Assembly (NCBI GenBank): GCA_009711805.1
Contig: VEMX01000014.1
Span: 1 to 64,000 of the forward strand
Direction: 5' to 3'
Source: Balneolaceae bacterium
Lineage (GTDB): Bacteria; Bacteroidota; Rhodothermia; Balneolales; Balneolaceae
Length of the DNA: 64,000 bases
Translations under genes and position numbers: made by a program
The notes under the pieces: generated by a model
The model's database searches: none
The model's input: only the letters and a program-made list of their open reading frames with translations
What the model was told of the DNA's origin: nothing
Part shown: piece after piece, positions 1-64,000 of the stretch
How the letters are laid out: the number at the start of each line of letters is the position of its first letter
How positions within the stretch are numbered: the first letter of the stretch is position 1

Positions 1-164
1 CATGTGAGCTTCCGGATGGAGTGGAGATGGTGATGCCGGGCGACAACGTGAAGTTGGATGTGGCCCTGATTCAGCCGGTAGCGATGGAAGAAGGACTGCG
101 GTTTGCGATCCGTGAGGGTGGCCGTACTGTAGGTGCCGGTGTTGTAACTAAAATTCTGGATTAA
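1..164 (+). CDS. tuf: Elongation factor Tu, C-terminal end (partial)
   Basis: The frame is open from the window edge and ends in TAA at 162-164. The last 53 residues match domain III of EF-Tu, with the conserved stretch MPGDNV, then [16 protein letters not shown] and a terminal KILD. EF-Tu delivers aminoacyl-tRNA to the ribosome as a GTP complex. The gene lies directly before tRNA-Trp and secE, the usual bacterial tuf-trnW-secE-nusG order, which supports the call. The 5' part is outside the window. Confidence 0.97.
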
Positions 165-185
165 GATAACTATCCACATCAAATT

Positions 186-222
186 GCGCGAAGAGTAGTC
201 GCTGAGGCGTCTGCTCTTGTGC
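186..222 (+). other. Stem-loop between tuf and tRNA-Trp
   Basis: AAGAGTAG (191-198) pairs with CTGCTCTT (211-218) with one G-U pair. After a one-base bulge the stem continues as GCGC (186-189) with GTGC (219-222), also with one G-U. The 12-nt loop is not T-rich on either side, so this is not an intrinsic terminator. A role as a processing signal that separates tuf mRNA from the tRNA is only inferred. Confidence 0.35.
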
Positions 223-229
223 GGTTTAT

Positions 230-302
<73 letters not shown>

Positions 303-320
303 CAAAAATAAATCTGAGAT

Positions 321-503
321 ATGAGTAAGATTAATAAATTTTTTGATGGAGTTGTCGCTGAGTTCAAGAAAGTTTCTTGGCCAACTCAAAAAGAGTTAAT
401 CGATAACACAATTATTGTAGTTGTATTTTCGATCATAATCTCTTTATTCATCTTTGGAGTAGATCAGCTATACAGGACTGTATTAGAAGCTATATATAAT
501 TAA
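321..503 (+). CDS. secE: Preprotein translocase subunit SecE
   Basis: This 60-residue protein has the compact single-spanning SecE form found outside the gammaproteobacteria. A short amphipathic start (FFDGVVAEFKKVSWPTQKEL) carries the conserved VSWPT motif, and one membrane helix follows from about residue 30 to 50. SecE clamps SecY in the inner-membrane Sec channel. The stop codon abuts the nusG start with no spacer, so the two genes are very probably translated together. Size, motif and position between trnW and nusG all agree. Confidence 0.95.
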   Translation: MSKINKFFDGVVAEFKKVSWPTQKELIDNTIIVVVFSIIISLFIFGVDQLYRTVLEAIYN

Positions 504-1058
504 ATGAGTAAAGAATTAAGCCACGGCTGGTATGTAGTTCGCTGCTTTTCCAGTCATGAAAAAAAGGTAAAAGAATTTCTCGAGCGCGAAATTGAAGATC
601 AGGGTTTGGAGGATAAGATTGCAGAAATTCTTATTCCAACCGAAACTGTGGTAGAGATTCGTTCAGGTAAGAAACGGACTCGAGAGAAGAACTTTTTTCC
701 CGGCTATATCCTACTGAAAACTCATTATGATGAAGAAGTAAATAATTTAATTCAAAGTGCCCCTTCTTGTCTTGGTTTTTTGAAAGGCAAAACAGAGCGG
801 GTGCCCACCCCATTAAAGAAGCACGAAATCCAACGCATCATAGGACGAGTGCAAGATGGTGGTGAAGAAGCACGGAATATTGAAATTCCGTACAGCGAGG
901 GAGACCTGGTTAAAGTGATATCGGGACCATTTAAAGATTTTGATGGTACCGTTCAGGAAGTGAATGCTGAAAAACTCAAATTGAGAGTGTTGGTTAGTAT
1001 TTTTGGCCGGAAAACACCAGTTGAGGTAAATGTAAACCAGGTAGAATCCGCTACATAA
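504..1058 (+). CDS. nusG: Transcription termination/antitermination protein NusG
   Basis: The 184-residue product has the two-domain NusG layout. The NGN domain begins WYVVRCFSSHEKKV and contains KNFFPGYIL near residue 70. The C-terminal KOW domain has EGDLVKVISGPFKDFDGTV and ends near LVSIFGRKTPVEV. NusG binds the RNA polymerase clamp and supports elongation, Rho action and coupling to the ribosome. The ATG at 504 directly follows the secE stop. Length is normal and no insertions are seen. Confidence 0.97.
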   Translation: MSKELSHGWYVVRCFSSHEKKVKEFLEREIEDQGLEDKIAEILIPTETVVEIRSGKKRTREKNFFPGYILLKTHYDEEVNNLIQSAPSCLGFLKGKTERVPTPLKKHEIQRIIGRVQDGGEEARNIEIPYSEGDLVKVISGPFKDFDGTVQEVNAEKLKLRVLVSIFGRKTPVEVNVNQVESAT

Positions 1059-1131
1059 AGAACCTAGTTGATGCACACTAGCTATTACGCAAATTAAATT
1101 GAAGTTATTAACAATAGGATCCTGAGAATCC

Positions 1132-1563
1132 ATGGCTAAAAAAGTTGAAAATATCCTGAAACTCCAGATCGTTGGGGGGCAGGCAAATCCTGCGCCACCT
1201 GTAGGGCCGGCACTCGGTCAGGCGGGCATCAACATTATGGAGTTTTGTAAAGCCTTTAATGCTAAGACTCAGGACAAGGCCGGAACTGTTGTTCCTGTTG
1301 AGATTACTGTTTACCAGGACAAGTCTTTCACATTCAAAACAAAGACACCTCCTGCACCAGTACTTCTCAAGAAAGCAGCGAAAATCAAGTCCGGATCTGG
1401 TGAGCCAAACCGAAAAAAAGTAGGTACGGTAACCTGGAGCCAATGCAAAGACATTGCCGAGCAGAAGATGGAAGACTTAAATGCCTTCGATATTGAAGCT
1501 GGAGCGGAGATGATTGCAGGAACGGCTCGCAGTATGGGTCTTAGAGTAAATCGCGAAAAGTAA
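1132..1563 (+). CDS. rplK: Large ribosomal subunit protein uL11
   Basis: This is a 143-residue L11. It begins with the conserved N-terminal domain, including [20 protein letters not shown], the proline-rich thiostrepton-binding region, and ends in the rRNA-binding domain [11 protein letters not shown]11 forms the GTPase-associated centre with the L7/L12 stalk. The 73-bp gap after nusG includes a small CTAGT/ACTAG stem (1064-1081), but a regulatory role cannot be claimed from it. rplA follows 12 bp downstream, so the two are probably translated from one mRNA. Confidence 0.97.
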
Positions 1564-1575
1564 GGAATTGTGATC

Positions 1576-2274
1576 ATGGCAAAAAGAGGAAAGAAATATC
1601 AACAGGCTGTGGCACTTGTGAATTCTGAGGTGGAATACACATTGGAAGAAGCATGCGATCTGGTTAAAAAAACCTCAACTACTAATTTTGATGCCTCTGT
1701 GGACATCGACATCCGTTTGGGTGTAGATCCGCGGCATGCAGACCAAATGGTCCGCGGTACAGTGAGCTTGCCTCACGGTACAGGTAAAGAAATTACAGTA
1801 TTGGCGCTCGTTAACGAAGCCAAGCAAGATGAGGCCAGAGAAGCTGGTGCCGACCATGTTGGTCTGGATGATTACATCACGAAAATTGAAGAAGGTTGGG
1901 CTGATATCGATGTTATAATCGCTACACCCGACGTAATGGGGAAACTTGGTAGACTTGGACGTTTTCTTGGTCCTCGTGGGCTAATGCCGAACCCTAAAAG
2001 TGGAACAGTTACAATGGATGTGGCCGATGCTGTAAAGCAAGTTAAAGCAGGTCAAATAGAATTCCGTGTCGATAAATACGGAATACTGCACGCATCAATT
2101 GGTAAAATAAGTTTCGAAGCAAGCGATCTTGTAGATAATGCAGTAGCATTTCTACAAACCGTAATGCGCTTGAAACCAGCTTCCGCCAAAGGGCTGTACG
2201 TGAAAAGTGTTTTCATGAGCAGCACGATGGGACCAAGCATACCGATAAGCAGAAACTCAGTTACATCCCTATAA
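1576..2274 (+). CDS. rplA: Large ribosomal subunit protein uL1
   Basis: The product has 232 residues from the ATG at 1576. An in-frame GTG lies six bases upstream at 1570. The Shine-Dalgarno AAGGA at 1562-1566 is 9 nt from the ATG but only 3 nt from the GTG, so the ATG (MAKRGKKY) is preferred. L1 signatures are present: [19 protein letters not shown] near residue 125 and [13 protein letters not shown] near the end. L1 forms the mobile stalk at the E site and in many bacteria represses its own operon. Confidence 0.96.
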
Positions 2275-2291
2275 TTAGGAGGAATTAAATC

Positions 2292-2813
2292 ATGCCTACT
2301 GCAGAAAAGCAAGCAGTTCTTAACGAGATTGCAGAAAACCTGGAAAATTCAAAAGCGGTATATATCGCGAACTATTCAGGTATGTCTGTAGCTGATGTTA
2401 ATGAACTGCGTGGTGCATTTCGTAAGGGAGATGTATTCTTCAAAGTATACAAAAATAAACTGATGAAGCTCGCAATGGAGGAAGTTGGAGGATATGAAGA
2501 AATTATCCCCGCCCTTTATGAGCAGAATGCTTTTGCTTTTGTTGAAGAAGAATTGGCCGCACCTGCCAAGGTATTAAAAGATTTCGTTAAGGAACATAAC
2601 AAGCCGGAGTTTAAAGCTGCCATCGTTGATGGTGACTTTTACGGTGAAGATAAACTTGACGTACTCGCTGCTATGAAGTCTAAGAGCGAGATTATTGGAG
2701 ATATCATTGGATTACTGATGGCGCCGCTGTCAAATGTTGTTGGCGCGCTTGAATCTCAAGGTTCAAACCTTGTAGGTGCTGTGAAGACTATCGCTGAAAA
2801 AGGCGAAGAATAA
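2292..2813 (+). CDS. rplJ: Large ribosomal subunit protein uL10
   Basis: The 173-residue product has the L10 pattern: N-terminal TAEKQAVLNEI, then YSGMSVADVNELR and the KNKLMKLAMEE region in the RNA-binding domain, followed by a C-terminal helix that carries L7/L12 dimers. An AGGAGG site at 2278-2283 precedes the ATG. The gap from rplA is only 17 bp, too short for the classical long L10 leader that regulates rplJL in E. coli, so control here probably acts elsewhere. Confidence 0.96.
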   Translation: MPTAEKQAVLNEIAENLENSKAVYIANYSGMSVADVNELRGAFRKGDVFFKVYKNKLMKLAMEEVGGYEEIIPALYEQNAFAFVEEELAAPAKVLKDFVKEHNKPEFKAAIVDGDFYGEDKLDVLAAMKSKSEIIGDIIGLLMAPLSNVVGALESQGSNLVGAVKTIAEKGEE

Positions 2814-2865
2814 CCCTTATTTAGACAACTAGAATTTTACTTATCAAAACAACTGGAGATAAACA

Positions 2866-3243
2866 ATGGCTGACGTTAACGAATTAGCAGAACAGCTTGT
2901 CAACCTAACAATTAAAGAAGCAAACGAACTGGCTACAGTTCTTGAAGAAGAATACGACATCAAACCAGCTCAGGCAGCAGTAGCTGTTGCGGGTCCCGCA
3001 GGTGGCGGAGAAGGCGGCGGTGCTGAAGAGCAGACTGAGTTTGACGTAATGCTTACAAGTGCAGGCGCTAAGAAAATTGCCGTTATTAAAGAAGTACGTG
3101 CAATTACTGGCCTTGGACTGAAAGAAGCTAAAGGTTTGGTTGATGACGCTCCTAGTGCAGTGAAAGAAGCTGTATCTAAAGACGAAGCTGAGCAAATCAA
3201 AGACAAGCTTGAAGAAGCTGGAGCTGAAGTAGAGCTCAAGTAA
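2866..3243 (+). CDS. rplL: Large ribosomal subunit protein bL12 (L7/L12)
   Basis: The 125-residue product has an N-terminal dimerization part (residues 1-35), a flexible Ala/Gly hinge containing [10 protein letters not shown], and the C-terminal factor-binding domain with [20 protein letters not shown]. It forms the stalk that recruits translation GTPases. It follows rplJ by 52 bp. A 131-bp spacer with a long stem-loop separates it from rpoB, a natural point to set the ribosomal protein to polymerase ratio. Confidence 0.97.
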
Positions 3244-3257
3244 TCTACATTTTATTT

Positions 3258-3301
3258 ATGCTGGTAGCCGATATCGTGGAAACGGTATTGGCTATTGGCG
3301 T
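3258..3301 (+). promoter_or_regulatory. Long stem-loop in the rplL-rpoB spacer
   Basis: The core stem pairs 3265-3276 with 3283-3294 (12 bp including two G-U pairs) around the 6-nt loop TGGAAA. It can extend outward to 3258/3301 with further G-U-rich pairs, giving about 19 bp. No T-run follows, so it is not a simple terminator. A second small hairpin (CCCCA 3316-3320 with TGGGG 3327-3331) lies inside a TATATG/CATATA inverted repeat before the rpoB ribosome-binding site. In E. coli the same spacer holds an attenuator and an RNase III site; a similar role here is inferred. Confidence 0.55.
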
Positions 3302-3374
3302 CTATATGAAATTTGCCCCATATCCTTGGGGTCGCCCATATAATTTACCTTCAATCTAAGAGGAGAGGTTCCTT

Positions 3375-6300
3375 TTGAGCAAGAAGATGCAAACTATTCC
3401 AAACACGGAACGCTTATCGTTTGGTCAAACCAAACAAGTATTGGATTATCCAGATTTTCTGGACATCCAGTTAGAGTCTTTCGAAAAATTTGTACAACTT
3501 GATATTGCGCCGAATGAGCGCGAGAGTCAAGGGTTACAACGAATATTCAATGAAAATTTCCCCATCCAGGATAGTAGAGAAACTCATATCCTTGAGTTCC
3601 TCTATTATAATGTAGATGTACCCCGCTATACCATTGGCGAATGCCAAGACCGTGGATTAACTTTTTCTGTACCTCTCAAGGCTAAGCTGAGACTCTCATC
3701 GGTTGATGAAAGTGATGAAGCCAGTGAAACTATTGAGCAAGAGGTATTCCTGGGAGACCTTCCCTGGATGACCAATCGGGGTACCTTTATTGTGAATGGA
3801 GCCGAACGGGTTATTGTGAGCCAGTTGCACCGCTCTCCTGGTGTATTTTTTGGCCAAAACGTTCACCCAAATGGTACTCAACTTTATTCAGCCCGTGTTA
3901 TTCCGTTTAAAGGATCCTGGATTGAATTTACAACCGATATCCGAGATGTGCTTTGGGCCTATATTGACCGGAAGAAGAAGGTGCCAGCCACCACGCTTTT
4001 ACGTGCTCTTGGATATTCTTCTGATCTTGAACTGCTTAGTCTGTTTGAACTTTCAGAAGAAATTAAATTCGGAAAGAAAAGCGACTATAAGAAGAAACTT
4101 GTAGGTAAGCGTCTTGCTGAGAATATCGTAGTCGAAAAAATGGAAGAAGTCGTCGACGACGAAACCGGCGAAGTGACCGAAGCATTAAACCGAGAGATCA
4201 TCTTCGAACGAGATCATGAGTTAACGGAAGATGATTATGGTATGCTTGATGAAGCTGAGGTAGATAAAGTGCTTGTTCAGCAAATTACGGCTGAGGAATC
4301 TGAGCGTTCTGTTATGATGAATACGCTCCGAAAAGACCCAACATATGACGAAAGCTCTGCTCTTGGAGAAATCTATCAGCAAATCAGATCAGGTGAAATG
4401 CCAGATCCTGAAACAGCCCGTTCTATCCTGGAACGTCTGTTCTTCAGCGACAAAAAATATGACCTGGGTGAGGTTGGACGATACCGACTAAATAAACGTC
4501 TGAAGAGAGATGATGACGTTGATTTACAGTATCTGACAAAAGAAGATATTGTAGCAATAGTGAAAGAGGTTATTCGCCTCAAGAATTTAAAATCTCAGGT
4601 TGATGATATTGATCACCTGAGTAACCGACGGGTTCGAACTGTAGGCGAACAGCTGGGGCAGCAATTTGCTATTGGTCTTGCACGTATGGCAAGAACTATT
4701 AAAGAGCGAATGAACTCTCGCGATGCCGAGCAGCTAACGCCACAGGATCTGGTAAATGCCCGGACCATTTCAAGTGTTATTAACACTTTCTTTGGTACCA
4801 ATCAGCTTTCACAGTTTATGGATCAAACCAATCCATTGGCTGAGTTGACTCACAAACGCCGTATGTCGGCACTAGGACCTGGAGGTCTTACACGTGAACG
4901 GGCTGGCTTTGAAGTTCGTGATGTTCACTACACTCATTATGGTCGTCTTTGCCCGATTGAAACACCTGAAGGGCCAAACATTGGTTTGATTTCTTCTTTA
5001 TGTATTCATGCAAAGGTAAACGACTTTGGATTTATTGAAACTCCTTACCGACAGGTAAAAGAGGGTAAAGTAACCAATAAGGTTGATTACCTGGCTGCCG
5101 AGCAGGAAGACGAAACCGTTATTGCTCAGGCTAATGCAGAGATTAGCGATGAAGGTATTTTCGAAAGTGAGGCTATTTTCTCCCGAACACGCGAAGGTAA
5201 CTACCTGCGTGTGAAGCCGGATGAAATAGAATATATGGATGTTGCAACAAACCAGATTACATCACTGGCTGCAGCTATGATTCCTTTTATTGAACACGAT
5301 GATGCCAACCGTGCATTGATGGGATCTAACATGCAACGCCAGGCAGTTCCGCTTCTGCGTCCAGAAGCCCCAGTTGTGGGTACCGGACTGGAGCACAGAG
5401 CTGCGAGAGATTCACGCGCTATTATTACCGCTGATGCGGATGGCGAAGTGGTATATGTAAGTGCTACTGAAATCCGTGTTAAGTACAACCGTTCAGAAGA
5501 CGAGCAGCATTGCTACTTTGATGGCGGAGTGAAATCATACAAACTCGAGAAATTTACCAGAACCAACCAGGACACTTGTATTAATCAGCGTCCTATTGTA
5601 AAGGTTGGGGATACAATTAAAAAGGGACAAGCCATTGCAGATGGTTGTTCAACCGATGGTGGTGAACTTGCCCTTGGACGTAACCTTCTGGTGGCTTTCA
5701 TGCCATGGAGAGGGTACAACTTTGAGGATGCTATTGTAGTATCTGAACGTATCGTCCAGGACGATATTTATACTTCCATTCACGTAACGGAATTCGAACA
5801 GCAGGTTCGGGATACCAAGCGTGGAGAAGAAGAACTAACCCGTGAGATTCCTAATGTAAGTGAAGATGCAACACGTAATCTTGACGAAAGAGGAATTATC
5901 CGTGTGGGCGCCAAGATTAACCCAAGCGATATTCTGGTAGGTAAAATTACTCCTAAGGGAGAAACCGATCCTACTCCGGAAGAAAAACTGCTGCGGGCTA
6001 TTTTTGGTGATAAAGCAGGTGATGTAAAAGATGCATCACTGAAAGTACCACCGGGAGTACAGGGTACGGTAATCGATACCAAACTCTTTAGCAGAAAGCG
6101 CGATGAGTTGGTATCCCGTAAAGAAGAGAAGAAACGCGTAGAGCAAGAAGAAGAACGGCATTCACAAAAGCTTGCTGAACTGAATCAGAAGTGGGCCGAC
6201 AAGATGTACTCACTATTGCGCGACAAAACTTCTCCGGGAGTATACGATTACAGTAATGTAGAGCTTATACCAAAAGGTGAGAAATACAGAAAATCAGTTT

Positions 6301-7202
6301 TTGAAGAACTTGATCCTGTAAATATCAACGAAAATATTGACTGGGCTACCGACAAGGAACTCGTTAAGATGGTGAGGAGATTATTTGCCAATTACAGAGA
6401 CCTTCGTCGTGAGATTGACAGCGAAGCCAAGCGCCGTAAGTTTGCCATTCAGGTAGGAGACGAACTACCACCCGGAATCATCCAGAAAGCCAAAGTTTAT
6501 GTGGCTAAGAAGCGTAAGCTGCAGGTGGGTGATAAGATGGCCGGTAGGCACGGTAATAAAGGTGTAGTTGCTAAAATTGTACCTGTTGAAGATATGCCGT
6601 TTATGGAAGATGGTACTCCGGTAGACATTTGTCTAAACCCACTGGGTGTGCCTTCTCGTATGAACCTTGGTCAGATTTATGAAACCATCCTTGGATGGGC
6701 TGCTAAGGAAATGGGAGTGACATTTGCTTCTCCAATTTTCGATGGTGCTTCTATGGATGATGTAAAATCTAAGCTGAATGAAGCAGGACTGCCTGAAGAT
6801 GGCCGTGTTAATCTATATGATGGTCGTTCAGGTGAAGAATTTGCCCAGAAAACAACCGTAGGGTACATTTACATGTTGAAACTGAATCACCTGGTTCAGG
6901 ACAAGATGCACTCACGTTCTATTGGACCATACTCATTAATTACGCAGCAGCCATTGGGTGGTAAAGCTCAGTTTGGAGGCCAGCGACTTGGTGAAATGGA
7001 GGTTTGGGCACTATATGCTTATGGTGCTTCCAGTATCCTGAAAGAAATGCTCACAGTTAAGAGTGACGACGTAAAAGGTCGATCTAAAGTTTATGAAGCT
7101 ATTGTTAAAGGTGAAAACCTGCCCGATGGCGACGTACCAGAATCATTCAAGGTATTACTACGCGAGCTCATGGGGCTCGGCCTTGAAATGCACATTGAAT
7201 AA
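3375..7202 (+). CDS. rpoB: DNA-directed RNA polymerase subunit beta
   Basis: The 1275-residue product is a full-length beta subunit, which forms one pincer and part of the active site of RNA polymerase. Visible landmarks are the rifampicin-pocket region (FFGTNQLSQFMDQTNPLAEL, then LTHKRRMSALGPGG), RDVHYTHYGRLCPIETPEGP, and the C-terminal GGKAQFGGQRLGEMEVWALY. The start is TTG at 3375, six bases after an AGGAGAGG Shine-Dalgarno (3361-3368); the next ATG (3387) is farther from it. A charged insertion rich in Glu and Lys lies at about residues 910-935. rpoC follows after 30 bp. Confidence 0.97.
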   Translation: MSKKMQTIPNTERLSFGQTKQVLDYPDFLDIQLESFEKFVQLDIAPNERESQGLQRIFNENFPIQDSRETHILEFLYYNVDVPRYTIGECQDRGLTFSVPLKAKLRLSSVDESDEASETIEQEVFLGDLPWMTNRGTFIVNGAERVIVSQLHRSPGVFFGQNVHPNGTQLYSARVIPFKGSWIEFTTDIRDVLWAYIDRKKKVPATTLLRALGYSSDLELLSLFELSEEIKFGKKSDYKKKLVGKRLAENIVVEKMEEVVDDETGEVTEALNREIIFERDHELTEDDYGMLDEAEVDKVLVQQITAEESERSVMMNTLRKDPTYDESSALGEIYQQIRSGEMPDPETARSILERLFFSDKKYDLGEVGRYRLNKRLKRDDDVDLQYLTKEDIVAIVKEVIRLKNLKSQVDDIDHLSNRRVRTVGEQLGQQFAIGLARMARTIKERMNSRDAEQLTPQDLVNARTISSVINTFFGTNQLSQFMDQTNPLAELTHKRRMSALGPGGLTRERAGFEVRDVHYTHYGRLCPIETPEGPNIGLISSLCIHAKVNDFGFIETPYRQVKEGKVTNKVDYLAAEQEDETVIAQANAEISDEGIFESEAIFSRTREGNYLRVKPDEIEYMDVATNQITSLAAAMIPFIEHDDANRALMGSNMQRQAVPLLRPEAPVVGTGLEHRAARDSRAIITADADGEVVYVSATEIRVKYNRSEDEQHCYFDGGVKSYKLEKFTRTNQDTCINQRPIVKVGDTIKKGQAIADGCSTDGGELALGRNLLVAFMPWRGYNFEDAIVVSERIVQDDIYTSIHVTEFEQQVRDTKRGEEELTREIPNVSEDATRNLDERGIIRVGAKINPSDILVGKITPKGETDPTPEEKLLRAIFGDKAGDVKDASLKVPPGVQGTVIDTKLFSRKRDELVSRKEEKKRVEQEEERHSQKLAELNQKWADKMYSLLRDKTSPGVYDYSNVELIPKGEKYRKSVFEELDPVNINENIDWATDKELVKMVRRLFANYRDLRREIDSEAKRRKFAIQVGDELPPGIIQKAKVYVAKKRKLQVGDKMAGRHGNKGVVAKIVPVEDMPFMEDGTPVDICLNPLGVPSRMNLGQIYETILGWAAKEMGVTFASPIFDGASMDDVKSKLNEAGLPEDGRVNLYDGRSGEEFAQKTTVGYIYMLKLNHLVQDKMHSRSIGPYSLITQQPLGGKAQFGGQRLGEMEVWALYAYGASSILKEMLTVKSDDVKGRSKVYEAIVKGENLPDGDVPESFKVLLRELMGLGLEMHIE

Positions 7203-7232
7203 TTTCACTGTTAATAAATTGGAGGAAGATCC

Positions 7233-10200
7233 TTGCCAGTAACAAAAACATTAACAGTTACCAAAGACTTTGACAGCATAGGGGTTTCCCTGGCTTCCGC
7301 TGAAACGATTTTATCTCGTTCACACGGAGAAGTCTTGACGCCGGAAACTATTAATTACCGAACTTTTAAGCCGGAAATGGATGGTCTTTTCTGTGAAAAG
7401 ATCTTTGGTCCGGTTAAAGATTACGAATGCCATTGCGGTAAATACAAGCGGATACGATACAAAGGTATCATCTGTGACCGTTGTGGTGTAGAAGTTACCC
7501 GAAAAGCCGTACGCCGAGAGCGCATGGGGCATATTACCCTGACCGTTCCTGTAGTGCATATCTGGTACTTCAAATCTTTACCTAACAAAATTGCTTACCT
7601 GATCGGAACCTCATCCAAGAACCTGGATAAGATTGTGTATTACGAGACTTTCGTGATCATCAATCCGGGTGTTGCTCGTGACCTTGGTTACAAGCAGGGT
7701 GATATGATCTCCGAGGAAGAGAAGTACGATATCCTGGAACAACTTCCTGAGGACAACCAGGATCTTGATGACGATGACGACGATAAATTCATCGTTAAAG
7801 AAGGAGCCGATGCACTTGAAGCCCTTCTTGCTGATCTTGACCTCGATGAGTTAGCTTACCAGTTACGCTATGAAGTGAGAAATGAAACCTCACAGATGCG
7901 TAAAAAGAAAAAGCTGAAAAGACTTCAGGTAATCGAATCGTTCCGTGCGGCTAACAAGCACACTGAAAACCGCCCTGAGTGGATGGTACAGAGTGTAATT
8001 CCGGTAATACCACCAGAATTACGCCCGCTGGTACCTCTCGAAGGTGGCCGGTTTGCGACTTCCGACCTGAACGACTTATACCGAAGAGTTATCATCCGTA
8101 ATAACCGGCTAAAACGGTTGATTGATATCAAGGCTCCTGATGTAATTCTCCGTAACGAGAAGCGTATGTTGCAGGAAGCGGTTGATTCTCTGTATGACAA
8201 CTCAAGAAAATCGAACGCAGTTCGTAACAACAACCGCCCGCTGAAATCACTTTCAGATATGCTGAAAGGAAAGAGCGGACGTTTCCGGCAAAACCTGCTG
8301 GGTAAGCGTGTTGACTATTCCGGCCGTTCTGTAATTGTGGTAGGTCCCGAGCTGAAAATGCACGAGTGTGGCCTTCCAAAAGAAATGGCCGTTGAGCTTT
8401 ACAAACCATTTATTATTCGCCGACTGATTGAACGCGGGTATGTGAAAACGGTGAAAAGCGCCAAAAAAGTAGTTGACCGGCGAGATGCTGTGGTATGGGA
8501 AGTGCTTGAAAATGTAATTGACGGACACCCCGTAATGCTTAACCGTGCTCCAACATTGCACAGGTTGGGTATTCAGGCATTCCAGCCCGTTCTAATTGAG
8601 GACAAAGCGATTCGTTTGCACCCACTCGCATGTACAGCCTTTAACGCTGACTTTGATGGTGACCAGATGGCGGTTCACCTCCCATTGAGCCACGATGCTG
8701 TATTGGAAGCATCTGTGCTGATGCTGGGTTCGCACAATATCCTATCTCCTGCCAGTGGAGGCCCTATTGCAGTTCCTTCTCAGGATATGATTTTAGGGCT
8801 TTACTACCTAACCAAGCCTTTAGAAGGGCAAAAAGGTGAAGGAAAGACCTTTGCTAATACCGAAGAAGTGCTGGTAGCTTTTGACCAGGGACAACTGGAT
8901 GCTCATGCCAAGATCAACGTTCGGGTTCCTTTTAGAAATGAGGAAGGAGAAGTTGAATATGAAGTCATTAAAACATCTACCGGACGCGTAATCTTTAATG
9001 AGATTACCCCTGAAGAAATTGATTTCATTAATAAGACACTTGGTAAAAAAGAATTAAGAAAACTGATTGGTGATATTCACGGATTAGTGGGTACAGCAAA
9101 AACATCAAGCTTCCTGGATGAAATGAAGAAGCTTGGGTATGAAAATGCTACCATCGGTGGTCTTTCTTTCAGTCTTGAGGATATCATTATCCCGGACGAG
9201 AAAGCTAACCTGATTGATAAAGCCAAATCAGAAGTGACCGATATTCAGGGTCGCTATGAGATGGGTTTCATTACCGACAACGAGCGGTATAACCAGGTGA
9301 TTGATAAGTGGACAAGTACTACGAACCGTGTTTCAGAAACCCTGTTTAAGGCACTTTCTGAAGACCGAAAAGGATTTAACCCGGTATTTATGATGGCCGA
9401 TTCTGGCGCGAGGGGTTCGAAAGAACAGATTCGTCAGCTGGGCGGTATGCGTGGATTGATGGCAAAGCCTCAGAAAAGTTCTATGCAACAAGGGAATGAG
9501 GTTATTGAGAACCCGATTCTTTCTTCTTTCAAAGAGGGACTGACTGTTCTCGAGTACTTTATTTCAACTCACGGTGCGCGTAAAGGTTTGGCCGATACCG
9601 CGCTGAAAACAGCCGATGCCGGTTACCTGACACGTCGTTTGGTTGATGTGTCTCAGGATGTGATTATCACTGAAAATGATTGTGGTACCCTGAGGGGTAT
9701 TAAGATGTCGGCGCTTAAAGATAATGAAGATGTTATCGAGCGTCTTGAAGATCGAATTATCGGACGTGTATCACTACACGAGATTTATGACCCAATCTCA
9801 GATGACCTCATTTGTGAGGCTAATCAGATGATTGATGAGGTAGTGGCAAGTAAAATTGCTGAGACCTCTATTGAGGATGTAGAAATCCGATCAGTACTTA
9901 CCTGTGAAACTCCAAGAGGTGTGTGTGCCAAGTGTTACGGCCGAGATCTTGCCCGCGGAACTACCGTGGAGAAAGGAGAGGCTGTAGGTGTTATTGCTGC
10001 ACAATCGATTGGTGAGCCGGGTACACAGCTTACATTGCGTACATTCCACGTTGGTGGTACTGCTTCGCGACTGGAGGCTGAGTCTCAGCACAAAACCAAA
10101 TTCGAAGGTAAAGTTGAATTTGAAAACGTTCGCGTTGTGGTTTACAACGACGGTGAAGAAGACCATAATGTGGTGCTCTCCCGTGCCGGTGAAATCAAGA

Positions 10201-11552
10201 TTGTGAACGAAGATGGTAAAGTACTCATCAACTATAACGTACCGTATGGTTCGGAGATGTTAGTTGAAGAAGGCGATATGGTGCCTAAAGGAGCTGTGCT
10301 CTGTAAGTGGGATCCATATAATGCTCTTATCTTCTCTGAGATTGAAGGTAAGGTTGAGTACAAAGATATTATTGAAGGAATCACCTTCTCTGAAGATACG
10401 GATGCTCAAACCGGTCACCGTGAAAAAGTGATTGTAGATTCAAAGGATCGTTCCCTGGTGCCTACATTGGTTGTAAAGGGTAACACCGATATTATCAGAG
10501 AAAGTACGCTTCCGGTGGAAACACACATCGTAGTAGACGATGCCCAAGCCGTAGAAGCCGGACAGGTAATTGCCAAGATTCCAAGAGCAACATCCAAATC
10601 GAAGGATATTACTGCTGGTCTGCCGCGTGTAACCGAGCTGTTTGAAGCACGGTCGCCAAGTGAGCCTGCTGTAGTTTCCGAGATTGACGGTATCGTTGAA
10701 ATGGGAGGCCGTAAACGAGGTTCCCAGGAAGTCTTTGTTAAATCAAAAGACGGTACGGATGAGAAAAAATACCTGATTTCACTCAGTAAGCATATTCTTG
10801 TTCAATCGAATGATTTTGTAAGGGCAGGCCAACCGTTATCTGATGGAACTATTCCAGCTCAGGATATACTGAATATTCTCGGTCCTTATGCGGTACAGTC
10901 GTACCTCGTAAACGAGATTCAGGAGGTGTACCGACTGCAGGGTGTGAAAATCAATGACAAGCATATTGAAGTTATTGTGCGCACTATGATGCAGAAAGTT
11001 GAAATCACCGATCCGGGCGACACTATGTTCCTCGAAGGTGACAAGGTAGACCGCTTTGAAGTAAACCGCAGAAACGATGAACTGATTGGTAAATTTGTAG
11101 TAACCAATCCGGGAGGTAGTGAACTTAAGAAAGGGACGATCCTCGACCGTCGCGAAGTGCGGGATGTGAATAATCAATTGATTGCAGAAGACAAAGAAGA
11201 GTTAGAAACACGCGAAGCCGATCCGGCTATTTCCAAGCCTATACTGCTTGGTATTACCCGTGCTGCTCTTTCTACCGATAGTTGGTTGTCAGCTGCTTCC
11301 TTCCAGGAAACTACGAAGGTACTTACACAAGCTTCTATCGAAGCCAAAAAAGACTTCCTCCGCGGACTCAAAGAGAACGTGGTGGTTGGACACAAAGTAC
11401 CTGCCGGTACCGGTCTCAGAGACTACGACGATATTGTCGTTGGCTCTAAGAGAGACATGGAAGAAGGAGACGAAGAAATCGCCAAGGTATTTGAAGAACT
11501 TGGCGGAAGTGAAAATGGCGAAGGCGATGAAGTCGCTGAAACCGAAGACTAA
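7233..11552 (+). CDS. rpoC: DNA-directed RNA polymerase subunit beta'
   Basis: The 1439-residue product carries the N-terminal zinc finger ([20 protein letters not shown], near residues 66-85) and the catalytic loop [12 protein letters not shown] near residue 470, whose aspartates hold the active-site magnesium. The second cysteine cluster ([19 protein letters not shown]) and the trigger-loop region follow. The start is TTG at 7233, preceded by GGAGGAAG at 7221-7228. It is co-transcribed with rpoB and followed by a strong terminator. The acidic C-terminal tail ([11 protein letters not shown]) is typical of the lineage. Confidence 0.97.
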
Positions 11553-11596
11553 TCACTTCAGCTATACTTCGTTAGCCGAAGAAGGATAAATAAATT

Positions 11597-11632
11597 AAAG
11601 CCCTGTTCATGTAAGTGAACAGGGCTTTTTTT
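11597..11632 (+). terminator. Intrinsic terminator of the rpoBC operon
   Basis: AAAGCCCTGTTCA (11597-11609) pairs perfectly with TGAACAGGGCTTT (11616-11628) around a 6-nt loop, and the T-run continues to 11632. It lies 45 bp after the rpoC stop and is a textbook Rho-independent terminator. The A-run on the left arm could allow weaker function from the other strand. Confidence 0.93.
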
Positions 11633-11712
11633 GTTTAGGCTAAGGTCATAGCTGCTGGCTTCTGCCAAAACATTATATTGAAATTATTTAGAGATCATTA
11701 AAAACGATACCC

Positions 11713-12048
11713 ATGAAAAAATTCGCCTATACATTCCCAATACCAAAAAATAATATTGACGAATGGCTACAATTTGCAGAAGAAGTCAAGACTTCCAAAA
11801 GGAAAGAGTTTAGCGCCATGCATGCACGTATTGGGGTTACCAAAGAAAGCTGGCACTTGCAGGATACGGAGGATGGATACTTAGTTGTAGTATATACCGA
11901 AGCGGATGACGAGCAGTTTCTGGAAAGGTTTAAGAATGATAATTCCGAATTTTCAGATTGGTTCCGGGAAAAGGTATCTGATTTGCAGAATGTTGACCTG
12001 AATGAGAGTACTGTGATGTCTGAAATGGTTTTGGACTGGGAAGAATAG
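11713..12048 (+). CDS. Hypothetical protein, 111 aa
   Basis: The short acidic protein starts MKKFAYTFPIPKNNIDEWLQ and has the alternating pattern of a small alpha/beta fold: strands at about residues 3-8, 38-46 and 52-60, and a helix at 14-33. The stretch KESWHLQDTEDGYLVVVYTE resembles small ferredoxin-like (dimeric alpha-beta barrel) proteins such as DUF6176, but this is an impression and not a firm match. No signal peptide or membrane segment is seen. It stands alone after the rpoC terminator and before degraded mobile DNA. Confidence 0.7.
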   Translation: MKKFAYTFPIPKNNIDEWLQFAEEVKTSKRKEFSAMHARIGVTKESWHLQDTEDGYLVVVYTEADDEQFLERFKNDNSEFSDWFREKVSDLQNVDLNESTVMSEMVLDWEE

Positions 12049-12113
12049 GAAAGGGTTTTGGTAGCATTATTTACCCACCTGACAATGACTTCCCCGGAGG
12101 GGACAGGGGTGGT

Positions 12114-12600
12114 TCACTTGATATAAAACCATGGAACCACTTCAATTTTCCTTTCCACAGCGCGGTGTTTTAGGGTTTGTTGAATGGGTGAAAGATAATC
12201 AAACTTTCGCATAGGTCTATTGTTGATGTGTCGTTCGACGGTTTTAATGCGTTGCTCAGATACTTCCCGCAGATCCGGACCCTTAGGAAAGAACTGGAGG
12301 ATCACTGCAATCCTGTTTTCCACCGTGCCTTTATCTTGTGAGGTATAAGGGCGGGTAAAGTACACATCGGCGTCTAATTTGCCGGTGATCGCCTGGTGGT
12401 TAGCAAAGGCCTTATCATTATCGAGCGCCAGGGTTTTGATAAACGCTTTTGGAATCCGTGCCAGCATCTGCTCAATAGCTGCTTCGGTGCGATCTGCCCG
12501 GCGGCTGGTACCCTTTTTCAGGCGGGTGAGCACCTTGCACGATCGGTGAGGACCATGGGCCTTGCCTGCCATCAGGTCCCCAAGGCGTGTGCGCTCCTCG
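12114..12600 (-). pseudogene. IS30-family transposase remnant (C-terminal part)
   Basis: The reading frame resembles the catalytic half of IS30 transposases. A degenerate RTRLGDLMAGK replaces the usual WEGDL segment, followed by TLALDNDKAFANHQAI (second Asp), then DADVYFTRPYTSQDKGTVEN with the catalytic Glu, and FFPKGPDL. The N-terminal helix-turn-helix is absent. The part between the first two motifs is shorter than normal and the flanks are unrelated repeat DNA, so the element is decayed. It ends in EVVPWFYIK. A related C-terminal scrap is found near 23.9 kb. Confidence 0.8.
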
Positions 12601-12616
12601 CGATGGCACTGTTGGT

Positions 12617-12752
12617 TTTTTGTGGGAGCATATTTACCGGGGGCGATTTGCAGACTTTGTTCGAGTCGCTGCTACCTTCTCGGTCTGACGGCTCCAAGCC
12701 CGTCTGACCGATGAGTGAATTCGAGTCCCTGTGCCTTAGCCATCGATCAGAC
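12617..12752. repeat. Direct repeat, copy 1 (restriction-methylase scrap plus palindrome)
   Basis: This segment matches 12910-13043 almost base for base through the methylase fragment. It continues into an imperfect inverted repeat (TCGGTCTGACGG ... CCGTCTGACCGA) and then a CGATCAGAC motif. Just beyond lies another imperfect inverted repeat, CGATCAGACCG with CGGTCAGATCG (about 12744-12770). The two copies lie about 290 bp apart in direct orientation, so one probably arose by local duplication. Confidence 0.8.
12621..12707 (+). pseudogene. N-terminal scrap of a type IIG/ISP-like restriction-methylase (copy 1)
   Basis: The frame reads GGDLQTLFESLLP and stops at 12705-12707. Shifting by one base at a run of five G restores WEHIYRGDLQTLFESLLP, which matches the start of single-chain restriction-modification proteins (typically TG.xREHSYRGDLQxLLE). 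The extra G and the missing ATG-proximal part show decay. It is a shorter and more damaged twin of the fragment at 12858. Confidence 0.5.
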
Positions 12753-12857
12753 CGGCAATCGGTCAGATCGAGTTTTGTAAGTTATATACCCTCAAAAACC
12801 CCCATTGTCTTTAACCCCTGATTTTGCTAGCCTAAGCCAACGAAGAATTTTGCTGAT

Positions 12858-12998
12858 ATGAATATTCAGGAATACGTTGATCAGTTAAACCGGCGGCACA
12901 AAACAGGGATTTTGTGGGAGCATAGTTCCCGGGGCGATTTGCAGACTTTGTTCGAGTCGCTGCTACCTCCTCGGTCTGACGGCTCCAAGCCCGTCTGA
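12858..12998 (+). pseudogene. N-terminal fragment of a type IIG/ISP-like restriction-methylase (copy 2)
   Basis: An ATG at 12858 opens MNIQEYVDQLNRRHKTGI, continuing into WEHSSRGDLQTLFESLLP, before a stop at 12996-12998. This resembles the first 40 residues of type ISP/IIG single-chain restriction-methyltransferases, which usually exceed 900 residues. After LLP the frame runs into a palindromic repeat, so the rest of the gene is lost. The assignment rests on a short N-terminal motif, so confidence is moderate. Confidence 0.5.
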
Positions 12999-13043
12999 CC
13001 GATGGGTGGATTCGCCCCCCGTGCTTTAACCAATCGATCAGAC
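12910..13043. repeat. Direct repeat, copy 2
   Basis: This is the partner of 12617-12752, differing at scattered positions (for example GAGTGAATTCGAGTCC versus GGGTGGATTCGCCCCC in the palindrome tail). It is followed by CGATCAGACGGC and, about 30 bp on, GCCGTCAGATCG: a second imperfect inverted repeat of the same REP-like type. Confidence 0.8.
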
Positions 13044-13189
13044 GGCACGTTGCAGGATTTGGGGTAACGAGGTAAGACCAGCCGTCAGATCGTGTTCTTG
13101 GTTTTTTTGATATTTCGTTGTGCTGCACTTATTACCTGAATTCAGGTAACTATAGAAAAAATTTGTGTTTAATATGTACATCCATACAA

Positions 13190-13217
13190 AAAGGCACATT
13201 GAAAACAATGTGCCTTT
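13190..13217 (-). terminator. Terminator of the M28 peptidase gene
   Basis: AAAGGCACATTG (13190-13201) pairs perfectly with CAATGTGCCTTT (13206-13217) around a 4-nt loop. Read on the minus strand the hairpin ends in TTTTT, so it terminates the leftward peptidase gene whose stop lies 30 bp away. Confidence 0.85.
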
Positions 13218-13246
13218 CATATCAACAAATTAATTGTGGTATAAAC

Positions 13247-14797
13247 TTATTTTCCGCCTTCCCGATTCGCTTTTCTGGGGGTAGGCCAGCTTCGTTGCTC
13301 ACCTGTTCTTGGGTTTACAGGAAGTACCGCCTTAACCCGGGAGGTAGATTCCGGATCTTCGCTGGCCATATAAGTGAGGATAGCGGTTAGAATTACATTA
13401 TTTCGAACATCATCAAACACAATCTTGTCATAAGTATCCAGGTTGGTGTGCCAGGTGTAGTTCCAGTAACTCCAGCTTAGTGAGCTTAGCGAAAAGGCCG
13501 GAGCACCCGCTGATACAAACGAAGCATAGTCTGAGCCTCCACCACTGGGAGTGCCAGGAAAGTTCGTTTCAATATGTCGGCTGATATCGCGAGGAACAGC
13601 AGTCAGCCAACGACCCAGGTAGTCATAGGAATGAAGGAAACCTTGTCCGGATAGATTGACCACACGCCCGGTTCCATTGTCCTGGTTGAAGAGTGCCTGC
13701 AGGCCTTCAACTACTTCAGGGTGATCTTCTACAAAAGCACTGGAGCCATTAAGACCCTGTTCTTCACTTCCCCAAAGACCCACAATAATAGTACGCTTTG
13801 GATTCGGATAGAGCTTTTTGAGAATACGGGCTGTTTCCATCATAGTGATAGATCCGGTTCCGTTATCAGTAGCACCGGTGCCGCCGTCCCATGAATCATA
13901 GTGCGCAGAAAGGATGATATATTCATCGGGTTTTTCGGTTCCTTCAATTGTAGCAATGGTATTAAAAGTGGGTACGCGTCCAAGGTCTTTAGATTCAGCT
14001 ACAATTCTGAGTTCAGGTTTATCTCCGTAGTCAGCCAAGCGGTACAGCAGGCCATAGTCTTCCTGGGATAGATCCACCATGGGGATATTTTCGGTACGGG
14101 CGCTAAATATTTTATTAGCTCCAAAACCGCGAGACCAGTAAGATTGAATAATTCCCACAGCTCCTGCTTCTTCAAGTGCTTTTACGATGGAACGGGAGTT
14201 ATATCCGGTACGCCCTATATTTGCTCGCCATTCGCGACTTAGTTCACTACGCTCCTTACGCATTTTTTCGAAAGACTCGTCGGTCGCAAATTCTTCCCAA
14301 TTGTAATCCGGCCGGCCGGTAATTTGTGGCATCGATACCAGCACAAATTTTCCCTTTACGTTAGGTAACCACTCCTGGAAATCGACAGAGTCTTTCACTT
14401 CAGGAATAATTACCGCTTCGGCTTCAACTCCACCTTTGGGAGTAGAAGGACTCCATGCAAGCTGCATTCCACTTAGTGAAACTACACGGGGAGAGACAAG
14501 GTCAATATGTGTGATTCCTCGTTCCCAGCCTTGCCAGGTTCCCCATTGTTCATTTTTGGCAGATATACCCCATTCTTCGAATTTCTCTACCGCCCAGTTA
14601 TGAGCTTTTTCCTGTTGAGGCGTGCCCACCAGGCGTGGCCCGATAACATCCAGCATCTCATGCGCAAGAGGTTTTAGCTGAGAATTTTCATTAGCTTCCC
14701 GCACAAAGCGTTCCACCATTTCTTCTGTGGTTTGAGCAACGGAAATGCTGCTGTACCCCACAACAAACAAAACCAATATTGATAACAGTTTTTTCAC
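13247..14797 (-). CDS. Exported M28-family zinc metallopeptidase
   Basis: The 516-residue product starts with a signal peptide (MKKLLSILVLFVVGYSS, cleavage near AQT). A PA-type insert domain lies at about residues 130-250. The M28 catalytic core carries zinc ligands His299 and Asp311 (SAHYDSWDGGTGATDNGTG), the Glu pair near residues 345-346 (GSEEQGLNG), and later SGGGSDYASF and the last His in TWHTNLDTYD. Such enzymes release N-terminal amino acids or cleave dipeptides outside the cytoplasm. The gene is monocistronic with its own terminator. Substrate is not predictable from sequence. Confidence 0.92.
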   Translation of the reverse strand: MKKLLSILVLFVVGYSSISVAQTTEEMVERFVREANENSQLKPLAHEMLDVIGPRLVGTPQQEKAHNWAVEKFEEWGISAKNEQWGTWQGWERGITHIDLVSPRVVSLSGMQLAWSPSTPKGGVEAEAVIIPEVKDSVDFQEWLPNVKGKFVLVSMPQITGRPDYNWEEFATDESFEKMRKERSELSREWRANIGRTGYNSRSIVKALEEAGAVGIIQSYWSRGFGANKIFSARTENIPMVDLSQEDYGLLYRLADYGDKPELRIVAESKDLGRVPTFNTIATIEGTEKPDEYIILSAHYDSWDGGTGATDNGTGSITMMETARILKKLYPNPKRTIIVGLWGSEEQGLNGSSAFVEDHPEVVEGLQALFNQDNGTGRVVNLSGQGFLHSYDYLGRWLTAVPRDISRHIETNFPGTPSGGGSDYASFVSAGAPAFSLSSLSWSYWNYTWHTNLDTYDKIVFDDVRNNVILTAILTYMASEDPESTSRVKAVLPVNPRTGEQRSWPTPRKANREGGK

Positions 14798-14970
14798 GAT
14801 ATAATCATAATTAAGTTAAAAGATAGGCCGTAAATATATCGATAATGATGACAAGGCGGGAATCAACTATCCTTTTTAACGTTTTAATTTGTTAAAAAAA
14901 TGCAATACATAAAATTGATAAGCTTTCATTGATTCAACATCTTTGAATACCAAAATAAAAAAAGATTGTG

Positions 14971-15525
14971 ATGTCTGTACCTCAAGATCTGTACTTTATT
15001 GCTATTGTTCCTCCCGAACCGGTATTTAGTGAACTTCAGGAGTTGCGGCATCACTTTAGTGAAAAATATAATAGTTCTCACGCTCTTAAATCCCCACCCC
15101 ATGTCACGTTGATAAGTCCGTTCAGCTTAAATGATGGTAAGGAGGAGGAACTAAAAAGCATATTAAAGGAATTTAGCGAAGGTTATACTGATATTGAGAT
15201 AGAGCTGGAGAATTTTTCCACCTTTGGCACGAAGGTTATTTTTGTGGATGTCTCTAAGACTGAAGGGCTGATAAATATTCAGCAAGACTTGGAAAAAGTG
15301 ACTCGATCAAAAGGAGATATTTTTAATTATAACTATGATGAAAGATCCTATCATCCACATATGACGCTGGCATTTAAAGATCTGTCAAAGAAGAACTTTC
15401 ATAAGGCGTGGAAGAAATTCAAGGATCGTACATACCATGCTTCTTTTGTCGCAGGGGCAATCACTTTACTGAAGCACAATGGAAAGAGGTGGAAGGTGAG
15501 AGATCAGTTTAATCTGGTGGAGTAG
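14971..15525 (+). CDS. 2'-5' RNA ligase/2H phosphoesterase family protein
   Basis: The 184-residue product has the two H-x-T/S-x motifs of the 2H superfamily: HVTL at residue 44 and HMTL at residue 130, spaced as in LigT/ThpR proteins. These enzymes act on 2',3'-cyclic phosphates or 2'-5' RNA linkages; the natural substrate of bacterial members is mostly unknown. An in-frame GTG three bases upstream (14968) is possible, but ATG at 14971 (MSVPQDLYF) is preferred. It is convergent with the DUF1801 gene, 11 bp apart. Confidence 0.88.
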   Translation: MSVPQDLYFIAIVPPEPVFSELQELRHHFSEKYNSSHALKSPPHVTLISPFSLNDGKEEELKSILKEFSEGYTDIEIELENFSTFGTKVIFVDVSKTEGLINIQQDLEKVTRSKGDIFNYNYDERSYHPHMTLAFKDLSKKNFHKAWKKFKDRTYHASFVAGAITLLKHNGKRWKVRDQFNLVE

Positions 15526-15536
15526 GTTTTTTGAGT

Positions 15537-15917
15537 TTATTCCTGAATGCGTTTGCCATGAGGTTTATAAGGAACGGTTTCATCCAGGAAAAGTGCTTCG
15601 TTTATAATTTCGCGGATGGCCTCCTCCGGTATTTCGTCTACCGAGCCAAAGTCGACACTAAGCACCTGTTTTCTGCCTTTACTTTCCAGGATGCCCTGTT
15701 CATTCGAAAGTTCATATCCCCGGATAAAGCAAAGGGATACTTTTCCGTTTTTCAGGGGATTTAAATAACATACCCAGGTATTTTGGTCATAAAATGGAAT
15801 GCGGTATTTAATGACCGGGGTCACAGTAGGAAAAGAGGTAAGCAGATGGTGGAAATACATCATAACCTCTTGCTGATTTCCTTCATGACGGTATATAAAA
15901 TCTTCAACAGCATTCAT
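15537..15917 (-). CDS. DUF1801 domain-containing protein
   Basis: The 126-residue soluble protein has the DUF1801 (YdhG-like) pattern: a helical start, then TVTPVIKYRIPFYDQNTWVC with the conserved Tyr-Pro-Phe-like core, and LCFIRGYELS. The family adopts a small alpha+beta fold; its biochemical role is not established. No membrane segment is seen. It is transcribed leftward alone. Confidence 0.8.
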   Translation of the reverse strand: MNAVEDFIYRHEGNQQEVMMYFHHLLTSFPTVTPVIKYRIPFYDQNTWVCYLNPLKNGKVSLCFIRGYELSNEQGILESKGRKQVLSVDFGSVDEIPEEAIREIINEALFLDETVPYKPHGKRIQE

Positions 15918-15983
15918 AAGGTGCGGGGATAGATTAATTGGTGGCAGATGAAGTTACACAAAATTATCTCAGAGTGAATGGTT

Positions 15984-16066
15984 GAATTATCAATTATCAA
16001 TTATCAATTAAGAATTAAGAATTACGAGTTATCAATTAAGAATTACGAATAATTGAATTGGGAATT
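15984..16066. repeat. AT-rich short tandem repeat tract (ATCAATT/AAGAATTA units)
   Basis: Units of ATCAATT recur three times, followed by repeated AAGAATTA and AAGAATTACGA units. A closely similar tract lies at about 40146-40198. Both sit between genes and next to CTTTTCAC or GTGAAAAG sequence. Spacers are far too short for CRISPR. Their role is unknown. Confidence 0.7.
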
Positions 16067-16144
16067 CTTGCTTTTTACTTTTCACATGTTGGGCATTTTG
16101 TTCATTTGAGCCCCTCGCCCATGGGGATGTCTGGGCACGTAATC

Positions 16145-16203
16145 CTATTTCTTTTATCTCTTATCTCTTATCTTTAATCTTTTATCTATCGTCTATCGTC
16201 TAA
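16145..16203. repeat. Pyrimidine-rich tandem tract overlapping a gene 3' end
   Basis: A run of near-identical units (TTTTATCTC, TTATCTC, TTATCTT, then CTATCGT twice) reaches into the end of the BtuF-like gene at 16186. The last codons of that gene (GLDDRR) are therefore encoded by repeat DNA, and slippage here could change its C-terminus. Confidence 0.65.
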
Positions 16204-16932
16204 TCCTCTTCTCCATGTATTAAGCTTTTTGAAGGCGATGAGCATACGAGAACCATACCAGCTGAACCATTCGCCATCCACAAGTTCTATGCGTGCTGAA
16301 GGGAGGTGTTCACGGATTTCGGCTATATGCTTTTCTTTGAAAGGATAAGGTTCACTACTAAGGAGAATAAGTTCAGGATTTATCCTGGAGAGTTCTTCCA
16401 GGCTTGTTTTAGGGTATCGTGTTTGGTCTGCATATACATTTTTGAGGGCGTACAACTGCATTACGTCGTGAATGTAGGTATCATTTCCTATGGTCATCCA
16501 GGGATCCTTCCATATAAAATAAGCAGCGCGTACGGGAGGTACTCGTGGGATTTCAGCAACTAATTCAGAGATACGAGTAGTTAGTTTTTCGGCTTCCTTT
16601 GATGCCTTCAGCATAGCTCCCAGTTCACCAATAGCTTCCACCGCTTCAGCTACTGTATTAATATCCGTAACATGAACCTCAGTATGTCTGGCCAGTTCTT
16701 CGACATCTTCTTTGTTGTTTTCTTCCTTATTGGCCAGGATGAAATCCGGCTTCAGACCAAGTATTTTTTCGATACGGGGATTTTTGGTTCCGCCGATAAT
16801 GGGGATTTCCCCAATCTTTTCTTCGGGATGGATGCAAAAACGAGTTCTTCCTATAATTTTGTCACCGAAGCCTAAATCAAATAGTAATTCGGTAAGACTC
16901 GGAACCAGGGATACAATACGTTGATACGACAT
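16186..16932 (-). CDS. BtuF-like helical-backbone metal receptor (periplasmic-binding fold, no signal peptide)
   Basis: The 248-residue protein begins RIVSLVPSLTELLFDLGFGD, the standard start of cobalamin or siderophore binding proteins with two domains joined by a long helix. It has IGGTKNPRIEKILGLKPDFI in the first lobe and TSLEELSRINPELILLSS in the second. No signal peptide or lipobox is present. Cytosolic or standalone members of this type are often annotated as cobalamin-binding proteins; the ligand here is unknown. It is the last gene of the leftward sulfur block, 31 bp after the desulfurase-like gene. Confidence 0.8.
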   Translation of the reverse strand: MSYQRIVSLVPSLTELLFDLGFGDKIIGRTRFCIHPEEKIGEIPIIGGTKNPRIEKILGLKPDFILANKEENNKEDVEELARHTEVHVTDINTVAEAVEAIGELGAMLKASKEAEKLTTRISELVAEIPRVPPVRAAYFIWKDPWMTIGNDTYIHDVMQLYALKNVYADQTRYPKTSLEELSRINPELILLSSEPYPFKEKHIAEIREHLPSARIELVDGEWFSWYGSRMLIAFKKLNTWRRGLDDRR

Positions 16933-16963
16933 GTGTTGTATACATTTCTTTGTTGAAAGTGTA

Positions 16964-18388
16964 TCAATGGTAGCCTAATCCACAGACTTTTAAAAACTGT
17001 TCTGTTGAATCTTTTGCAAGATTGACCGGCGAAAATTCTCCGGTGTTTTTGTTTTGTGTATAATCAAGATTGGGGCCATGTCGGAGAATATCCTTCAAAG
17101 CTGAAACGAAAGTTTGTACATCGTCCACAGTATTATAGCAGCCAAAGCTAATGCGTACCAATCCGGGCATATTCGACTTCTCTCCTCGCTGCAACTGTTT
17201 TTTCCAGGCAGTTATTTCTTCTTCCCCAAGGTCTAATAGTGATACTACATAGGGGTGGGCGCAGAAGCATCCATTTCGTACCCCAATGCCATACTCATGG
17301 CTTAATACGGCCGCTAACTTAAAGTGCGAAATTCCTTCAGCGTTATAAGAAACAACTCCTACCCGTTCAGCTTTTAAATCTCCATATAAAGTAACCCGAT
17401 CAATCTTTTGAAGCTCTTCAAGGGCATAATGAGTCAACTGCATTTCATGGCTGGCGATTTGGTGCATCCCCATTTTTTCGAGCTCTGTTATTGCTTTGGC
17501 CAGGGCCACCGCTCCTATAACGTTAGGACTTCCCGCTTCCTCCCGATCGGGTAATCCCGCCCATACAACATCATCTAAAGTGACCGACTGTACCGTTCCT
17601 CCACCACAATATTCGGGAGCTGAATTCAGGAACAAATCTTTAGGGGCAATAAGAGCCCCGGTTCCAAAAGGAGCATACATTTTGTGAGCAGACAGAGCGA
17701 GAAAGTCGATGTGTTCGGGATGCCCGTTGGGCCTGATATCAATACTGCGATGGGGAGCGAGTTGAGCTGCATCAACCAGTACTTTTGCTCCGGCACGGTG
17801 AGCCATGCGGGCTATGTTGTAGATGGGCTGAATAAGTCCCGTAACATTAGAAGCTCCGCTAATACATACCAAAGCTATGTTTGGAGCGTATTGTTCCAAT
17901 TTTTCTTTTAAATCGCCAAGATCCAGCTTACCGCTTGGGGTTGTGCGCAGGTGAATGGTTTTAGCTTTATTTCTCCAGGGTAAATCGTTGGAATGATGCT
18001 CCATGCCGGTAGACAGTACAATGGCGTCATCCGTAAAAGGAAAGCGATAAGAAAGCTTGTTGATGGCTTCGGTTGTGTTTTTGGTGAAGATGACCGTGTT
18101 GTCTTTGGTGCTGGCTCCCACAAAACGGGCTACTATTTCATGTGCATCTTCATACAGTTGAGTACTGATTCGGGATTTTATTCCACTTCCCCGGTGCACG
18201 CTGGAATAATAGGGGAGGAAATCGTGAATGAAGTCAGTAACCGACTGCAAGGCAGGAGTACTGGCGGAATTATCAAGATTGATATACCGGGTGGTTTCAC
18301 CTGTGGCGAGGGGGGTGGGAGTATTTGCTCCGGTAACCCCGACAGGGGAAATAGTATTCTGATTGTTATTTGTAGAAATTAATTTCAT
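16964..18388 (-). CDS. SufS-like class V aminotransferase / cysteine desulfurase homologue
   Basis: The 474-residue PLP enzyme has a 35-residue low-complexity lead and then the class V fold from YINLDNSASTPAL. The PLP lysine is Lys236 in LSAHKMYAPFGTGALI, and MEHHSNDLPWR is the usual cofactor-stacking region. RNGCFCAHPYV aligns Cys376 with the persulfide-forming Cys of SufS, so desulfurase chemistry is feasible. A C-terminal extension of about 40 residues ends in VCGLGYH. The gene begins 1 bp after the rhodanese-like gene, suggesting the two proteins pass sulfur or act together; this is inference. Confidence 0.85.
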   Translation of the reverse strand: MKLISTNNNQNTISPVGVTGANTPTPLATGETTRYINLDNSASTPALQSVTDFIHDFLPYYSSVHRGSGIKSRISTQLYEDAHEIVARFVGASTKDNTVIFTKNTTEAINKLSYRFPFTDDAIVLSTGMEHHSNDLPWRNKAKTIHLRTTPSGKLDLGDLKEKLEQYAPNIALVCISGASNVTGLIQPIYNIARMAHRAGAKVLVDAAQLAPHRSIDIRPNGHPEHIDFLALSAHKMYAPFGTGALIAPKDLFLNSAPEYCGGGTVQSVTLDDVVWAGLPDREEAGSPNVIGAVALAKAITELEKMGMHQIASHEMQLTHYALEELQKIDRVTLYGDLKAERVGVVSYNAEGISHFKLAAVLSHEYGIGVRNGCFCAHPYVVSLLDLGEEEITAWKKQLQRGEKSNMPGLVRISFGCYNTVDDVQTFVSALKDILRHGPNLDYTQNKNTGEFSPVNLAKDSTEQFLKVCGLGYH

Positions 18389-18389
18389 A

Positions 18390-18974
18390 TCAACATCCCA
18401 TTCGCATTAATTTTTGTGATCTTTTAGTTTGGGTTTTGTTCTGTTTGCGAAAGTAATAGCCAAGTACATGGTGGTCTTCCACATATCTTGGCCGCCCACC
18501 AAAAAAAGCTGAGAGCTCTTTGATTTCATTTGCCAGGCTTATTTGTGTGGGAGGAATCTGAAGGGGCATGCGGGGATATAGAATCCGTTCGTGCCAGTCG
18601 TGGGCCCCGCCACGCAATACCGAGATATTATCATGCCCACGTTTCTTGAATGCTTGCCAGGCCTGAATCGACAGAGAGTCATCCCCGGAATAGAAAACGA
18701 CAGCTTGGGTATAGCTTAATTTTTCATTTTTTAGCTTTGATGTAGGAATATGCCGGGCTGTAGGGAGGTGAAATTCGTTGAAGGCCTGTTCCGGGCGTAC
18801 ATCAATAAGAGTCAGTTCATCTCTGTTTTTGATGGAGTGGGCAAGCTCTGTTACTGAGATATATTCCGGGCCCCGCAGGGAAACAGGAATTGGGAAAATC
18901 AATGACGTAACTAATGCCAGGAATGATAACAGAAAAGCACCGGCGGCAAGTTTTTGGTTTAGGGAAAAGCTCAT
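18390..18974 (-). CDS. Membrane-anchored rhodanese-like protein lacking the active-site Cys
   Basis: From the ATG at 18974 the product has 194 residues: one N-terminal membrane helix (about 8-30), then a rhodanese domain with LIDVRPEQAFNEFHLPTARH and a C-terminal LRGGAHDWHE. The active-site loop reads VVFYSGDDSLSIQAW, with no Cys at the catalytic position, so sulfur transfer by the usual persulfide is not possible. An upstream in-frame ATG at 19007 would overlap the preceding gene and lacks a ribosome site. It sits 4 bp after a YeeE-type gene, so a structural or sulfur-sensing role beside the transporter is possible. Confidence 0.82.
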   Translation of the reverse strand: MSFSLNQKLAAGAFLLSFLALVTSLIFPIPVSLRGPEYISVTELAHSIKNRDELTLIDVRPEQAFNEFHLPTARHIPTSKLKNEKLSYTQAVVFYSGDDSLSIQAWQAFKKRGHDNISVLRGGAHDWHERILYPRMPLQIPPTQISLANEIKELSAFFGGRPRYVEDHHVLGYYFRKQNKTQTKRSQKLMRMGC

Positions 18975-18978
18975 GGTA

Positions 18979-19569
18979 CTAACTCTTCGTAGTTGTTTTG
19001 GATTCAATTTTTTCGGATACCCAAAAACCGGCTAAGGCAGTCATCACAAGAATGAAAACCAAAATCCCGGAGGGCAGGTTGAAATATTTGGTAAAGGTGA
19101 TGTTGCCTATGGGCGTAGCATTATAAAATCCTTCTACAGCAGGATACAGTTCTCCAAAAAGCAGTATGCCTGTGAGCATACCCAGTACATTCGTCCAGCC
19201 GTCCAGGCTTCCGGTAGCTCCGGCTACACAGGACGTGCCGGGGCAGTATCCGCCAATAATAAAACCTACTCCGAAAATAAGCCCCCCAACAAGTTGTGGA
19301 ACGACATAGGTGGGAGTAAGGTACACCAACTCAAGTTGAAGGATCTCAAAATGGTTAAGCCAGAATAACCCAATCATGGCTGTGATGATGGCGGTAAACA
19401 TCATCTTAAAAACAGTGAGATCTGTTCCATAAAATTGGGCTGCCAGTTTTTTGGCGTTTCCAAGTCCGGCACGTTCCAGGAAAAAGCCAAAGGCAATTCC
19501 AATCACCAGCGCAAATATCAGGCTGGCTTCGTCTCCAATCCATCCATTAATGTAGAAAGGTCCATTCAT
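18979..19569 (-). CDS. YeeE/YedE-type (DUF395) half transporter, second copy
   Basis: The 196-residue product has about six membrane helices and the family loop GYCPGTSCVAGATGSLDG with two Cys, which in YeeE-type thiosulfate carriers lie along the substrate path. Its ATG (19567-19569) overlaps the previous stop as ATGA, so the pair is translationally coupled. An upstream reading extension to 19689 would lie inside the first transporter gene and is rejected. With its partner it makes two halves of what is one chain in E. coli YeeE. Confidence 0.88.
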   Translation of the reverse strand: MNGPFYINGWIGDEASLIFALVIGIAFGFFLERAGLGNAKKLAAQFYGTDLTVFKMMFTAIITAMIGLFWLNHFEILQLELVYLTPTYVVPQLVGGLIFGVGFIIGGYCPGTSCVAGATGSLDGWTNVLGMLTGILLFGELYPAVEGFYNATPIGNITFTKYFNLPSGILVFILVMTALAGFWVSEKIESKTTTKS

Positions 19570-20108
19570 ATCCACAGCCTCCTTACAAACCAGGCCATAG
19601 CGTAGGCTCCGGCAAATAGTGAAATCATAAAAATCCAGCTTCCTACATTCATAAGGGCTCCGCCGGTCAGGGCTTGCCCACTGGTGCAACCCCTGGCCAG
19701 TTTGGTTCCAAAAGCCATAATGATTCCTCCTGTAAACGCAAAGAAAAACCGGGTTTTGGTGGAAATAGAAGAGCCTTTTTCAACTTTGACTTTAGTGCGT
19801 CCGGCCAGGATGCCGGATATAAATCCGCCGATGAGAACGCCAAGCACTTCAAACACCAACCAGTCTTTTAGCGGGCTTACAGTTCCATCACCAAGATATC
19901 CTTTATAAAAATCGTTGGCCTGAGCATGTGATTCTGCTACAGAGTTAACACCACTCGCCACTACGGAAGTCATAGCTCCTGAGGCTCCGATACCTCTTCC
20001 CATTACCAGGAACGTAAGGAGCAGAACCAGCCCCAGTCCGATTCCACACACATAGGGGTTCCAGTAGGGGGCGGGGTGTTCTTTTTTTAAGATGAATGAA
20101 GATAACAT
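19566..20108 (-). CDS. YeeE/YedE-type (DUF395) half transporter, first copy
   Basis: The product has 180 residues from the ATG at 20108, which has a GGAG site 7 nt upstream; the longer frame to 20162 overlaps the rhodanese gene. Four to five membrane helices are seen, with the signature LARGCTSGQALTGGALMNVG carrying a single conserved Cys. YeeE (TsuA) proteins take up thiosulfate. The gene lies 14 bp after an exported rhodanese and overlaps the second half-transporter by 4 bp, so these products probably work as one uptake unit. Confidence 0.88.
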   Translation of the reverse strand: MLSSFILKKEHPAPYWNPYVCGIGLGLVLLLTFLVMGRGIGASGAMTSVVASGVNSVAESHAQANDFYKGYLGDGTVSPLKDWLVFEVLGVLIGGFISGILAGRTKVKVEKGSSISTKTRFFFAFTGGIIMAFGTKLARGCTSGQALTGGALMNVGSWIFMISLFAGAYAMAWFVRRLWI

Positions 20109-20122
20109 GAGGAGACTCCGGG

Positions 20123-21025
20123 CTAATTTTCGAGCACTACAGGGTTGTCTTTGGTAGCCCATTCGTGAAAGGAGCCATCAAAAACTTTGACATTATATCC
20201 CAGCTTTTTTGCCGCGAAATAAACGGTGGTAGCCTGCTGGCCTATGTGGCAGTAGAGAATAAGAGGAATGTCCTGGTTTATTTCCTGTTCATTAAAAACC
20301 GCCTGTAGTTCTGAGTTATTCAGAAATGTATAGGCACCATGGGGACCTTCTTTTATCATAGATGTATAAGGGATGGTTTTGGCGGACGGCAAGTGACCTT
20401 TTTTCCCACCCATTCCTTCTTCAATTCCCTGGTAATAAACAGGTGAGCGAGCATCTGCAATATGGTAGCCGGAGGTATTAACCTTTGATTTTACAAAGTT
20501 AATATCCGTAACGATATCTGGATTGATATTGGGGGTGAAGCTTCCTTGTCCAGGTTCAGGGACGGCATCTGTGACAGCTCCTCCCCGGGACTTCCAAAGA
20601 GGCAGCCCGCCATCAAGTATAAAGGTGTGATTGGAATATCCGAGGTAATCGAGGGTGAAATAAAGTCGGGTCATGGGCGAAACCCAGTTTGATCCTACAT
20701 ACAGAACTACGGTATCTCCGTCATTCAGTCCTTTCTTTTCCAGCAACTCAACCAGCTCTTCCACTGAAGGCAGGTCGTAGATATAGCTTCGGTCTTCTGC
20801 AGTTATGGTGTATTCCGATCCATCCATAAAAACAGCACCCGGAATGTGTTCTTTCTGGTACTGTTCTTTATTTCCAATATGGAAAAGGACAAGATCGTCC
20901 CGGTCTAAATTATTCTGAAGCCATTCAGCATGTACAAGAGGTGAATGGTTGTTTTGTGAAAAGGCAGAAAAGTCGAAAAAAAGGAGTATAAAAGCAGAGA
21001 GTAGTAAATGTTTCATAGTCATCAT
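20123..21025 (-). CDS. Exported tandem-domain rhodanese (thiosulfate sulfurtransferase-like)
   Basis: The 300-residue product has a signal peptide (KHLLLSAFILLFFDFSAFS). An inactive first rhodanese domain (VLYVGSNWVSPM at the pseudo-active loop, DGGLPLWKSRGG) precedes an active second domain with LYCHIGQQATTVYF, whose Cys259 is the persulfide Cys. Such enzymes move sulfane sulfur from thiosulfate or mercaptopyruvate to acceptors. Three clustered ATGs (21025, 21022, 21016) could all start the protein and no ribosome site decides. It lies just before the thiosulfate-type transporter genes, so it probably acts in the periplasm. Confidence 0.88.
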   Translation of the reverse strand: MMTMKHLLLSAFILLFFDFSAFSQNNHSPLVHAEWLQNNLDRDDLVLFHIGNKEQYQKEHIPGAVFMDGSEYTITAEDRSYIYDLPSVEELVELLEKKGLNDGDTVVLYVGSNWVSPMTRLYFTLDYLGYSNHTFILDGGLPLWKSRGGAVTDAVPEPGQGSFTPNINPDIVTDINFVKSKVNTSGYHIADARSPVYYQGIEEGMGGKKGHLPSAKTIPYTSMIKEGPHGAYTFLNNSELQAVFNEQEINQDIPLILYCHIGQQATTVYFAAKKLGYNVKVFDGSFHEWATKDNPVVLEN

Positions 21026-21104
21026 TTTGTGTTAAATGGTGACTAAATTACGTGCTTTCTATAGCCAGGTTATAGACAAGGGTGCGACATATTCGGCCAA
21101 TTGA

Positions 21105-22070
21105 TTATGGCTGCTCATCAGAAATGGGAGTACCGTATTTATTTTTCCAAAGGCGTTGTAGTTGTCGTGGAGCTTTAAAGCCGCACATCTGTGAAATAGT
21201 GCTGACCGTGTAATTAGGGTTGTTAATCAGGTGTCGGGCCAGTTCCAGTTTTATATTGTTTTTAAATTCGGTGACGGTGTGCCCCGTGGCTTCTTTAAAA
21301 GATCGTGTGAGGTTTCGGACGCTGGTATTTCCTATTCTGGCCAGTTCTTTCAGGGAGGGATTTTTATCAGGGTTGGCTATGATGTAGTTCTGAACTTTAT
21401 GAACCAGCGGGTTAAAGTGCGTGTGATAATCAAGGTAAATGGAATGTTGGGTGCTGGTTTCCTGCCGTCTCAGATATACCACCATTTCGCGGGCCACTAA
21501 GGAGGAGACAATAGGCCCCTGATTTTCTTCAATAATAGAAAGAGACATGTCGATACCTGAAGTCATTCCGGCACTGGTATAGATACCTGCATCAGAAACA
21601 AAAAGCTTGTCAGATTCCACCTTCACTTCAGGGTAGTTTTCCTGCAGGTAGTCGATGCATTTCCAGTGGGTGGTGCAGCTTTTGGAGTTCAGTAATTCTA
21701 TTTCAGCCAAAATCATTGAAGCTGTACAAACAGTAGCCAGCTTTACCCCTGTTTCGTAGTTTTTGTGTATCCAGGATTTGGTAGCTTTAATTTCAGCCTG
21801 AAGGCTGCCGGTGGTGAATGTCTGGAAATCTATCCCTGGTATGATGATAAAATCGTTGGGGTTCAATGAGATATCGGAGGGATGTTGAAGGTCGGAAAGC
21901 GTGAGCCCCTGTTCGGTGAGTACCTTGTTACTGGCTGCTGCAAAAATCAGCTTATAATCAATGTTGCCAAGCTGGGTAGCTTCATAAAAAACCTGGACGG
22001 CTCCCGCCATGTCCATCACATGCACATAGGGAAATAACAGAAAGCAGATGTTTTTTTGATTTATTTCCAC
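21105..22070 (-). CDS. GlxA-family transcriptional regulator (DJ-1/PfpI plus AraC)
   Basis: The 321-residue protein has a DJ-1/PfpI-like sensor half (residues 5-190) with the nucleophile-elbow region LATVCTASMILAE. An AraC-type tandem helix-turn-helix follows (about 220-320), ending with TVSTISQMCGFKAPRQLQRLWKNKYG. The ligand is unknown. It lies 79 bp upstream of the rhodanese-transporter block on the same strand, so it may control that block; that is inference from position. The next upstream gene is 41 bp away. Confidence 0.9.
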   Translation of the reverse strand: MEINQKNICFLLFPYVHVMDMAGAVQVFYEATQLGNIDYKLIFAAASNKVLTEQGLTLSDLQHPSDISLNPNDFIIIPGIDFQTFTTGSLQAEIKATKSWIHKNYETGVKLATVCTASMILAEIELLNSKSCTTHWKCIDYLQENYPEVKVESDKLFVSDAGIYTSAGMTSGIDMSLSIIEENQGPIVSSLVAREMVVYLRRQETSTQHSIYLDYHTHFNPLVHKVQNYIIANPDKNPSLKELARIGNTSVRNLTRSFKEATGHTVTEFKNNIKLELARHLINNPNYTVSTISQMCGFKAPRQLQRLWKNKYGTPISDEQP

Positions 22071-22111
22071 AAAACCGGGTTTAAGGACTGCAATTTAATA
22101 TAAACTGATTT

Positions 22112-22966
22112 TTAAGAATAGCTATGGATGATGGATTCGGCCTGCCGGCAGTAGCTTCCGCCAAATAAATTAGCGTGCACCAGGATCGGATACAGATTGT
22201 ACAGCGTAACCCTTGAATCAAAACCATCCTCAAGCGGATACTCTTCATTATAGCCTTCATAGAAATTGGCTGAAAAACCACCAAAAAGCCGGGTCATTGC
22301 CAGGTCCATTTCCCGATGGCCATAGTACACCGCCGGATCATAGATGCTGGCATTTCCGCTTTTGGTAAACATGAAGTTTCCACTCCATAGGTCGCCATGT
22401 AAAAGAGCCGGATCTTCGGAAGGAAAGATAGATCCCAGTTTTTTATACATACCTTCAGCAGCCCGAAGTACCGTTCGGTTTAACGTTCCTGCTTCAACTC
22501 CCATTTTGATCTGAGGTTCAATACGCTCAAGGGTAAAAAAGTCGAGCCAGTTAGAGTGAGGGGTATTCGACTGTGGAAGTCTCCCAATATAGTTGTCGTG
22601 ATCGAGGCCGAAGGCTTCATGGGTTGCTCGATGAAGGATGGCAAGATCTTTCCCAAAATTAAAGGAGGAGTCTTTTTTCCCGCCACCTTCTGAAATCAGG
22701 CTCAGCAGGAGGAAATGTTCATTTTCAAGGATAACAGCAGGAATCTGAAAATTAGTGTTGGTATCCGCTAAAAGGTTGAGCCCTTTTGCCTCTACCTGAA
22801 ACATGCGGGGCGGGGCATCCATATTCCATTTGAGGAAATACTTTTTATCGGATTCCACTACTACTTTTGCAGCCTGGTTAATGTCGCCGCCATGAAGAGT
22901 TTGTACATCGCTGATCTTTTCTTCTACTTCTTCCTGTATAGCGTTCTTAATCGTATTAGGGAGCAT
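22112..22966 (-). CDS. Fructosamine/ketosamine-3-kinase family protein
   Basis: The 284-residue protein has a kinase-like fold. A glycine-type loop (LHGGDINQAAKVV) is followed by the ATP Lys in YFLKWN, the catalytic loop LLHGDLWSGNFMF and the metal-binding IYDPAVYYGHREMDLAM. Family members phosphorylate sugar residues on glycated proteins or free ketosamines so that the adduct falls off. Its start is 6 bp after a low-molecular-weight phosphatase gene, an association described for bacterial ketosamine kinases, where the phosphatase supplies ribulosamine by dephosphorylating its 5-phosphate. A deglycation role is therefore likely. Confidence 0.88.
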   Translation of the reverse strand: MLPNTIKNAIQEEVEEKISDVQTLHGGDINQAAKVVVESDKKYFLKWNMDAPPRMFQVEAKGLNLLADTNTNFQIPAVILENEHFLLLSLISEGGGKKDSSFNFGKDLAILHRATHEAFGLDHDNYIGRLPQSNTPHSNWLDFFTLERIEPQIKMGVEAGTLNRTVLRAAEGMYKKLGSIFPSEDPALLHGDLWSGNFMFTKSGNASIYDPAVYYGHREMDLAMTRLFGGFSANFYEGYNEEYPLEDGFDSRVTLYNLYPILVHANLFGGSYCRQAESIIHSYS

Positions 22967-22972
22967 AATCGG

Positions 22973-23491
22973 CTATTCTTTTTCAACAAACGGTTTTAGT
23001 TCATTCAGCAAGGCCTCACAGCTCCTGGAGACAATATCAAAGACGTTTTCAAAACCTTGCAGCCCTCCATAGTAGGGGTCGGGGACTTGCCCGTCTCCGG
23101 GATTGGGGTCAAAATCACGCATGCGTTTTACTTTATGCACATATTTATCCCTTTTATCCATAGCTTTGATGTTGGAATAATTTTCATTGTCCATGGCCAG
23201 TATCAGGTCAAATTCTTCCAGATCGGCATATTCAAACTTTCGGGCTTTGGAGGGGAGATGGATTCCTCTTTTATTTGCGGTAGCCTGACTTTTGCTATTC
23301 GCGCTTTCCCCTACGTGATAGGCTGCCGTACCTGCCGAATCGATATAAAAATAATCTTCGAATCCCGATTCTCTAACTTTATGAATGAAGATACCTTCAG
23401 CTGTTGGGCTTCTGCAGATGTTGCCCAGACATACAAAGCAGAGTTTATAGGGGGCGTCTTTGGTGATGCTTCGTTCTAATGCTTCGTTCAT
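22973..23491 (-). CDS. Low-molecular-weight protein-tyrosine-phosphatase family protein
   Basis: The 172-residue product carries the CX5R P-loop as Cys21-LGNIC-Arg27 followed by SPTAEG, and the general acid in VPDPYYGG near residue 140. These are the complete catalytic elements of the family. Next to a ketosamine kinase, the substrate may be a ribulosamine-5-phosphate protein adduct rather than phosphotyrosine; this is inferred from context. It is the first gene of the pair. Confidence 0.9.
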   Translation of the reverse strand: MNEALERSITKDAPYKLCFVCLGNICRSPTAEGIFIHKVRESGFEDYFYIDSAGTAAYHVGESANSKSQATANKRGIHLPSKARKFEYADLEEFDLILAMDNENYSNIKAMDKRDKYVHKVKRMRDFDPNPGDGQVPDPYYGGLQGFENVFDIVSRSCEALLNELKPFVEKE

Positions 23492-23604
23492 ATGGTAGTA
23501 ATGATTTTAGAGTAATTTATACTTCCAGGGGTTAAACATGATCCCATGGATATTAGTTTGAGATTACGGTTGTGAAGGTATCAATTTCCAAAGAAGCTAT
23601 CTAA

Positions 23605-23630
23605 CCCGGATTCTTCACCAAGAAATTTAA
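23605..23630. repeat. Left-end fragment of the 228-bp MITE
   Basis: CCCGGATTCTTCACCAAGAA and the following ATTTAA match the first 26 bases of the intact elements at 45992 and 53380 with one mismatch. The rest of the element is missing, so this is a solo end. Confidence 0.7.
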
Positions 23631-23690
23631 CCGGCGGATGGGCATAATTATTTTTAAAAATGATTCTATATGATATACGAGAAAGCTCTT

Positions 23691-23890
23691 GTTGGTTTCT
23701 GCCATCCCAGGCCCAGATCAGCTATCCTCCGAAGTGGTTTTGGATGTTGAATCAGGGAGATCCCGCATCTTCGCCTTCGCTGCGTGCGGGATGACTGCCC
23801 TTGTTGTTTAAATTTAACCACCAAGTCATCGCGGGCTCAGTCCCGCGATCTCCCCGGTTAGGGTAATGTGGGTGAACAAGGCGGCGATAG
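23691..23890. repeat. 200-bp dispersed REP-like repeat (copy 1; partner at 52771)
   Basis: This stretch aligns without gaps over 200 bp with 52771-52970, with few differences. It contains two hairpin-forming arms: GAGATCCCGCATCT paired with TGCGGGATGAC, and GTCATCGCGGG paired with CCCGCGATCTCC. The same arms recur at about 29591, 30251, 31361 and 53671. No coding function is seen. Confidence 0.88.
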
Positions 23891-23901
23891 CCAGTGCCGG
23901 G

Positions 23902-23960
23902 TTACTTGGTATAAAACCATGGGGCTACTTTAATCAAAGAATTTTTTGAAGTATTCTGTC
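23902..23960 (-). pseudogene. C-terminal scrap of an IS30-type transposase
   Basis: Read leftward, the end codes KVAPWFYTK and a stop, very like EVVPWFYIK at the end of the IS30 remnant at 12114. In the neighbouring frame LSTEYFKKFFD resembles the segment just before it. Only about 20 codons survive and they are frameshifted. Confidence 0.45.
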
Positions 23961-24058
23961 GAAAGTTAAAAATGGGGCACATTCTTGTCTTATTAATCTT
24001 AAATGAAGATGGGGGATTTTTTAACCGAATCAGCTACAAGCTTTTCTTTTATATTTTG

Positions 24059-24066
24059 TATATTTG
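24059..24066 (+). promoter_or_regulatory. Possible -7 box upstream of ileS
   Basis: TATATTTG fits the Bacteroidota -7 consensus TAnnTTTG and lies 34 bp before the ileS ATG. No good TTTG -33 box is found 19-21 bp upstream, so this remains a weak candidate. Confidence 0.3.
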
Positions 24067-24100
24067 AGGCTTAAAATGATTCGCCGAACCAAGTTCTTTT

Positions 24101-27100
24101 ATGGCAAAAAAATTTGAAGAAGTAAAAAAACTCAATTTTCCGAAGTCAGAAGTTGAAACTTTAAAGTGGTGGAAAGAAAACAACATCTTTGAGAAAAGTG
24201 TGTCTACCCGTGAAGATGGTATTCCCTACACCTTTTTCGAAGGTCCACCTACTGCAAACGGCAAGCCGGGTATCCATCATGTAATGGCCCGAACCGTTAA
24301 AGATCTCTTCTGTAGATATAAAACACTTAAGGGATTTAAAGTTCAGCGTAAAGCCGGATGGGATACGCACGGACTACCCGTTGAAATTGAAGTCGAAAAA
24401 GAGCTTGGACTTGAAGGTCGCTCGCAGGTAGAGGATTATGGCATAGAAAAATACAATGCCAAATGTCGCGAAAGTGTGCTTCAGTACAAAGATCTTTGGG
24501 ATGAGCTTACTTCCCGCATGGGCTACTGGGTAGATCAGGAAAATCCGTACATCACATTCGAAAATGAGTATATAGAATCGGTGTGGTGGGCATTTAATAA
24601 ACTTTTCGAGAAAGACCTGGTTTATAAAGGGTACAAGATACAATGGTATTCACCGGGCAGCGGTACCGTACTTTCTTCTCATGAAGTGAGTCTTGGATAC
24701 AAAGAAACCCAGGATCCCTCCATTTATGTAAAGTTTAAGTTGGATGGAGAAGACAATACGTATTTTCTGGCATGGACAACCACTCCGTGGACTGTTATTT
24801 CCAATATGGCTTTATGTGTGAACCCAAAGCTTCAGTATGCCAAAGTGAAGCATGAAGGTGAGCTCTATATTCTTGCAAAGGATTCTATTGAGCAGTCGCT
24901 TGGTGAAGAGTATACCATTATTGAGGAGATGACAGGTAGCAGCCTGCTGGGTAAAAGTTATGAGCCTATCTTCGACTATGCATTAAAGGAATTTGACAGA
25001 TCGCAGGCCTGGAAAGTGATTCCAGCCGATTATGTGACTACAGAAGACGGAACCGGTATTGTACACACGGCGCCTGCCTATGGTGCGGATGACTTTGAGT
25101 CGTGTAAGAAAGCTGATATCCCAATGTTTAACCCCATTGACCGGGAAGGCTGTTTTACGGAACAGGTTCCTGATTTTGATGGAGAATGGTTCAAGGAAGC
25201 AGACAAGAATATTGCACGCGCCATCAAAGAGAAGAATCTCATGTACAAGCATGAGACCATGGTTCACAACTACCCTTTCGACTGGCGTAAAGGAACGCCG
25301 CTGATGTCGTACCCGGTGGAATCCTGGTTTATCCGGACAACCCGTGTTAAAGAGCGCATGGTAAAGCTCAACAAAGATATTAACTGGAAACCAGAAAGCA
25401 CGGGCACAGGGCGTTTTGGAACCTGGCTGGAAAATAATGTAGACTGGGCCGTTTCCCGTCAGCGTTTTTGGGGAACTCCCATTCCGCTTTGGGTAAGTGA
25501 TAAAGATCCTGACTATGTAGAATGTATTGGCAGCATGGCCATGCTTCGGGAAAAAGCGGGACTGGACGAAGATACCGAGATTGATCTACACCGTCCTTAT
25601 ATAGATGAACTTACATGGGAAGGCCCGAATGGCGGTACCATGCGAAGAATCCCGGATTTGCTGGATGTATGGTTTGATTCCGGCGCTATGCCTTTTGCCC
25701 AATGGCATTATCCCTTTGAGCACGATCATGAATTCAGCTATAACTACCCAGCCGATTTTATTGCTGAGGGAGTAGACCAAACCCGTGGGTGGTTTTATAC
25801 ACTGCACGCTTTGGGCACAATGCTTTTCAACGAGGAAGCCTATAAGAATGTAGTATCGAACGGCTTGGTGCTGGATGAGAAGGGCGAGAAGATGAGTAAG
25901 TCGAAAGGCAACTCGGTAGATCCTTTTGAAGTAATACAGGAGTTTGGAGCGGATACCGTTCGCTGGTATATGATGAGTAACTCATCACCATGGGAAAACC
26001 TGAAATTCAGTGAAGATGGCCTGAAGGAAGTACAGCGCAAGTTTTTCAATACTATTGTGAATACGTATTCCTTTTTTGCAATGTATGCCAATATCGATGA
26101 GTTTACTTATCCGGGAACACCCATCCCTGTTGCAGACCGCCCTGAAATAGACAAATGGGTTATTTCGAGACTCAACACCACGGTAAAAAAGGTGGAAGAA
26201 TATTTTGAAGAATACGAGCCTACCAAAGTTGCCCGCGAGCTGGAGGCTTTTGTAGAAGAACTCAGTAACTGGTATGTACGACGTAACCGACGGCGTTTTT
26301 GGAAAGAGGGAACCACACTTGACAAAACCGCGGCTTACCAAACGCTGTATGAGTGCCTGAAAAATGTGAGTAAACTGATTAGTCCCATTGCCCCGTATGT
26401 AGGAGAATGGCTATTCCAGAAGCTGAATGATGTAACTCAGCAGGATGAAGAATCCGTTCATCTTTCATTTTTTCCTACTGTTGAGGAAACAGCTATTGAT
26501 AAAGGGCTGGAACATAAAATGGAGATGGCGCGCCTGATCTCTTATATCGTGCTTAGAATAAGGAATCAAATTGAGGTTAATGTACGCCAACCCCTGGCCC
26601 GGATTATACTTCCTATCAAAGATGAAGGTGAACGACAGGCCATCGAATCGGTGCGTGATATAATATTAGAAGAGGTAAACGTTAAAGACATCCAGTTTGT
26701 GGACGATGACTCTGGTATAGTCCATAAATCAGCGAAACCAAACTATCCGGTGTTAGGTAAAAAGCTGGGGCCGAAAATGAAAGCTGTAGCAGCTAAAGTT
26801 GCTGAGCTTTCAACTGAGGAAATTACCAAATTCGAGAAAAAAGGTTGGATTGACATTCAACTCTCGGATGATGATACTATACGTCTTGATAGTGACGGGC
26901 TTGAAATAGTTCGTGCAGGACTTGAAGGCTGGACCGTTGAAACCGAAGGTGGTTTAAGTGTTGCGGTAGACACAGATTTAAGTGAGGAACTTATTAATGA
27001 AGGTCTAGCCCGGGAGTTTGTAAACAGAATTCAAAATATGAGAAAGGAAGCCAATTTTGAGGTTACGGACCGAATTACAATTGGCTTTACCGGCTCAGAA

Positions 27101-27262
27101 AAACTTAAAGAAGCCGTAGTTTCCATGAACGATTATATTAAAACGGAGACACTGGCTGAAGAAATTCAAATTAAAGAGTTGGATATTTCTGATTTCACTA
27201 AAGAATGGGAAATCGAAGATGAGAAATGTACCATCTCAATCCGTAGGAACATAAATTCATAA
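24101..27262 (+). CDS. ileS: Isoleucyl-tRNA synthetase
   Basis: The 1053-residue class I synthetase has the HIGH-type motif at residues 57-60 (PPTANGKPGIHH), the editing domain with TTPWTV and GTGIVHTAPAYGADD, and KMSKS at about residue 597 (GEKMSKSKGN). It attaches isoleucine to tRNA-Ile and hydrolyses mischarged valine. The length and the C-terminal part without a clear zinc-binding Cys cluster match the eukaryote-like, long IleRS type; this subtype is a tentative reading. A DksA-like gene and lspA follow closely. Confidence 0.97.
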   Translation: MAKKFEEVKKLNFPKSEVETLKWWKENNIFEKSVSTREDGIPYTFFEGPPTANGKPGIHHVMARTVKDLFCRYKTLKGFKVQRKAGWDTHGLPVEIEVEKELGLEGRSQVEDYGIEKYNAKCRESVLQYKDLWDELTSRMGYWVDQENPYITFENEYIESVWWAFNKLFEKDLVYKGYKIQWYSPGSGTVLSSHEVSLGYKETQDPSIYVKFKLDGEDNTYFLAWTTTPWTVISNMALCVNPKLQYAKVKHEGELYILAKDSIEQSLGEEYTIIEEMTGSSLLGKSYEPIFDYALKEFDRSQAWKVIPADYVTTEDGTGIVHTAPAYGADDFESCKKADIPMFNPIDREGCFTEQVPDFDGEWFKEADKNIARAIKEKNLMYKHETMVHNYPFDWRKGTPLMSYPVESWFIRTTRVKERMVKLNKDINWKPESTGTGRFGTWLENNVDWAVSRQRFWGTPIPLWVSDKDPDYVECIGSMAMLREKAGLDEDTEIDLHRPYIDELTWEGPNGGTMRRIPDLLDVWFDSGAMPFAQWHYPFEHDHEFSYNYPADFIAEGVDQTRGWFYTLHALGTMLFNEEAYKNVVSNGLVLDEKGEKMSKSKGNSVDPFEVIQEFGADTVRWYMMSNSSPWENLKFSEDGLKEVQRKFFNTIVNTYSFFAMYANIDEFTYPGTPIPVADRPEIDKWVISRLNTTVKKVEEYFEEYEPTKVARELEAFVEELSNWYVRRNRRRFWKEGTTLDKTAAYQTLYECLKNVSKLISPIAPYVGEWLFQKLNDVTQQDEESVHLSFFPTVEETAIDKGLEHKMEMARLISYIVLRIRNQIEVNVRQPLARIILPIKDEGERQAIESVRDIILEEVNVKDIQFVDDDSGIVHKSAKPNYPVLGKKLGPKMKAVAAKVAELSTEEITKFEKKGWIDIQLSDDDTIRLDSDGLEIVRAGLEGWTVETEGGLSVAVDTDLSEELINEGLAREFVNRIQNMRKEANFEVTDRITIGFTGSEKLKEAVVSMNDYIKTETLAEEIQIKELDISDFTKEWEIEDEKCTISIRRNINS

Positions 27263-27273
27263 CGTAAACGGCT

Positions 27274-27675
27274 ATGACTGAAGCAGAAAAAAACAGTGAA
27301 GAACGGGTTTCTCCTTATACTGATGAGGAGTTAGAGTATTTTAAAGAAATTATCCTGAAAAAACGCAAGGATGCTGAGGAAGAATTGCAGGCACTTCAGC
27401 GAACATTACGTGAGAGCATGGAGAACGCCTCGGATGAATCGGCTTACTCTTACCATATGGCCGATGCGGGGACGGATGCTCAGGAGAGGGAGAAAACATA
27501 TATGCTGTTCAACAGAACCCGTAAATTTGTAAAATACCTGGATGATGCTCTTACACGCATCAACAAAAAGACCTATGGAGTTTGCAAAGTAACAGGTAAA
27601 AAAATATCTAAAGGCCGGCTCGAAGCTGTTCCACATACTCAGCTTAGTATTGAAGCTAAACTGAAACGCAGATAA
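27274..27675 (+). CDS. DksA/TraR-family protein with degenerate zinc finger
   Basis: The 133-residue protein has a coiled-coil region (about 25-110) and the C-terminal signature YGVCKVTGKKISKGRLEAVPHTQLSIEAK. In DksA four Cys bind zinc; here only one Cys remains. The fold may be held without metal, as in other Bacteroidota-type homologues. The role at the RNA polymerase secondary channel is inferred from the family. It lies 11 bp after ileS and 9 bp before lspA, so the three are probably one transcript. Confidence 0.88.
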   Translation: MTEAEKNSEERVSPYTDEELEYFKEIILKKRKDAEEELQALQRTLRESMENASDESAYSYHMADAGTDAQEREKTYMLFNRTRKFVKYLDDALTRINKKTYGVCKVTGKKISKGRLEAVPHTQLSIEAKLKRR

Positions 27676-27684
27676 AACGCCGGT

Positions 27685-28302
27685 TTGAATAGAAAAAAAA
27701 TATCTGTACTGGGGATTACCGCGTTTATAGTTCTGCTGATAGATCAATACACTAAGTGGTTAATTCGCACAACACCCAGCTTGCAAAACTATACAATTAT
27801 TGATGGCTGGCTGGAGTTCTATTACACTCAGAATCCAGGCATGGCTTTGGGTATCGAGATACTATCCACCCCTGTGATAAGCTCCATTGCCATAGCGGCA
27901 ACCCTGGGGATAATTATCTATATAATGTTGGGGATTAAAGAATCTACTACAGGATACCTGGTTTGTATGGGGCTTATCATTGGAGGGGCACTGGGTAATA
28001 TATCAGACCGTATTTTTATAGGTTTGATCGAAGGCTATGGAGGGGTTCTGGAAGGCCATGTAGTAGATTTTATTTATTTTTCCCTGCGTATTAATGACTG
28101 GACGGTATTCCCATACATTTTCAATGTAGCCGATGTGGCTATATCGATTGCTATTATTTCACTGCTTGTATTCAATAAGTGGATTTTTATAGATCACGAA
28201 CAAAATGAGGCAGAGGCATCCAAAGAGCCTGATAATGCACCAGATATATCCGTTGATATCGAATCAGAAGGTGGGAAAGAAGGATCGTCATCAGCGATAT
28301 AA
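27685..28302 (+). CDS. lspA: Lipoprotein signal peptidase (signal peptidase II)
   Basis: The 205-residue inner-membrane aspartic protease has four membrane helices. The conserved motifs are LLIDQYTKW near the start, NPGMALGI, GALGNISDRIF (first catalytic Asp) and FNVADVAIS (second catalytic Asp). It removes signal peptides from prolipoproteins. The start is TTG at 27685, the only sensible start giving NRKKISVLG. An extra hydrophilic tail of about 35 residues, rich in Glu, Asp and Ser, follows the last helix. Confidence 0.95.
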   Translation: MNRKKISVLGITAFIVLLIDQYTKWLIRTTPSLQNYTIIDGWLEFYYTQNPGMALGIEILSTPVISSIAIAATLGIIIYIMLGIKESTTGYLVCMGLIIGGALGNISDRIFIGLIEGYGGVLEGHVVDFIYFSLRINDWTVFPYIFNVADVAISIAIISLLVFNKWIFIDHEQNEAEASKEPDNAPDISVDIESEGGKEGSSSAI

Positions 28303-28390
28303 GTTGTGGCGGGCGTGTGTAAATCGAAGCTTTTCTTAAAAGAGTACTCATCTTTGGTTCACTGGCCGGCTGATGAGTTAAATACCAGAT

Positions 28391-29569
28391 TTATTGTTCA
28401 GAGGGTTGCTGTTTTTCATTGAAAAAGGTCATGTTATCATCTATGGTCACCTGATCTACAATCTCAAGTCCGAAGCTTTTAATCCCAATTCGTTTTACGG
28501 GATTATTGGTCATCAGGCATAGTTTCCTAATGCCAAGCGAACGCAGAATTTGAGCTCCCACTCCATAATCCTTGGCATCACTTCGGGGATTAAAATCTTC
28601 ATTCTTGTCAATTTTCCCCTGTTGTAAAGCCTTCAGGGTTTTAAGCTGATTAACTAATACCGATCCACGCTGATTGCGGTTCATATACAGCACAACTCCC
28701 TTTCCTGCTCGTTCTACCTGCAGCATAGCCTGATGTAGCTGTTCACTGGTATCCTTATTCCGGGCTCCGAAAATATCCCCGATCAAATCAGAAGAGTGAA
28801 CCCGGGTTAGTACCGGTTCTTCTTTGGTCCAGGAACCCTTTGTGAGGGCAAGGTGTATATCGCCGGTCAGTTTTTCCTTAAAGGCGCGTAAACTGAAATC
28901 CCCGTACATGGTAGGCAGGTTTACATCCATTACCTCATGGACCAGGGTCTCATGTTCGTTGCGATAAGCAATCAGGTCTTTTATGGTAATGAACTTCATG
29001 TTGAACTCTTCGGCTATTTCAGCCAGGTCATTAACACGAGCCATTTCCCCGTTTTCCTTCATGATCTCACAAATAATGCCTACGGGTTTGAGTCCAGCAA
29101 GGCGGGCAAGATCAATGGCGGCCTCCGTATGGCCGGCTCTGCGAAGAACACCACCTTCTACAGCCAAAAGAGGGAATACATGACCGGGTCGCCGGAAGTC
29201 GAGGGGTTTGGCATCATCACTGGCCAGCTCCTTGATGGTATTAGCCCGGTCCTGGGCAGAAATACCGGTAGTAGTAAGCTTTTTGTGATCAATAGAAATC
29301 GTAAAGTTGGCCTCATCGGGGTCGGCCCCCTCGGGTACCATATTGTCAAGCTTAAGCTTTTCGGCCTTCTTTTTAGTGATGGGAGTACATACCAGTCCAC
29401 GGCCGTGAGTCACCATCAGGTTGATGGCTTCAGAAGATACTTTTTCAGCAGCCATCAGGAAGTCGCCTTCATTCTCCCGGTCTTCATCATCAACAACAAT
29501 AATGATTTTGCCATCCCGGATATCCTTGATGGCTTCAGGTATGGTATCAAAGTGGATCTCTTTATTCAT
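28391..29569 (-). CDS. ribBA: DHBP synthase fused to a GTP cyclohydrolase II domain without zinc cysteines
   Basis: The 393-residue product starts at ATG 29569 (MNKEIHFD); a longer frame to 29626 runs into repeat DNA and is rejected. The N-terminal RibB half is intact: DDEDRENEGDFLMAAE, THGRGLVCTPIT and GHTEAAIDLARLAG. In the RibA half, HSSDLIGDIFGARNKDTSEQ (about residues 258-277) replaces the three zinc Cys by Asp, Lys and Thr, and EGRGIGL by NQRGSVL, while KDYGVGAQILR and TNNPVKR are kept. GTP cyclohydrolase activity is therefore doubtful; DHBP synthesis for riboflavin should work. Confidence 0.9.
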   Translation of the reverse strand: MNKEIHFDTIPEAIKDIRDGKIIIVVDDEDRENEGDFLMAAEKVSSEAINLMVTHGRGLVCTPITKKKAEKLKLDNMVPEGADPDEANFTISIDHKKLTTTGISAQDRANTIKELASDDAKPLDFRRPGHVFPLLAVEGGVLRRAGHTEAAIDLARLAGLKPVGIICEIMKENGEMARVNDLAEIAEEFNMKFITIKDLIAYRNEHETLVHEVMDVNLPTMYGDFSLRAFKEKLTGDIHLALTKGSWTKEEPVLTRVHSSDLIGDIFGARNKDTSEQLHQAMLQVERAGKGVVLYMNRNQRGSVLVNQLKTLKALQQGKIDKNEDFNPRSDAKDYGVGAQILRSLGIRKLCLMTNNPVKRIGIKSFGLEIVDQVTIDDNMTFFNEKQQPSEQ

Positions 29570-29590
29570 GATAACTGATCTGCAACTAAC

Positions 29591-29673
29591 CGTCATCGCG
29601 GGTCTCAGCCGCGATCTCCATAACAACGTTTGTTTTCTTTATCAGGAGATCCCGCATCTAAGTACGGGATGAC
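29591..29673. repeat. REP-like repeat between yajC and ribBA
   Basis: A GTCATCGCGGGTCTCAGCCG-type arm runs into CGATCTCC, and a second arm AGGAGATCCCGCATC ends with CGGGATGAC. These are the two hairpin units of the 200-bp repeat at 23691, here separated by 28 bp of unrelated sequence. It lies in the 5' flank of ribBA. Confidence 0.8.
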
Positions 29674-29691
29674 ATTTTAATAAAAAAAGTT

Positions 29692-30015
29692 TTAATCCTG
29701 TTTATTAGGGTTCACATCTGTAATGGATGAAGTTTTAAAACGTACCTTTACGCCTTTGTCTACTTCAATCAGAACGGTGTCTTCATCAATGGTATTCAAT
29801 ACCCCGATTATACCAGAAGAAGTAACTACCTTATCCCCTTTCTTCATGTTAGATACTTTTTCCTGAACTTCTTTCTGCTTTTTACTTTGCGGGCGGATAA
29901 TAAAGAAGTAAAATACCAGGATCATAGCCCCGATAAAAACGAGGTTGATAATCCCTGAGTTTGGATCTTCGGGATTACCCATCATCCATAAGAAAGCTAA
30001 ATATTGCATAGTCAT
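29692..30015 (-). CDS. yajC: Preprotein translocase accessory subunit YajC
   Basis: The 107-residue protein has one N-terminal membrane helix (about 22-42) ending in FYFFIIRPQSKKQKE, the YajC hallmark. A small cytosolic beta domain with KKGDKVVTSSGIIGVL follows. It associates with SecDF in protein export. An alternative ATG two codons later (30009) would give MQYLAFLW; neither has a clear ribosome site. Confidence 0.93.
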   Translation of the reverse strand: MTMQYLAFLWMMGNPEDPNSGIINLVFIGAMILVFYFFIIRPQSKKQKEVQEKVSNMKKGDKVVTSSGIIGVLNTIDEDTVLIEVDKGVKVRFKTSSITDVNPNKQD

Positions 30016-30250
30016 AAATAAAAATAGTGTCGGTTAAATTGTTTGAGTGCGGGAAGATAAGGCTTTATGCACTCAAAGACGATTTCTAATAAGGATGAAT
30101 TACAAAGAGATTACAGCAGGTAGTATTAAGAGGTGCAGACAGCCGGACCTGAATTAAGACGTACTTGTACATTGACAATTAATTTGGGTTTATAAATTTA
30201 AACTCCATTCAGGAAGTGCCTTCGGTATGGGCCAGCGATGCCCCCTTTTA

Positions 30251-30460
30251 AAAAACCGTCATCCCGGTCAAACTGGAGTGGAGTGGAAGCGCCGAACCGA
30301 GATCTCCCCGAAAGAGGCCTGGGATGTTCAACAACGAGGCGTTGGCAGGTGCGTTGCCTGCAACAAGGAGATCCCGCATCTCCGTGTTCACTTCGTGCGG
30401 GATGACTGCCAATGGTTTAGTTTTATTCCCGTTCCCAACGTCCCCGTTGGGAATGCCTGG
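30251..30460. repeat. Direct repeat left of the parDE locus (copy 1)
   Basis: The stretch matches 31361-31591 over about 200 bp, including CTGGAGTGGAG, GAGGCCTGGGATGTTCAACA, GGCAGGTGCGTTGCCTG and the REP arm GAGATCCCGCATCTCCGTG ending in GCGGGATGAC. It stands in the same orientation as its partner, so the pair encloses the toxin-antitoxin locus. Confidence 0.85.
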
Positions 30461-30659
30461 AGGAACCTCCCGGTTCCACTGAAAACAGAAGTCAGAGACT
30501 TCCCAGGGCTATTGCTCAAGAAGTCACCGCTTCGCCTGCCTTCGCCGAAGCGGAATTACTTGCTCCAAAAAAAGATACAAGCCCGGCTACGCGCAGGCAG
30601 GCTAAAGACTTCTGAGATCAGGGGATTATGCACGTTGCGCCCGGATTTAATTTTGTAGT

Positions 30660-30689
30660 ATACAAATTTTGTCAAAGTTTGTATGTTTG
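30660..30689 (+). promoter_or_regulatory. Operator-like inverted repeat and -7 box before parD
   Basis: ATACAAA (30660-30666) and TTTGTAT (30678-30684) form an inverted repeat with an 11-bp centre. It overlaps TATGTTTG (30682-30689), which fits the TAnnTTTG -7 box. Antitoxins of this type usually bind such palindromes to repress their own operon; that role is inferred. Confidence 0.5.
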
Positions 30690-30710
30690 AGGTAAAAAAG
30701 GAGGCTTGTC

Positions 30711-30950
30711 ATGCACATTTCATTAACCCCGGAACTGGAAAAGCTGATCAAAGAAAAGGTGAACTCCGGACTTTATAACAATTCAAGCGAAGTTATACGG
30801 GATGCCTTAAGACAGATGAACAGGTATGACGAGTTTTTTTATGATTTAAAAAGAGAACATTTGAAGGCTCTGCTGGAAGAGGGTGAAAAGAGTGAAAAAA
30901 GTGATCTTTCTATTTCTGATATCATTCATCAGGAAAAAGAAGGCAAATGA
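30711..30950 (+). CDS. parD: ParD-family type II antitoxin
   Basis: The 79-residue protein has a ribbon-helix-helix N-terminus (HISLTPELEKLIKEKVNSGL, then NNSSEVIRDALRQM) and a charged, probably disordered, toxin-binding tail. It should form dimers that bind the upstream palindrome and neutralise a ParE toxin. Its stop overlaps the toxin ATG as ATGA. The antitoxin is intact while the toxin is frameshifted. Confidence 0.88.
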   Translation: MHISLTPELEKLIKEKVNSGLYNNSSEVIRDALRQMNRYDEFFYDLKREHLKALLEEGEKSEKSDLSISDIIHQEKEGK

Positions 30951-31242
30951 AAACATACACTTTAACGCGGAAAGCAGAAGGTGATATCCGCGGCATCTGG
31001 AAATATACGGTCGAAGAATGGGGTGAGGAACAAGCAGAAAATTATCTTACCGGCCTTGAGGACAAAATAAACAGACTTGTGAAAATCCTGATACCATAGG
31101 TCGGTTGCGGTCTGATTTAAAAAAAGGGTACATGAGCTTTTTATATGAACATCACATTATATTTTTCAAGAAAAAGACAAATCATATTGAAGTAATCAGG
31201 GTTTTACATCAAAGAATGGATGTCTCAAAAAGGTTGATGTAA
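30947..31242 (+). pseudogene. parE: ParE-family toxin, frameshifted
   Basis: Frame one reads KTYTLTRKAEGDIRGIWKYT to NRLVKILIP and stops at about residue 50. One base deletion near 31080 explains this: the next frame continues as ENPDTIGRLRSDLKKGYMSF, then EHHIIFFKKKTNHIEVIRVL and RMDVSKRLM. Together they make a standard ParE gyrase-poison toxin of about 98 residues. As written it is inactive, unless the missing base is a sequencing error. Confidence 0.85.
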
Positions 31243-31558
31243 TCTGAGATAAATTTTCCTCGTTCTGCATAGCCGGAACCAAAAGCACGCTTTACAATAA
31301 TGCTCTAAATCCATCTTTCCACTGCAAGCGGGGTGATGGATGCTCTGGGATTATAGATTTAAAACCCCGTCATCCCGGTCAAGCTGGAGTGGAGCGGAAG
31401 CGCTGAACCGGGATCTCCCCGAAGAGGCCTGGGATGTTCAACAACGAGGCGCTGGCAGGTGCGTTGCCTGTATCAAGGAGATCCTCATCTCCGTGTTCAC
31501 TTCGTGTGGGATGGCTGCCAAGGTTTTAGTTTTATCCTTGTTCCGAATTTGCATGATG
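31243..31558. other. Intergenic region with the right-hand direct repeat
   Basis: No gene is seen. The first 115 bp are plain sequence; the rest is repeat copy 2 (31361 onward). An open frame at 31340-31597 only reads through the repeat. Confidence 0.65.
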
Positions 31559-31591
31559 TTATCCTCGTTCCCAATGTCCCGGGAAATGCCT
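31361..31591. repeat. Direct repeat right of the parDE locus (copy 2)
   Basis: This is the partner of 30251-30460, with about 90% identity by eye and a short insertion near its end (TCCGAATTTGCATGATGTTA). Its REP arm is more degraded (GAGATCCTCATCTCCGTG, GTGTGGGATGGC). Its end supplies the last codons of the leftward fragment gene at 31559. Confidence 0.82.
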
Positions 31592-31903
31592 GTTTAATAC
31601 CTCCATCATGGCCGGGCGGTTGTTGTAATGCCGGTGGAAATCGCGGATGATTAGATGTATCTTCTCCTCTCCGCCTTTAATCTTCTTCATCTTGAGGTAT
31701 GTGGCAATTTCATTGTAGATTTTTCGGCCGGTTTGGGTAGCGTAGTTTGTAATGCCGTCTTTGTATGAATTCAGGATTTCATCCGGGTACTTATTTGTGA
31801 GGTGTTTCGCATAGCCATCAACCAGTGAAAGTGAGGTTGAATTACGTTGTAACAGTTTTAGCAGTCGGTCATGATATTCTTCTTCTACAAAAAACTGTTG
31901 CAT
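31559..31903 (-). pseudogene. C-terminal fragment of a large SWIM-type/TPR-like protein
   Basis: The 114-residue frame resembles the end of long bacterial proteins annotated as SWIM zinc-finger proteins: a helical repeat with LLKLLQRN, YAKHLTNKYPDEIL, QTGRKIYNEIATYLKMMK-like spacing and a closing RPAMMEVLNR. Normal members are several hundred residues longer. After LNR the codons HFPGHWERG come from repeat DNA, so the 3' end is also altered. It may be an orphan domain still expressed, but a remnant is more likely. Confidence 0.55.
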
Positions 31904-31970
31904 TTATTTTTCTGTGTTGCAATCTCAACGGAAAAAGAGAGATCTAATAATTTCTGAGTCGACTTAAAGA

Positions 31971-34088
31971 TTATTCGTTATAAAACTTCTTCCCTTTTTT
32001 TGCATACTCCACCAAAATACCCGCTGGCTCAAACCGCGGGCCAAGCTCACCTGCAAAAGCCTTCAACCGGTCTGTAATATGTTTGACCCCTTCTTGGTCG
32101 ATATAGCGAAACGGGCCGCCGAGGAAAGGTGGAAAACCGAGGCCAAGAATGGCTCCTAAATCGCCGTCGGCTGGGTTCTTGATGATTTCATCCTGCAGGC
32201 ACCAGGCAGCTTCATTGATCATCATCAGGGCCATGCGTTGCTGGGCCGTTTCTTTGTCGGGATTTTTGCGTTCCGATCCGCCAAAGTGAGCATAGATATC
32301 GGTATTGACTTCTTTCTTTTTGCTATCCGCATATTTGTACATGCCGCGTTTGTTTTTGCGGCCACGGTATTCATCTTCAAGCAGTTCTTCAGCTTTGTTG
32401 TTGTACTTCATACCCCGTTCTTTAAACATGGGAGCCATAGTTTCTGCCACATGAGCGCCTACGTCAATTCCAACTTCATCAAACAGAGCCATGGGGCCTA
32501 CAGGAAATCCAAAGTCTTTCATAATGGTGTCCATATATTCAATTTCGGCTCCTTCTTCCAGCAAAAGCAGGCCTTCATTCATATAGGGAGCCAAAATGCG
32601 GGTGGTGTAGAACCCCGGACCATCTTTTACCACAATTACATTTTTTCCCTGATTTACTCCCACCCGGAAGGCTGTGGCTGTCACCCAATCGGCGGTTTGT
32701 TCGGTAGTTATGATTTCGAGCAGGGGCATTTTTTGAACCGGGGAAAAGTAATGCATGCCTATTACGTTTTCCGGATTTTGTGCCCCCTTTGCTATCTCAG
32801 AGATGGGAAGGGAGGAGGTGTTGGAAGCGAAAATGCAATGATCTGCCGTTTTTTTCTCAATTTCTCTAACAATACTTTTTTTCAATTCCAGGTCTTCAAA
32901 AACAGCTTCTATAACCAAGTCAACAGCTTCAAAGCCATCATAAGAATCAACTCCGGTAACCATACTGGCCAAACGATCTCGTTCAAATTCCGAAATAATA
33001 CCCTTCTGTACTTTTTTGTTGAGCGGTTTCCATATCTCCTTTTCACCCTGAGCTGCTTTCTCGATTGTTTGATCTTTCAATAATACACGATACTCCCCTT
33101 TATTTACACTTACATCGGCAATGCCTGATCCCATCAATCCTGCTCCAAGGACACATATTTTGGAGACGTCTCGTGCTTTTTCTTTATGAGGGACTTTCCT
33201 GGAAGCGTTCATCCCAAAAAACAGATTGACAAGGTTTCGGGATTCGCGGGTGGCTCCCAATTCCCCAAATAATCGGGATTCGTTTTCAAGTCCCTTTTCA
33301 ATTCCATTTTTAAGACCGTATTCAACCGCATCAATGATTTTTGGGGGAGCCGGATAGTTTCCTTTTGTTTGACCGGCCGTCTTTTTGCGGGCTTGGGAAA
33401 AAATAACTTTACGTCCAATCGGATTTCCCTCTAATAACTTCTCAACAAAGGATCGCTTGTCTTTTCGATCAAATTTTCCATCTGCAATTTTGCGGACGCC
33501 TTTGATGGCTGCTTTTTCGATGGCATCTTTATGGGTGACTTCATCTACGAGCCCCATTCTTTTGGCTTGCCGGGTGTAGATGTTTTTACCAGTCAGCATG
33601 TAGGTGAGTGCTTTTTGCAGGCTGATGGTTCTTGGGAGCCGCTGGGTACCTCCGGTTCCGGGAAGCAATCCTAACTTCACTTCAGGTAAAGCAAATACGG
33701 TCTTTGAACTATCCGAACACACCCGATAATGACAAGCCAATAAAAGCTCTAACCCTCCTCCCATGCAGCTTCCATGAACGGCTACCGCGATGGGTTTTGG
33801 AAAATCTGCTATCCGATTCAAAATTTGGTGACCATCTTTGCTGAGCTGCTCAATTTCCTCTACGGTATCCCTTTCCTGAAACATATCGATATCAGCACCG
33901 GCTATGAAATTGTCCTCCTTCCCTGAAATCAAAACCGCTCCAATTAGATCATCATTGGACTCAAGTTTATCTAAAAAGTCAGAAAACTCATCCATCAAAG
34001 ATTCATTTAGTTTATTCACCTTTTCACCGGGAAGATCAAGGGTGATGATGGCGACGGAGTTTTTGTGGGTAATGTTTAGGTAGCTCAT
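31971..34088 (-). CDS. fadJ: Fatty-acid beta-oxidation multifunctional enzyme (enoyl-CoA hydratase / 3-hydroxyacyl-CoA dehydrogenase)
   Basis: The 705-residue protein has an N-terminal crotonase domain: oxyanion-hole loop FIAGADIDMF, GSCMGGGLELLLACHYR, and ALPEVKLGLLPGTGGTQRLP with both catalytic Glu. A Rossmann hydroxyacyl-CoA dehydrogenase follows (VLGAGLMGSGIA near residue 312, then IGMHYFSPVQKMPLLEII with the catalytic His). It performs two steps of beta-oxidation. The thiolase partner lies upstream at 35191, separated by a nuclease gene and repeats, which probably inserted into an original fadIJ operon. No signal peptide. Confidence 0.94.
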   Translation of the reverse strand: MSYLNITHKNSVAIITLDLPGEKVNKLNESLMDEFSDFLDKLESNDDLIGAVLISGKEDNFIAGADIDMFQERDTVEEIEQLSKDGHQILNRIADFPKPIAVAVHGSCMGGGLELLLACHYRVCSDSSKTVFALPEVKLGLLPGTGGTQRLPRTISLQKALTYMLTGKNIYTRQAKRMGLVDEVTHKDAIEKAAIKGVRKIADGKFDRKDKRSFVEKLLEGNPIGRKVIFSQARKKTAGQTKGNYPAPPKIIDAVEYGLKNGIEKGLENESRLFGELGATRESRNLVNLFFGMNASRKVPHKEKARDVSKICVLGAGLMGSGIADVSVNKGEYRVLLKDQTIEKAAQGEKEIWKPLNKKVQKGIISEFERDRLASMVTGVDSYDGFEAVDLVIEAVFEDLELKKSIVREIEKKTADHCIFASNTSSLPISEIAKGAQNPENVIGMHYFSPVQKMPLLEIITTEQTADWVTATAFRVGVNQGKNVIVVKDGPGFYTTRILAPYMNEGLLLLEEGAEIEYMDTIMKDFGFPVGPMALFDEVGIDVGAHVAETMAPMFKERGMKYNNKAEELLEDEYRGRKNKRGMYKYADSKKKEVNTDIYAHFGGSERKNPDKETAQQRMALMMINEAAWCLQDEIIKNPADGDLGAILGLGFPPFLGGPFRYIDQEGVKHITDRLKAFAGELGPRFEPAGILVEYAKKGKKFYNE

Positions 34089-34471
34089 GGTTTTTTGGGT
34101 TGAAATGATTGTCGAGTTAGTTCAGTATTGCAGAGGCTTATACTTCGACCTCATCCAGCCCTCTCCTTTCCCGTGGGGATGTCTGCGGCACAACAAAGAG
34201 AAGGCTTTATCCGAGACTGTTTAGATCTAAAAAATTGGTTCATGTTTGTGATGTATATCAACGCGTCCTCCTCCTTAGTGAAGGGGGAGACAGAGGAGGT
34301 CGGGAATGGTTGTTCATATCTCATAAATTGAAATTCATTGAGAATATTTAGTTCAAAAATTAACTTGGTGAAAATTCATACTACATAGCCTCCTACTTCG
34401 ACCTCACCTAAATCCTCTCCTTCCGCAAGGAGAGGAATTTATACGAGATATATTATAGTTCTGAGATAGAA
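34089..34471. other. Intergenic region with direct repeat A
   Basis: No gene is seen. It contains repeat A (34252-34479) and before it a GTGGGGATGTCTGCGGCAC motif. The motif reappears inverted at about 35118 and in altered form near 53190 as GCCGCAGACGTCCCCA. Confidence 0.7.
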
Positions 34472-34479
34472 TCATATTT
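34252..34479. repeat. 227-bp direct repeat A flanking the DUF559 gene
   Basis: It matches 34863-35088 with a few substitutions and about 2 bp of length difference. Shared landmarks are TATCAACGCGTCCTCCTCCT, GAGGTCGGGAATGGTTG, CATACTACATAGCCTCCTAC and TATACGAGATATATTATAG. The DUF559 stop codon (34472-34474) lies inside this copy. Confidence 0.9.
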
Positions 34480-34840
34480 TTAGTTTGTTGTAAACCATAT
34501 TCTCCAATCTGTCTATAACTCGATCTATATCACTAATAACTTCTTCGTTCTTAATCCTGATTACATCAACTCTGTGATTTTCTAAAAAGGTATCTTTGTT
34601 TAAATCCCTTTGTATCTGCTCTTTTTTTAGGTGAATTTTCCCATCAACTTCGATAGCCAGATATACTTCTGGTACATAGAAATCGAGCACATAAGGCCCC
34701 ATCCCATATTGGCGACGAACCTTAAGTCCACACAATTGTTTATTACGGAGCCTTTTCCAAAGTAGCTCTTCAGTTTCCGTCATATTCCGACGAAGCTCGC
34801 GCCTCAACTGTTTTGTTTTTTTAGGATTTTTAAAAGCCAT
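34472..34840 (-). CDS. DUF559 (VSR-like PD-(D/E)XK) nuclease-family protein
   Basis: The 122-residue protein has a basic lead, then NMTETEELLWKRLRNKQLCG and VRRQYGMGPYVLDFYVPE with the catalytic Asp. AIEVDGKIH follows with the second acidic residue pair, then FLENHRVDVIRIKNEEV. This is the standard DUF559 fold, related to very-short-patch-repair endonucleases. Its cellular role is unsettled; the genes are often found scattered with repeats. Here it sits between two 227-bp direct repeats, inside the fadI-fadJ interval. Confidence 0.88.
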   Translation of the reverse strand: MAFKNPKKTKQLRRELRRNMTETEELLWKRLRNKQLCGLKVRRQYGMGPYVLDFYVPEVYLAIEVDGKIHLKKEQIQRDLNKDTFLENHRVDVIRIKNEEVISDIDRVIDRLENMVYNKLKI

Positions 34841-35190
34841 TATATCAGTTATAAGGTTAGATTGTATATCAACGCGTCCTCCTCCTTGGTGAAGGAGGAG
34901 ACAGAGGAGGTCGGGAATGGTTGATTATGGATGATAAATTTGATTTCGTTATCAATGGTTTCTCCAAAATGTAAAGGGTAAAATTCATACTACATAGCCT
35001 CCTACTTCGACCTCACCTAAATCCTCTCCTTCCACAAGGAGAGGACTTTATACGAGATATATTATAGTTCTGAGATAGAATCATATTTATCAATGTTATT
35101 AAATCGTCTTTCTCCTAGTTGTGCCGCAGACATCCCCACGGGAAAGGAAAAAACAAAAGAGGTTGAAGGTAAAAGCCCATGCTTTCCATT
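34841..35190. other. Intergenic region with direct repeat B
   Basis: No gene is seen. Repeat B fills 34863-35088. After it come a short A/T-rich stretch and the inverted copy of the GTGCCGCAGACATCCCCAC motif at about 35118, just before the fadI stop. Confidence 0.7.
34863..35088. repeat. 227-bp direct repeat B flanking the DUF559 gene
   Basis: This is the partner of 34252-34479, same orientation, offset by 611 bp. Between the copies lies one DUF559 gene and little else, so the arrangement is a repeat-gene-repeat cassette. Recombination between the copies would delete the nuclease gene. Confidence 0.9.
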
Positions 35191-36492
35191 TTAGTTACCA
35201 TACCGTTCCAGGAGAATAGCATGGCCTTGTCCACCCGCAGCACAGGCTGAAATAAGGGCAAAGGTTCCATCTTCACGAATCAGGCGGTTGGCTGCTGTAG
35301 TGACTAACCGAACTCCGGTAGCTCCAAAAGGATGTCCTAAAGAAAGAGAACCACCCAGAGTATTCAGCTTGTCAATTGGAATTTCTCCTACTTTTTTACT
35401 CTTGTTTAATGATGATTTTGCAAATTTATCAGAATTCAAGGCCGTCAGAACCGATAACACCTGTCCGGCAAAAGCTTCGTGTAATTCAAAGACATCAATA
35501 TCATTCAGGGAAAGATTCATCTTCTCCAGCAATTGGGGGATGGCATAGGCAGGTCCAAGCAACAATTCCTCTTCGGGATCCTGAGATACAAAGTTGTATT
35601 CCCGAAAATAGGCTTTGGGTGTAAGGCCGAGTTCTTTAGCTTTATGCTCACTCATGATAAAGCTTGCCGAAGCGCCATCCGTGAGGAAAGAAGCATTGCC
35701 TGCGGTTACGGTTCCATGTGGTTTGATGAATACAGACCGTAATTTTTTCAATTTCTCCATGGAAGTGTCTTCCCTGAACCCATTATCATGTTGAACCACT
35801 TTATAGTTTGGAGGAAGCTTGGCAGGAATGAGCTCTTCATCCAACAATCCTTTATTGGTTGCCTGGGCCGCCAGATGATGAGACCGTAAGGCATATTCAT
35901 CCTGATCATGCCGGGAAACACCAAAGCGAGCAGCCATCCGGTCGGCACTTTCACCCATCACTTCACCCGTAGAAAATTCAGCTATAGCAGGCAGTTCGGG
36001 TAGGAAATCTTTGAAGTTCATACCTTTTAGAAATTTCAGGAAATCCAGCGGTGCTTTATATTTGCGGGCTTCCAAAACCTTTTGCCGGAATTTCTTCCGA
36101 AAGCGGACCGGGATATCCGACATCGTTTCGGTTCCTCCTGCAAGAATAATTTCAGCCTGGCCAGAACGAATCAAATCAACGCCACTGGCTATGGCCTGGT
36201 TCGAAGAGATACAAGCCATGGTGGTGGTGAAGGCCGGCACCGTATTGGGGATACCTGCACCAAGTGCAGACTCACGAGCTACATTACTTGTTTTGACTTC
36301 CTGTATCACCGTTCCCATAATGACCCGGTCGATAGCAGCGGGAGAAACAACATTTCGGAAAAGGAGTCCTTCTATTGCCATACGGCCCAGGTCGTAAGCC
36401 ATCAGGTGTTTGTAGTTGGTTCCGGATTTTTGAAATGGAATTCGGCAACCATCAATAAGAACAGCCGTTGTTTTGGAGGTGGATGAGCTCAT
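35191..36492 (-). CDS. fadI: Acetyl-CoA acyltransferase (beta-oxidation thiolase)
   Basis: The 433-residue thiolase starts at ATG 36492 (MSSSTSKTT). The nucleophilic Cys lies in TTMACISSNQAIASGV. The C-terminal catalytic motifs are GGSLSLGHPFGATGVR (His) and ISACAAGGQGHAI (second Cys), with VFELHEAFAG between. It cleaves 3-ketoacyl-CoA with CoA to acetyl-CoA, the step after FadJ. Sequence and length fit the FadI/trifunctional beta type rather than FadA. Repeats and a nuclease gene now separate it from fadJ. Confidence 0.93.
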   Translation of the reverse strand: MSSSTSKTTAVLIDGCRIPFQKSGTNYKHLMAYDLGRMAIEGLLFRNVVSPAAIDRVIMGTVIQEVKTSNVARESALGAGIPNTVPAFTTTMACISSNQAIASGVDLIRSGQAEIILAGGTETMSDIPVRFRKKFRQKVLEARKYKAPLDFLKFLKGMNFKDFLPELPAIAEFSTGEVMGESADRMAARFGVSRHDQDEYALRSHHLAAQATNKGLLDEELIPAKLPPNYKVVQHDNGFREDTSMEKLKKLRSVFIKPHGTVTAGNASFLTDGASASFIMSEHKAKELGLTPKAYFREYNFVSQDPEEELLLGPAYAIPQLLEKMNLSLNDIDVFELHEAFAGQVLSVLTALNSDKFAKSSLNKSKKVGEIPIDKLNTLGGSLSLGHPFGATGVRLVTTAANRLIREDGTFALISACAAGGQGHAILLERYGN

Positions 36493-36657
36493 ATTCAAAT
36501 GTAAGTTTAAGGTTTATTTGAAAATCCGGAATTTATCGATTGTATAAATATCTATTTATAAAGAGCATTGCTTAGCCTAAAAAAGTTCAGAACAAGAACG
36601 GTATGTCTGACAAGTTAACAGCGTTAACCAATAAATCAAGGATTGTTTGTTTTTTTC

Positions 36658-36688
36658 TTTGTCTGGATTAGAATTGTTCTTATATTTG
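36658..36688 (+). promoter_or_regulatory. Bacteroidota-type promoter of tRNA-Val
   Basis: TTTG at 36658-36661 and TATATTTG at 36681-36688 are separated by exactly 19 bp, matching the TTTG-N19-TAnnTTTG consensus used by Bacteroidota sigma factors. The predicted start would fall about 10 bp before the tRNA. Confidence 0.75.
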
Positions 36689-36705
36689 TCGCCCTTCAAG
36701 GAAGC

Positions 36706-36780
36706 GGGTGATTAACTCAGTTGGTTCAGAGTGCTTCCCTTACAAGGAAGAAGTCGGGGGTTCGAGTCCCTCATCACCCA
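36706..36780 (+). tRNA. trnV: tRNA-Val (anticodon TAC)
   Basis: Acceptor stem GGGTGAT (36706-36712) pairs with ATCACCC (36773-36779), and A36780 is the discriminator. The anticodon stem CTTCC/GGAAG holds loop CTTACAA with TAC at 36741-36743. The T-arm carries GGTTCGAGTCC. The CCA end is not encoded. Confidence 0.96.
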
Positions 36781-36783
36781 CAA

Positions 36784-36817
36784 AAAGCCTGCAGATTAAG
36801 TTCTGGAGGCTTTTTTT
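36784..36817 (+). terminator. Terminator after tRNA-Val
   Basis: AAAAGCCT pairs with AGGCTTTT around a 16-nt loop, and the T-run continues to 36817. It starts a few bases after the tRNA 3' end. Confidence 0.75.
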
Positions 36818-37554
36818 ATTGCTGTTATTTTTTACAAAAAAACATTCTTCCGGTTTTTATATATAAGTAGTGTGGATTCGGCAAGATGTGACTTTTATCA
36901 CTTCAGATCGGTAGAACTATTGGGAACCTAATGTATGAGCTTCTTTATTTCTTCCCGTTTAATAAGTCCAAATGCACAAACGGAGTGGTAAGACCTGTAT
37001 GTAGAATTGAGAACCAACCTAACCACCACCATAAAACCTCTTTCTCAGCCAAAAGGCTACGTTTACCAAGGCAATTAATGCGGGGACCTTAACAAGGTGG
37101 GCTACCACCCTCGTTCTTTGTTTGTATGTATTGATGTTGGTCATTCAGCTTGAACGTCTGGAACAAGAAGAAAACCACAAATCAAGAAATGGAAGAGCTG
37201 TATAAGGACTGCCTTTTTATTATAGCTTACCCAGAGAAAGAGAGAAAATGTACGACGTACAGATGATTCTATATACAAACCCATACTCAGTTTTAGTGCA
37301 GTTAAAAACCATACGTATTTCGGGTTTCCAAAAATACTAATGCATAACACCTTATCTGCCGATAAAAGTATAAACCCATAATCAAAAAATGATGGGGCTT
37401 TATTTCTTATTCATTCAAAACGGTATATGATAGTTTTTTGTTGAACAAATACTCCATCAGTTAAATAATAGATATAAGGCTGAATCTATTTTTTAATGTT
37501 TTATTGGTATCCAGTGATTATATTTATTAGTAAATCTTATTTAATAATAGAGCC
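36818..37554. other. 737-bp gene-poor stretch
   Basis: No convincing gene is seen. An AT-rich minus-strand frame (37141-37350) lacks family resemblance and a ribosome site. One clear hairpin exists at 37096-37109 (GGTGG, loop GCTA, CCACC) with outer AAC/GTT arms. The last 200 bp are strongly AT-rich and probably hold the promoter of the small gene at 37555. Confidence 0.5.
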
Positions 37555-37806
37555 ATGGACATAAAATTTGTTAAAAGATCTAATATAAAATCTTCCAAAA
37601 AAAGGACGTCCAAGTTTAAGCCATTACTTGATGCAATCGAAGATCTGAAGCCGGGTGGTAAAGCAATTGAAGTGAGTTACACGAACGAGAAGAATATAAA
37701 TTCAATGCGCACAGCCGTCTATCAGTTTGGGAAAAAGAATGGTATAAAAGTGAAAAGCCGAAGGGACGCAGATAATAAGAAGATTTATTTTTATAGAAAT
37801 AAATAG
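37555..37806 (+). CDS. Small basic hypothetical protein, 83 aa
   Basis: This very Lys/Arg-rich small protein (RSNIKSSKKRTSKF near the start, KSRRDADNKKIYFYRNK at the end) has no recognised family. The middle EVSYTNEKNINSMRTAVYQF looks like a short strand-helix unit, and the ending looks like a beta-wing, so a nucleic-acid-binding role is possible but unproven. It is AT-rich compared with its neighbours and lies 66 bp before egtB. Confidence 0.6.
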   Translation: MDIKFVKRSNIKSSKKRTSKFKPLLDAIEDLKPGGKAIEVSYTNEKNINSMRTAVYQFGKKNGIKVKSRRDADNKKIYFYRNK

Positions 37807-37872
37807 TTGAAAACATAATTTTGGCTTTAGTTTTCATTTGCTACATTCTTAGAAATAGATATTTAAGAATGT

Positions 37873-39171
37873 ATGCCAATGGACACTGCCACTAAGTTGA
37901 AAGCCAAAACTGACCACAAAAACCGATTAAGTAAAACGGTTATTCGAGAAAGGTTTCAGTCAATTCGTGATTTTACTACCGTTCTAGTTAAACCCCTTGA
38001 GACCGAAGATTTTGTAATACAGGCAGCCGAATTTGCCAGCCCAACAAAATGGCACCTCGCACATACCAGTTGGTTTTTTGAGACTTTTGTGCTGAATAAA
38101 TTCCAGGACGACTTTGAAAGCATACACCCTCAGTATGCCTATTTTTTCAACTCATACTATCTGCAAACGGGGGTGCCCTTTACCAGGGCGAAAAGAGGGG
38201 TATTGTCTCGGCCCACGGTTAAAGAAGTGTTTGAATACCGAAAATATGTAGATGAACAGATTATTACTTTTATAGAACAGGCCGATGATAAAACTTGGAA
38301 AGAAGCTGCAAAAATAATCGAAATTGGAAATAATCATGAACAGCAGCACCAGGAGCTTATCCTTACCGACTTGAAGTATATGTTTGCCCAAAGTCCGTTA
38401 ATGCCGGTGTATCAAGAAATAGAACATCAACCGGTTGAAAGTATACCGGAGCTAAAATGGGTTTCATTTATTGAGGGTGTAGTAGAAATTGGGAGTAAAG
38501 GGGAAGAGTTTACCTACGATAATGAACATCCCCGCCATAAGATTTATGTGCAGAATTTTGATCTGGCCAATCGCCTTGTAACGAACGGGGAGTACCTGGA
38601 GTTTATAAATGATGACGGCTATGAACGACCGGAGTTTTGGCTGGATGAGGGATGGTCTACAGTAAAAGAACAGAAATGGAAGGCTCCTTTGTATTGGTTT
38701 AAACGAGAGGGGGAGTGGATGAATTTCACACTTAGCGGAGCCAGAACTGTAGATGTGAATGAACCTGTTACACATGTGAGTTATTATGAAGCCGATGCCT
38801 ATGCCCGCTGGAAAGGGCTTAGGCTTCCCACAGAGGAAGAGTGGGAGCATGCCTGTAATCAGTTTCCTCCAAAAGGTAATTTTGTGGAGCAGAAGAATTT
38901 TCATCCCAGGCCGGTGGAGTCATCAAAGAGTAAATTACATCAGATGTGGGGAGATGTATGGGAATGGACCCAAAGCGCTTATTCGCCTTATCCGAATTAT
39001 AAACCCCTGCCGGGAGCGCTGGGAGAATACAATGGCAAATTTATGGCCAACCAATATGTATTAAGAGGGGGATCCTGTGCCACATCCAAAACACATATCC
39101 GAAAAACATATCGGAACTTTTTCCATGCCGATGCCCGTTGGCAGTTTAGTGGAATAAGATTAGTTAAATAA
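37873..39171 (+). CDS. egtB: Ergothioneine biosynthesis protein EgtB (hercynine sulfoxide synthase)
   Basis: The 432-residue protein has an N-terminal DinB-like domain with the three iron-binding His (His64 in WHLAHTSWFFE, His155 and His159 in NNHEQQHQEL) and a C-terminal formylglycine-generating-enzyme-like domain (THVSYYEADAYARWKGLRLP, MWGDVWEWT, LRGGSCATS). EgtB joins hercynine to a thiol donor with oxygen and iron. No egtC or egtA is nearby, so cysteine may be the direct donor, as in compact egtBD systems; that is inferred. The second ATG (37879) is an alternative start. egtD follows 5 bp later. Confidence 0.92.
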   Translation: MPMDTATKLKAKTDHKNRLSKTVIRERFQSIRDFTTVLVKPLETEDFVIQAAEFASPTKWHLAHTSWFFETFVLNKFQDDFESIHPQYAYFFNSYYLQTGVPFTRAKRGVLSRPTVKEVFEYRKYVDEQIITFIEQADDKTWKEAAKIIEIGNNHEQQHQELILTDLKYMFAQSPLMPVYQEIEHQPVESIPELKWVSFIEGVVEIGSKGEEFTYDNEHPRHKIYVQNFDLANRLVTNGEYLEFINDDGYERPEFWLDEGWSTVKEQKWKAPLYWFKREGEWMNFTLSGARTVDVNEPVTHVSYYEADAYARWKGLRLPTEEEWEHACNQFPPKGNFVEQKNFHPRPVESSKSKLHQMWGDVWEWTQSAYSPYPNYKPLPGALGEYNGKFMANQYVLRGGSCATSKTHIRKTYRNFFHADARWQFSGIRLVK

Positions 39172-39176
39172 TAAAT

Positions 39177-40115
39177 ATGCAAACAGACACAAAGAACCAG
39201 TCTATGCTGGACGAAGTACTCGATGGACTGCGTCAGTCTCAGAAATCACTGCCCAGTAAATTTTTTTATGATGAAAAAGGCTCAAAAATCTTTAATGAAA
39301 TTACACAACTGAAGGAGTATTACCCTACCCGTACCGAGCGCCGAATACTGGATAGGAATATCACAGATATTGGCAGGCATCTGGGCGATAAGGTGGCCTT
39401 GTTTGAACCGGGGAGCGGAAGCAGTGAAAAAACAATGGTTCTACTGACCCGGCTCCCGGAAATCAAATACTATATTCCTATTGATATTTCCGGAGACTAT
39501 ATTTTTAAAGTAGCTGAAAAACTAAAGCGGCAATTTGAGGGTATTGAAGTTGTCCCGGTACAAGCCGATTATACCCGCCCTTTTGAGCTGCCTGAGGTGA
39601 ATGATGATGTTCGAAACATAGTGTTTTTCCCAGGATCTACGATTGGGAACTTTAACCTGCAAACGGTTCACCGCTTTCTGAATGTAGTTGCAAATATAGC
39701 AGGAAGTAACGGGGGGTTCCTGATTGGAGTGGATCTGAAGAAGGAGATCCCTCTTCTTGAGGCAGCCTATAATGATGCCAAAGGTGTGACTGCAGCTTTC
39801 AATAAAAATATACTGCATCACATTAACAGAAAAACAGGGGCAAATTTTGATGTAGATAAATTTCGGCACAAAGCTACCTGGAATGAAAAAAAAGGCCGTA
39901 TTGAAATGCACCTGATTGCAGATAAGGATCACACCGTTCAGTTAAATGGGGAAGCAGTTCATTTTAGTATGGGCGAGTCTATTCATACCGAAAACTCCCA
40001 CAAATATACATTGGATGAATTTGAAGAAATGGTGAGCCCTTGGTTTGAAGTGAAGCAAGTGTGGCTGGATGAGAACAGATGGTTTAGTGTACAGTATCTT
40101 GAGCCGGTAGGTTAG
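39177..40115 (+). CDS. egtD: L-histidine N-alpha-methyltransferase EgtD
   Basis: The 312-residue protein begins with the EgtD lead (SLPSKFFYDEKGSKIFNEIT, then EYYPTRTERRIL). The SAM site is LFEPGSGSSEKTMVLL, and FFPGSTIGNF follows at about residue 145. It trimethylates histidine to hercynine, the EgtB substrate. Adjacent genes and order support a two-gene ergothioneine pathway; release of the final thione may use an enzyme coded elsewhere. Confidence 0.94.
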   Translation: MQTDTKNQSMLDEVLDGLRQSQKSLPSKFFYDEKGSKIFNEITQLKEYYPTRTERRILDRNITDIGRHLGDKVALFEPGSGSSEKTMVLLTRLPEIKYYIPIDISGDYIFKVAEKLKRQFEGIEVVPVQADYTRPFELPEVNDDVRNIVFFPGSTIGNFNLQTVHRFLNVVANIAGSNGGFLIGVDLKKEIPLLEAAYNDAKGVTAAFNKNILHHINRKTGANFDVDKFRHKATWNEKKGRIEMHLIADKDHTVQLNGEAVHFSMGESIHTENSHKYTLDEFEEMVSPWFEVKQVWLDENRWFSVQYLEPVG

Positions 40116-40225
40116 AAGTGAAAAGGCAGAAGAGAGAAGTGAATAGTTCAATTAACAATTAACAAGCAATTAAGAATTAAGAATTAACAATTAAGAATGT
40201 GTATTCACTTTCTGCTTTTCACTTT
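40115..40225. repeat. Inverted repeat enclosing an AT-rich tract between egtD and plsC
   Basis: GAAGTGAAAAGGCAGAAG and AAGTGAATA (40115-40145) pair with GTATTCACTTTCTGCTTTTC and ACTT at 40200-40224, with a short bulge. The loop is the repeated AATTAAGAATTAACAATT tract also found near 15984-16066. It sits between two converging genes and could act as a bidirectional transcription stop. Confidence 0.6.
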
Positions 40226-40965
40226 TCCCCTATGCCAGCCCACTCCAAATAGAGACTACGCACATCACTAATATGTTCATCCAGGGTTTCCAGCGACCAT
40301 TCTGAGGTGTCGATAGGCGGATGGATATGTGCGTTAATGGTTCCGGCCTGGCTTAACAGTGAGCCGCCCAGGCTTAGCTCTTGGTTTCCTTCAAAATAAA
40401 TGGGGACAATTGGATAACCCAGGTCGATAGCCATGCGAAAAGCGCCTTTTTTAAATGGCCCTATTATTCCTTCGTGTTTACGGGAACCTTCCGGGGCCAG
40501 CATAACAGAGAGATTATCCCGGTGAAGCCGGTCATAGGTTTTCTTGAGCGTAGGTATTGCGTGCTTTTTGTCTTTTCGTTTAATGAAAACCTGTCCGGTT
40601 AGCCTTCCAACAACAAAGAATATGGGGATGTACTGCAGTTCCCATTTGGCTACAAAGCGAACACGGGGCAGGCCCATAGCAATCATAGTAAGGAGGTCGA
40701 GTGTAGAGCTGTGATTGACAATATAGATCACGGGCTGACGTACAGCCTCCCCGTGCTGGACAATATTAAAGTTGATGCCAAGGGTCCATAACACCGGGTA
40801 TGCTATTGCCGGGCCAATGTATTTTATAATCCAGTTGGTTGCTTTTCCAAAACTCAGGATCAACAATAAAGAAATAACAGGTATAGCAATCAGGAACATC
40901 AGGAAGAAGACCACGATGCCCAGAAAGCTTCGAATATATTCTAATGGGGTTAAAGTAGTTGCCAT
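40219..40965 (-). CDS. plsC: 1-acyl-sn-glycerol-3-phosphate acyltransferase (PlsC family)
   Basis: The 248-residue protein has an N-terminal membrane helix (about 12-36) and the HX4D acyltransferase motif in VNHSSTLDLLTM near residue 85. The second motif LAPEGSRKHEGIIGPFKKGA follows near 157, then PIVPIYFEG. It makes phosphatidic acid at the inner membrane. Whether it is the main housekeeping LPA acyltransferase or a paralogue is unknown. It is convergent with egtD. Confidence 0.9.
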   Translation of the reverse strand: MATTLTPLEYIRSFLGIVVFFLMFLIAIPVISLLLILSFGKATNWIIKYIGPAIAYPVLWTLGINFNIVQHGEAVRQPVIYIVNHSSTLDLLTMIAMGLPRVRFVAKWELQYIPIFFVVGRLTGQVFIKRKDKKHAIPTLKKTYDRLHRDNLSVMLAPEGSRKHEGIIGPFKKGAFRMAIDLGYPIVPIYFEGNQELSLGGSLLSQAGTINAHIHPPIDTSEWSLETLDEHISDVRSLYLEWAGIGEK

Positions 40966-41117
40966 ATTGGGTTGTTAATTGGCAGAATATAGCCGAACTA
41001 ATTAAAGGCTGAAAGAATAGAATTATATTCTGCAAATGCGTTTATTTTTGAGTTGGCAAGGTTTTATATTTCCCATTCGAATTTTAACAGTACTTAATTA
41101 AACACTAACTAAAATCA

Positions 41118-42311
41118 ATGATTTCAGAACGCGCACAAAATGTACAGCCATCGGCCACTCTTAAGGTTACGGGTCGGGCTAAAGAGCTCAAAAGACAGGG
41201 CAAATCCATTGTTTCTCTGAGTGCAGGGGAACCAGATTTTAAAACTCCTAAACACATTTGTGATGCAGCTATAAAAGCCATTCGGGATGGTTTTCACGGA
41301 TATACCATGAACCCGGGAACACCAGAACTGCGGGAAGCTATTTGTGCCAAGCTGAAACGGGATAATGCCCTGGATTATGAACCTTCCCAGGTTATTTGCT
41401 CAAACGGAGCTAAACAATCCGTTGGTTTTAGTTTACTGGCGTTAGTAAATAAGGGGGATGAAGTTATTATTCCTGCTCCATACTGGGTTTCCTATCCTGA
41501 GATGACCCGTATGGCGGAGGGAAATCCGGTAACAGTTCGCACCTCCTTCGAGAATGATTTTAAGCTCAGTCCGGAGCAGCTCGAAGATGCTATTACAGAT
41601 AAAACCAAGGTTCTTATTTTGTGTTCTCCATCCAACCCAACCGGAGCGCGTTACTCAGAGGATGAGCTGAAAGACTTGGCTGATGTACTCAAAAAATATC
41701 CTGAGATATATGTGATCTCGGATGAGATTTATGAGTACATCGTTTTTGATGGAGAGCATACGGGGATTTTGAATGTAGCTCCTGAGCTCAAAGACCGTGT
41801 GTTGCTGGTTAATGGTTTCTCTAAAGGATTTGCGATGACTGGATGGAGGCTGGGTTACCTGGCAGCCTCCGAAGAGATTGTAAGTGCGTTTGCAAGAATA
41901 CAAAGCCAGGAGACATCAGCCCCATCTTCCATCTCCCAAAAAGCAGCCGAAGCGGCTTATACCGGAAGCCTGGACGAAGTGAAAGCCATGCGGGATGAGT
42001 TTAAAAAACGCAGAGACTACCTAGTAGAAACCCTCAATGCTATTGACGGGGTAAGTTGTTTTACACCTGGTGGGGCTTTCTATGTATTCCCGGATATTTC
42101 AGGTTACATCGGGAAATCTCAACCTGATGGTTCTGCTATTGAAAGCTCAACCGATTTATGCCTGTATTTGCTGGATGAATATGGATTGGCCCTTGTGCCT
42201 GGAGATGCTTTTGGTGAACCCAATGGATTGCGCATGAGTTATGCAGCTTCAATGGATGATCTTAAGGAAGCGATGGATCGTCTCAAAAAAGGGTTAAGTC
42301 AGTTAAGATAA
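41118..42311 (+). CDS. PLP-dependent class I aminotransferase (aspartate aminotransferase-like)
   Basis: The 397-residue fold-type I enzyme has VSLSAGEPDFKTPKHI near the start, the substrate loop CSPSNPTGARYSEDEL, VISDEIYEYIVFDG, and the PLP lysine in NGFSKGFAMTGWRLGYL near residue 237. The C-terminal Arg is in GLRMSYA. It belongs to the subgroup containing thermophile-type aspartate and prephenate aminotransferases. The exact substrate cannot be fixed from sequence. Confidence 0.92.
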   Translation: MISERAQNVQPSATLKVTGRAKELKRQGKSIVSLSAGEPDFKTPKHICDAAIKAIRDGFHGYTMNPGTPELREAICAKLKRDNALDYEPSQVICSNGAKQSVGFSLLALVNKGDEVIIPAPYWVSYPEMTRMAEGNPVTVRTSFENDFKLSPEQLEDAITDKTKVLILCSPSNPTGARYSEDELKDLADVLKKYPEIYVISDEIYEYIVFDGEHTGILNVAPELKDRVLLVNGFSKGFAMTGWRLGYLAASEEIVSAFARIQSQETSAPSSISQKAAEAAYTGSLDEVKAMRDEFKKRRDYLVETLNAIDGVSCFTPGGAFYVFPDISGYIGKSQPDGSAIESSTDLCLYLLDEYGLALVPGDAFGEPNGLRMSYAASMDDLKEAMDRLKKGLSQLR

Positions 42312-42314
42312 ACT

Positions 42315-42354
42315 AAAAAACGGAACACAGATGATGAATCATACCTGTGTTCCG
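42315..42354 (-). terminator. Terminator of the SulP gene
   Basis: CGGAACACAG (42321-42330) pairs perfectly with CTGTGTTCCG (42345-42354). On the minus strand it is followed by six T, so it ends leftward transcription from the SulP gene 56 bp away. There is no T-run on the plus strand. Confidence 0.8.
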
Positions 42355-42409
42355 TCTCACTTAGCTTTCGGACTATACGAAATTGTTTAAATACCGGAGG
42401 CGGCGTTAC

Positions 42410-43939
42410 TTATACCTTATCTACAACCAGTTTGTAGGTTGGATCTTCCAGTACATTCACATCAATAATGGCATCAGCATTCGAGAGCAATCGTCTGCAA
42501 TCTTTGCTTAGATGTTTCAGGTGTACTGTTTTTCCTACCTTTTGATAGCGTTCGGTGATCTTGTTCAAGGCCTCAATTGCTGACATATCCACCACACGGC
42601 TTTCTTTAAAATCGATGATGACCTCATCGGGATCGTTTAGTACATCGAACTTGGAGTTGAAAACCGAAATGGAGCCAAAGAAAAGCGGTCCGTAAATTTC
42701 GTAGTGTTTAACACCCTGATCATCAATTCGTTTGCGGGCCCGGATGCGTTTGGAGTTCTCCCAGGCAAATACCAAGGCTGCAATAATCACCCCTACAATA
42801 ACAGCCAGAGCGAGGTTATGAAGTACAGCGGTTACCAGGGTTACCATTACCATCACAAAAATATCGGAAATCGGCATGCGGTTAAATGTACGCAGGCTGG
42901 CCCACTCAAAGGTTCCGATAGCCACCATAATCATGAGACCGGTTAAGGCAGCCATAGGCATCATTTCAATCAGTCCGGCACCAAACATAATGAAGACCAG
43001 GAGCATAATTGCAGCCACAATACCTGAGATACGGGTTCTGGCACCAGAGGAAACATTAATCAAACTCTGGCCGATCATTGCACATCCACCCATCCCGGAA
43101 AAGAAACCGGAAAGGATATTAGCGACTCCCTGAGCAGCGGCCTCTTTATTGCCTCGTCCACGGGTCTCTGTGATTTCATCAATAATATTGAGTGTAAGCA
43201 GGCTCTCGATTAAACCTACTCCGGCCATGATGGCTGCGTAGGGGAGGATCAGTAGAAAGGTTTCCATATTAATGGGGATCTGCGGAATATGGAAAGGAGG
43301 AAAACCACCGGAAATAGACGCGATATCGCCCACCGTTTTTGTTTCAATACCAAAGGCTACAACAATGGCAAATACACTCAGTATGGCTACCAGGGATGCT
43401 GGAATGGCCTTACTTAGTTTTGGAAGCCCCCAGATGATAAGCATGGTAAGAGCGACCAGCCCAAGCAGAGTAAACAGCGGCTCTCCGCTCATCCATGACC
43501 CTGAAGCTGTTTTAAATTGATCGAGCTGAGACATGAAGATGATGATTGCCAATCCATTCACAAACCCAAAAATGACAGGATGCGGAACCAAGCGCATTAG
43601 CTTACCCAGTTTTAAGACGCCGGCCAATAGCTGAATAAGCCCGGCCAGTACTACAGTGGCAAAAATATATTCAACCCCGTGTGATTGAGCCAGGGCTACA
43701 AGGATCACCGCTACAGCGCCTGTGGCTCCCGAAATCATACCAGGGCGGCCACCAAGGATAGAGGTGATCAATCCCATCATAAAGGCTGCATACAGACCAG
43801 TAAGTGGAGAAAGTCCGGCAATCATGGCAAAGGCTACGGCCTCGGGTATTAAAGCCATAGAAACGGTTAGGCCAGCCAATACTTCAGTTTTATAGTCGAC
43901 GTGTTTAGTTAGTCCAAACAGATCAAGATATTTTTTCAT
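42410..43939 (-). CDS. SulP-family anion transporter with STAS domain
   Basis: The 509-residue protein has 10-14 membrane segments in the SulP arrangement: LTVSMALIPEAVAFAMIAGL near the start, GLYAAFMMGLITSILGGRPG, and GFFSGMGGCAMIGQSLINV. A cytosolic STAS domain occupies about residues 400-505 (VDMSAIEALNKI). SulP carriers exchange sulfate, bicarbonate or other anions; the substrate is not predictable here. The 5' region carries an unusual inverted repeat (44021-44065). Confidence 0.92.
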   Translation of the reverse strand: MKKYLDLFGLTKHVDYKTEVLAGLTVSMALIPEAVAFAMIAGLSPLTGLYAAFMMGLITSILGGRPGMISGATGAVAVILVALAQSHGVEYIFATVVLAGLIQLLAGVLKLGKLMRLVPHPVIFGFVNGLAIIIFMSQLDQFKTASGSWMSGEPLFTLLGLVALTMLIIWGLPKLSKAIPASLVAILSVFAIVVAFGIETKTVGDIASISGGFPPFHIPQIPINMETFLLILPYAAIMAGVGLIESLLTLNIIDEITETRGRGNKEAAAQGVANILSGFFSGMGGCAMIGQSLINVSSGARTRISGIVAAIMLLVFIMFGAGLIEMMPMAALTGLMIMVAIGTFEWASLRTFNRMPISDIFVMVMVTLVTAVLHNLALAVIVGVIIAALVFAWENSKRIRARKRIDDQGVKHYEIYGPLFFGSISVFNSKFDVLNDPDEVIIDFKESRVVDMSAIEALNKITERYQKVGKTVHLKHLSKDCRRLLSNADAIIDVNVLEDPTYKLVVDKV

Positions 43940-44448
43940 GTAGTGTGTACGGTATTTTTGAATTTTAGGGGAAACGCATTATCCTTTTTGGGGAAATAAT
44001 GGAGACCTCAGTTTTCTTGGGTTCTGCCCGGTTGAGAAGGGCATGCAGATGGGATACGGCAGAACACTATTCTTTTATTTGAGCGACCAAAATTACGGAA
44101 CTTTCATCTTTACTATGAGGTGTTTTAAAATTTTCTAAGTAAAGAAATTGTTAAGTCTGTTTGCATTTTTGAAAGTGCCGATGAAAGCGGTTTTCCAGAG
44201 AGATAGCCGAAGGAGAAATGCTGTTGTCAGGCTAAAAAAAGAAGGAAGACAAGACAGCTTAGCCAAAAATATCTGCTAAATGGATTATTGTTTATCAAAA
44301 ACTCGTGCGTGGATGTGCAAATAATTATATTGGCCTGCTAAAAACCTCAGAAAAAATGACGGACGATATAGTAATGGCATAAAGTTTGATTGGTATAACC
44401 GACAAACGAACAACTGTATCATTTAAGCATTTAAAAAAACCAAAAAAG
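43940..44448. other. Divergent intergenic region between SulP and FmdB-like genes
   Basis: No gene is seen. About 85 bp upstream of the SulP start lies a hairpin (44021-44065). The right half is AT-rich and probably contains promoters for both directions, but no clear TTTG/TAnnTTTG pair could be fixed. Confidence 0.5.
44021..44065 (-). promoter_or_regulatory. Inverted repeat in the SulP 5' leader
   Basis: GTTCTGCC (44021-44028) and GGCAGAAC (44058-44065) form a perfect 8-bp stem with a 29-nt loop, 82-126 bp upstream of the SulP start. It could be an operator or a leader RNA structure. It matches no riboswitch class I know. Confidence 0.4.
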
Positions 44449-44733
44449 ATGCCTACATACGAATACAAAAGAGAAGACGGAACAACTTTTGATGTAATAC
44501 AGAAAATGAGTGATGATCCGCTGAAGATCTGCCCGGAAACCGGCCAAAAGGTGAAGCGGGTGATATCCGGCGGCAGTGGAGTGGTGTATAAAGGAGAGGG
44601 TTGGTATGTAACCGATTATAAAGACCGGGGAAAGAAGCCGGCAGCGAAATCGGAGTCGTCTTCGAATGGTGCCCCAGGAGCAGCATCTGAAGTGAAGCCG
44701 GCGGCAGATCATAACTCAAAAACAGGTGCATAA
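44449..44733 (+). CDS. FmdB-like small protein with degenerate zinc ribbon
   Basis: The 94-residue protein starts at ATG 44449 (MPTYEYKREDG); an in-frame start at 44386 is rejected because MPTYEY is the family's usual beginning. In FmdB proteins CX2C pairs bind zinc; here the first pair is absent and only one Cys remains (KICPETGQKVKRVISGGSG). GVVYKGEGWYVTDYK is conserved, and a Ser/Ala/Lys-rich tail follows. Function of the family is unknown. Confidence 0.8.
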   Translation: MPTYEYKREDGTTFDVIQKMSDDPLKICPETGQKVKRVISGGSGVVYKGEGWYVTDYKDRGKKPAAKSESSSNGAPGAASEVKPAADHNSKTGA

Positions 44734-44854
44734 ACACAGCAAGGTGCTGAGGGGAATAATCACGGATGCCTCTTGGCCGGGAGCCTAAGGTATATTGAGT
44801 ATTCTTTGATCATTTGCTCTTGTTGATTATCGAATATTCCCCTTTCTTTAACCT

Positions 44855-45430
44855 ATGGAACAAACACACAGCCAGGCTTATAATGATGCTCTTGATCAGT
44901 TTGTCCTCCTGTGGGGAGAGATGGCCTCGGCATGGGGTATAAATAAGACTATGTCGCAAATCCATGCGCTGCTCTATGCAGAATCGAATCCGCTGGATAC
45001 GGATGCAATTATGAAGAAACTGAGTATCAGCCGGGGGAATGCAAATATGAACCTGCACCGGCTGCTCGACTGGGAACTCATTCATAAAGTGCAGTTTAAA
45101 GGTGATCGCAAGGACTATTATTCAGCAGAAACAGATGTCTGGAAAATTGTGTCTACCATTATAAGGGAGCGTCAGCAGCGCGAGATTGCTCCTATTCGGG
45201 AAAATTTGGATGAATGTTTACAAACACTGGAAGCCGGCGGACTGGATGATGAGGAGAGCAAGGAATTTAAAAAACGAATTGAAAACTACATGGAGTTCCT
45301 GGAAATGTTTGAGCGTTTTACGGATGCATTGTTGCCCTACATCAATAAGAAAAACCTGAAGTTTCTGAAGCAATTGGTGAAATTGGTAGAAGTTAAAGAA
45401 TCGCTAAAAGGAAAAGTTACGAGTGGCTAA
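44855..45430 (+). CDS. GbsR/MarR-type transcriptional regulator
   Basis: The 191-residue protein has a winged helix-turn-helix from about residue 25 to 90: SQIHALLYAESNPLDTDAI, then KLSISRGNANMNLHRLLDW and a wing ending in GDRKDYYSAE. A helical dimerization domain follows. GbsR-type repressors respond to choline or similar compounds in some bacteria; the ligand here is unknown. Its end overlaps the next gene (yraN) by 8 bp. Confidence 0.87.
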   Translation: MEQTHSQAYNDALDQFVLLWGEMASAWGINKTMSQIHALLYAESNPLDTDAIMKKLSISRGNANMNLHRLLDWELIHKVQFKGDRKDYYSAETDVWKIVSTIIRERQQREIAPIRENLDECLQTLEAGGLDDEESKEFKKRIENYMEFLEMFERFTDALLPYINKKNLKFLKQLVKLVEVKESLKGKVTSG

Positions 45431-45788
45431 AAAGTCGAAACGGGAGATTGGAAACGAAGGAGAAGACTTGGCCTGTGCCTACCTGGAAAGTAAGGGGTGG
45501 AGAATTCTGGAAAGAAATTATTTTTTTGAAAGAGCCGAGGTGGATATTGTAGCCTATGATGATACGGCTATTGTTTTTGTGGAAGTGAAGCTGCGGTCTT
45601 CTACTAAGTTTGGTCATCCGCAGGAATTTGTAACTGAAGCGAAAGTAGCCAATATATTTAAAGCTGCCGAAGCCTGGATGTATGAGCGAAAAATGGAGGG
45701 TTCACCTATGCGTTTCGATATTGTTGGTATTCTTCAGAAGGGGAATGAAGCCCCTGAGTTTAACCATATACAGGATGCGTTTCGGTAG
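45423..45788 (+). CDS. yraN: YraN-family (UPF0102) endonuclease-like protein
   Basis: The 121-residue protein starts with GTG at 45423 inside the previous gene. It has GNEGEDLACAYLESKGWRIL followed by RAEVDIVAYDDTAIVFVEVK, the PD-(D/E)XK-type nuclease core (Glu, Asp, Glu-x-Lys). It resembles Holliday-junction-resolvase-like folds, but its task in the cell is not settled. Overlap with the regulator suggests translational coupling. Confidence 0.9.
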   Translation: MAKKSKREIGNEGEDLACAYLESKGWRILERNYFFERAEVDIVAYDDTAIVFVEVKLRSSTKFGHPQEFVTEAKVANIFKAAEAWMYERKMEGSPMRFDIVGILQKGNEAPEFNHIQDAFR

Positions 45789-46487
45789 AATGAGTGAGAA
45801 GTGAAAAGGAAAAAATGAAAAGTTTTCCGAGCTTTAACTCAAATTACCGACCCTACGGCGAATAAGACCCCGACTTTTGCCTGGGATGACTTCTGGTTGT
45901 TACTTTGGGAGAATTCCTATTTTTAACCCAAGCTTTAGTTGCCACTCAGGATAAGTCCTCTTCCGGGTATTCGGGAAGGGAGGTGGCTTAGCCCGGATTA
46001 TTCACCAAGAAATTTAATCGTACGCAAGGCGAAGTGGAAATGGGAACGGAAGGGTACTGTGGTACCCTGAGTACCCCAATTTTCACTTGAACGCAGCGTA
46101 CGGGGAAATTTTGCCGTCTAATCCGTACCTCAAAATTGGGCTATTACATAAAGCAATTCAACGGTAATATATTCAAGTATATAGATTGCCATTTTGCATC
46201 CATTCGTGAATAATTCGGGTTAGTACACCGATTGTGCTGAGATGGTGGGTGTTGTGAGGGGTGGTTATCAGAGAATTAGTAATTGAGTGCAAAAGACATA
46301 TTTAGCATCCTGTCAACCTCCCCTCAATTCCGCCCGGTAACAGCCGATTGGAAGGTCTCCCTTCGAAGAAAGAATTAGGTGGATTACTTCCGTGTAGGCA
46401 CCGTCTCATATTCTTCAACCATTCCCACTAAGAAGGGAGCCTAATTCTGTGTGAACGCTCATTATTGATTTATTGGTAATATTCCTT
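45789..46487. other. Gene-free region containing a MITE
   Basis: No gene is seen. The centre (45992-46219) is an intact 228-bp MITE. Left of it lies a GTGAGAAGTGAAAAGGAAAA stretch like that near 40115. Right of it is about 260 bp without recognisable structure. Confidence 0.7.
45992..46219. mobile_element. 228-bp MITE with terminal inverted repeats and TTAG target duplication (copy 1)
   Basis: The left end CCCGGATTATTCACCAAG and the right end (CATTCGTGAATAATTCGGG, read inverted) form imperfect terminal inverted repeats. TTAG flanks both sides (45988-45991 and 46220-46223), a 4-bp target duplication. The element is colinear with 53380-53607 and differs at only four positions. It is too short to code a transposase, so it must be moved by an enzyme elsewhere. 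The TTAR-type target resembles that of IS1380-like elements, a tentative link. Confidence 0.88.
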
Positions 46488-46982
46488 TTACCGGTTTTCA
46501 TACTTCTTTTCTAAAGCATCTGCTACGTTTTTGGGCACAAAGGAGGTAAGATCTCCTCCCCAGTAAGCAATTTCTTTTACCAACGAAGCTGAGATAAAAG
46601 TGAATTCTTCATCCGGCATCAGAAATACAGTATCAACATCAGGAGCCAGCCGTTTGTTGGTCAGGGCCATACGGAATTCATATTCGAAATCAGAGATTTG
46701 CCGAACCCCCCGAATTAAGGTGTTAGCCTGGACTTTTTCGGCATGATTTACCAATAAGCCGGTAAACTGATGTACTTCTACTTTTTGGCTCCATTCCTTG
46801 TCAGCAATACAATCATGAATAAGTTGCACACGCTCATCCCCAGAAAAAACGGCACTCTTTTCTTTATTTACGGCTACCGTTACTATGATATGGTCGAACA
46901 GTTTTGTTGCTCGTTCCAGGATGTCGAGGTGGCCGAATGTCATGGGATCAAAGGATCCCGGATATAGTGCGATGGTTTTCAT
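46488..46982 (-). CDS. coaD: Phosphopantetheine adenylyltransferase
   Basis: The 164-residue protein has the nucleotidyltransferase motif YPGSFDPMTFGHLDILERA at the start, TLIRGVRQISDFEYE in the middle and the ISASLVKEIAYWGGD motif at the end. It makes dephospho-CoA. It lies 12 bp after rsmD, a pairing common in many bacteria. Confidence 0.96.
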   Translation of the reverse strand: MKTIALYPGSFDPMTFGHLDILERATKLFDHIIVTVAVNKEKSAVFSGDERVQLIHDCIADKEWSQKVEVHQFTGLLVNHAEKVQANTLIRGVRQISDFEYEFRMALTNKRLAPDVDTVFLMPDEEFTFISASLVKEIAYWGGDLTSFVPKNVADALEKKYENR

Positions 46983-46994
46983 AAGTGGACCATT

Positions 46995-47558
46995 TTAGGA
47001 GTCAGTGTCAGAATCTACCGGATGTTTTTGAAATATGCTTACATAGGTGCGGCCGTAGCGCTTGGTAAAGAAACAGTTTGGGTGGTCATCAAAATCATGA
47101 CGGATATCGTGCTCAAAGATGAACCAGCCACTGTCGGCTAACCATCCCTCATTGAGTACTTTGTCTATCAATTCGTCTACCTGGGGATATTGATAAGGAG
47201 GATCACAAAATATAAAATGATGAGGGATCGGCATACCGTCCAGGTACTGTAATACATCGGTACATACCGTTCGTACCTGATGGTCAATTCCCAGACGTTC
47301 CGCATTTTTATCGATCTGTTTTATATTGGTTGGGTTCTTATCAACTGCAATAAGATGTTTGCTGCCGCGTGATATGGCCTCAATACCCAGGTTCCCCGAT
47401 CCGGCAAATAAATCAAGAACCATACTCCCGTCCATATAAAGGCGAGCTTCTATTACATTAAAGATACTTTCCTTTGTACGGTCGGTGGTGGGGCGTACCT
47501 GTTGCCCTTTCGTTGTTCTAACCTGACGGCCTTTCAATTTTCCGGTAATAATCCGCAT
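46995..47558 (-). CDS. rsmD: 16S rRNA (guanine966-N2)-methyltransferase
   Basis: The 187-residue protein starts MRIITGKLKGRQVRTTKG. It has the SAM-binding motif VLDLFAGSGNLGIEAISRGS and the catalytic FCDPPYQYPQV near residue 116. RsmD methylates G966 of 16S rRNA. It is followed by coaD and preceded by a DUF3822 gene 85 bp away. Confidence 0.95.
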   Translation of the reverse strand: MRIITGKLKGRQVRTTKGQQVRPTTDRTKESIFNVIEARLYMDGSMVLDLFAGSGNLGIEAISRGSKHLIAVDKNPTNIKQIDKNAERLGIDHQVRTVCTDVLQYLDGMPIPHHFIFCDPPYQYPQVDELIDKVLNEGWLADSGWFIFEHDIRHDFDDHPNCFFTKRYGRTYVSIFQKHPVDSDTDS

Positions 47559-47643
47559 TCAGCAATAATGAATATTAAATTATACTTGTTAGATGAGCAC
47601 TAATTTAACATTTATAATGCAAGATGCAGAACTCATATAGGGA

Positions 47644-48507
47644 CTAAAAATCCAGGCTCAACAAAATGGCTGGGAAGGCTGCTGCAAGATCAAAACCATA
47701 GGTTTCTTCCTTGGCCTCAACTCCTATGCTTTCCAGGGTGCTTAACTTTGTAATATCAGCTGAATCGTCCCAGAAGCCTTGTAATGCTTTTTCAACATCG
47801 TGGGTATGATGACCAAACATATAAATCGTTTCGTGGATACCACTTAGCCAGCTGGAGTGTCGCTTCTGTTGTAACCAGTGATAGGGGAGGTCTTCAGACT
47901 GGTCGAAGGAGATATAGGTGGCTGCCCGGAATTTTCCCAATACGAAAGAAGTAACCGAAATCAGGTTTTTGTGGCAGCCAATCATCATAAATGAACCTCC
48001 GGGTTTAGCAAAGGCTGACCATTTTTGAGCCATTTCAAAATCACTGCTAAACTCTGTAGTTGCCACCTGGGTAGTAAGTTTATCAAAACCTTCCATCAGG
48101 TTACGCCGGCGCACACACAGAAATTTGTATTCGCCTTTGCTCAGGCTATGCCAGGTGGGTTCTATAGTTTCCCGCTCAATGCCTTTCATCAGGATGCCAA
48201 GGTGGTCTTCCCGTTCGTCGGCATTGTCATATACAATTTTAGGAAAAACGGTCCAGCATTCGTGGGAGGGATGTGTTAGTGCCCGAACAGATTTAATCTG
48301 GTGATTGGTTCTGAAACGTTCAAATGTAGATTGGATGTGAGGAAAATGTTCTTCGCTTTGCTGAGTTATGGCTTCAATTACATTAAAATTAAAGTCAAAA
48401 GAACCGATACGAAAAAGGTGTTTATCTTTTTCGGGATCGTTGATCGAATAGAACAGTCGATCCGAAAAAAAACAAACACCTAAGTTAGCAGAAGAAGCTT
48501 CATTCAT
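47644..48507 (-). CDS. DUF3822 family protein
   Basis: The 287-residue protein resembles the DUF3822 family of Bacteroidota, which has an actin/ASKHA-like fold by structure. It starts LGVCFFSDRLFYSIND and has the second lobe around FMMIGCHKNLISVTSFV. Its gene usually lies beside rsmD and coaD, as here. Function is unknown. It overlaps the upstream gene by 1 bp. Confidence 0.8.
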   Translation of the reverse strand: MNEASSANLGVCFFSDRLFYSINDPEKDKHLFRIGSFDFNFNVIEAITQQSEEHFPHIQSTFERFRTNHQIKSVRALTHPSHECWTVFPKIVYDNADEREDHLGILMKGIERETIEPTWHSLSKGEYKFLCVRRRNLMEGFDKLTTQVATTEFSSDFEMAQKWSAFAKPGGSFMMIGCHKNLISVTSFVLGKFRAATYISFDQSEDLPYHWLQQKRHSSWLSGIHETIYMFGHHTHDVEKALQGFWDDSADITKLSTLESIGVEAKEETYGFDLAAAFPAILLSLDF

Positions 48508-48983
48508 TAATTCCAGTTCGGAGCATTTCTCATGGTTGTACGCTCAAGATGACCTATTGCATCTTCCGTGTCAGGATCTTCAAGGAGGTAAAGCTGAGGT
48601 CGTAGCGTATCATTTAAAGTGTAAATAAACTTATTGTGTGGAGGGCGGGGAGAGTAAATGATGGAATCGGGATTGAATCCATTATCAAAGCCATATCCCA
48701 AGAGAGAATCTCCCATCGCCATCATCAGAGAGTCTGTTTTTAAAAATTGAACGAGGGTATCAAGTCCACCTTGAGTGGGAGGAAATGAATCTGTGCGGGT
48801 TTCAAACTGAATAAGAGCATCTTTAACACTCATCATTCGGTTATGAACTCTTTCTGTCATTTGCTGTCTTTTTACGACAGTTTGGTACGGAGTTACCAGG
48901 GAGTCGTATAGCCAATAGGTAAGCCCTATTATAATAACTCCAAGTACAACGGTTAAAATCTTGTTTCGTTTTTCAATATTCAT
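48507..48983 (-). CDS. Single-span hypothetical protein, 158 aa
   Basis: One N-terminal membrane helix (about residues 8-28) precedes a soluble domain. SFPPTQGGLDTLVQFLKTDS recalls the core of type II secretion pseudopilins (YPTTEQGLEAL), but the rest does not, so only a loose link is claimed. It overlaps the DUF3822 gene by 1 bp and belongs to the same leftward operon. Confidence 0.72.
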   Translation of the reverse strand: MNIEKRNKILTVVLGVIIIGLTYWLYDSLVTPYQTVVKRQQMTERVHNRMMSVKDALIQFETRTDSFPPTQGGLDTLVQFLKTDSLMMAMGDSLLGYGFDNGFNPDSIIYSPRPPHNKFIYTLNDTLRPQLYLLEDPDTEDAIGHLERTTMRNAPNWN

Positions 48984-49167
48984 GCTAAAAAACAGATCGT
49001 TTAAAAGTTATGGTCAATTCCCTAAAAATTTGAAAAAGAAAATACATGCACACCCATAGATATGCAACTTTGAGGAGGAATGTAATTGTAAGAATACATA
49101 AATAGTTGGATCATTGTATTTTGCGGGCCATAAATTTCAATCAATATCATCTTAAAAAACCGTCGTA

Positions 49168-50490
49168 TTGAATCGTAAGATCCTTAAACTTGCAATCCCA
49201 AACATTGTAAGTAACCTCTCGGTACCCCTTTTAGGGGCCATTGACACAGCTGTCGTTGGTCACCTCGAGCATGTATACTATCTCGGAGCTATTGCAGTAG
49301 GAAGCATCATTTTTGATTTTATTTTTTGGGGATTTGGATTTCTCAGGATGGGGACAACCGGTTTGGTAGCCCAGGCTTATGGTGCTGGAAACAAGCGCCA
49401 AACGAGAGTGATTTTACTCAGAGTGCTTATTGTAGCCGTAGCCAGCAGTTTGCTTATACTACTACTGCAATATCCTTTAATCGAATTTTCCCTGTTTATT
49501 GTAAATGCAACTCCTGAGGTTGAGGAGTATACCCGCCTGTATTTTTATATCCGCATATTTGCTGCACCGGCTACACTTACCTTGTATGCGATTAATGGAT
49601 GGTTCCTGGGAATGCAGAACTCAACCTATCCTATGATAGTGACCATTGTGTTGAATGTACTTAATATCATTCTAAACCTTGTTTTTGTATTTCAGTTTGG
49701 TATGAATGTAGATGGGGTAGCTGCAGGCAGTTTAGTAGCCAGTTATCTGGGGCTGGTGTTGGCAATGTTCTTGTTTTGGAGAAAGTACGGACCATTGGAA
49801 TTGGATATTAAAATACCTGAGCTGTTAGAAGCTGAGGAACTTAAAAAGTTCTTTACCGTTAACCGCGACATTGTAATCCGTACGCTGTGCCTCATTTTCT
49901 GCTATGCTTTTTTTACCGCAAAATCTGCTGCAATGGGAAATGTAGCGCTTGCCGCCAACACCATTTTACTGCAAATGTGGTACATCAGCTCCTATGGAGT
50001 AGACGGTTTTGCCTATGCCGCCGAGAGTTTGGTGGGGCGTTTTACCGGAGCTAAAGACGAACAAATGTTAAGAAAAGCCATTAAAGCATGTATGTTGTGG
50101 GGCATAGGCCTGGGGTTAATAGCCACACTTGCGTACTGGGCCTTCGACCGGGAGATTATTGCTTTATTTACAAACAAGGAAAATGTGATCACTATGGCCA
50201 TGAGTGTTGTTGTGTGGTTGATTATAGCCCCATTGGTAAATTCCATATGTTTTATTTGGGATGGGGTTTATATTGGAGCAACAGCTACAGCCGCTATGCG
50301 GAATTCCATGCTGATAGCCACGGTTCTGTTTTATATACCGGTCTATTTTATAACGGAACCGTATATTGGTATTCATGCGTTATGGCTGGCTATGACCAGT
50401 TTTATGATAATTCGGGGAGTTACGCTAAGTATTTATGCTCCCGCTAAAATTTTTAAAACAACACTGGGGCTATCGGGATGGAAAGCCTGA
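49168..50490 (+). CDS. MATE-family efflux transporter
   Basis: The 440-residue protein has twelve membrane helices in two six-helix halves. It opens with LKLAIPNIVSNLSVPLLGAI and DTAVVGHLEHVYYLGAIAVG, the typical first-helix motif of DinF-type MATE proteins. These pumps exchange Na+ or H+ for drugs or metabolites. The start is TTG at 49168. Its end overlaps the YihY-type gene by 13 bp. Confidence 0.92.
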   Translation: MNRKILKLAIPNIVSNLSVPLLGAIDTAVVGHLEHVYYLGAIAVGSIIFDFIFWGFGFLRMGTTGLVAQAYGAGNKRQTRVILLRVLIVAVASSLLILLLQYPLIEFSLFIVNATPEVEEYTRLYFYIRIFAAPATLTLYAINGWFLGMQNSTYPMIVTIVLNVLNIILNLVFVFQFGMNVDGVAAGSLVASYLGLVLAMFLFWRKYGPLELDIKIPELLEAEELKKFFTVNRDIVIRTLCLIFCYAFFTAKSAAMGNVALAANTILLQMWYISSYGVDGFAYAAESLVGRFTGAKDEQMLRKAIKACMLWGIGLGLIATLAYWAFDREIIALFTNKENVITMAMSVVVWLIIAPLVNSICFIWDGVYIGATATAAMRNSMLIATVLFYIPVYFITEPYIGIHALWLAMTSFMIIRGVTLSIYAPAKIFKTTLGLSGWKA

Positions 50491-51380
50491 AGAACATTGG
50501 ATTAATCTTAAGATCATCCCTGTCTTCCTTTTCCAGGGACAACTGTTTGCAATATAGTGCGGCTGTTTCTTTCTATGCTCTTTTTTCGCTGGCCCCCACA
50601 ATATTTATTGCAGTTCATATTGCAGGTATTGTTATTTCAGATGAGGCTGTTGTTGCCGGGGTGAACAGAGCTTTTACCAGTTATTTTGGCCCTGAAAGTT
50701 CTGAAGGTTTGATGTTGTTATTAGGTAACATTCACAGCAAAACGCAGAATATTTTTTCGTTGGTAGCCAGTATTCTTGTATTGCTGTTTTCATCAACCAA
50801 TTTGTTTATTCAACTTAAAGGAACATTCAACAAGATATTTAATGTGCGGTTACGCAAGGGGTATGGTTTCACAAAAAAGATGATCGACCGGCTGACTGCT
50901 CTGAGTATCATCGGTATTATGGCCCTGGCTTTAATAATATCCTTGTTTTTAGATTCTATGATAATTTCTTTTTCAGAATTTTTGAGCAATCAGTTTACTT
51001 TTTTTCCGGTGTTGACCGTTTCCATTGCAGGAAACTTGTTTGTGTTTTTGATTGTTTTTCTTGCGGTATTGCTGCTTTATTCTCTGCTCCCGGATATTAA
51101 AACAGCATGGCCTCCGGTACTAAAAGGGAGCCTGGTTACCGCCTTGTTATTAATAAAGGGGAAAATACTTATTGGGTGGATCATCAGCATGAATTCTGTT
51201 ACTGAGCTGAATGGCGCTTCCGGTTCCGTAATTGTGCTGATGTTGTGGATCTATTATTCCAGCGCCATCTTGTTTTTTGGTGTTGAATTGGTGAAAACCC
51301 AGTTAAAAGCTTTGGCTAAAGGTATAACTCCAAATAAATATGCAATAGCAATCCGGCATATTCGGGTTGATGAAAATTAA
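50478..51380 (+). CDS. YihY/BrkB-family membrane protein
   Basis: The 300-residue protein has about six membrane helices. NCLQYSAAVSFYALFSLAPT is the N-terminal family signature, and NGASGSVIVLMLWIYYSSAI with FFGVELVKTQ is the C-terminal one. The family was once called ribonuclease BN by mistake; true function is unknown. It starts within the MATE gene end. Confidence 0.9.
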   Translation: MESLKNIGLILRSSLSSFSRDNCLQYSAAVSFYALFSLAPTIFIAVHIAGIVISDEAVVAGVNRAFTSYFGPESSEGLMLLLGNIHSKTQNIFSLVASILVLLFSSTNLFIQLKGTFNKIFNVRLRKGYGFTKKMIDRLTALSIIGIMALALIISLFLDSMIISFSEFLSNQFTFFPVLTVSIAGNLFVFLIVFLAVLLLYSLLPDIKTAWPPVLKGSLVTALLLIKGKILIGWIISMNSVTELNGASGSVIVLMLWIYYSSAILFFGVELVKTQLKALAKGITPNKYAIAIRHIRVDEN

Positions 51381-51400
51381 TTCCAAAATCAAAAAAAAAT

Positions 51401-51916
51401 ATGAAACAGATATTGTTACTTCGACATGCTAAATCCAGTTGGGCTGATGACTCCCTGGATGATTTTGACCGCCCTCTGGCTAAACGGGGTATAAAAGATG
51501 CTCCCCGGATGGGACGTTTTATCAGAGAGTCAAGCTATAAACCAGCTGTGATTGTCTCATCACCGGCCGCACGAGCCCGGCAAACAACGGAACTGCTGGT
51601 TGAAGGAGCTCAGATGGATCAGGAAGTAATCAGCTGGCAGAAAGATCTTTATTTCGGCTCTGTTCAGGATTACCTGAATACCGTAACCGGGATGACTGAT
51701 GACTGTGAGAGAATTATGTTGGTAGGTCATAATCCTTTGATGGAGTCATTCTCAGGTATATTGGCCGGCGCCCGTGAACAGGTAGCCCTGCGTATGCCTA
51801 CAGCCGCTTTAGTTTGCCTGGAAAGTTTTGCCAACAACTGGGGCGATATCAATGCAGGTACCTGCCAGATTAAGTGGATGATGATCCCCAAGGTGCTTAA
51901 AAAAATTATGGACTGA
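51401..51916 (+). CDS. sixA: SixA-type phosphohistidine phosphatase
   Basis: The 171-residue histidine-phosphatase-superfamily protein has the RHG-type motif as LLLRHAKSSWADD with His9. FDRPLAKRGIKDAPRMGRF, VIVSSPAARARQT and LVGHNPLMESF follow with the second His. SixA removes phosphate from histidine in phosphorelay or phosphotransferase proteins. It is the last gene of the MATE-YihY-SixA group, 20 bp after YihY. Confidence 0.9.
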   Translation: MKQILLLRHAKSSWADDSLDDFDRPLAKRGIKDAPRMGRFIRESSYKPAVIVSSPAARARQTTELLVEGAQMDQEVISWQKDLYFGSVQDYLNTVTGMTDDCERIMLVGHNPLMESFSGILAGAREQVALRMPTAALVCLESFANNWGDINAGTCQIKWMMIPKVLKKIMD

Positions 51917-52023
51917 TAAAGTTTTGGTGCAAACCTTCAAAAACTCTGCTATACAATCTTAAAAATTGTCAGTGAAGTTATTATATTAAGCCAGATTAAA
52001 TTCAACCCATTTAAAAAGACCAG

Positions 52024-52374
52024 ATGCAATATCAACAGAATTTCTTTTACCTCTGCAAAACCCCTTTAAGTGCCGAAGGCCCAGAGCATGTTGAAATCGT
52101 AACCCGAGCCGAAGACAGTGAAGATTTTCCAAGGGTATTTCGTGAATACGAAGAACTCCGGTCTCATGCCTTTAATGAAGACAAGATTTACAGCATTGTA
52201 CGGGCTGACGATATTTACGATCTGATTCGTACGAATACGAAAGAATCAGCTAAGGAAAAAGCCTACGAACAGGCAGAATCAGAGATCATCACCAACCTGC
52301 AACATCGCGTGATGGAAGAAGATGACGCCAATGCCAAAGGCATTCTTAAAGAGGTATATGAGATAGAAAGCTAA
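52024..52374 (+). CDS. Hypothetical protein, 116 aa
   Basis: The acidic soluble protein (MQYQQNFFYLCKTPLS) has a helical second half (about 65-116). No family is recognised. It has its own terminator just after the stop, so it is expressed from a separate short transcript or the end of the sixA one. Confidence 0.72.
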   Translation: MQYQQNFFYLCKTPLSAEGPEHVEIVTRAEDSEDFPRVFREYEELRSHAFNEDKIYSIVRADDIYDLIRTNTKESAKEKAYEQAESEIITNLQHRVMEEDDANAKGILKEVYEIES

Positions 52375-52395
52375 TTGGCAGAACATACCAGTTTC

Positions 52396-52432
52396 AAAAA
52401 GCCCCATATGATTTCGTATGGGGCTTTTTTTT
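52396..52432 (+). terminator. Terminator after the 116-aa gene
   Basis: AAAAAGCCCCATA (52396-52408) pairs with TATGGGGCTTTTT (52417-52429) around an 8-nt loop, with T continuing to 52432. Confidence 0.92.
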
Positions 52433-52500
52433 AACACTATTGTAGAATTAGATACTTGTAAATAAAACCCCGTTTACCGGTTAGAAGTACCATTTAGAGA

Positions 52501-52587
52501 ACCTACGAGCGTCCGCAGGTCCTCGTAGCGTTCGGCTTTCCAGCGAGAATCCCGTAACGCTCGCAGGACTTGCGGACGCTGCGAGGT
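52501..52587. repeat. GC-rich imperfect inverted repeat (32-bp arms)
   Basis: Arms 52501-52532 and 52556-52587 match at 25 of 32 positions, with CGTCCGCA and GTCCT blocks fully conserved, around a 23-nt loop. No T-run follows, so it is not an ordinary terminator. It could be a mobile REP-type hairpin or the end of a lost element. Confidence 0.7.
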
Positions 52588-52770
52588 TACTCCCTTTCAA
52601 TACTGTTTTAAGCTAATCTCCAACCGGTAAACGCGTAAATAAAACTAAAATTTGGGGTCTGTTTATTCAAAGAATTCCCCAATGGCTCTGCCTCGGTGTA
52701 GTTCATTCCTGCAAGTCCCAGCTGGGATGCTACACATAGAATAATAGAAGAATTGTGGAATAAAGCCTTC

Positions 52771-52970
52771 GTTGGTTTGTGCCATCCCCGGCCCAGACCA
52801 GATATCTTCCGAAGTGGTTTTGGATGTTGAATCAGGGAGATCCCGCATCTTCGCCTTCGCTGCGTGCGGGATGACTGCCCTTTTTGTTTAAATTTAACCA
52901 ACAAGTCATCGCGGGCCCAGACCCGCGATCTCCCTGGTTGGGGGAATGTGGGTAAACAAGGCGGCAATAC
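52771..52970. repeat. 200-bp dispersed REP-like repeat (copy 2; partner at 23691)
   Basis: It aligns gap-free with 23691-23890 and has the same two hairpin arms. Differences are scattered single bases (for example GGGCCCAGACCCGCG versus GGGCTCAGTCCCGCG). Confidence 0.88.
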
Positions 52971-53097
52971 CACATCGACGCGGCGATCTCACAAAATATG
53001 CCTGGGATATACACCAACACTGATCCCATCCATTGCCATGAACCGGGAAACTGCCGTGTACTCTCACCTCACCTTGCCGAAGGCACCCCTTATGGGG

Positions 53098-53123
53098 AAA
53101 TCCTCTCCTGGAGGAGAGGATTT
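53098..53123. repeat. Perfect 26-bp palindrome
   Basis: AAATCCTCTCCT and AGGAGAGGATTT are exact complements with GG between. Similar but imperfect AAATCCTCTCCTT hairpins occur in the two DUF559-flanking repeats (near 34411 and 35020). Confidence 0.8.
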
Positions 53124-53379
53124 GCTGGCCAATCAATAGATTGTTTACTCATTTTTGAGATTTTGGGATCTATTGAAAAACCCTCTCCTTGCGCGCCGCA
53201 GACGTCCCCAGGGGAGGTGGGGGAAAGGGGAATGAGTGGTATTTTCTGCTTCTAAACTGGTACTTCCCAGAAAAGTGTGTCTTCCGATAGCATAAAAAAG
53301 TCTTCTTGTGTAGGTTTGGCGGCGCTGGCAGGGGTCTGTGAGAAATGGCGAGGAAAATACCGGCGATTTGCCCCCTTAA

Positions 53380-53607
53380 CCCGGATTATTCACCAAGAAA
53401 TTTAATCGTACGCAAGGCGAAGTGGAAATGGGAACGGAAGGGTACTGTGGTACCCTGAGTACCCCAATTTTCACTTGAACGCAGCGTACGGGGAAATTTC
53501 GCCGCCTAATCCGTACCTCAAAATTGGGCTATTACATAAAGCAATTCAACGGTAATATATTCAAGTATGTAGATCGCCATTTTGCATCCATTCGTGAATA
53601 ATTCGGG
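53380..53607. mobile_element. 228-bp MITE with TTAA target duplication (copy 2)
   Basis: It has the same ends and same length as the element at 45992, with four substitutions in 228 bp. TTAA flanks it on both sides (53376-53379 and 53608-53611). The near identity and different target sites point to recent, separate insertions. Confidence 0.9.
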
Positions 53608-53670
53608 TTAAACAATGAACCAAGATATCGGGCGGGGTTCACCTATCTAAACTACGGGGGTATTAAAGAA

Positions 53671-53822
53671 GGAGTCATCGCGGGCGAAGTGTATACGAAG
53701 ACCCGCGATCTCCCTGGTACGGGCAAGGTGGTTAACAACGAGGCCGCGGCAGGGGCAACCCATGTGGCGGGAGATCCCGGATCGGCAACTTCACTTCGTT
53801 ACGCCTTGTCCGGGATGACGGG
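53671..53822. repeat. REP-like repeat with a longer centre
   Basis: GGAGTCATCGCGGG with ACCCGCGATCTCC forms one hairpin. GGCGGGAGATCCCGGATC and TTGTCCGGGATGACG form the second, separated by about 60 bp with AACAACGAGGCCGCGGCAGG, which recalls the centre of the parDE-flanking repeats. Confidence 0.75.
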
Positions 53823-54034
53823 GTTTTCCCGCACGCATCCCGATTTGATCGGGAGAAGATGCGGAATCACTTTGTTAGGGCATGTAGCCATGGACAAGCG
53901 ATGCTACCGAAGAAAAGTACCCAATTAAATACGACACGAATCTTTTTCCGCCTGAGCCAGCTACCAACTAACTCAAAAAATAAGTACGTTGTTAACCTAC
54001 ACAAGCAAGACCTCCGGACACACTAATTGGGTAA

Positions 54035-54379
54035 GTACCAAATCTCATACCTAATCACAGTTAAAGAATAATAATCTCACAAAAACGTGCTCTGTTTCCA
54101 GTAAGTATCAGCTATAAGCCTAATGTACAGAAAGCAAGAGAAGTGATTGTGAATGTGTTGTTTGCCGATGAACGCACATTACCCGATTCTGAACCCGCCG
54201 TGATACTCACAAATTTGGGAGATCGTTCGCTGGATCTTTCCGTTTAGGCATGGACAACAACAGAAAATTACTACCCCTATTACTGGAGTAAACTGGAAGC
54301 CATTAAAGAAAAACAGGGTGAAGAAGGGATAAAAATGCCTTTTCTGCAACGAGAAGTGCATATTCTGAAGTTTGAATAG
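54035..54379 (+). pseudogene. MscS-family mechanosensitive channel, C-terminal remnant
   Basis: One frame reads VPNLIPNHS, a stop, then KRALFPVSISYKPNVQKARE, VLFADERTLPDSEPAVILTN, LGDRSLDLSV, an amber stop, AWTTTENYYPYYWSKLEAIK and a closing QREVHILKFE. This is the C-terminal part of a small-conductance channel (usual motifs VPN, P.V.V, W, PFPQ..VH). Two in-frame stops and no membrane part show that it is dead. Repeats occupy the place of its 5' half. Confidence 0.8.
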
Positions 54380-54565
54380 CATAAAAGGATGTTCCTTAAC
54401 ACTTGCATAAGGCGGGATATTCTTATTGTTTTTTACTGATATTGGGAGACGTTGATCGGGGGGAATAGAGAGGGAATTTTAATCCCTAAAGAGAATTGCC
54501 AATAATTATGTAGATATATTATCTTACTGATTATAACTGAGAAGGCAATACGCCGAAATAATTAA

Positions 54566-56665
54566 ATGTCCCATGTGGAAAGGAAGGTTGCAGTGTCGAA
54601 CCTGGAGCAAAAAAATAACGAGTCGGAAAAGGAAGAAGTAACAGAAACAGCAGTTGCAAATTCTGAAGAAACAGTAACAGAAGAACCTGAAGCAGAAGAA
54701 GCTGTGGAAGAGCATACAGAAGAAGCTAAAGCTACAGTTAAAGTTGAAGAGCCGGAAGCCGTAGATGCTTCTGAACAAAAAGAAGAGCAAGTAGAGGAGT
54801 CTGCTGAAGCCGGGACTCAAAGCGCAGACACTGAGGCAGAAGCTGAAGAAACAGAAGAGGTTGCTGAAACTGAAGATGCCGATGAGGTAGTTACAGAACA
54901 AACTCTGGCAGAGGCCTCCGAAGAAACGGATGAGACTGGTGAAGATGCTGAAGAAGCACCAGATACACTCGAATATTATCAGTCAATTCTAGAGCGTGCT
55001 AAAGAACTGGTAGTACAAACAGATTGGACCTTTGTAACTACAGAACTGGCAAACCTGGCCCAGAATATAGCAGAAGGTCCAGATACCAGTAGCGATGAAA
55101 CCAAGGCACTGATTGAAACATTTGAAGAGTTGCGGGAAGAGTTCGAACAAAAGAAGCAGGCTCACTACGATGAACTCAATAAAAAGAAGGCTGAAAATCT
55201 TGAGAAGAAGAAAGAACTCCTGGAATCCCTTACTGAGATTATCAGTGAGAAGAAGTGGACAGCAACTCAGCAGGTAAATCAGATTAAAGGAAAATGGGAG
55301 TCTGTCAAGCTGCTGCCTCGTGAAGAAGGAGAAGCCCTTGATGAGAGATTCAAAGAACTGATTGGTGAATTTGAAGATCACAAAGTAGATCGGCTGGTTA
55401 AAAAACTTCAGAAAGAAGAAGAAAACCTGGAACTGAAACTGCTGGTGCTGGACAAGATGGAAGCCCTTATCCCAAAGCTGGAAGAAAAAGGTATCGATTT
55501 TTCAGAACTTAACGATCGTTTTAACAAGCTGCTTACCCAGTGGAGAAAGATCGGGCGCGTACCTTCCGACAAAAATCAAGCCTTGTGGGATCGGTATAAT
55601 GCTGCCCAGGATAAATTTAATGAAGTACGGTTTAAGCACGACAAACAATACCGCAACCAAATTGAAAAAGCTTTATCAAAAAAGAAGAAACTGGTAAAAC
55701 AAGCCGAAGCACTTGTAGATAAGGAGAATATTGCCAAAGCAGCCAGAAAAGTAAATAAATTGCATAAAGCCTGGAAAAAGGCTGGTAACCTCCCGCAGAA
55801 AGAAGAGAATGAAATGTGGGATAAGTTTAAAGCAGCAACGGATGCCTTCAATGACAAGAAGTCTGAAAACATAGATGTACTGAGGGAACAAGAAGAAAAG
55901 AACCTTGAGAAAAAGTTTAAACTCATCGAAAAAGCCGGAGAAGTAAAAGGAACCGACGACTTTGACCAGGGCCATAAGGAGATGCAAAACCTGATGGATC
56001 AGTGGAAGAAGATCGGGCCTGTTCCCCGGAAAAAATCATCCAAAATATGGAAGAAGTTTAAAGGGGAGATGGATGAGTTCTACGACCGGCGCAGAGAGTT
56101 CTTTAAATCCAGGAGAAAAGATCAGAAGAAAAATCTGGAGAAAAAGAAGGAAATACTTAAGAAGTTGGAAGAGCTCGGAAGTCACGAAGACCCGGCCGCA
56201 GCTGTAGAAGAAGCCAAAAAATTACAGGCAGAATTTAAAGACATCGGTTATGTACCTATAAAAATGAAAAATAAGGTATGGAAAGAATACCGCGAAGCCT
56301 GTGATGTAATATATGAGCGGTACCGTGCACTGGGCTCCGACCTGGGGCGGGAACGTAAACTGGCTTCTCAAGGGGTAGATCCTTCGGCAAGGAAAGAGAT
56401 CATTAAGCATGAAAGGAAGGCCAGTAAGCTGAAGAAAGAAATTTCGAGCCTGGAAAGTGAAGTTATCCAGTATGAAGAAGCTAAAACATATTTTAAGCCC
56501 ACCAATAAAGGGAATAAACTAAGAGACGAGCTTCAGGAAAAAATAGATAAAGCAAGTTCGGCAGTAGAGAAAAAGAAAGACCAGCTTTACGAATCGTATA
56601 AAAAGATTGACCAGTTGAAAGATGCTGGCGAGCCGGAAGAGGAAGCCACTGACGAGGAAGAATAA
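54566..56665 (+). CDS. DUF349 repeat protein with acidic N-terminal tail
   Basis: The 699-residue protein has about 140 acidic, disordered residues (many Glu and Ala), then several DUF349 helical repeats marked by a Trp-Lys pattern (TQWRKIGRVPSDKNQALWDR, KAWKKAGNLPQKEENEMWDK, DQWKKIGPVPRKKSSKIWKK, FKDIGYVPIKMKNKVWKEYR) from about 200 to 600, and a coiled-coil end. The family is widespread in Bacteroidota and Actinobacteria; function is not established. Its neighbours give no hint. Confidence 0.88.
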   Translation: MSHVERKVAVSNLEQKNNESEKEEVTETAVANSEETVTEEPEAEEAVEEHTEEAKATVKVEEPEAVDASEQKEEQVEESAEAGTQSADTEAEAEETEEVAETEDADEVVTEQTLAEASEETDETGEDAEEAPDTLEYYQSILERAKELVVQTDWTFVTTELANLAQNIAEGPDTSSDETKALIETFEELREEFEQKKQAHYDELNKKKAENLEKKKELLESLTEIISEKKWTATQQVNQIKGKWESVKLLPREEGEALDERFKELIGEFEDHKVDRLVKKLQKEEENLELKLLVLDKMEALIPKLEEKGIDFSELNDRFNKLLTQWRKIGRVPSDKNQALWDRYNAAQDKFNEVRFKHDKQYRNQIEKALSKKKKLVKQAEALVDKENIAKAARKVNKLHKAWKKAGNLPQKEENEMWDKFKAATDAFNDKKSENIDVLREQEEKNLEKKFKLIEKAGEVKGTDDFDQGHKEMQNLMDQWKKIGPVPRKKSSKIWKKFKGEMDEFYDRRREFFKSRRKDQKKNLEKKKEILKKLEELGSHEDPAAAVEEAKKLQAEFKDIGYVPIKMKNKVWKEYREACDVIYERYRALGSDLGRERKLASQGVDPSARKEIIKHERKASKLKKEISSLESEVIQYEEAKTYFKPTNKGNKLRDELQEKIDKASSAVEKKKDQLYESYKKIDQLKDAGEPEEEATDEEE

Positions 56666-56843
56666 CTTCGGTTTTTTGTTTGCTGATATTTTTTTACACT
56701 TGTACTTCTCTAGCAAAGGGCATCTTACATCAATAATAGACTAAGGATACGGAATAACTGAGGTAGTATGTGCATTTTTCATGCCAGGGAAATGTATATG
56801 CTGATTTTATTATGTGATAATAGAGGATAGGAAACGGTCAACT

Positions 56844-57707
56844 TTGAACACATCAATCGACATAAAATTTTGGGGAGTACGTGGTTCAACGCCTTGTGCG
56901 AACCTGGAAAACATGAAGTATGGAGGTAATACAACATGTGTTGAGATTGATCTTCCACATTCTGAAGAGATATTGGTGCTGGATTGCGGCACCGGTTTTC
57001 GGAACCTGGGAAACAGGCTTTGCAAAGTAAATGGCTCGCTTCGGGGGCGGGTTTTTATCACTCATCCTCATTGGGATCATTTACAGGGGTTCCCTTTCTT
57101 TAAGCCATTCTACAATAGTAAAAATTGGTTTCGGGTATATATTCCTCCGCAAGGTGATGTGGGCTGTAAAGAGATTTTGCAGGGGCATATGTCCAGCACC
57201 TTTTTCCCCGTTTCTGTAGACATGCTGGAGGCCGATTTGAACTGGGAAACATTTGTAAAAGGTAAGAGGGATTTTGAGCATTTCTCCATCGACTATATGT
57301 GGGCTAATCACACGGTGCCTACGGCTATTTATAAATTTACCATCGGGGAAAGAGTGATTGTTTTTGCCCCTGATAATGAACTCCCCCTGGATGGCTCGGA
57401 AGCTTCTCAAACATTTATTGAGAAATTTCGCTCGTATATACGAGGAGTAGATGTGCTTATCCATGATGCTCAGTTTAATGATGAAGAATACGCTGAACGC
57501 ATAGGTTGGGGACACTCATCCTGGGAACAGGTTATTCCCCTGGCCAAAGAGGAAGGAATCCACAGCCTGTATCTAACCCATCATGATCCGGATCACAGCG
57601 ATGATTACCTGCAAAAAATGGATGAACGGGTGAATAGCCTGCACCGCACCGATTTTGAAGATATCTGCTTTGCAAAAGAAGGGCAGGCCATCCACCTGCC
57701 TGTTTAA
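56844..57707 (+). CDS. Metallo-beta-lactamase-fold hydrolase
   Basis: The likely start is TTG 56844 (NTSIDIKFWGVRGSTP), 9 nt after AGGAAA; a GTG at 56814 is also open. The 287-residue product has the metal site as THPHWDHLQGF (HxHxDH), a later MWANH, FAPDNE and a final THHDPDHSDDY. It belongs to the soluble MBL group near cyclic-phosphate phosphodiesterases and RNase Z-like proteins. Substrate is unknown. Confidence 0.85.
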   Translation: MNTSIDIKFWGVRGSTPCANLENMKYGGNTTCVEIDLPHSEEILVLDCGTGFRNLGNRLCKVNGSLRGRVFITHPHWDHLQGFPFFKPFYNSKNWFRVYIPPQGDVGCKEILQGHMSSTFFPVSVDMLEADLNWETFVKGKRDFEHFSIDYMWANHTVPTAIYKFTIGERVIVFAPDNELPLDGSEASQTFIEKFRSYIRGVDVLIHDAQFNDEEYAERIGWGHSSWEQVIPLAKEEGIHSLYLTHHDPDHSDDYLQKMDERVNSLHRTDFEDICFAKEGQAIHLPV

Positions 57708-57744
57708 TGTTAAGAGATTCGGTTATTTCCCGAAGCTTGGTTGT

Positions 57745-58233
57745 TTAGAAATAGTACCGGATGCCTAATGCCCCGTTCCCGTCAAAATCAGTATTGGGCG
57801 TTAAATTGAGTACAGGAACGACCTCAACAAACAAACCAAGTGGAGCATCTTTAACCAAATAATTAAGGCCGAGAGGAATTCGGATGCCGGCAGTTGGGTC
57901 ATCAGAAAAAACCATGCGCCCTCCAATACCATAATAGAAGGCCATATTTCCGGGTTCAACATCATCAATCCAGTTGTGTATCAGGTAATCGGCATGCAAG
58001 TAGATATCATCGTTATTTCCAGCAAACGACCAGGCAATACCTAAATCAAAAGCAGATCGTTGGTTATTCCATGATTTGATGGAAATTCCGGTTGGTTCAC
58101 CCAGCATAATACCAACTCCCAGGTTCCCGCCATTTTGAGAATTGGCTTGTGCCTGTACATCTGTGGTGCTCAAAACCAAGGCTGCTCCCCATACAATAAA
58201 AAGAGGTAAGAAAATCTTAGAAAGCTTCGTCAT
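57745..58233 (-). CDS. Small outer-membrane beta-barrel-like protein
   Basis: The 162-residue product has a signal peptide (SKIFLPLFIVWGAALVLSTT, cleavage near VQAQA) and alternating beta strands with aromatic ends, including GVGIMLGEPTGISIKSWNN and a terminal GNGALGIRYYF ending in Phe, as in outer-membrane proteins. It probably forms an eight-strand barrel or a related lipid-facing sheet. No specific family is recognised. It is divergent from the arsenosugar-type cluster. Confidence 0.75.
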   Translation of the reverse strand: MTKLSKIFLPLFIVWGAALVLSTTDVQAQANSQNGGNLGVGIMLGEPTGISIKSWNNQRSAFDLGIAWSFAGNNDDIYLHADYLIHNWIDDVEPGNMAFYYGIGGRMVFSDDPTAGIRIPLGLNYLVKDAPLGLFVEVVPVLNLTPNTDFDGNGALGIRYYF

Positions 58234-58405
58234 AATGTATATCCTGTGTAGAATTTTTAATTCATTGGTTTATAGAGGCAATAGGTTAAAAAGTTTCGCA
58301 GTAAAAAATTGCCGGATGGTCTGTGACTATCTTGTGATGAAATCAATTTATTTAATTCGTTGTTTGATACCACTATAAATTAAATTTTTAACCGAAGATA
58401 GATCT

Positions 58406-58741
58406 ATGGACGAATCTTATTACAAAACTGGAGATTTAAAAAAGTTTGGCAATGTAAGGGAATTTCAGGAAAAACTGGGAGATAAATTTTTTGACTACTA
58501 TGGGGAAGTGTTTGAGGAAGGAGCACTCACAAAAAGGGAAAAAGCACTGATTGCATTAGCGGTGGCGCATGCTGTTCAGTGTCCCTATTGTATAGATGCA
58601 TATACCACAGAAAGCCTGGAAACCGGCGCCAGTGAAGAGCAAATGATGGAAGCGGTACATGTTACTACAGCTATCAGGGGAGGAGCTTCGTTGGTTCACG
58701 GAGTACAGATGATGAACAAGGTAAAAGACCTCTCCATATAA
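58406..58741 (+). CDS. AhpD/carboxymuconolactone-decarboxylase-like protein, arsenosugar-cluster type
   Basis: The 111-residue protein has the AhpD-like core with a redox CxxC (Cys59, Cys62) in HAVQCPYCIDAYT, followed by AIRGGASLVHG. Homologues beside arsS genes are named arsenosugar biosynthesis-associated peroxidase-like proteins. It is the first gene of a four-gene cluster, 37 bp before arsS. Its reaction is unproven; a thiol-redox task is likely from the CxxC. Confidence 0.85.
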   Translation: MDESYYKTGDLKKFGNVREFQEKLGDKFFDYYGEVFEEGALTKREKALIALAVAHAVQCPYCIDAYTTESLETGASEEQMMEAVHVTTAIRGGASLVHGVQMMNKVKDLSI

Positions 58742-58778
58742 TTAATATTACAGTTCACTTTACAAATACCATATTATT

Positions 58779-59825
58779 ATGAAAAGTCTGAAAGCAGAGG
58801 CCAGTTCTTTAGCTGATCCTGAAGAACAGTTGAAAATTATTAATCATCATTCTGCAATAATAGAGGAAATACCGGATTTTGCAGATAGATTATCCGATAT
58901 CAATTTATTTCCTCTTAAACCCACCGGGATCGATATTTTTCAAATGAATGTAGGGTATATGTGTAACATGACCTGCAAGCACTGCCATGTGGATGCCGGG
59001 CCCGGCCGGGATGAAATTATGACAAAAGAAATATTCCAGTACTGCCTGGATGCCCTGGATGGAAGCGAGATTGATACGGTAGATCTAACCGGTGGAGCTC
59101 CGGAGATGAACCCTCATTTTCGTTGGTTTGTGAAAGAAGTATCAGCAATGGGCAAACATGTTATTGTTCGCTCAAATCTTACGATCCTTACCACTAATAA
59201 GTACAATGGTCTTCCCGTATTTTTCAAAAAACACGGGGTGGAAGTTACATGTTCGCTTCCGTTTTACAGTAAATACCGAACCGATCGACAACGAGGAAAG
59301 GGAACTTATCAAAAGTCGGTGGAGGCTTTGAAAGCTCTGAATAAACTGGGTTATGGAAAAGAAGATACCGGGCTGATGTTGAATTTAGTATATAATCCCG
59401 TTGGGGCATTCTTGCCAGGTGATCAGACCGAAATTGAAACACAATTCAAAAAAGAACTAAAGCGAAAACACAATGTCGTTTTTAATGAGCTGTATACCAT
59501 CACCAATCTGCCCATAAGTCGGTTTCTGCATTTTTTATTGATGAGTGGTAACCTGGATGACTATATGGAAAAACTGGTGCAGGCGTTTAATCCGGCAGCA
59601 GCAGAAGGTGTAATGTGCCGTAACACCATATCGGTAGGTTGGGATGGCACGTTGTATGATTGTGATTTCAATCAAATGTTGGAGATGAAAATATCGGAGC
59701 ATACGGTTCAGCACATTAGAGATTTTGATGAGATTTCGCTGAATAACCGGGATATTAGAATTAATCAGCACTGCTTTGGATGTACAGCGGGTGCCGGCAG
59801 CAGTTGCGGCGGAGCTACAACATAA
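58779..59825 (+). CDS. arsS: ArsS-type radical SAM protein (arsenosugar biosynthesis)
   Basis: The 348-residue protein carries the radical SAM CX3CX2C motif as Cys62, Cys66, Cys69 in GYMCNMTCKHCHVDAGPG. VDLTGGAPEMNPHFRWFV follows. The C-terminal DUF3641-type part ends HCFGCTAGAGSSCGGATT, with Cys for auxiliary clusters. In cyanobacteria, ArsS is linked to joining a deoxyadenosyl group to dimethylarsenic. No arsM methyltransferase is in this window, so the substrate source is unknown and the arsenic link is by homology only. Confidence 0.88.
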   Translation: MKSLKAEASSLADPEEQLKIINHHSAIIEEIPDFADRLSDINLFPLKPTGIDIFQMNVGYMCNMTCKHCHVDAGPGRDEIMTKEIFQYCLDALDGSEIDTVDLTGGAPEMNPHFRWFVKEVSAMGKHVIVRSNLTILTTNKYNGLPVFFKKHGVEVTCSLPFYSKYRTDRQRGKGTYQKSVEALKALNKLGYGKEDTGLMLNLVYNPVGAFLPGDQTEIETQFKKELKRKHNVVFNELYTITNLPISRFLHFLLMSGNLDDYMEKLVQAFNPAAAEGVMCRNTISVGWDGTLYDCDFNQMLEMKISEHTVQHIRDFDEISLNNRDIRINQHCFGCTAGAGSSCGGATT

Positions 59826-59929
59826 ACAAGGATGCGGGAAAAAGGAGAGGAACAGTTGGAATTTCGCCCAACGCTGGTTGAATTTTTATAATCACAGGTT
59901 TTTAATGGTTCTAACGTCAGGACAATTCA

Positions 59930-60538
59930 ATGTCTTCAGATAAACTGATTATCTTTGTTAAGAATGAAGAGGCCGGCAAGGTGAAAACCCGGTTGGCTGC
60001 TTCCGAAGGGGATAACAAAGCCCTTGAAATCTATCAACAGTTGTTGAAATATACCCATGCACAGGCTCAGCATGCTGAGGCGGACAAAGAGGTGTGGTAC
60101 AGCCGGTTTAAGGCAGAGGAGGATATATGGGCATCGGGAGGGTTCACCAAAAAAATACAGACAGGAAACGACCTGGGGGAACGTATGTCGGCAGCTTTCA
60201 GAGAATCATTTATACAGCCCGAAATCCAGCGGGTAGTATTGATTGGGAGTGATTGCGCTGAAATAACAACCAGTATTATTGAAAAAGCTCTTGAGAAGTT
60301 AAAAAACTGCGACCTTGTACTGGGGCCAGCTGAAGATGGAGGATATTACCTGATTGGGATGAGCCAATATTTGCCCAATCTGTTTAACAATATTGAATGG
60401 AGTACGCCTTCTGTTTTAAAACAAACGCTGGACCGTGCAAAAAAAGAAAAAATCCAATGGTCATTGCTTGCTACTTTAAGTGATGTGGACACTATGGAGG
60501 ATTGGAACCGGCTAAAAAGGCAATTAATTTCGAAATGA
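59930..60538 (+). CDS. TIGR04282-type glycosyltransferase (DUF2064 nucleotidyltransferase-like)
   Basis: The 202-residue protein begins KLIIFVKNEEAGKVKTRLAA and has QTGNDLGERM and LIGSDCAEITTSIIEKAL. The GT-A-like pattern GPAEDGGYYLIGM is typical of DUF2064 proteins. Members next to arsS are called arsenosugar biosynthesis glycosyltransferases. It overlaps the next gene as ATGA, so the two are translated together. Confidence 0.87.
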   Translation: MSSDKLIIFVKNEEAGKVKTRLAASEGDNKALEIYQQLLKYTHAQAQHAEADKEVWYSRFKAEEDIWASGGFTKKIQTGNDLGERMSAAFRESFIQPEIQRVVLIGSDCAEITTSIIEKALEKLKNCDLVLGPAEDGGYYLIGMSQYLPNLFNNIEWSTPSVLKQTLDRAKKEKIQWSLLATLSDVDTMEDWNRLKRQLISK

Positions 60539-61230
60539 TAAGTATCATCATACCCACATTTAATGAAGCCGGGCATATAGAAGAACTGTTGAGTTTTCTT
60601 AACGAGAACACTCAAAATGTTGATACAGAGATTATTATTGTTGATGGGGGCAGCAGAGATAACACGGTTTCAATTGCAAGGGCACAGGGAGTTCGGCTGT
60701 TGAAGGCACCTCAACAAGGCCGGGCAGCTCAAATGAATTATGGGGCACGAAACGCCAGGGGAGGGATCCTCTATTTTTTGCATGCCGATACTTTCCCACC
60801 AAAGAGTTTTATAACAGATATTATTACAAGTCTGGACCGGGGATACGATTGTGGATGCTTTCGTCTTATGTTTAATTCAAGTCACCCAATGCTTCGTCTT
60901 TATTCCTGGTTCACAAAATTTGACATAGATTATTTTCGCTTCGGTGATCAAAGCCTGTTTGTGAGAAAGCACATCTTTAAAAAAACAGGGTTTTTTGATG
61001 AACAATTATTGGTAATGGAAGACCAGGAAATGGTTCGGAAGTTAAAGGGGGAAGTCCCTTTTATTATTAACAATAAGGCGGTTGTTACCTCGGCCAGAAA
61101 GTATAAAAAAATTGGCGCTTTCAAGTTACAGTTCATTTTTACTATTATAGTGATCCTCTATTATTTCAATGTAGAGCAAAAAACGATCGCACACTTTTAT
61201 AAAGAAACACTTAAAGGCAGCGCATATTAA
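60535..61230 (+). CDS. TIGR04283-type glycosyltransferase (GT2-like)
   Basis: The 231-residue product starts at ATG 60535; a longer frame from 60502 lies within the previous gene. It has ISIIIPTFNEAGHIEEL, the IIIVDGGSRDNTV donor site and LYFLHADTFPP with the DxD-like metal site. Aromatic FGDQSLFVRKHIF and MEDQEMVRKLKG follow, the catalytic region of family 2. Its neighbour and ArsS set it as the TIGR04283 partner. Confidence 0.88.
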   Translation: MISIIIPTFNEAGHIEELLSFLNENTQNVDTEIIIVDGGSRDNTVSIARAQGVRLLKAPQQGRAAQMNYGARNARGGILYFLHADTFPPKSFITDIITSLDRGYDCGCFRLMFNSSHPMLRLYSWFTKFDIDYFRFGDQSLFVRKHIFKKTGFFDEQLLVMEDQEMVRKLKGEVPFIINNKAVVTSARKYKKIGAFKLQFIFTIIVILYYFNVEQKTIAHFYKETLKGSAY

Positions 61231-61317
61231 GATAGTGTTAAAAGGAGGGATAACCTGAGAGGTTGACTTCCTTAATCATTATCTTAGTTGGCCCATTAAA
61301 AAAGAAGCATAAATTTC

Positions 61318-63438
61318 TTGAAAAGATTACTCATACTTTTGGTATTACTGGCAGTGACTCTGCAACTACAAGCTCAGGAGAGATTTGAGCGAGCACAAAC
61401 TGAAGTGGGAACCATTGGCTTGTCGATTACAAATTTTGGAACTATCGGGAAGCCGGATGTAAGGAATAATCCAGAAGGTGGTTTTAGTATGCGTTTTCCA
61501 GCTTCTACAGGAACTGAACATCTTTTTGAAGCAGGTATCTGGATAGGGGCACTGTATAACAATTCTCAGCTTAGAGTTTCTACATCTTCAGTTACTACAC
61601 CTGGGGGGTATTCCCGGGGATCCTCCGGTTTCGAATTTACAGCCAATAGTCTCATTCTGAGAAGGAGTTCAAACCCCGAGGATGAATTTTTCTCAAATTC
61701 TGCTGTGGGTGAAGAAGATATCATTGCTGAGTTTACCGATCGCCGCAGAGATATTAATGGCACTCCAATCAGCAATCATGATACTCCCTTGTATGCCGAT
61801 GTGCGTCTGGAAAGTTATAACTGGGGATTCCCGTTCACCGAGAACTTTTCCATTATTAAATACGAGATTACCAATAACTCCGGAGTTCATGCCAGTCCGG
61901 CTCCGTGGGATAGTGTTTTTGTAGGTACCTATGCCGACCTGGTGGTAAGAAACGTTAATACTACTAAAGAATCCGGTGGGGCTTTTTTCAATAAAAATGG
62001 AATTGGCTACCTTGACTCATTGTATACAACCTATGCTTTTGATGCCGGTTCCAGTGATAATCCCAGTATAAACACCTATGGCGCTATTTCAATTATAGGA
62101 GCTGAGTATGGCGGGGATTTTTATCATCCCAGTAATACAGATCATCTGATATCAGAGGGAAAACAGGCCCCTATGGTTGATCCAAGCTATTGGTTATTCA
62201 GTTCTGGCACAGGGGTATATGATGCCCCGGGTAATGATTTGGACCGGTATACCCGCATGGCTGAAAAATTCCCACTCGACTCTTCCCGAACAGGAAATCA
62301 AACGATCCGCGAGGAGTTGAGAACCGATGGTCAATCAGGAAATGGCAATTACATTACTTCTCTTCATATTGGCCCTTTTCCACGAGTTGAGCCTGGAGAG
62401 ACGATTACGATTTATTTTGCATACTCAGCTGTATTAAAGCCAGATGAGTTCCAGGGCCTTACCGGGAAAGCGACTGATAATGAAGAGTCGAGAAAGAATT
62501 TAGTTAAAACAATTAATTCGGTTAACCGGGTATTTAAAGGGGAAGATAAGAATGGGAATGGAGAACTCGATCCCGGAGAGGACACAGATAATGATGGTGA
62601 GTTAACGCGGTACCTGTTTCCCACCCCTCCCGATAATCCAAAAGTGAAAGTAAAACTGACCGCAGGTAAAGCTTCTATTTACTGGGATCGCACAGCGGAA
62701 GAATCGGTGGACCGCGTTTCCGGGGAACAAGATTTTGAGGGATACCGAATATACAGTTCTGAGTTGGGAACGGACATAAATCCTAATACAAGACTTATCC
62801 GGGAATTTGATACTCCCGGAAATGATGTAGGTTTTAATACCGGTTTTGAGGCTGTTGAACTGAGCGAACCGGTAACTTTTGAGGGAGATGATACCGAGTA
62901 TTGGTACCGTTACGATATTGACGGGCTATTAAGTGGATGGCAGTACGAAATATCAGTGACCGCTTTTGATGGGGGTAGTACTGTTTTCGAGATAGAGCCT
63001 CTCGAAAGTAGTTCTAATGCAAATGCTGTGCGTGTATTTCCCGGTACGCCCGCCAACAAAAATTTTGGCAGTGATGACGAACGATATACCGTTGGGGTAT
63101 ATCCAAATCCTTATCGCGTTAACGCTGCCTGGGATGGCGCAAATGAAGCTACAAGAAAACTATATTTTTATAATCTGCCGGCTAAATCGGAAGTACGCAT
63201 TTATACCGTGGCCGGAGATATTATTGCAAACTTTACGCACGATGCAGATACCTATCAGGGCGATATAGCCTGGTACAATGATTTTAGTGACAACCCCCGG
63301 GTTCTCCCCGGCGGTGAGCACGCATGGGATTTGCAATCTGAAGCCAATCAGATTTTAACCACCGGTTTATATCTGTACAGTGTTAAAGACTTAGATTCAG
63401 GAGAAGTACAAACAGGAAAAATCGTAATTATTAAATAA
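61318..63438 (+). CDS. Secreted protein with type IX secretion C-terminal sorting domain
   Basis: The 706-residue protein starts with TTG at 61318. A signal peptide (KRLLILLVLLAVTLQLQAQ) is followed by a large beta-rich region and an acidic calcium-binding-like loop (DKNGNGELDPGEDTDNDGEL). A fibronectin-like stretch (EISVTAFDGG) leads to the C-terminal sorting domain with VYPNPYRVNAAWDG, LPAKSEVRIYTVAGDII and a final QTGKIVIIK. The tail marks type IX secretion. Function is unknown. It lies 87 bp after the arsenosugar-type cluster. Confidence 0.85.
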   Translation: MKRLLILLVLLAVTLQLQAQERFERAQTEVGTIGLSITNFGTIGKPDVRNNPEGGFSMRFPASTGTEHLFEAGIWIGALYNNSQLRVSTSSVTTPGGYSRGSSGFEFTANSLILRRSSNPEDEFFSNSAVGEEDIIAEFTDRRRDINGTPISNHDTPLYADVRLESYNWGFPFTENFSIIKYEITNNSGVHASPAPWDSVFVGTYADLVVRNVNTTKESGGAFFNKNGIGYLDSLYTTYAFDAGSSDNPSINTYGAISIIGAEYGGDFYHPSNTDHLISEGKQAPMVDPSYWLFSSGTGVYDAPGNDLDRYTRMAEKFPLDSSRTGNQTIREELRTDGQSGNGNYITSLHIGPFPRVEPGETITIYFAYSAVLKPDEFQGLTGKATDNEESRKNLVKTINSVNRVFKGEDKNGNGELDPGEDTDNDGELTRYLFPTPPDNPKVKVKLTAGKASIYWDRTAEESVDRVSGEQDFEGYRIYSSELGTDINPNTRLIREFDTPGNDVGFNTGFEAVELSEPVTFEGDDTEYWYRYDIDGLLSGWQYEISVTAFDGGSTVFEIEPLESSSNANAVRVFPGTPANKNFGSDDERYTVGVYPNPYRVNAAWDGANEATRKLYFYNLPAKSEVRIYTVAGDIIANFTHDADTYQGDIAWYNDFSDNPRVLPGGEHAWDLQSEANQILTTGLYLYSVKDLDSGEVQTGKIVIIK

Positions 63439-63449
63439 CCCTATACACC

Positions 63450-64000
63450 ATGAAAAAAATGTTACAGCTAATAGTACTTTTTGCGGTTATGCTAGTGCCG
63501 GTAATGGCAACTGCACAAACAGCGCAGGAAGTGACTATCAAGGATCTTAATACGTATGATAACCTTACGGAATATTCCGAAGATGCAATTGAGAGTCATC
63601 CGCTTGCCGGAGAATTAGTTAAATTCACAGCCGTTGTTGTTTCTTATCCGAAAAGTTCTGGTTTGTCAACACCAAGCGATACAGACGATGATGGAGAACT
63701 TGATACCATAAGCCGTATCCATGTGTTTGTGACAGATACCAGCGCGATAGGCTCAGGCCGTTCGGGAATGTCTATGCAAATAGTTGAAACCGATGTGGCT
63801 CTGATGGAAGGCTTTACCCGTGGAGATGTAATTGATGTTACCGGACAGCTTGGATATTTTAATGCTACTGCACAATTCGATGTAGAAACAGTAGATTTAT
63901 TGGGTAATGTAAGCTCTGAGTACCCAGCTTATGCTGATTTGTTAAATCCGTGGGTTATTTCTTCTGTAGGCGAGCTGAATATTGCTAATGAGAATGGAAC
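63450..64000 (+). CDS. Exported protein, 5' part only
   Basis: The open frame from ATG 63450 runs to the window edge with no stop (about 183 residues visible). A signal peptide is clear (KKMLQLIVLFAVMLVPVMAT, then AQTAQ). The next part is beta-rich and contains the acidic repeat SDTDDDGELDT and a segment GFTRGDVIDVTGQLGYFN that resembles an OB-fold strand pair. No family can be fixed. It is 11 bp after the T9SS protein, so the two are probably co-transcribed. Confidence 0.85.
   Translation, partial: MKKMLQLIVLFAVMLVPVMATAQTAQEVTIKDLNTYDNLTEYSEDAIESHPLAGELVKFTAVVVSYPKSSGLSTPSDTDDDGELDTISRIHVFVTDTSAIGSGRSGMSMQIVETDVALMEGFTRGDVIDVTGQLGYFNATAQFDVETVDLLGNVSSEYPAYADLLNPWVISSVGELNIANENG

Follow-up and report, generated by a model that had tools for sequence, protein, structure and literature searches.

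A rhodanese-fold protein that lacks the catalytic cysteine and ends in a single terminal cysteine accompanies a split YeeE transporter in a conserved gene unit of a Balneolaceae bacterium (genome G000, 4.08 Mb). On the evidence of gene order and protein similarity, the unit consists of five genes, TST2-YeeE1-YeeE2-Rhod-PLP, at positions 21025-16964 on the minus strand of the window, which is the whole 64,000-nucleotide stretch of contig C3 that was analyzed. The terminal-cysteine pattern, as read from the homologues collected, spans three phyla: Bacteroidota, Gemmatimonadota, and Chloroflexota. We judge the chances to be about even that the five genes form one relay that carries sulfane sulfur from the envelope to the cytosol, a relay of which we infer the substrate, the direction, and the carrier chemistry.

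The locus had been described in the earlier note as a tightly packed block of six genes preceded by a GlxA-type regulator, and the ORFs, Pfam domains, and gaps all agree with this description. All seven ORFs were found on the minus strand with the predicted domains, as follows.

Positions 21105 to 22070, minus strand: GlxA/FtrA-type regulator with DJ-1_PfpI and HTH_18 (AraC HTH) domains (Pfam, NCBIfam).
Positions 21026 to 21104, minus strand: GlxA-TST2 intergenic region, a probable promoter/operator (alignment with the equivalent region of G060).
Positions 20123 to 21025, minus strand: TST2, an exported two-domain rhodanese of the thiosulfate/3-mercaptopyruvate sulfurtransferase type (PF00581 twice).
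Positions 19566 to 20108, minus strand: YeeE1, a half-transporter resembling the C-terminal half of YeeE/TsuA, PmpA-like (PF04143).
Positions 18979 to 19569, minus strand: YeeE2, a half-transporter resembling the N-terminal half of YeeE/TsuA, PmpB/DUF6691-like (PF04143, weak PF20398).
Positions 18390 to 18974, minus strand: Rhod, one N-terminal transmembrane helix followed by a rhodanese fold without the catalytic cysteine (Pfam Rhodanese).
Positions 16964 to 18388, minus strand: PLP, a cytosolic class V cysteine-desulfurase-like enzyme (Aminotran_5, PF00266).
Positions 16186 to 16932, minus strand: BtuF-like protein with a metal-receptor fold and no signal peptide (Peripla_BP_2; NF038402, 168.9 bits).

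Read from the sequence, the gaps are 79 bp (GlxA-TST2), 14 bp (TST2-YeeE1), 4 bp (YeeE2-Rhod), 1 bp (Rhod-PLP), and 31 bp (PLP-BtuF), and YeeE1 and YeeE2 overlap by 4 bp. TST2 and Rhod each have one N-terminal hydrophobic stretch, and PLP and BtuF have none. GlxA is immediately preceded by genes for a low-molecular-weight phosphatase and a fructosamine kinase (22112-23491; gaps of 6 and 41 bp), so the co-directional run continues past 22070. The two form a protein-deglycation-type pair that adjoins GlxA in G060 as well. Scans for sigma-70 promoters and terminators at the locus gave signals not clearly above those of shuffles. Elsewhere in the window (12114-12572), a 152-amino-acid ORF resembles by eye the C-terminal part of an IS30-type transposase, with no Pfam match.

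The earlier note had proposed searching relatives for the same gene order, and this order was found. G023 (locus L031), from another genus of the same family, carries all five genes in sequence, with identities of 51, 79, 79, 42, and 62% from TST2 to PLP, and its Rhod and PLP genes overlap. G013 and G060 keep the order of the first four genes and lack PLP, and TST2 is split into two ORFs in G060. The BtuF-like gene, which had been taken as the end of the block, is ruled out as a member of the unit: in G013, G023, and G060 an opposite-strand, luciferase-like gene (PF00296; the family was tested in G023) separates the two, and BtuF adjoins PLP in the window solely because this gene is absent there. 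A search for the module in plasmids returned only three records.

The placement of a GlxA-type regulator ahead of the block holds for the window and for G060, where an ortholog of 70% identity occupies the equivalent place, and fails for G013 and G023, where an opposite-strand AraC-type gene is found. Judged from gene position, GlxA is one of two alternative regulators of the unit. The alternative AraC-type regulator (L031, 6356-7720; L146, 11281-12774) has a cysteine-rich segment, CPPCGCSxDH...CxxCxMPL, near predicted membrane stretches, which might serve to sense a metal or a thiol. The 79-bp stretch ahead of TST2 aligns with its counterpart in G060 with a score of 56 (shuffles, 22.6 +/- 4.1, maximum 39.5), which is probably the match expected of a shared control region, though the two bacteria are related.

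The rhodanese fold of Rhod is present, with a PF00581 score of 57.7 bits and Foldseek matches to rhodanese domains. Its active-site loop reads FYSGDDS at the place where the aligned loop of 6mxv reads FYCGGG. This loop has no catalytic cysteine, and the reading of Rhod as an ordinary persulfide-transferring rhodanese is not supported. The sole cysteine of the protein is Cys194, the final residue of a tail ending in MRMGC. Of 47 Bacteroidota Rhod proteins or YeeE2-Rhod fusion parts, 46 have a cysteine at the last or second-to-last residue, in nearly every case preceded by glycine; in most it is the only cysteine of the rhodanese part, and for the remaining homologue, L198, the ending KKKREGC is present in another frame. 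Such a terminal cysteine is missing from all 94 of the other proteins that were identified by homology in the Rhod loci. Cys194 is invariant in an alignment of 26 Rhod proteins, in which just three further positions are invariant. Two other rhodaneses checked in G000 have a single cysteine about 43 residues before the end, at the loop position, and no terminal one. Beyond Bacteroidota, the Rhod homologue on a Gemmatirosa plasmid ends in RRRGC, and 16 distinct Chloroflexota YeeE2-Rhod fusions end in GGCG or GGCGG, a count that took in only loci whose YeeE2 bore the search motif.

A structure model of Rhod has a pLDDT of 90, with a disordered tail at about 53-59; the low confidence of a model of YeeE2-Rhod (pLDDT 67) does not allow the tail to be positioned. 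Many genomes encode YeeE2 and Rhod as a single fusion protein, which suggests that the two act together. From the charge and signal features and the order of the fusion, the Rhod domain would lie outside the cell membrane. The tail resembles the sulfur-carrying C-terminal arm of SoxY, GGCGG (PMC6067878), in its flexibility, its Gly-Cys ending, and its predicted place on the non-cytosolic side, and the Chloroflexota endings are close to the SoxY motif itself. However, Rhod has a rhodanese fold and not a SoxY fold and is membrane anchored or fused to a transporter, so that the likeness is confined to the tail. Cys194 might instead gate the system by forming a disulfide, or serve as a ligand for a metal or haem.

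The two half-transporters cover different parts of PF04143: 172-309 of 310 for YeeE1 (79 bits) and 10-152 for YeeE2 (62 bits), with a cut-off of 27 bits. In TsuA, C293, C91, and C22 line a path from the outside to the inside that leads on to C17 of YeeD (PMC11073785). YeeE1 has Cys141, invariant in 38 of 38 proteins, at the position of TsuA C293 (counted along a phmmer alignment), and YeeE2 has Cys109 in the motif GGYCPGT, invariant in 39 of 39, at approximately that of C91 (from HMM end coordinates). No counterpart of the cytosolic-side C22 was seen, and a sequence search of solved structures with YeeE2 gave no match. TusA/YeeD (PF01206) is absent from G000, G013, G023, and G060, and the control search was positive in 11 of 14. 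The system shares its transporter family and two of three relay cysteines with the thiosulfate importer TsuA-TsuB (YeeE-YeeD), but it is split, has no YeeD/TusA, and carries an extra tail cysteine that would lie outside the membrane.

A split YeeE combined with a desulfurase-like enzyme and a cytosolic metal receptor had been called unusual. The split itself is not, since it is of the PmpA/PmpB type described in Serratia and Hyphomicrobium, for which a heterodimer was proposed (PMC11582611); the desulfurase neighbor is: among the four Balneolaceae loci, two have it, and a different desulfurase-type enzyme takes this place in Gemmatirosa. The likeness to PmpA/PmpB lies in two half-length YeeE proteins with one conserved cysteine each, at TsuA C293 and C91. 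The halves here are longer (180 and 196 amino acids, compared with about 130) and come with an obligate-looking Rhod partner, an exported rhodanese, and a desulfurase-like gene. In a Chloroflexota locus (L236, about 2243-2550; G542:C26), a YeeE2-like frame has a stop (TGA by the search table) at the conserved cysteine of GGYCPGT (ALTGF*PGT) and could possibly encode a selenocysteine version of YeeE2; PMC13188914 already includes a selenocysteine YeeE, with the motif GUxSG.

The YeeE1-YeeE2-Rhod triad is also found in other settings. One representative per set was identified by family search: in one set, the upstream genes encode a TAT-signal PhsA-like molybdoenzyme, a 4Fe-4S protein, and NrfD, and in a second, in which YeeE2 is fused to Rhod, they encode an octaheme cytochrome of the tetrathionate-reductase family and a cytochrome b561. 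Its position beside such genes suggests that Rhod accompanies envelope enzymes of sulfane-sulfur compounds generally. A similar arrangement, in which two Sulf_transp domains and a rhodanese-related gene come after psrABC, is noted in Thermonerobacter, Melioribacter, and Ignavibacterium in the passage of PMC6338057 on this cluster, which does not mention a missing catalytic cysteine or a terminal cysteine. Compared with that psrABC, DUF395, and rhodanese cluster as the passage gives it, the present unit has TST2 and PLP in place of psrABC. With the split YeeE, the exported rhodanese, and the triad near thiosulfate/polysulfide-reductase-like or tetrathionate-reductase-family genes, sulfane-sulfur handling plus import is the best reading of the locus. 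To this extent the sulfur import and transfer block of the earlier note stands, without its BtuF end and its ordinary rhodanese.

TST2 has a signal-like N terminus and a single cysteine, Cys259, in the loop YCHIGQQAT of its C-terminal domain. Its closest solved structures are 1urh and 1uar, and Cys259 aligns with the cysteine of 1urh. Orthologs occupy the equivalent position in G013, G023, and G060. Another two-domain rhodanese of G000, without an obvious signal peptide, lies on contig C48 (L158, 9325-14242), at the head of an assimilatory sulfur locus that continues with sulfite reductase, a siroheme-type methyltransferase, and PAPS reductase. We considered whether the module is tied to a missing sulfate assimilation and rejected this idea, as sulfite reductase and PAPS reductase are encoded together in G000 itself. 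Across the class, the presence of sulfate assimilation, read by eye, did not track the module.

The PLP enzyme keeps the active-site residues of group II desulfurases (EHH, DxxQ, SxHK, and the loop cysteine), with Cys376 as the catalytic-type cysteine. It shares with SufS/CsdA the fold, the PLP lysine motif SAHK, these residues, and the loop cysteine, but it scores 292.9 bits against the SufS model TIGR01979 (cut-off 475) and belongs to a clade with the loop RNGCFCAHP that is separate from SufS in the tree (support 100/100). Relatives in this clade come from Chloroflexota, Ignavibacteriota, and others, and G000 also has a canonical SufS (L035). The ortholog in G023 sits at the equivalent operon position, and two of the four Balneolaceae loci have none. 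The gene directly after TST2-YeeE1-YeeE2-Rhod in Gemmatirosa encodes a desulfurase-type enzyme that shares only 27% identity with PLP. This different enzyme behind the same four genes makes it plausible, from gene context, that PLP is the cytosolic partner of the sulfur module.

Outside the unit, PLP homologues have unrelated neighbors: cell-division genes in Chloroflexota, and asd, lysA, and metH-like genes in Ignavibacteria. In the Ignavibacteria-like loci L074, L104, and L071, these are aspartate-semialdehyde dehydrogenase, diaminopimelate-decarboxylase-like, and homocysteine-methyltransferase genes, and this setting may point to a role of the homologue in the metabolism of sulfur amino acids. 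The homologue of several Chloroflexota (L090, L094, L095) adjoins a deglycation-type pair similar to that upstream of GlxA. Counted by genus in the phylum sample, co-occurrence of PLP and YeeE2 was borderline (7 of 13 genera versus 52 of 170, p = 0.07), and in Anaerolineales, PF04143 was present in 10 of 11 PLP-bearing genomes versus a background of 110 of 201, which is no more than suggestive. PLP as a lineage-wide partner of YeeE finds no support in the neighborhoods, and the co-occurrence by genus is only borderline.

In the proposed relay, TST2 would take sulfane sulfur from a donor, either thiosulfate or a related compound, and bind it at Cys259, and the sulfur would then move to Cys194 on the flexible tail observed on Rhod, the rhodanese fold of which, having lost its catalytic cysteine, would now hold and aim the tail. 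The tail might dock at the outer mouth of a YeeE1-YeeE2 channel, and sulfur or thiosulfate would travel through it via the conserved Cys141 and Cys109. The weakest step is the last, in which a cytosolic enzyme would take over the sulfur with no TusA/YeeD; where PLP is present, the candidate is its Cys376, which would form a persulfide, and taken alone, PLP as the acceptor has far less than an even chance. Control of the operon probably rests with GlxA, acting at the conserved stretch ahead of TST2. The likely role is the use of external thiosulfate or polysulfide as a sulfur source, or its clearance.

The locus might simply perform ordinary thiosulfate import of the PmpAB type, with Rhod as a degenerate stabilizer, its tail cysteine forming a gating or tethering disulfide, and PLP as a passenger with a role of its own. 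The precedent of a split YeeE with a proposed heterodimer (PMC11582611) speaks for this, as do the two Balneolaceae operons without PLP and the unrelated neighborhoods of its homologues elsewhere. However, a structural accessory need not keep one C-terminal cysteine across three phyla, and an independent desulfurase-type gene lies behind the same four genes in Gemmatirosa; we regard simple import as unlikely, though still to be taken seriously. Sulfur could also flow outward, with PLP making persulfide from cysteine and YeeE1-YeeE2 exporting it to Rhod and TST2 for envelope chemistry, for example cyanide detoxification or sulfuration. Desulfurases normally make persulfide, PLP keeps the SufS active-site residues and cysteine, and a desulfurase is found together with an exported rhodanese in two cases, but the characterized members of the YeeE family import (PMC11073785, PMC11582611) and two Balneolaceae loci carry the transporter and TST2 without PLP, which makes export improbable.

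It is also conceivable that PLP is an EgtE-like C-S lyase for ergothioneine, unrelated to the transporter. The window contains egtB-like (DinB_2 plus FGE-sulfatase) and egtD-like (Methyltransf_33) genes at 37873-40115, which make ergothioneine biosynthesis probable, and PLP has a weak score of 42 bits against the EgtE model (cut-off 400). However, these genes are 20 kb distant, the SufS match is far better (293 bits) with the desulfurase cysteine kept, and the coupling to Rhod is found in two genera; we therefore consider an EgtE-like role very improbable. Returning to the sulfane-sulfur relay, we tentatively generalize it, at somewhat below an even chance: in Bacteroidota, Gemmatimonadota, and Chloroflexota, catalytically dead rhodaneses that are anchored next to split YeeE transporters or fused to them, and whose C terminus bears a Gly-Cys swinging arm like that of SoxY, may be an undescribed class of membrane sulfur carriers that pass sulfane sulfur between envelope enzymes and the cytosol, to which a desulfurase-type PLP enzyme would have been recruited at least twice.

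The split-YeeE sulfur module is of a known kind, but the carrier-like dead rhodanese was not found described in the literature searched; that search, with most subscription journals outside its scope, returned no description of a rhodanese with a terminal cysteine. The way in which YeeE-family transporters receive sulfur from the non-cytosolic side has been called poorly understood (PMC11582611). For this step, the terminal cysteine of a protein that is tethered to the transporter or fused with it offers a concrete candidate that can be mutated. The finding suggests that the "rhodanese" genes beside split YeeE, which are often annotated as sulfurtransferases, may encode carriers and not enzymes.
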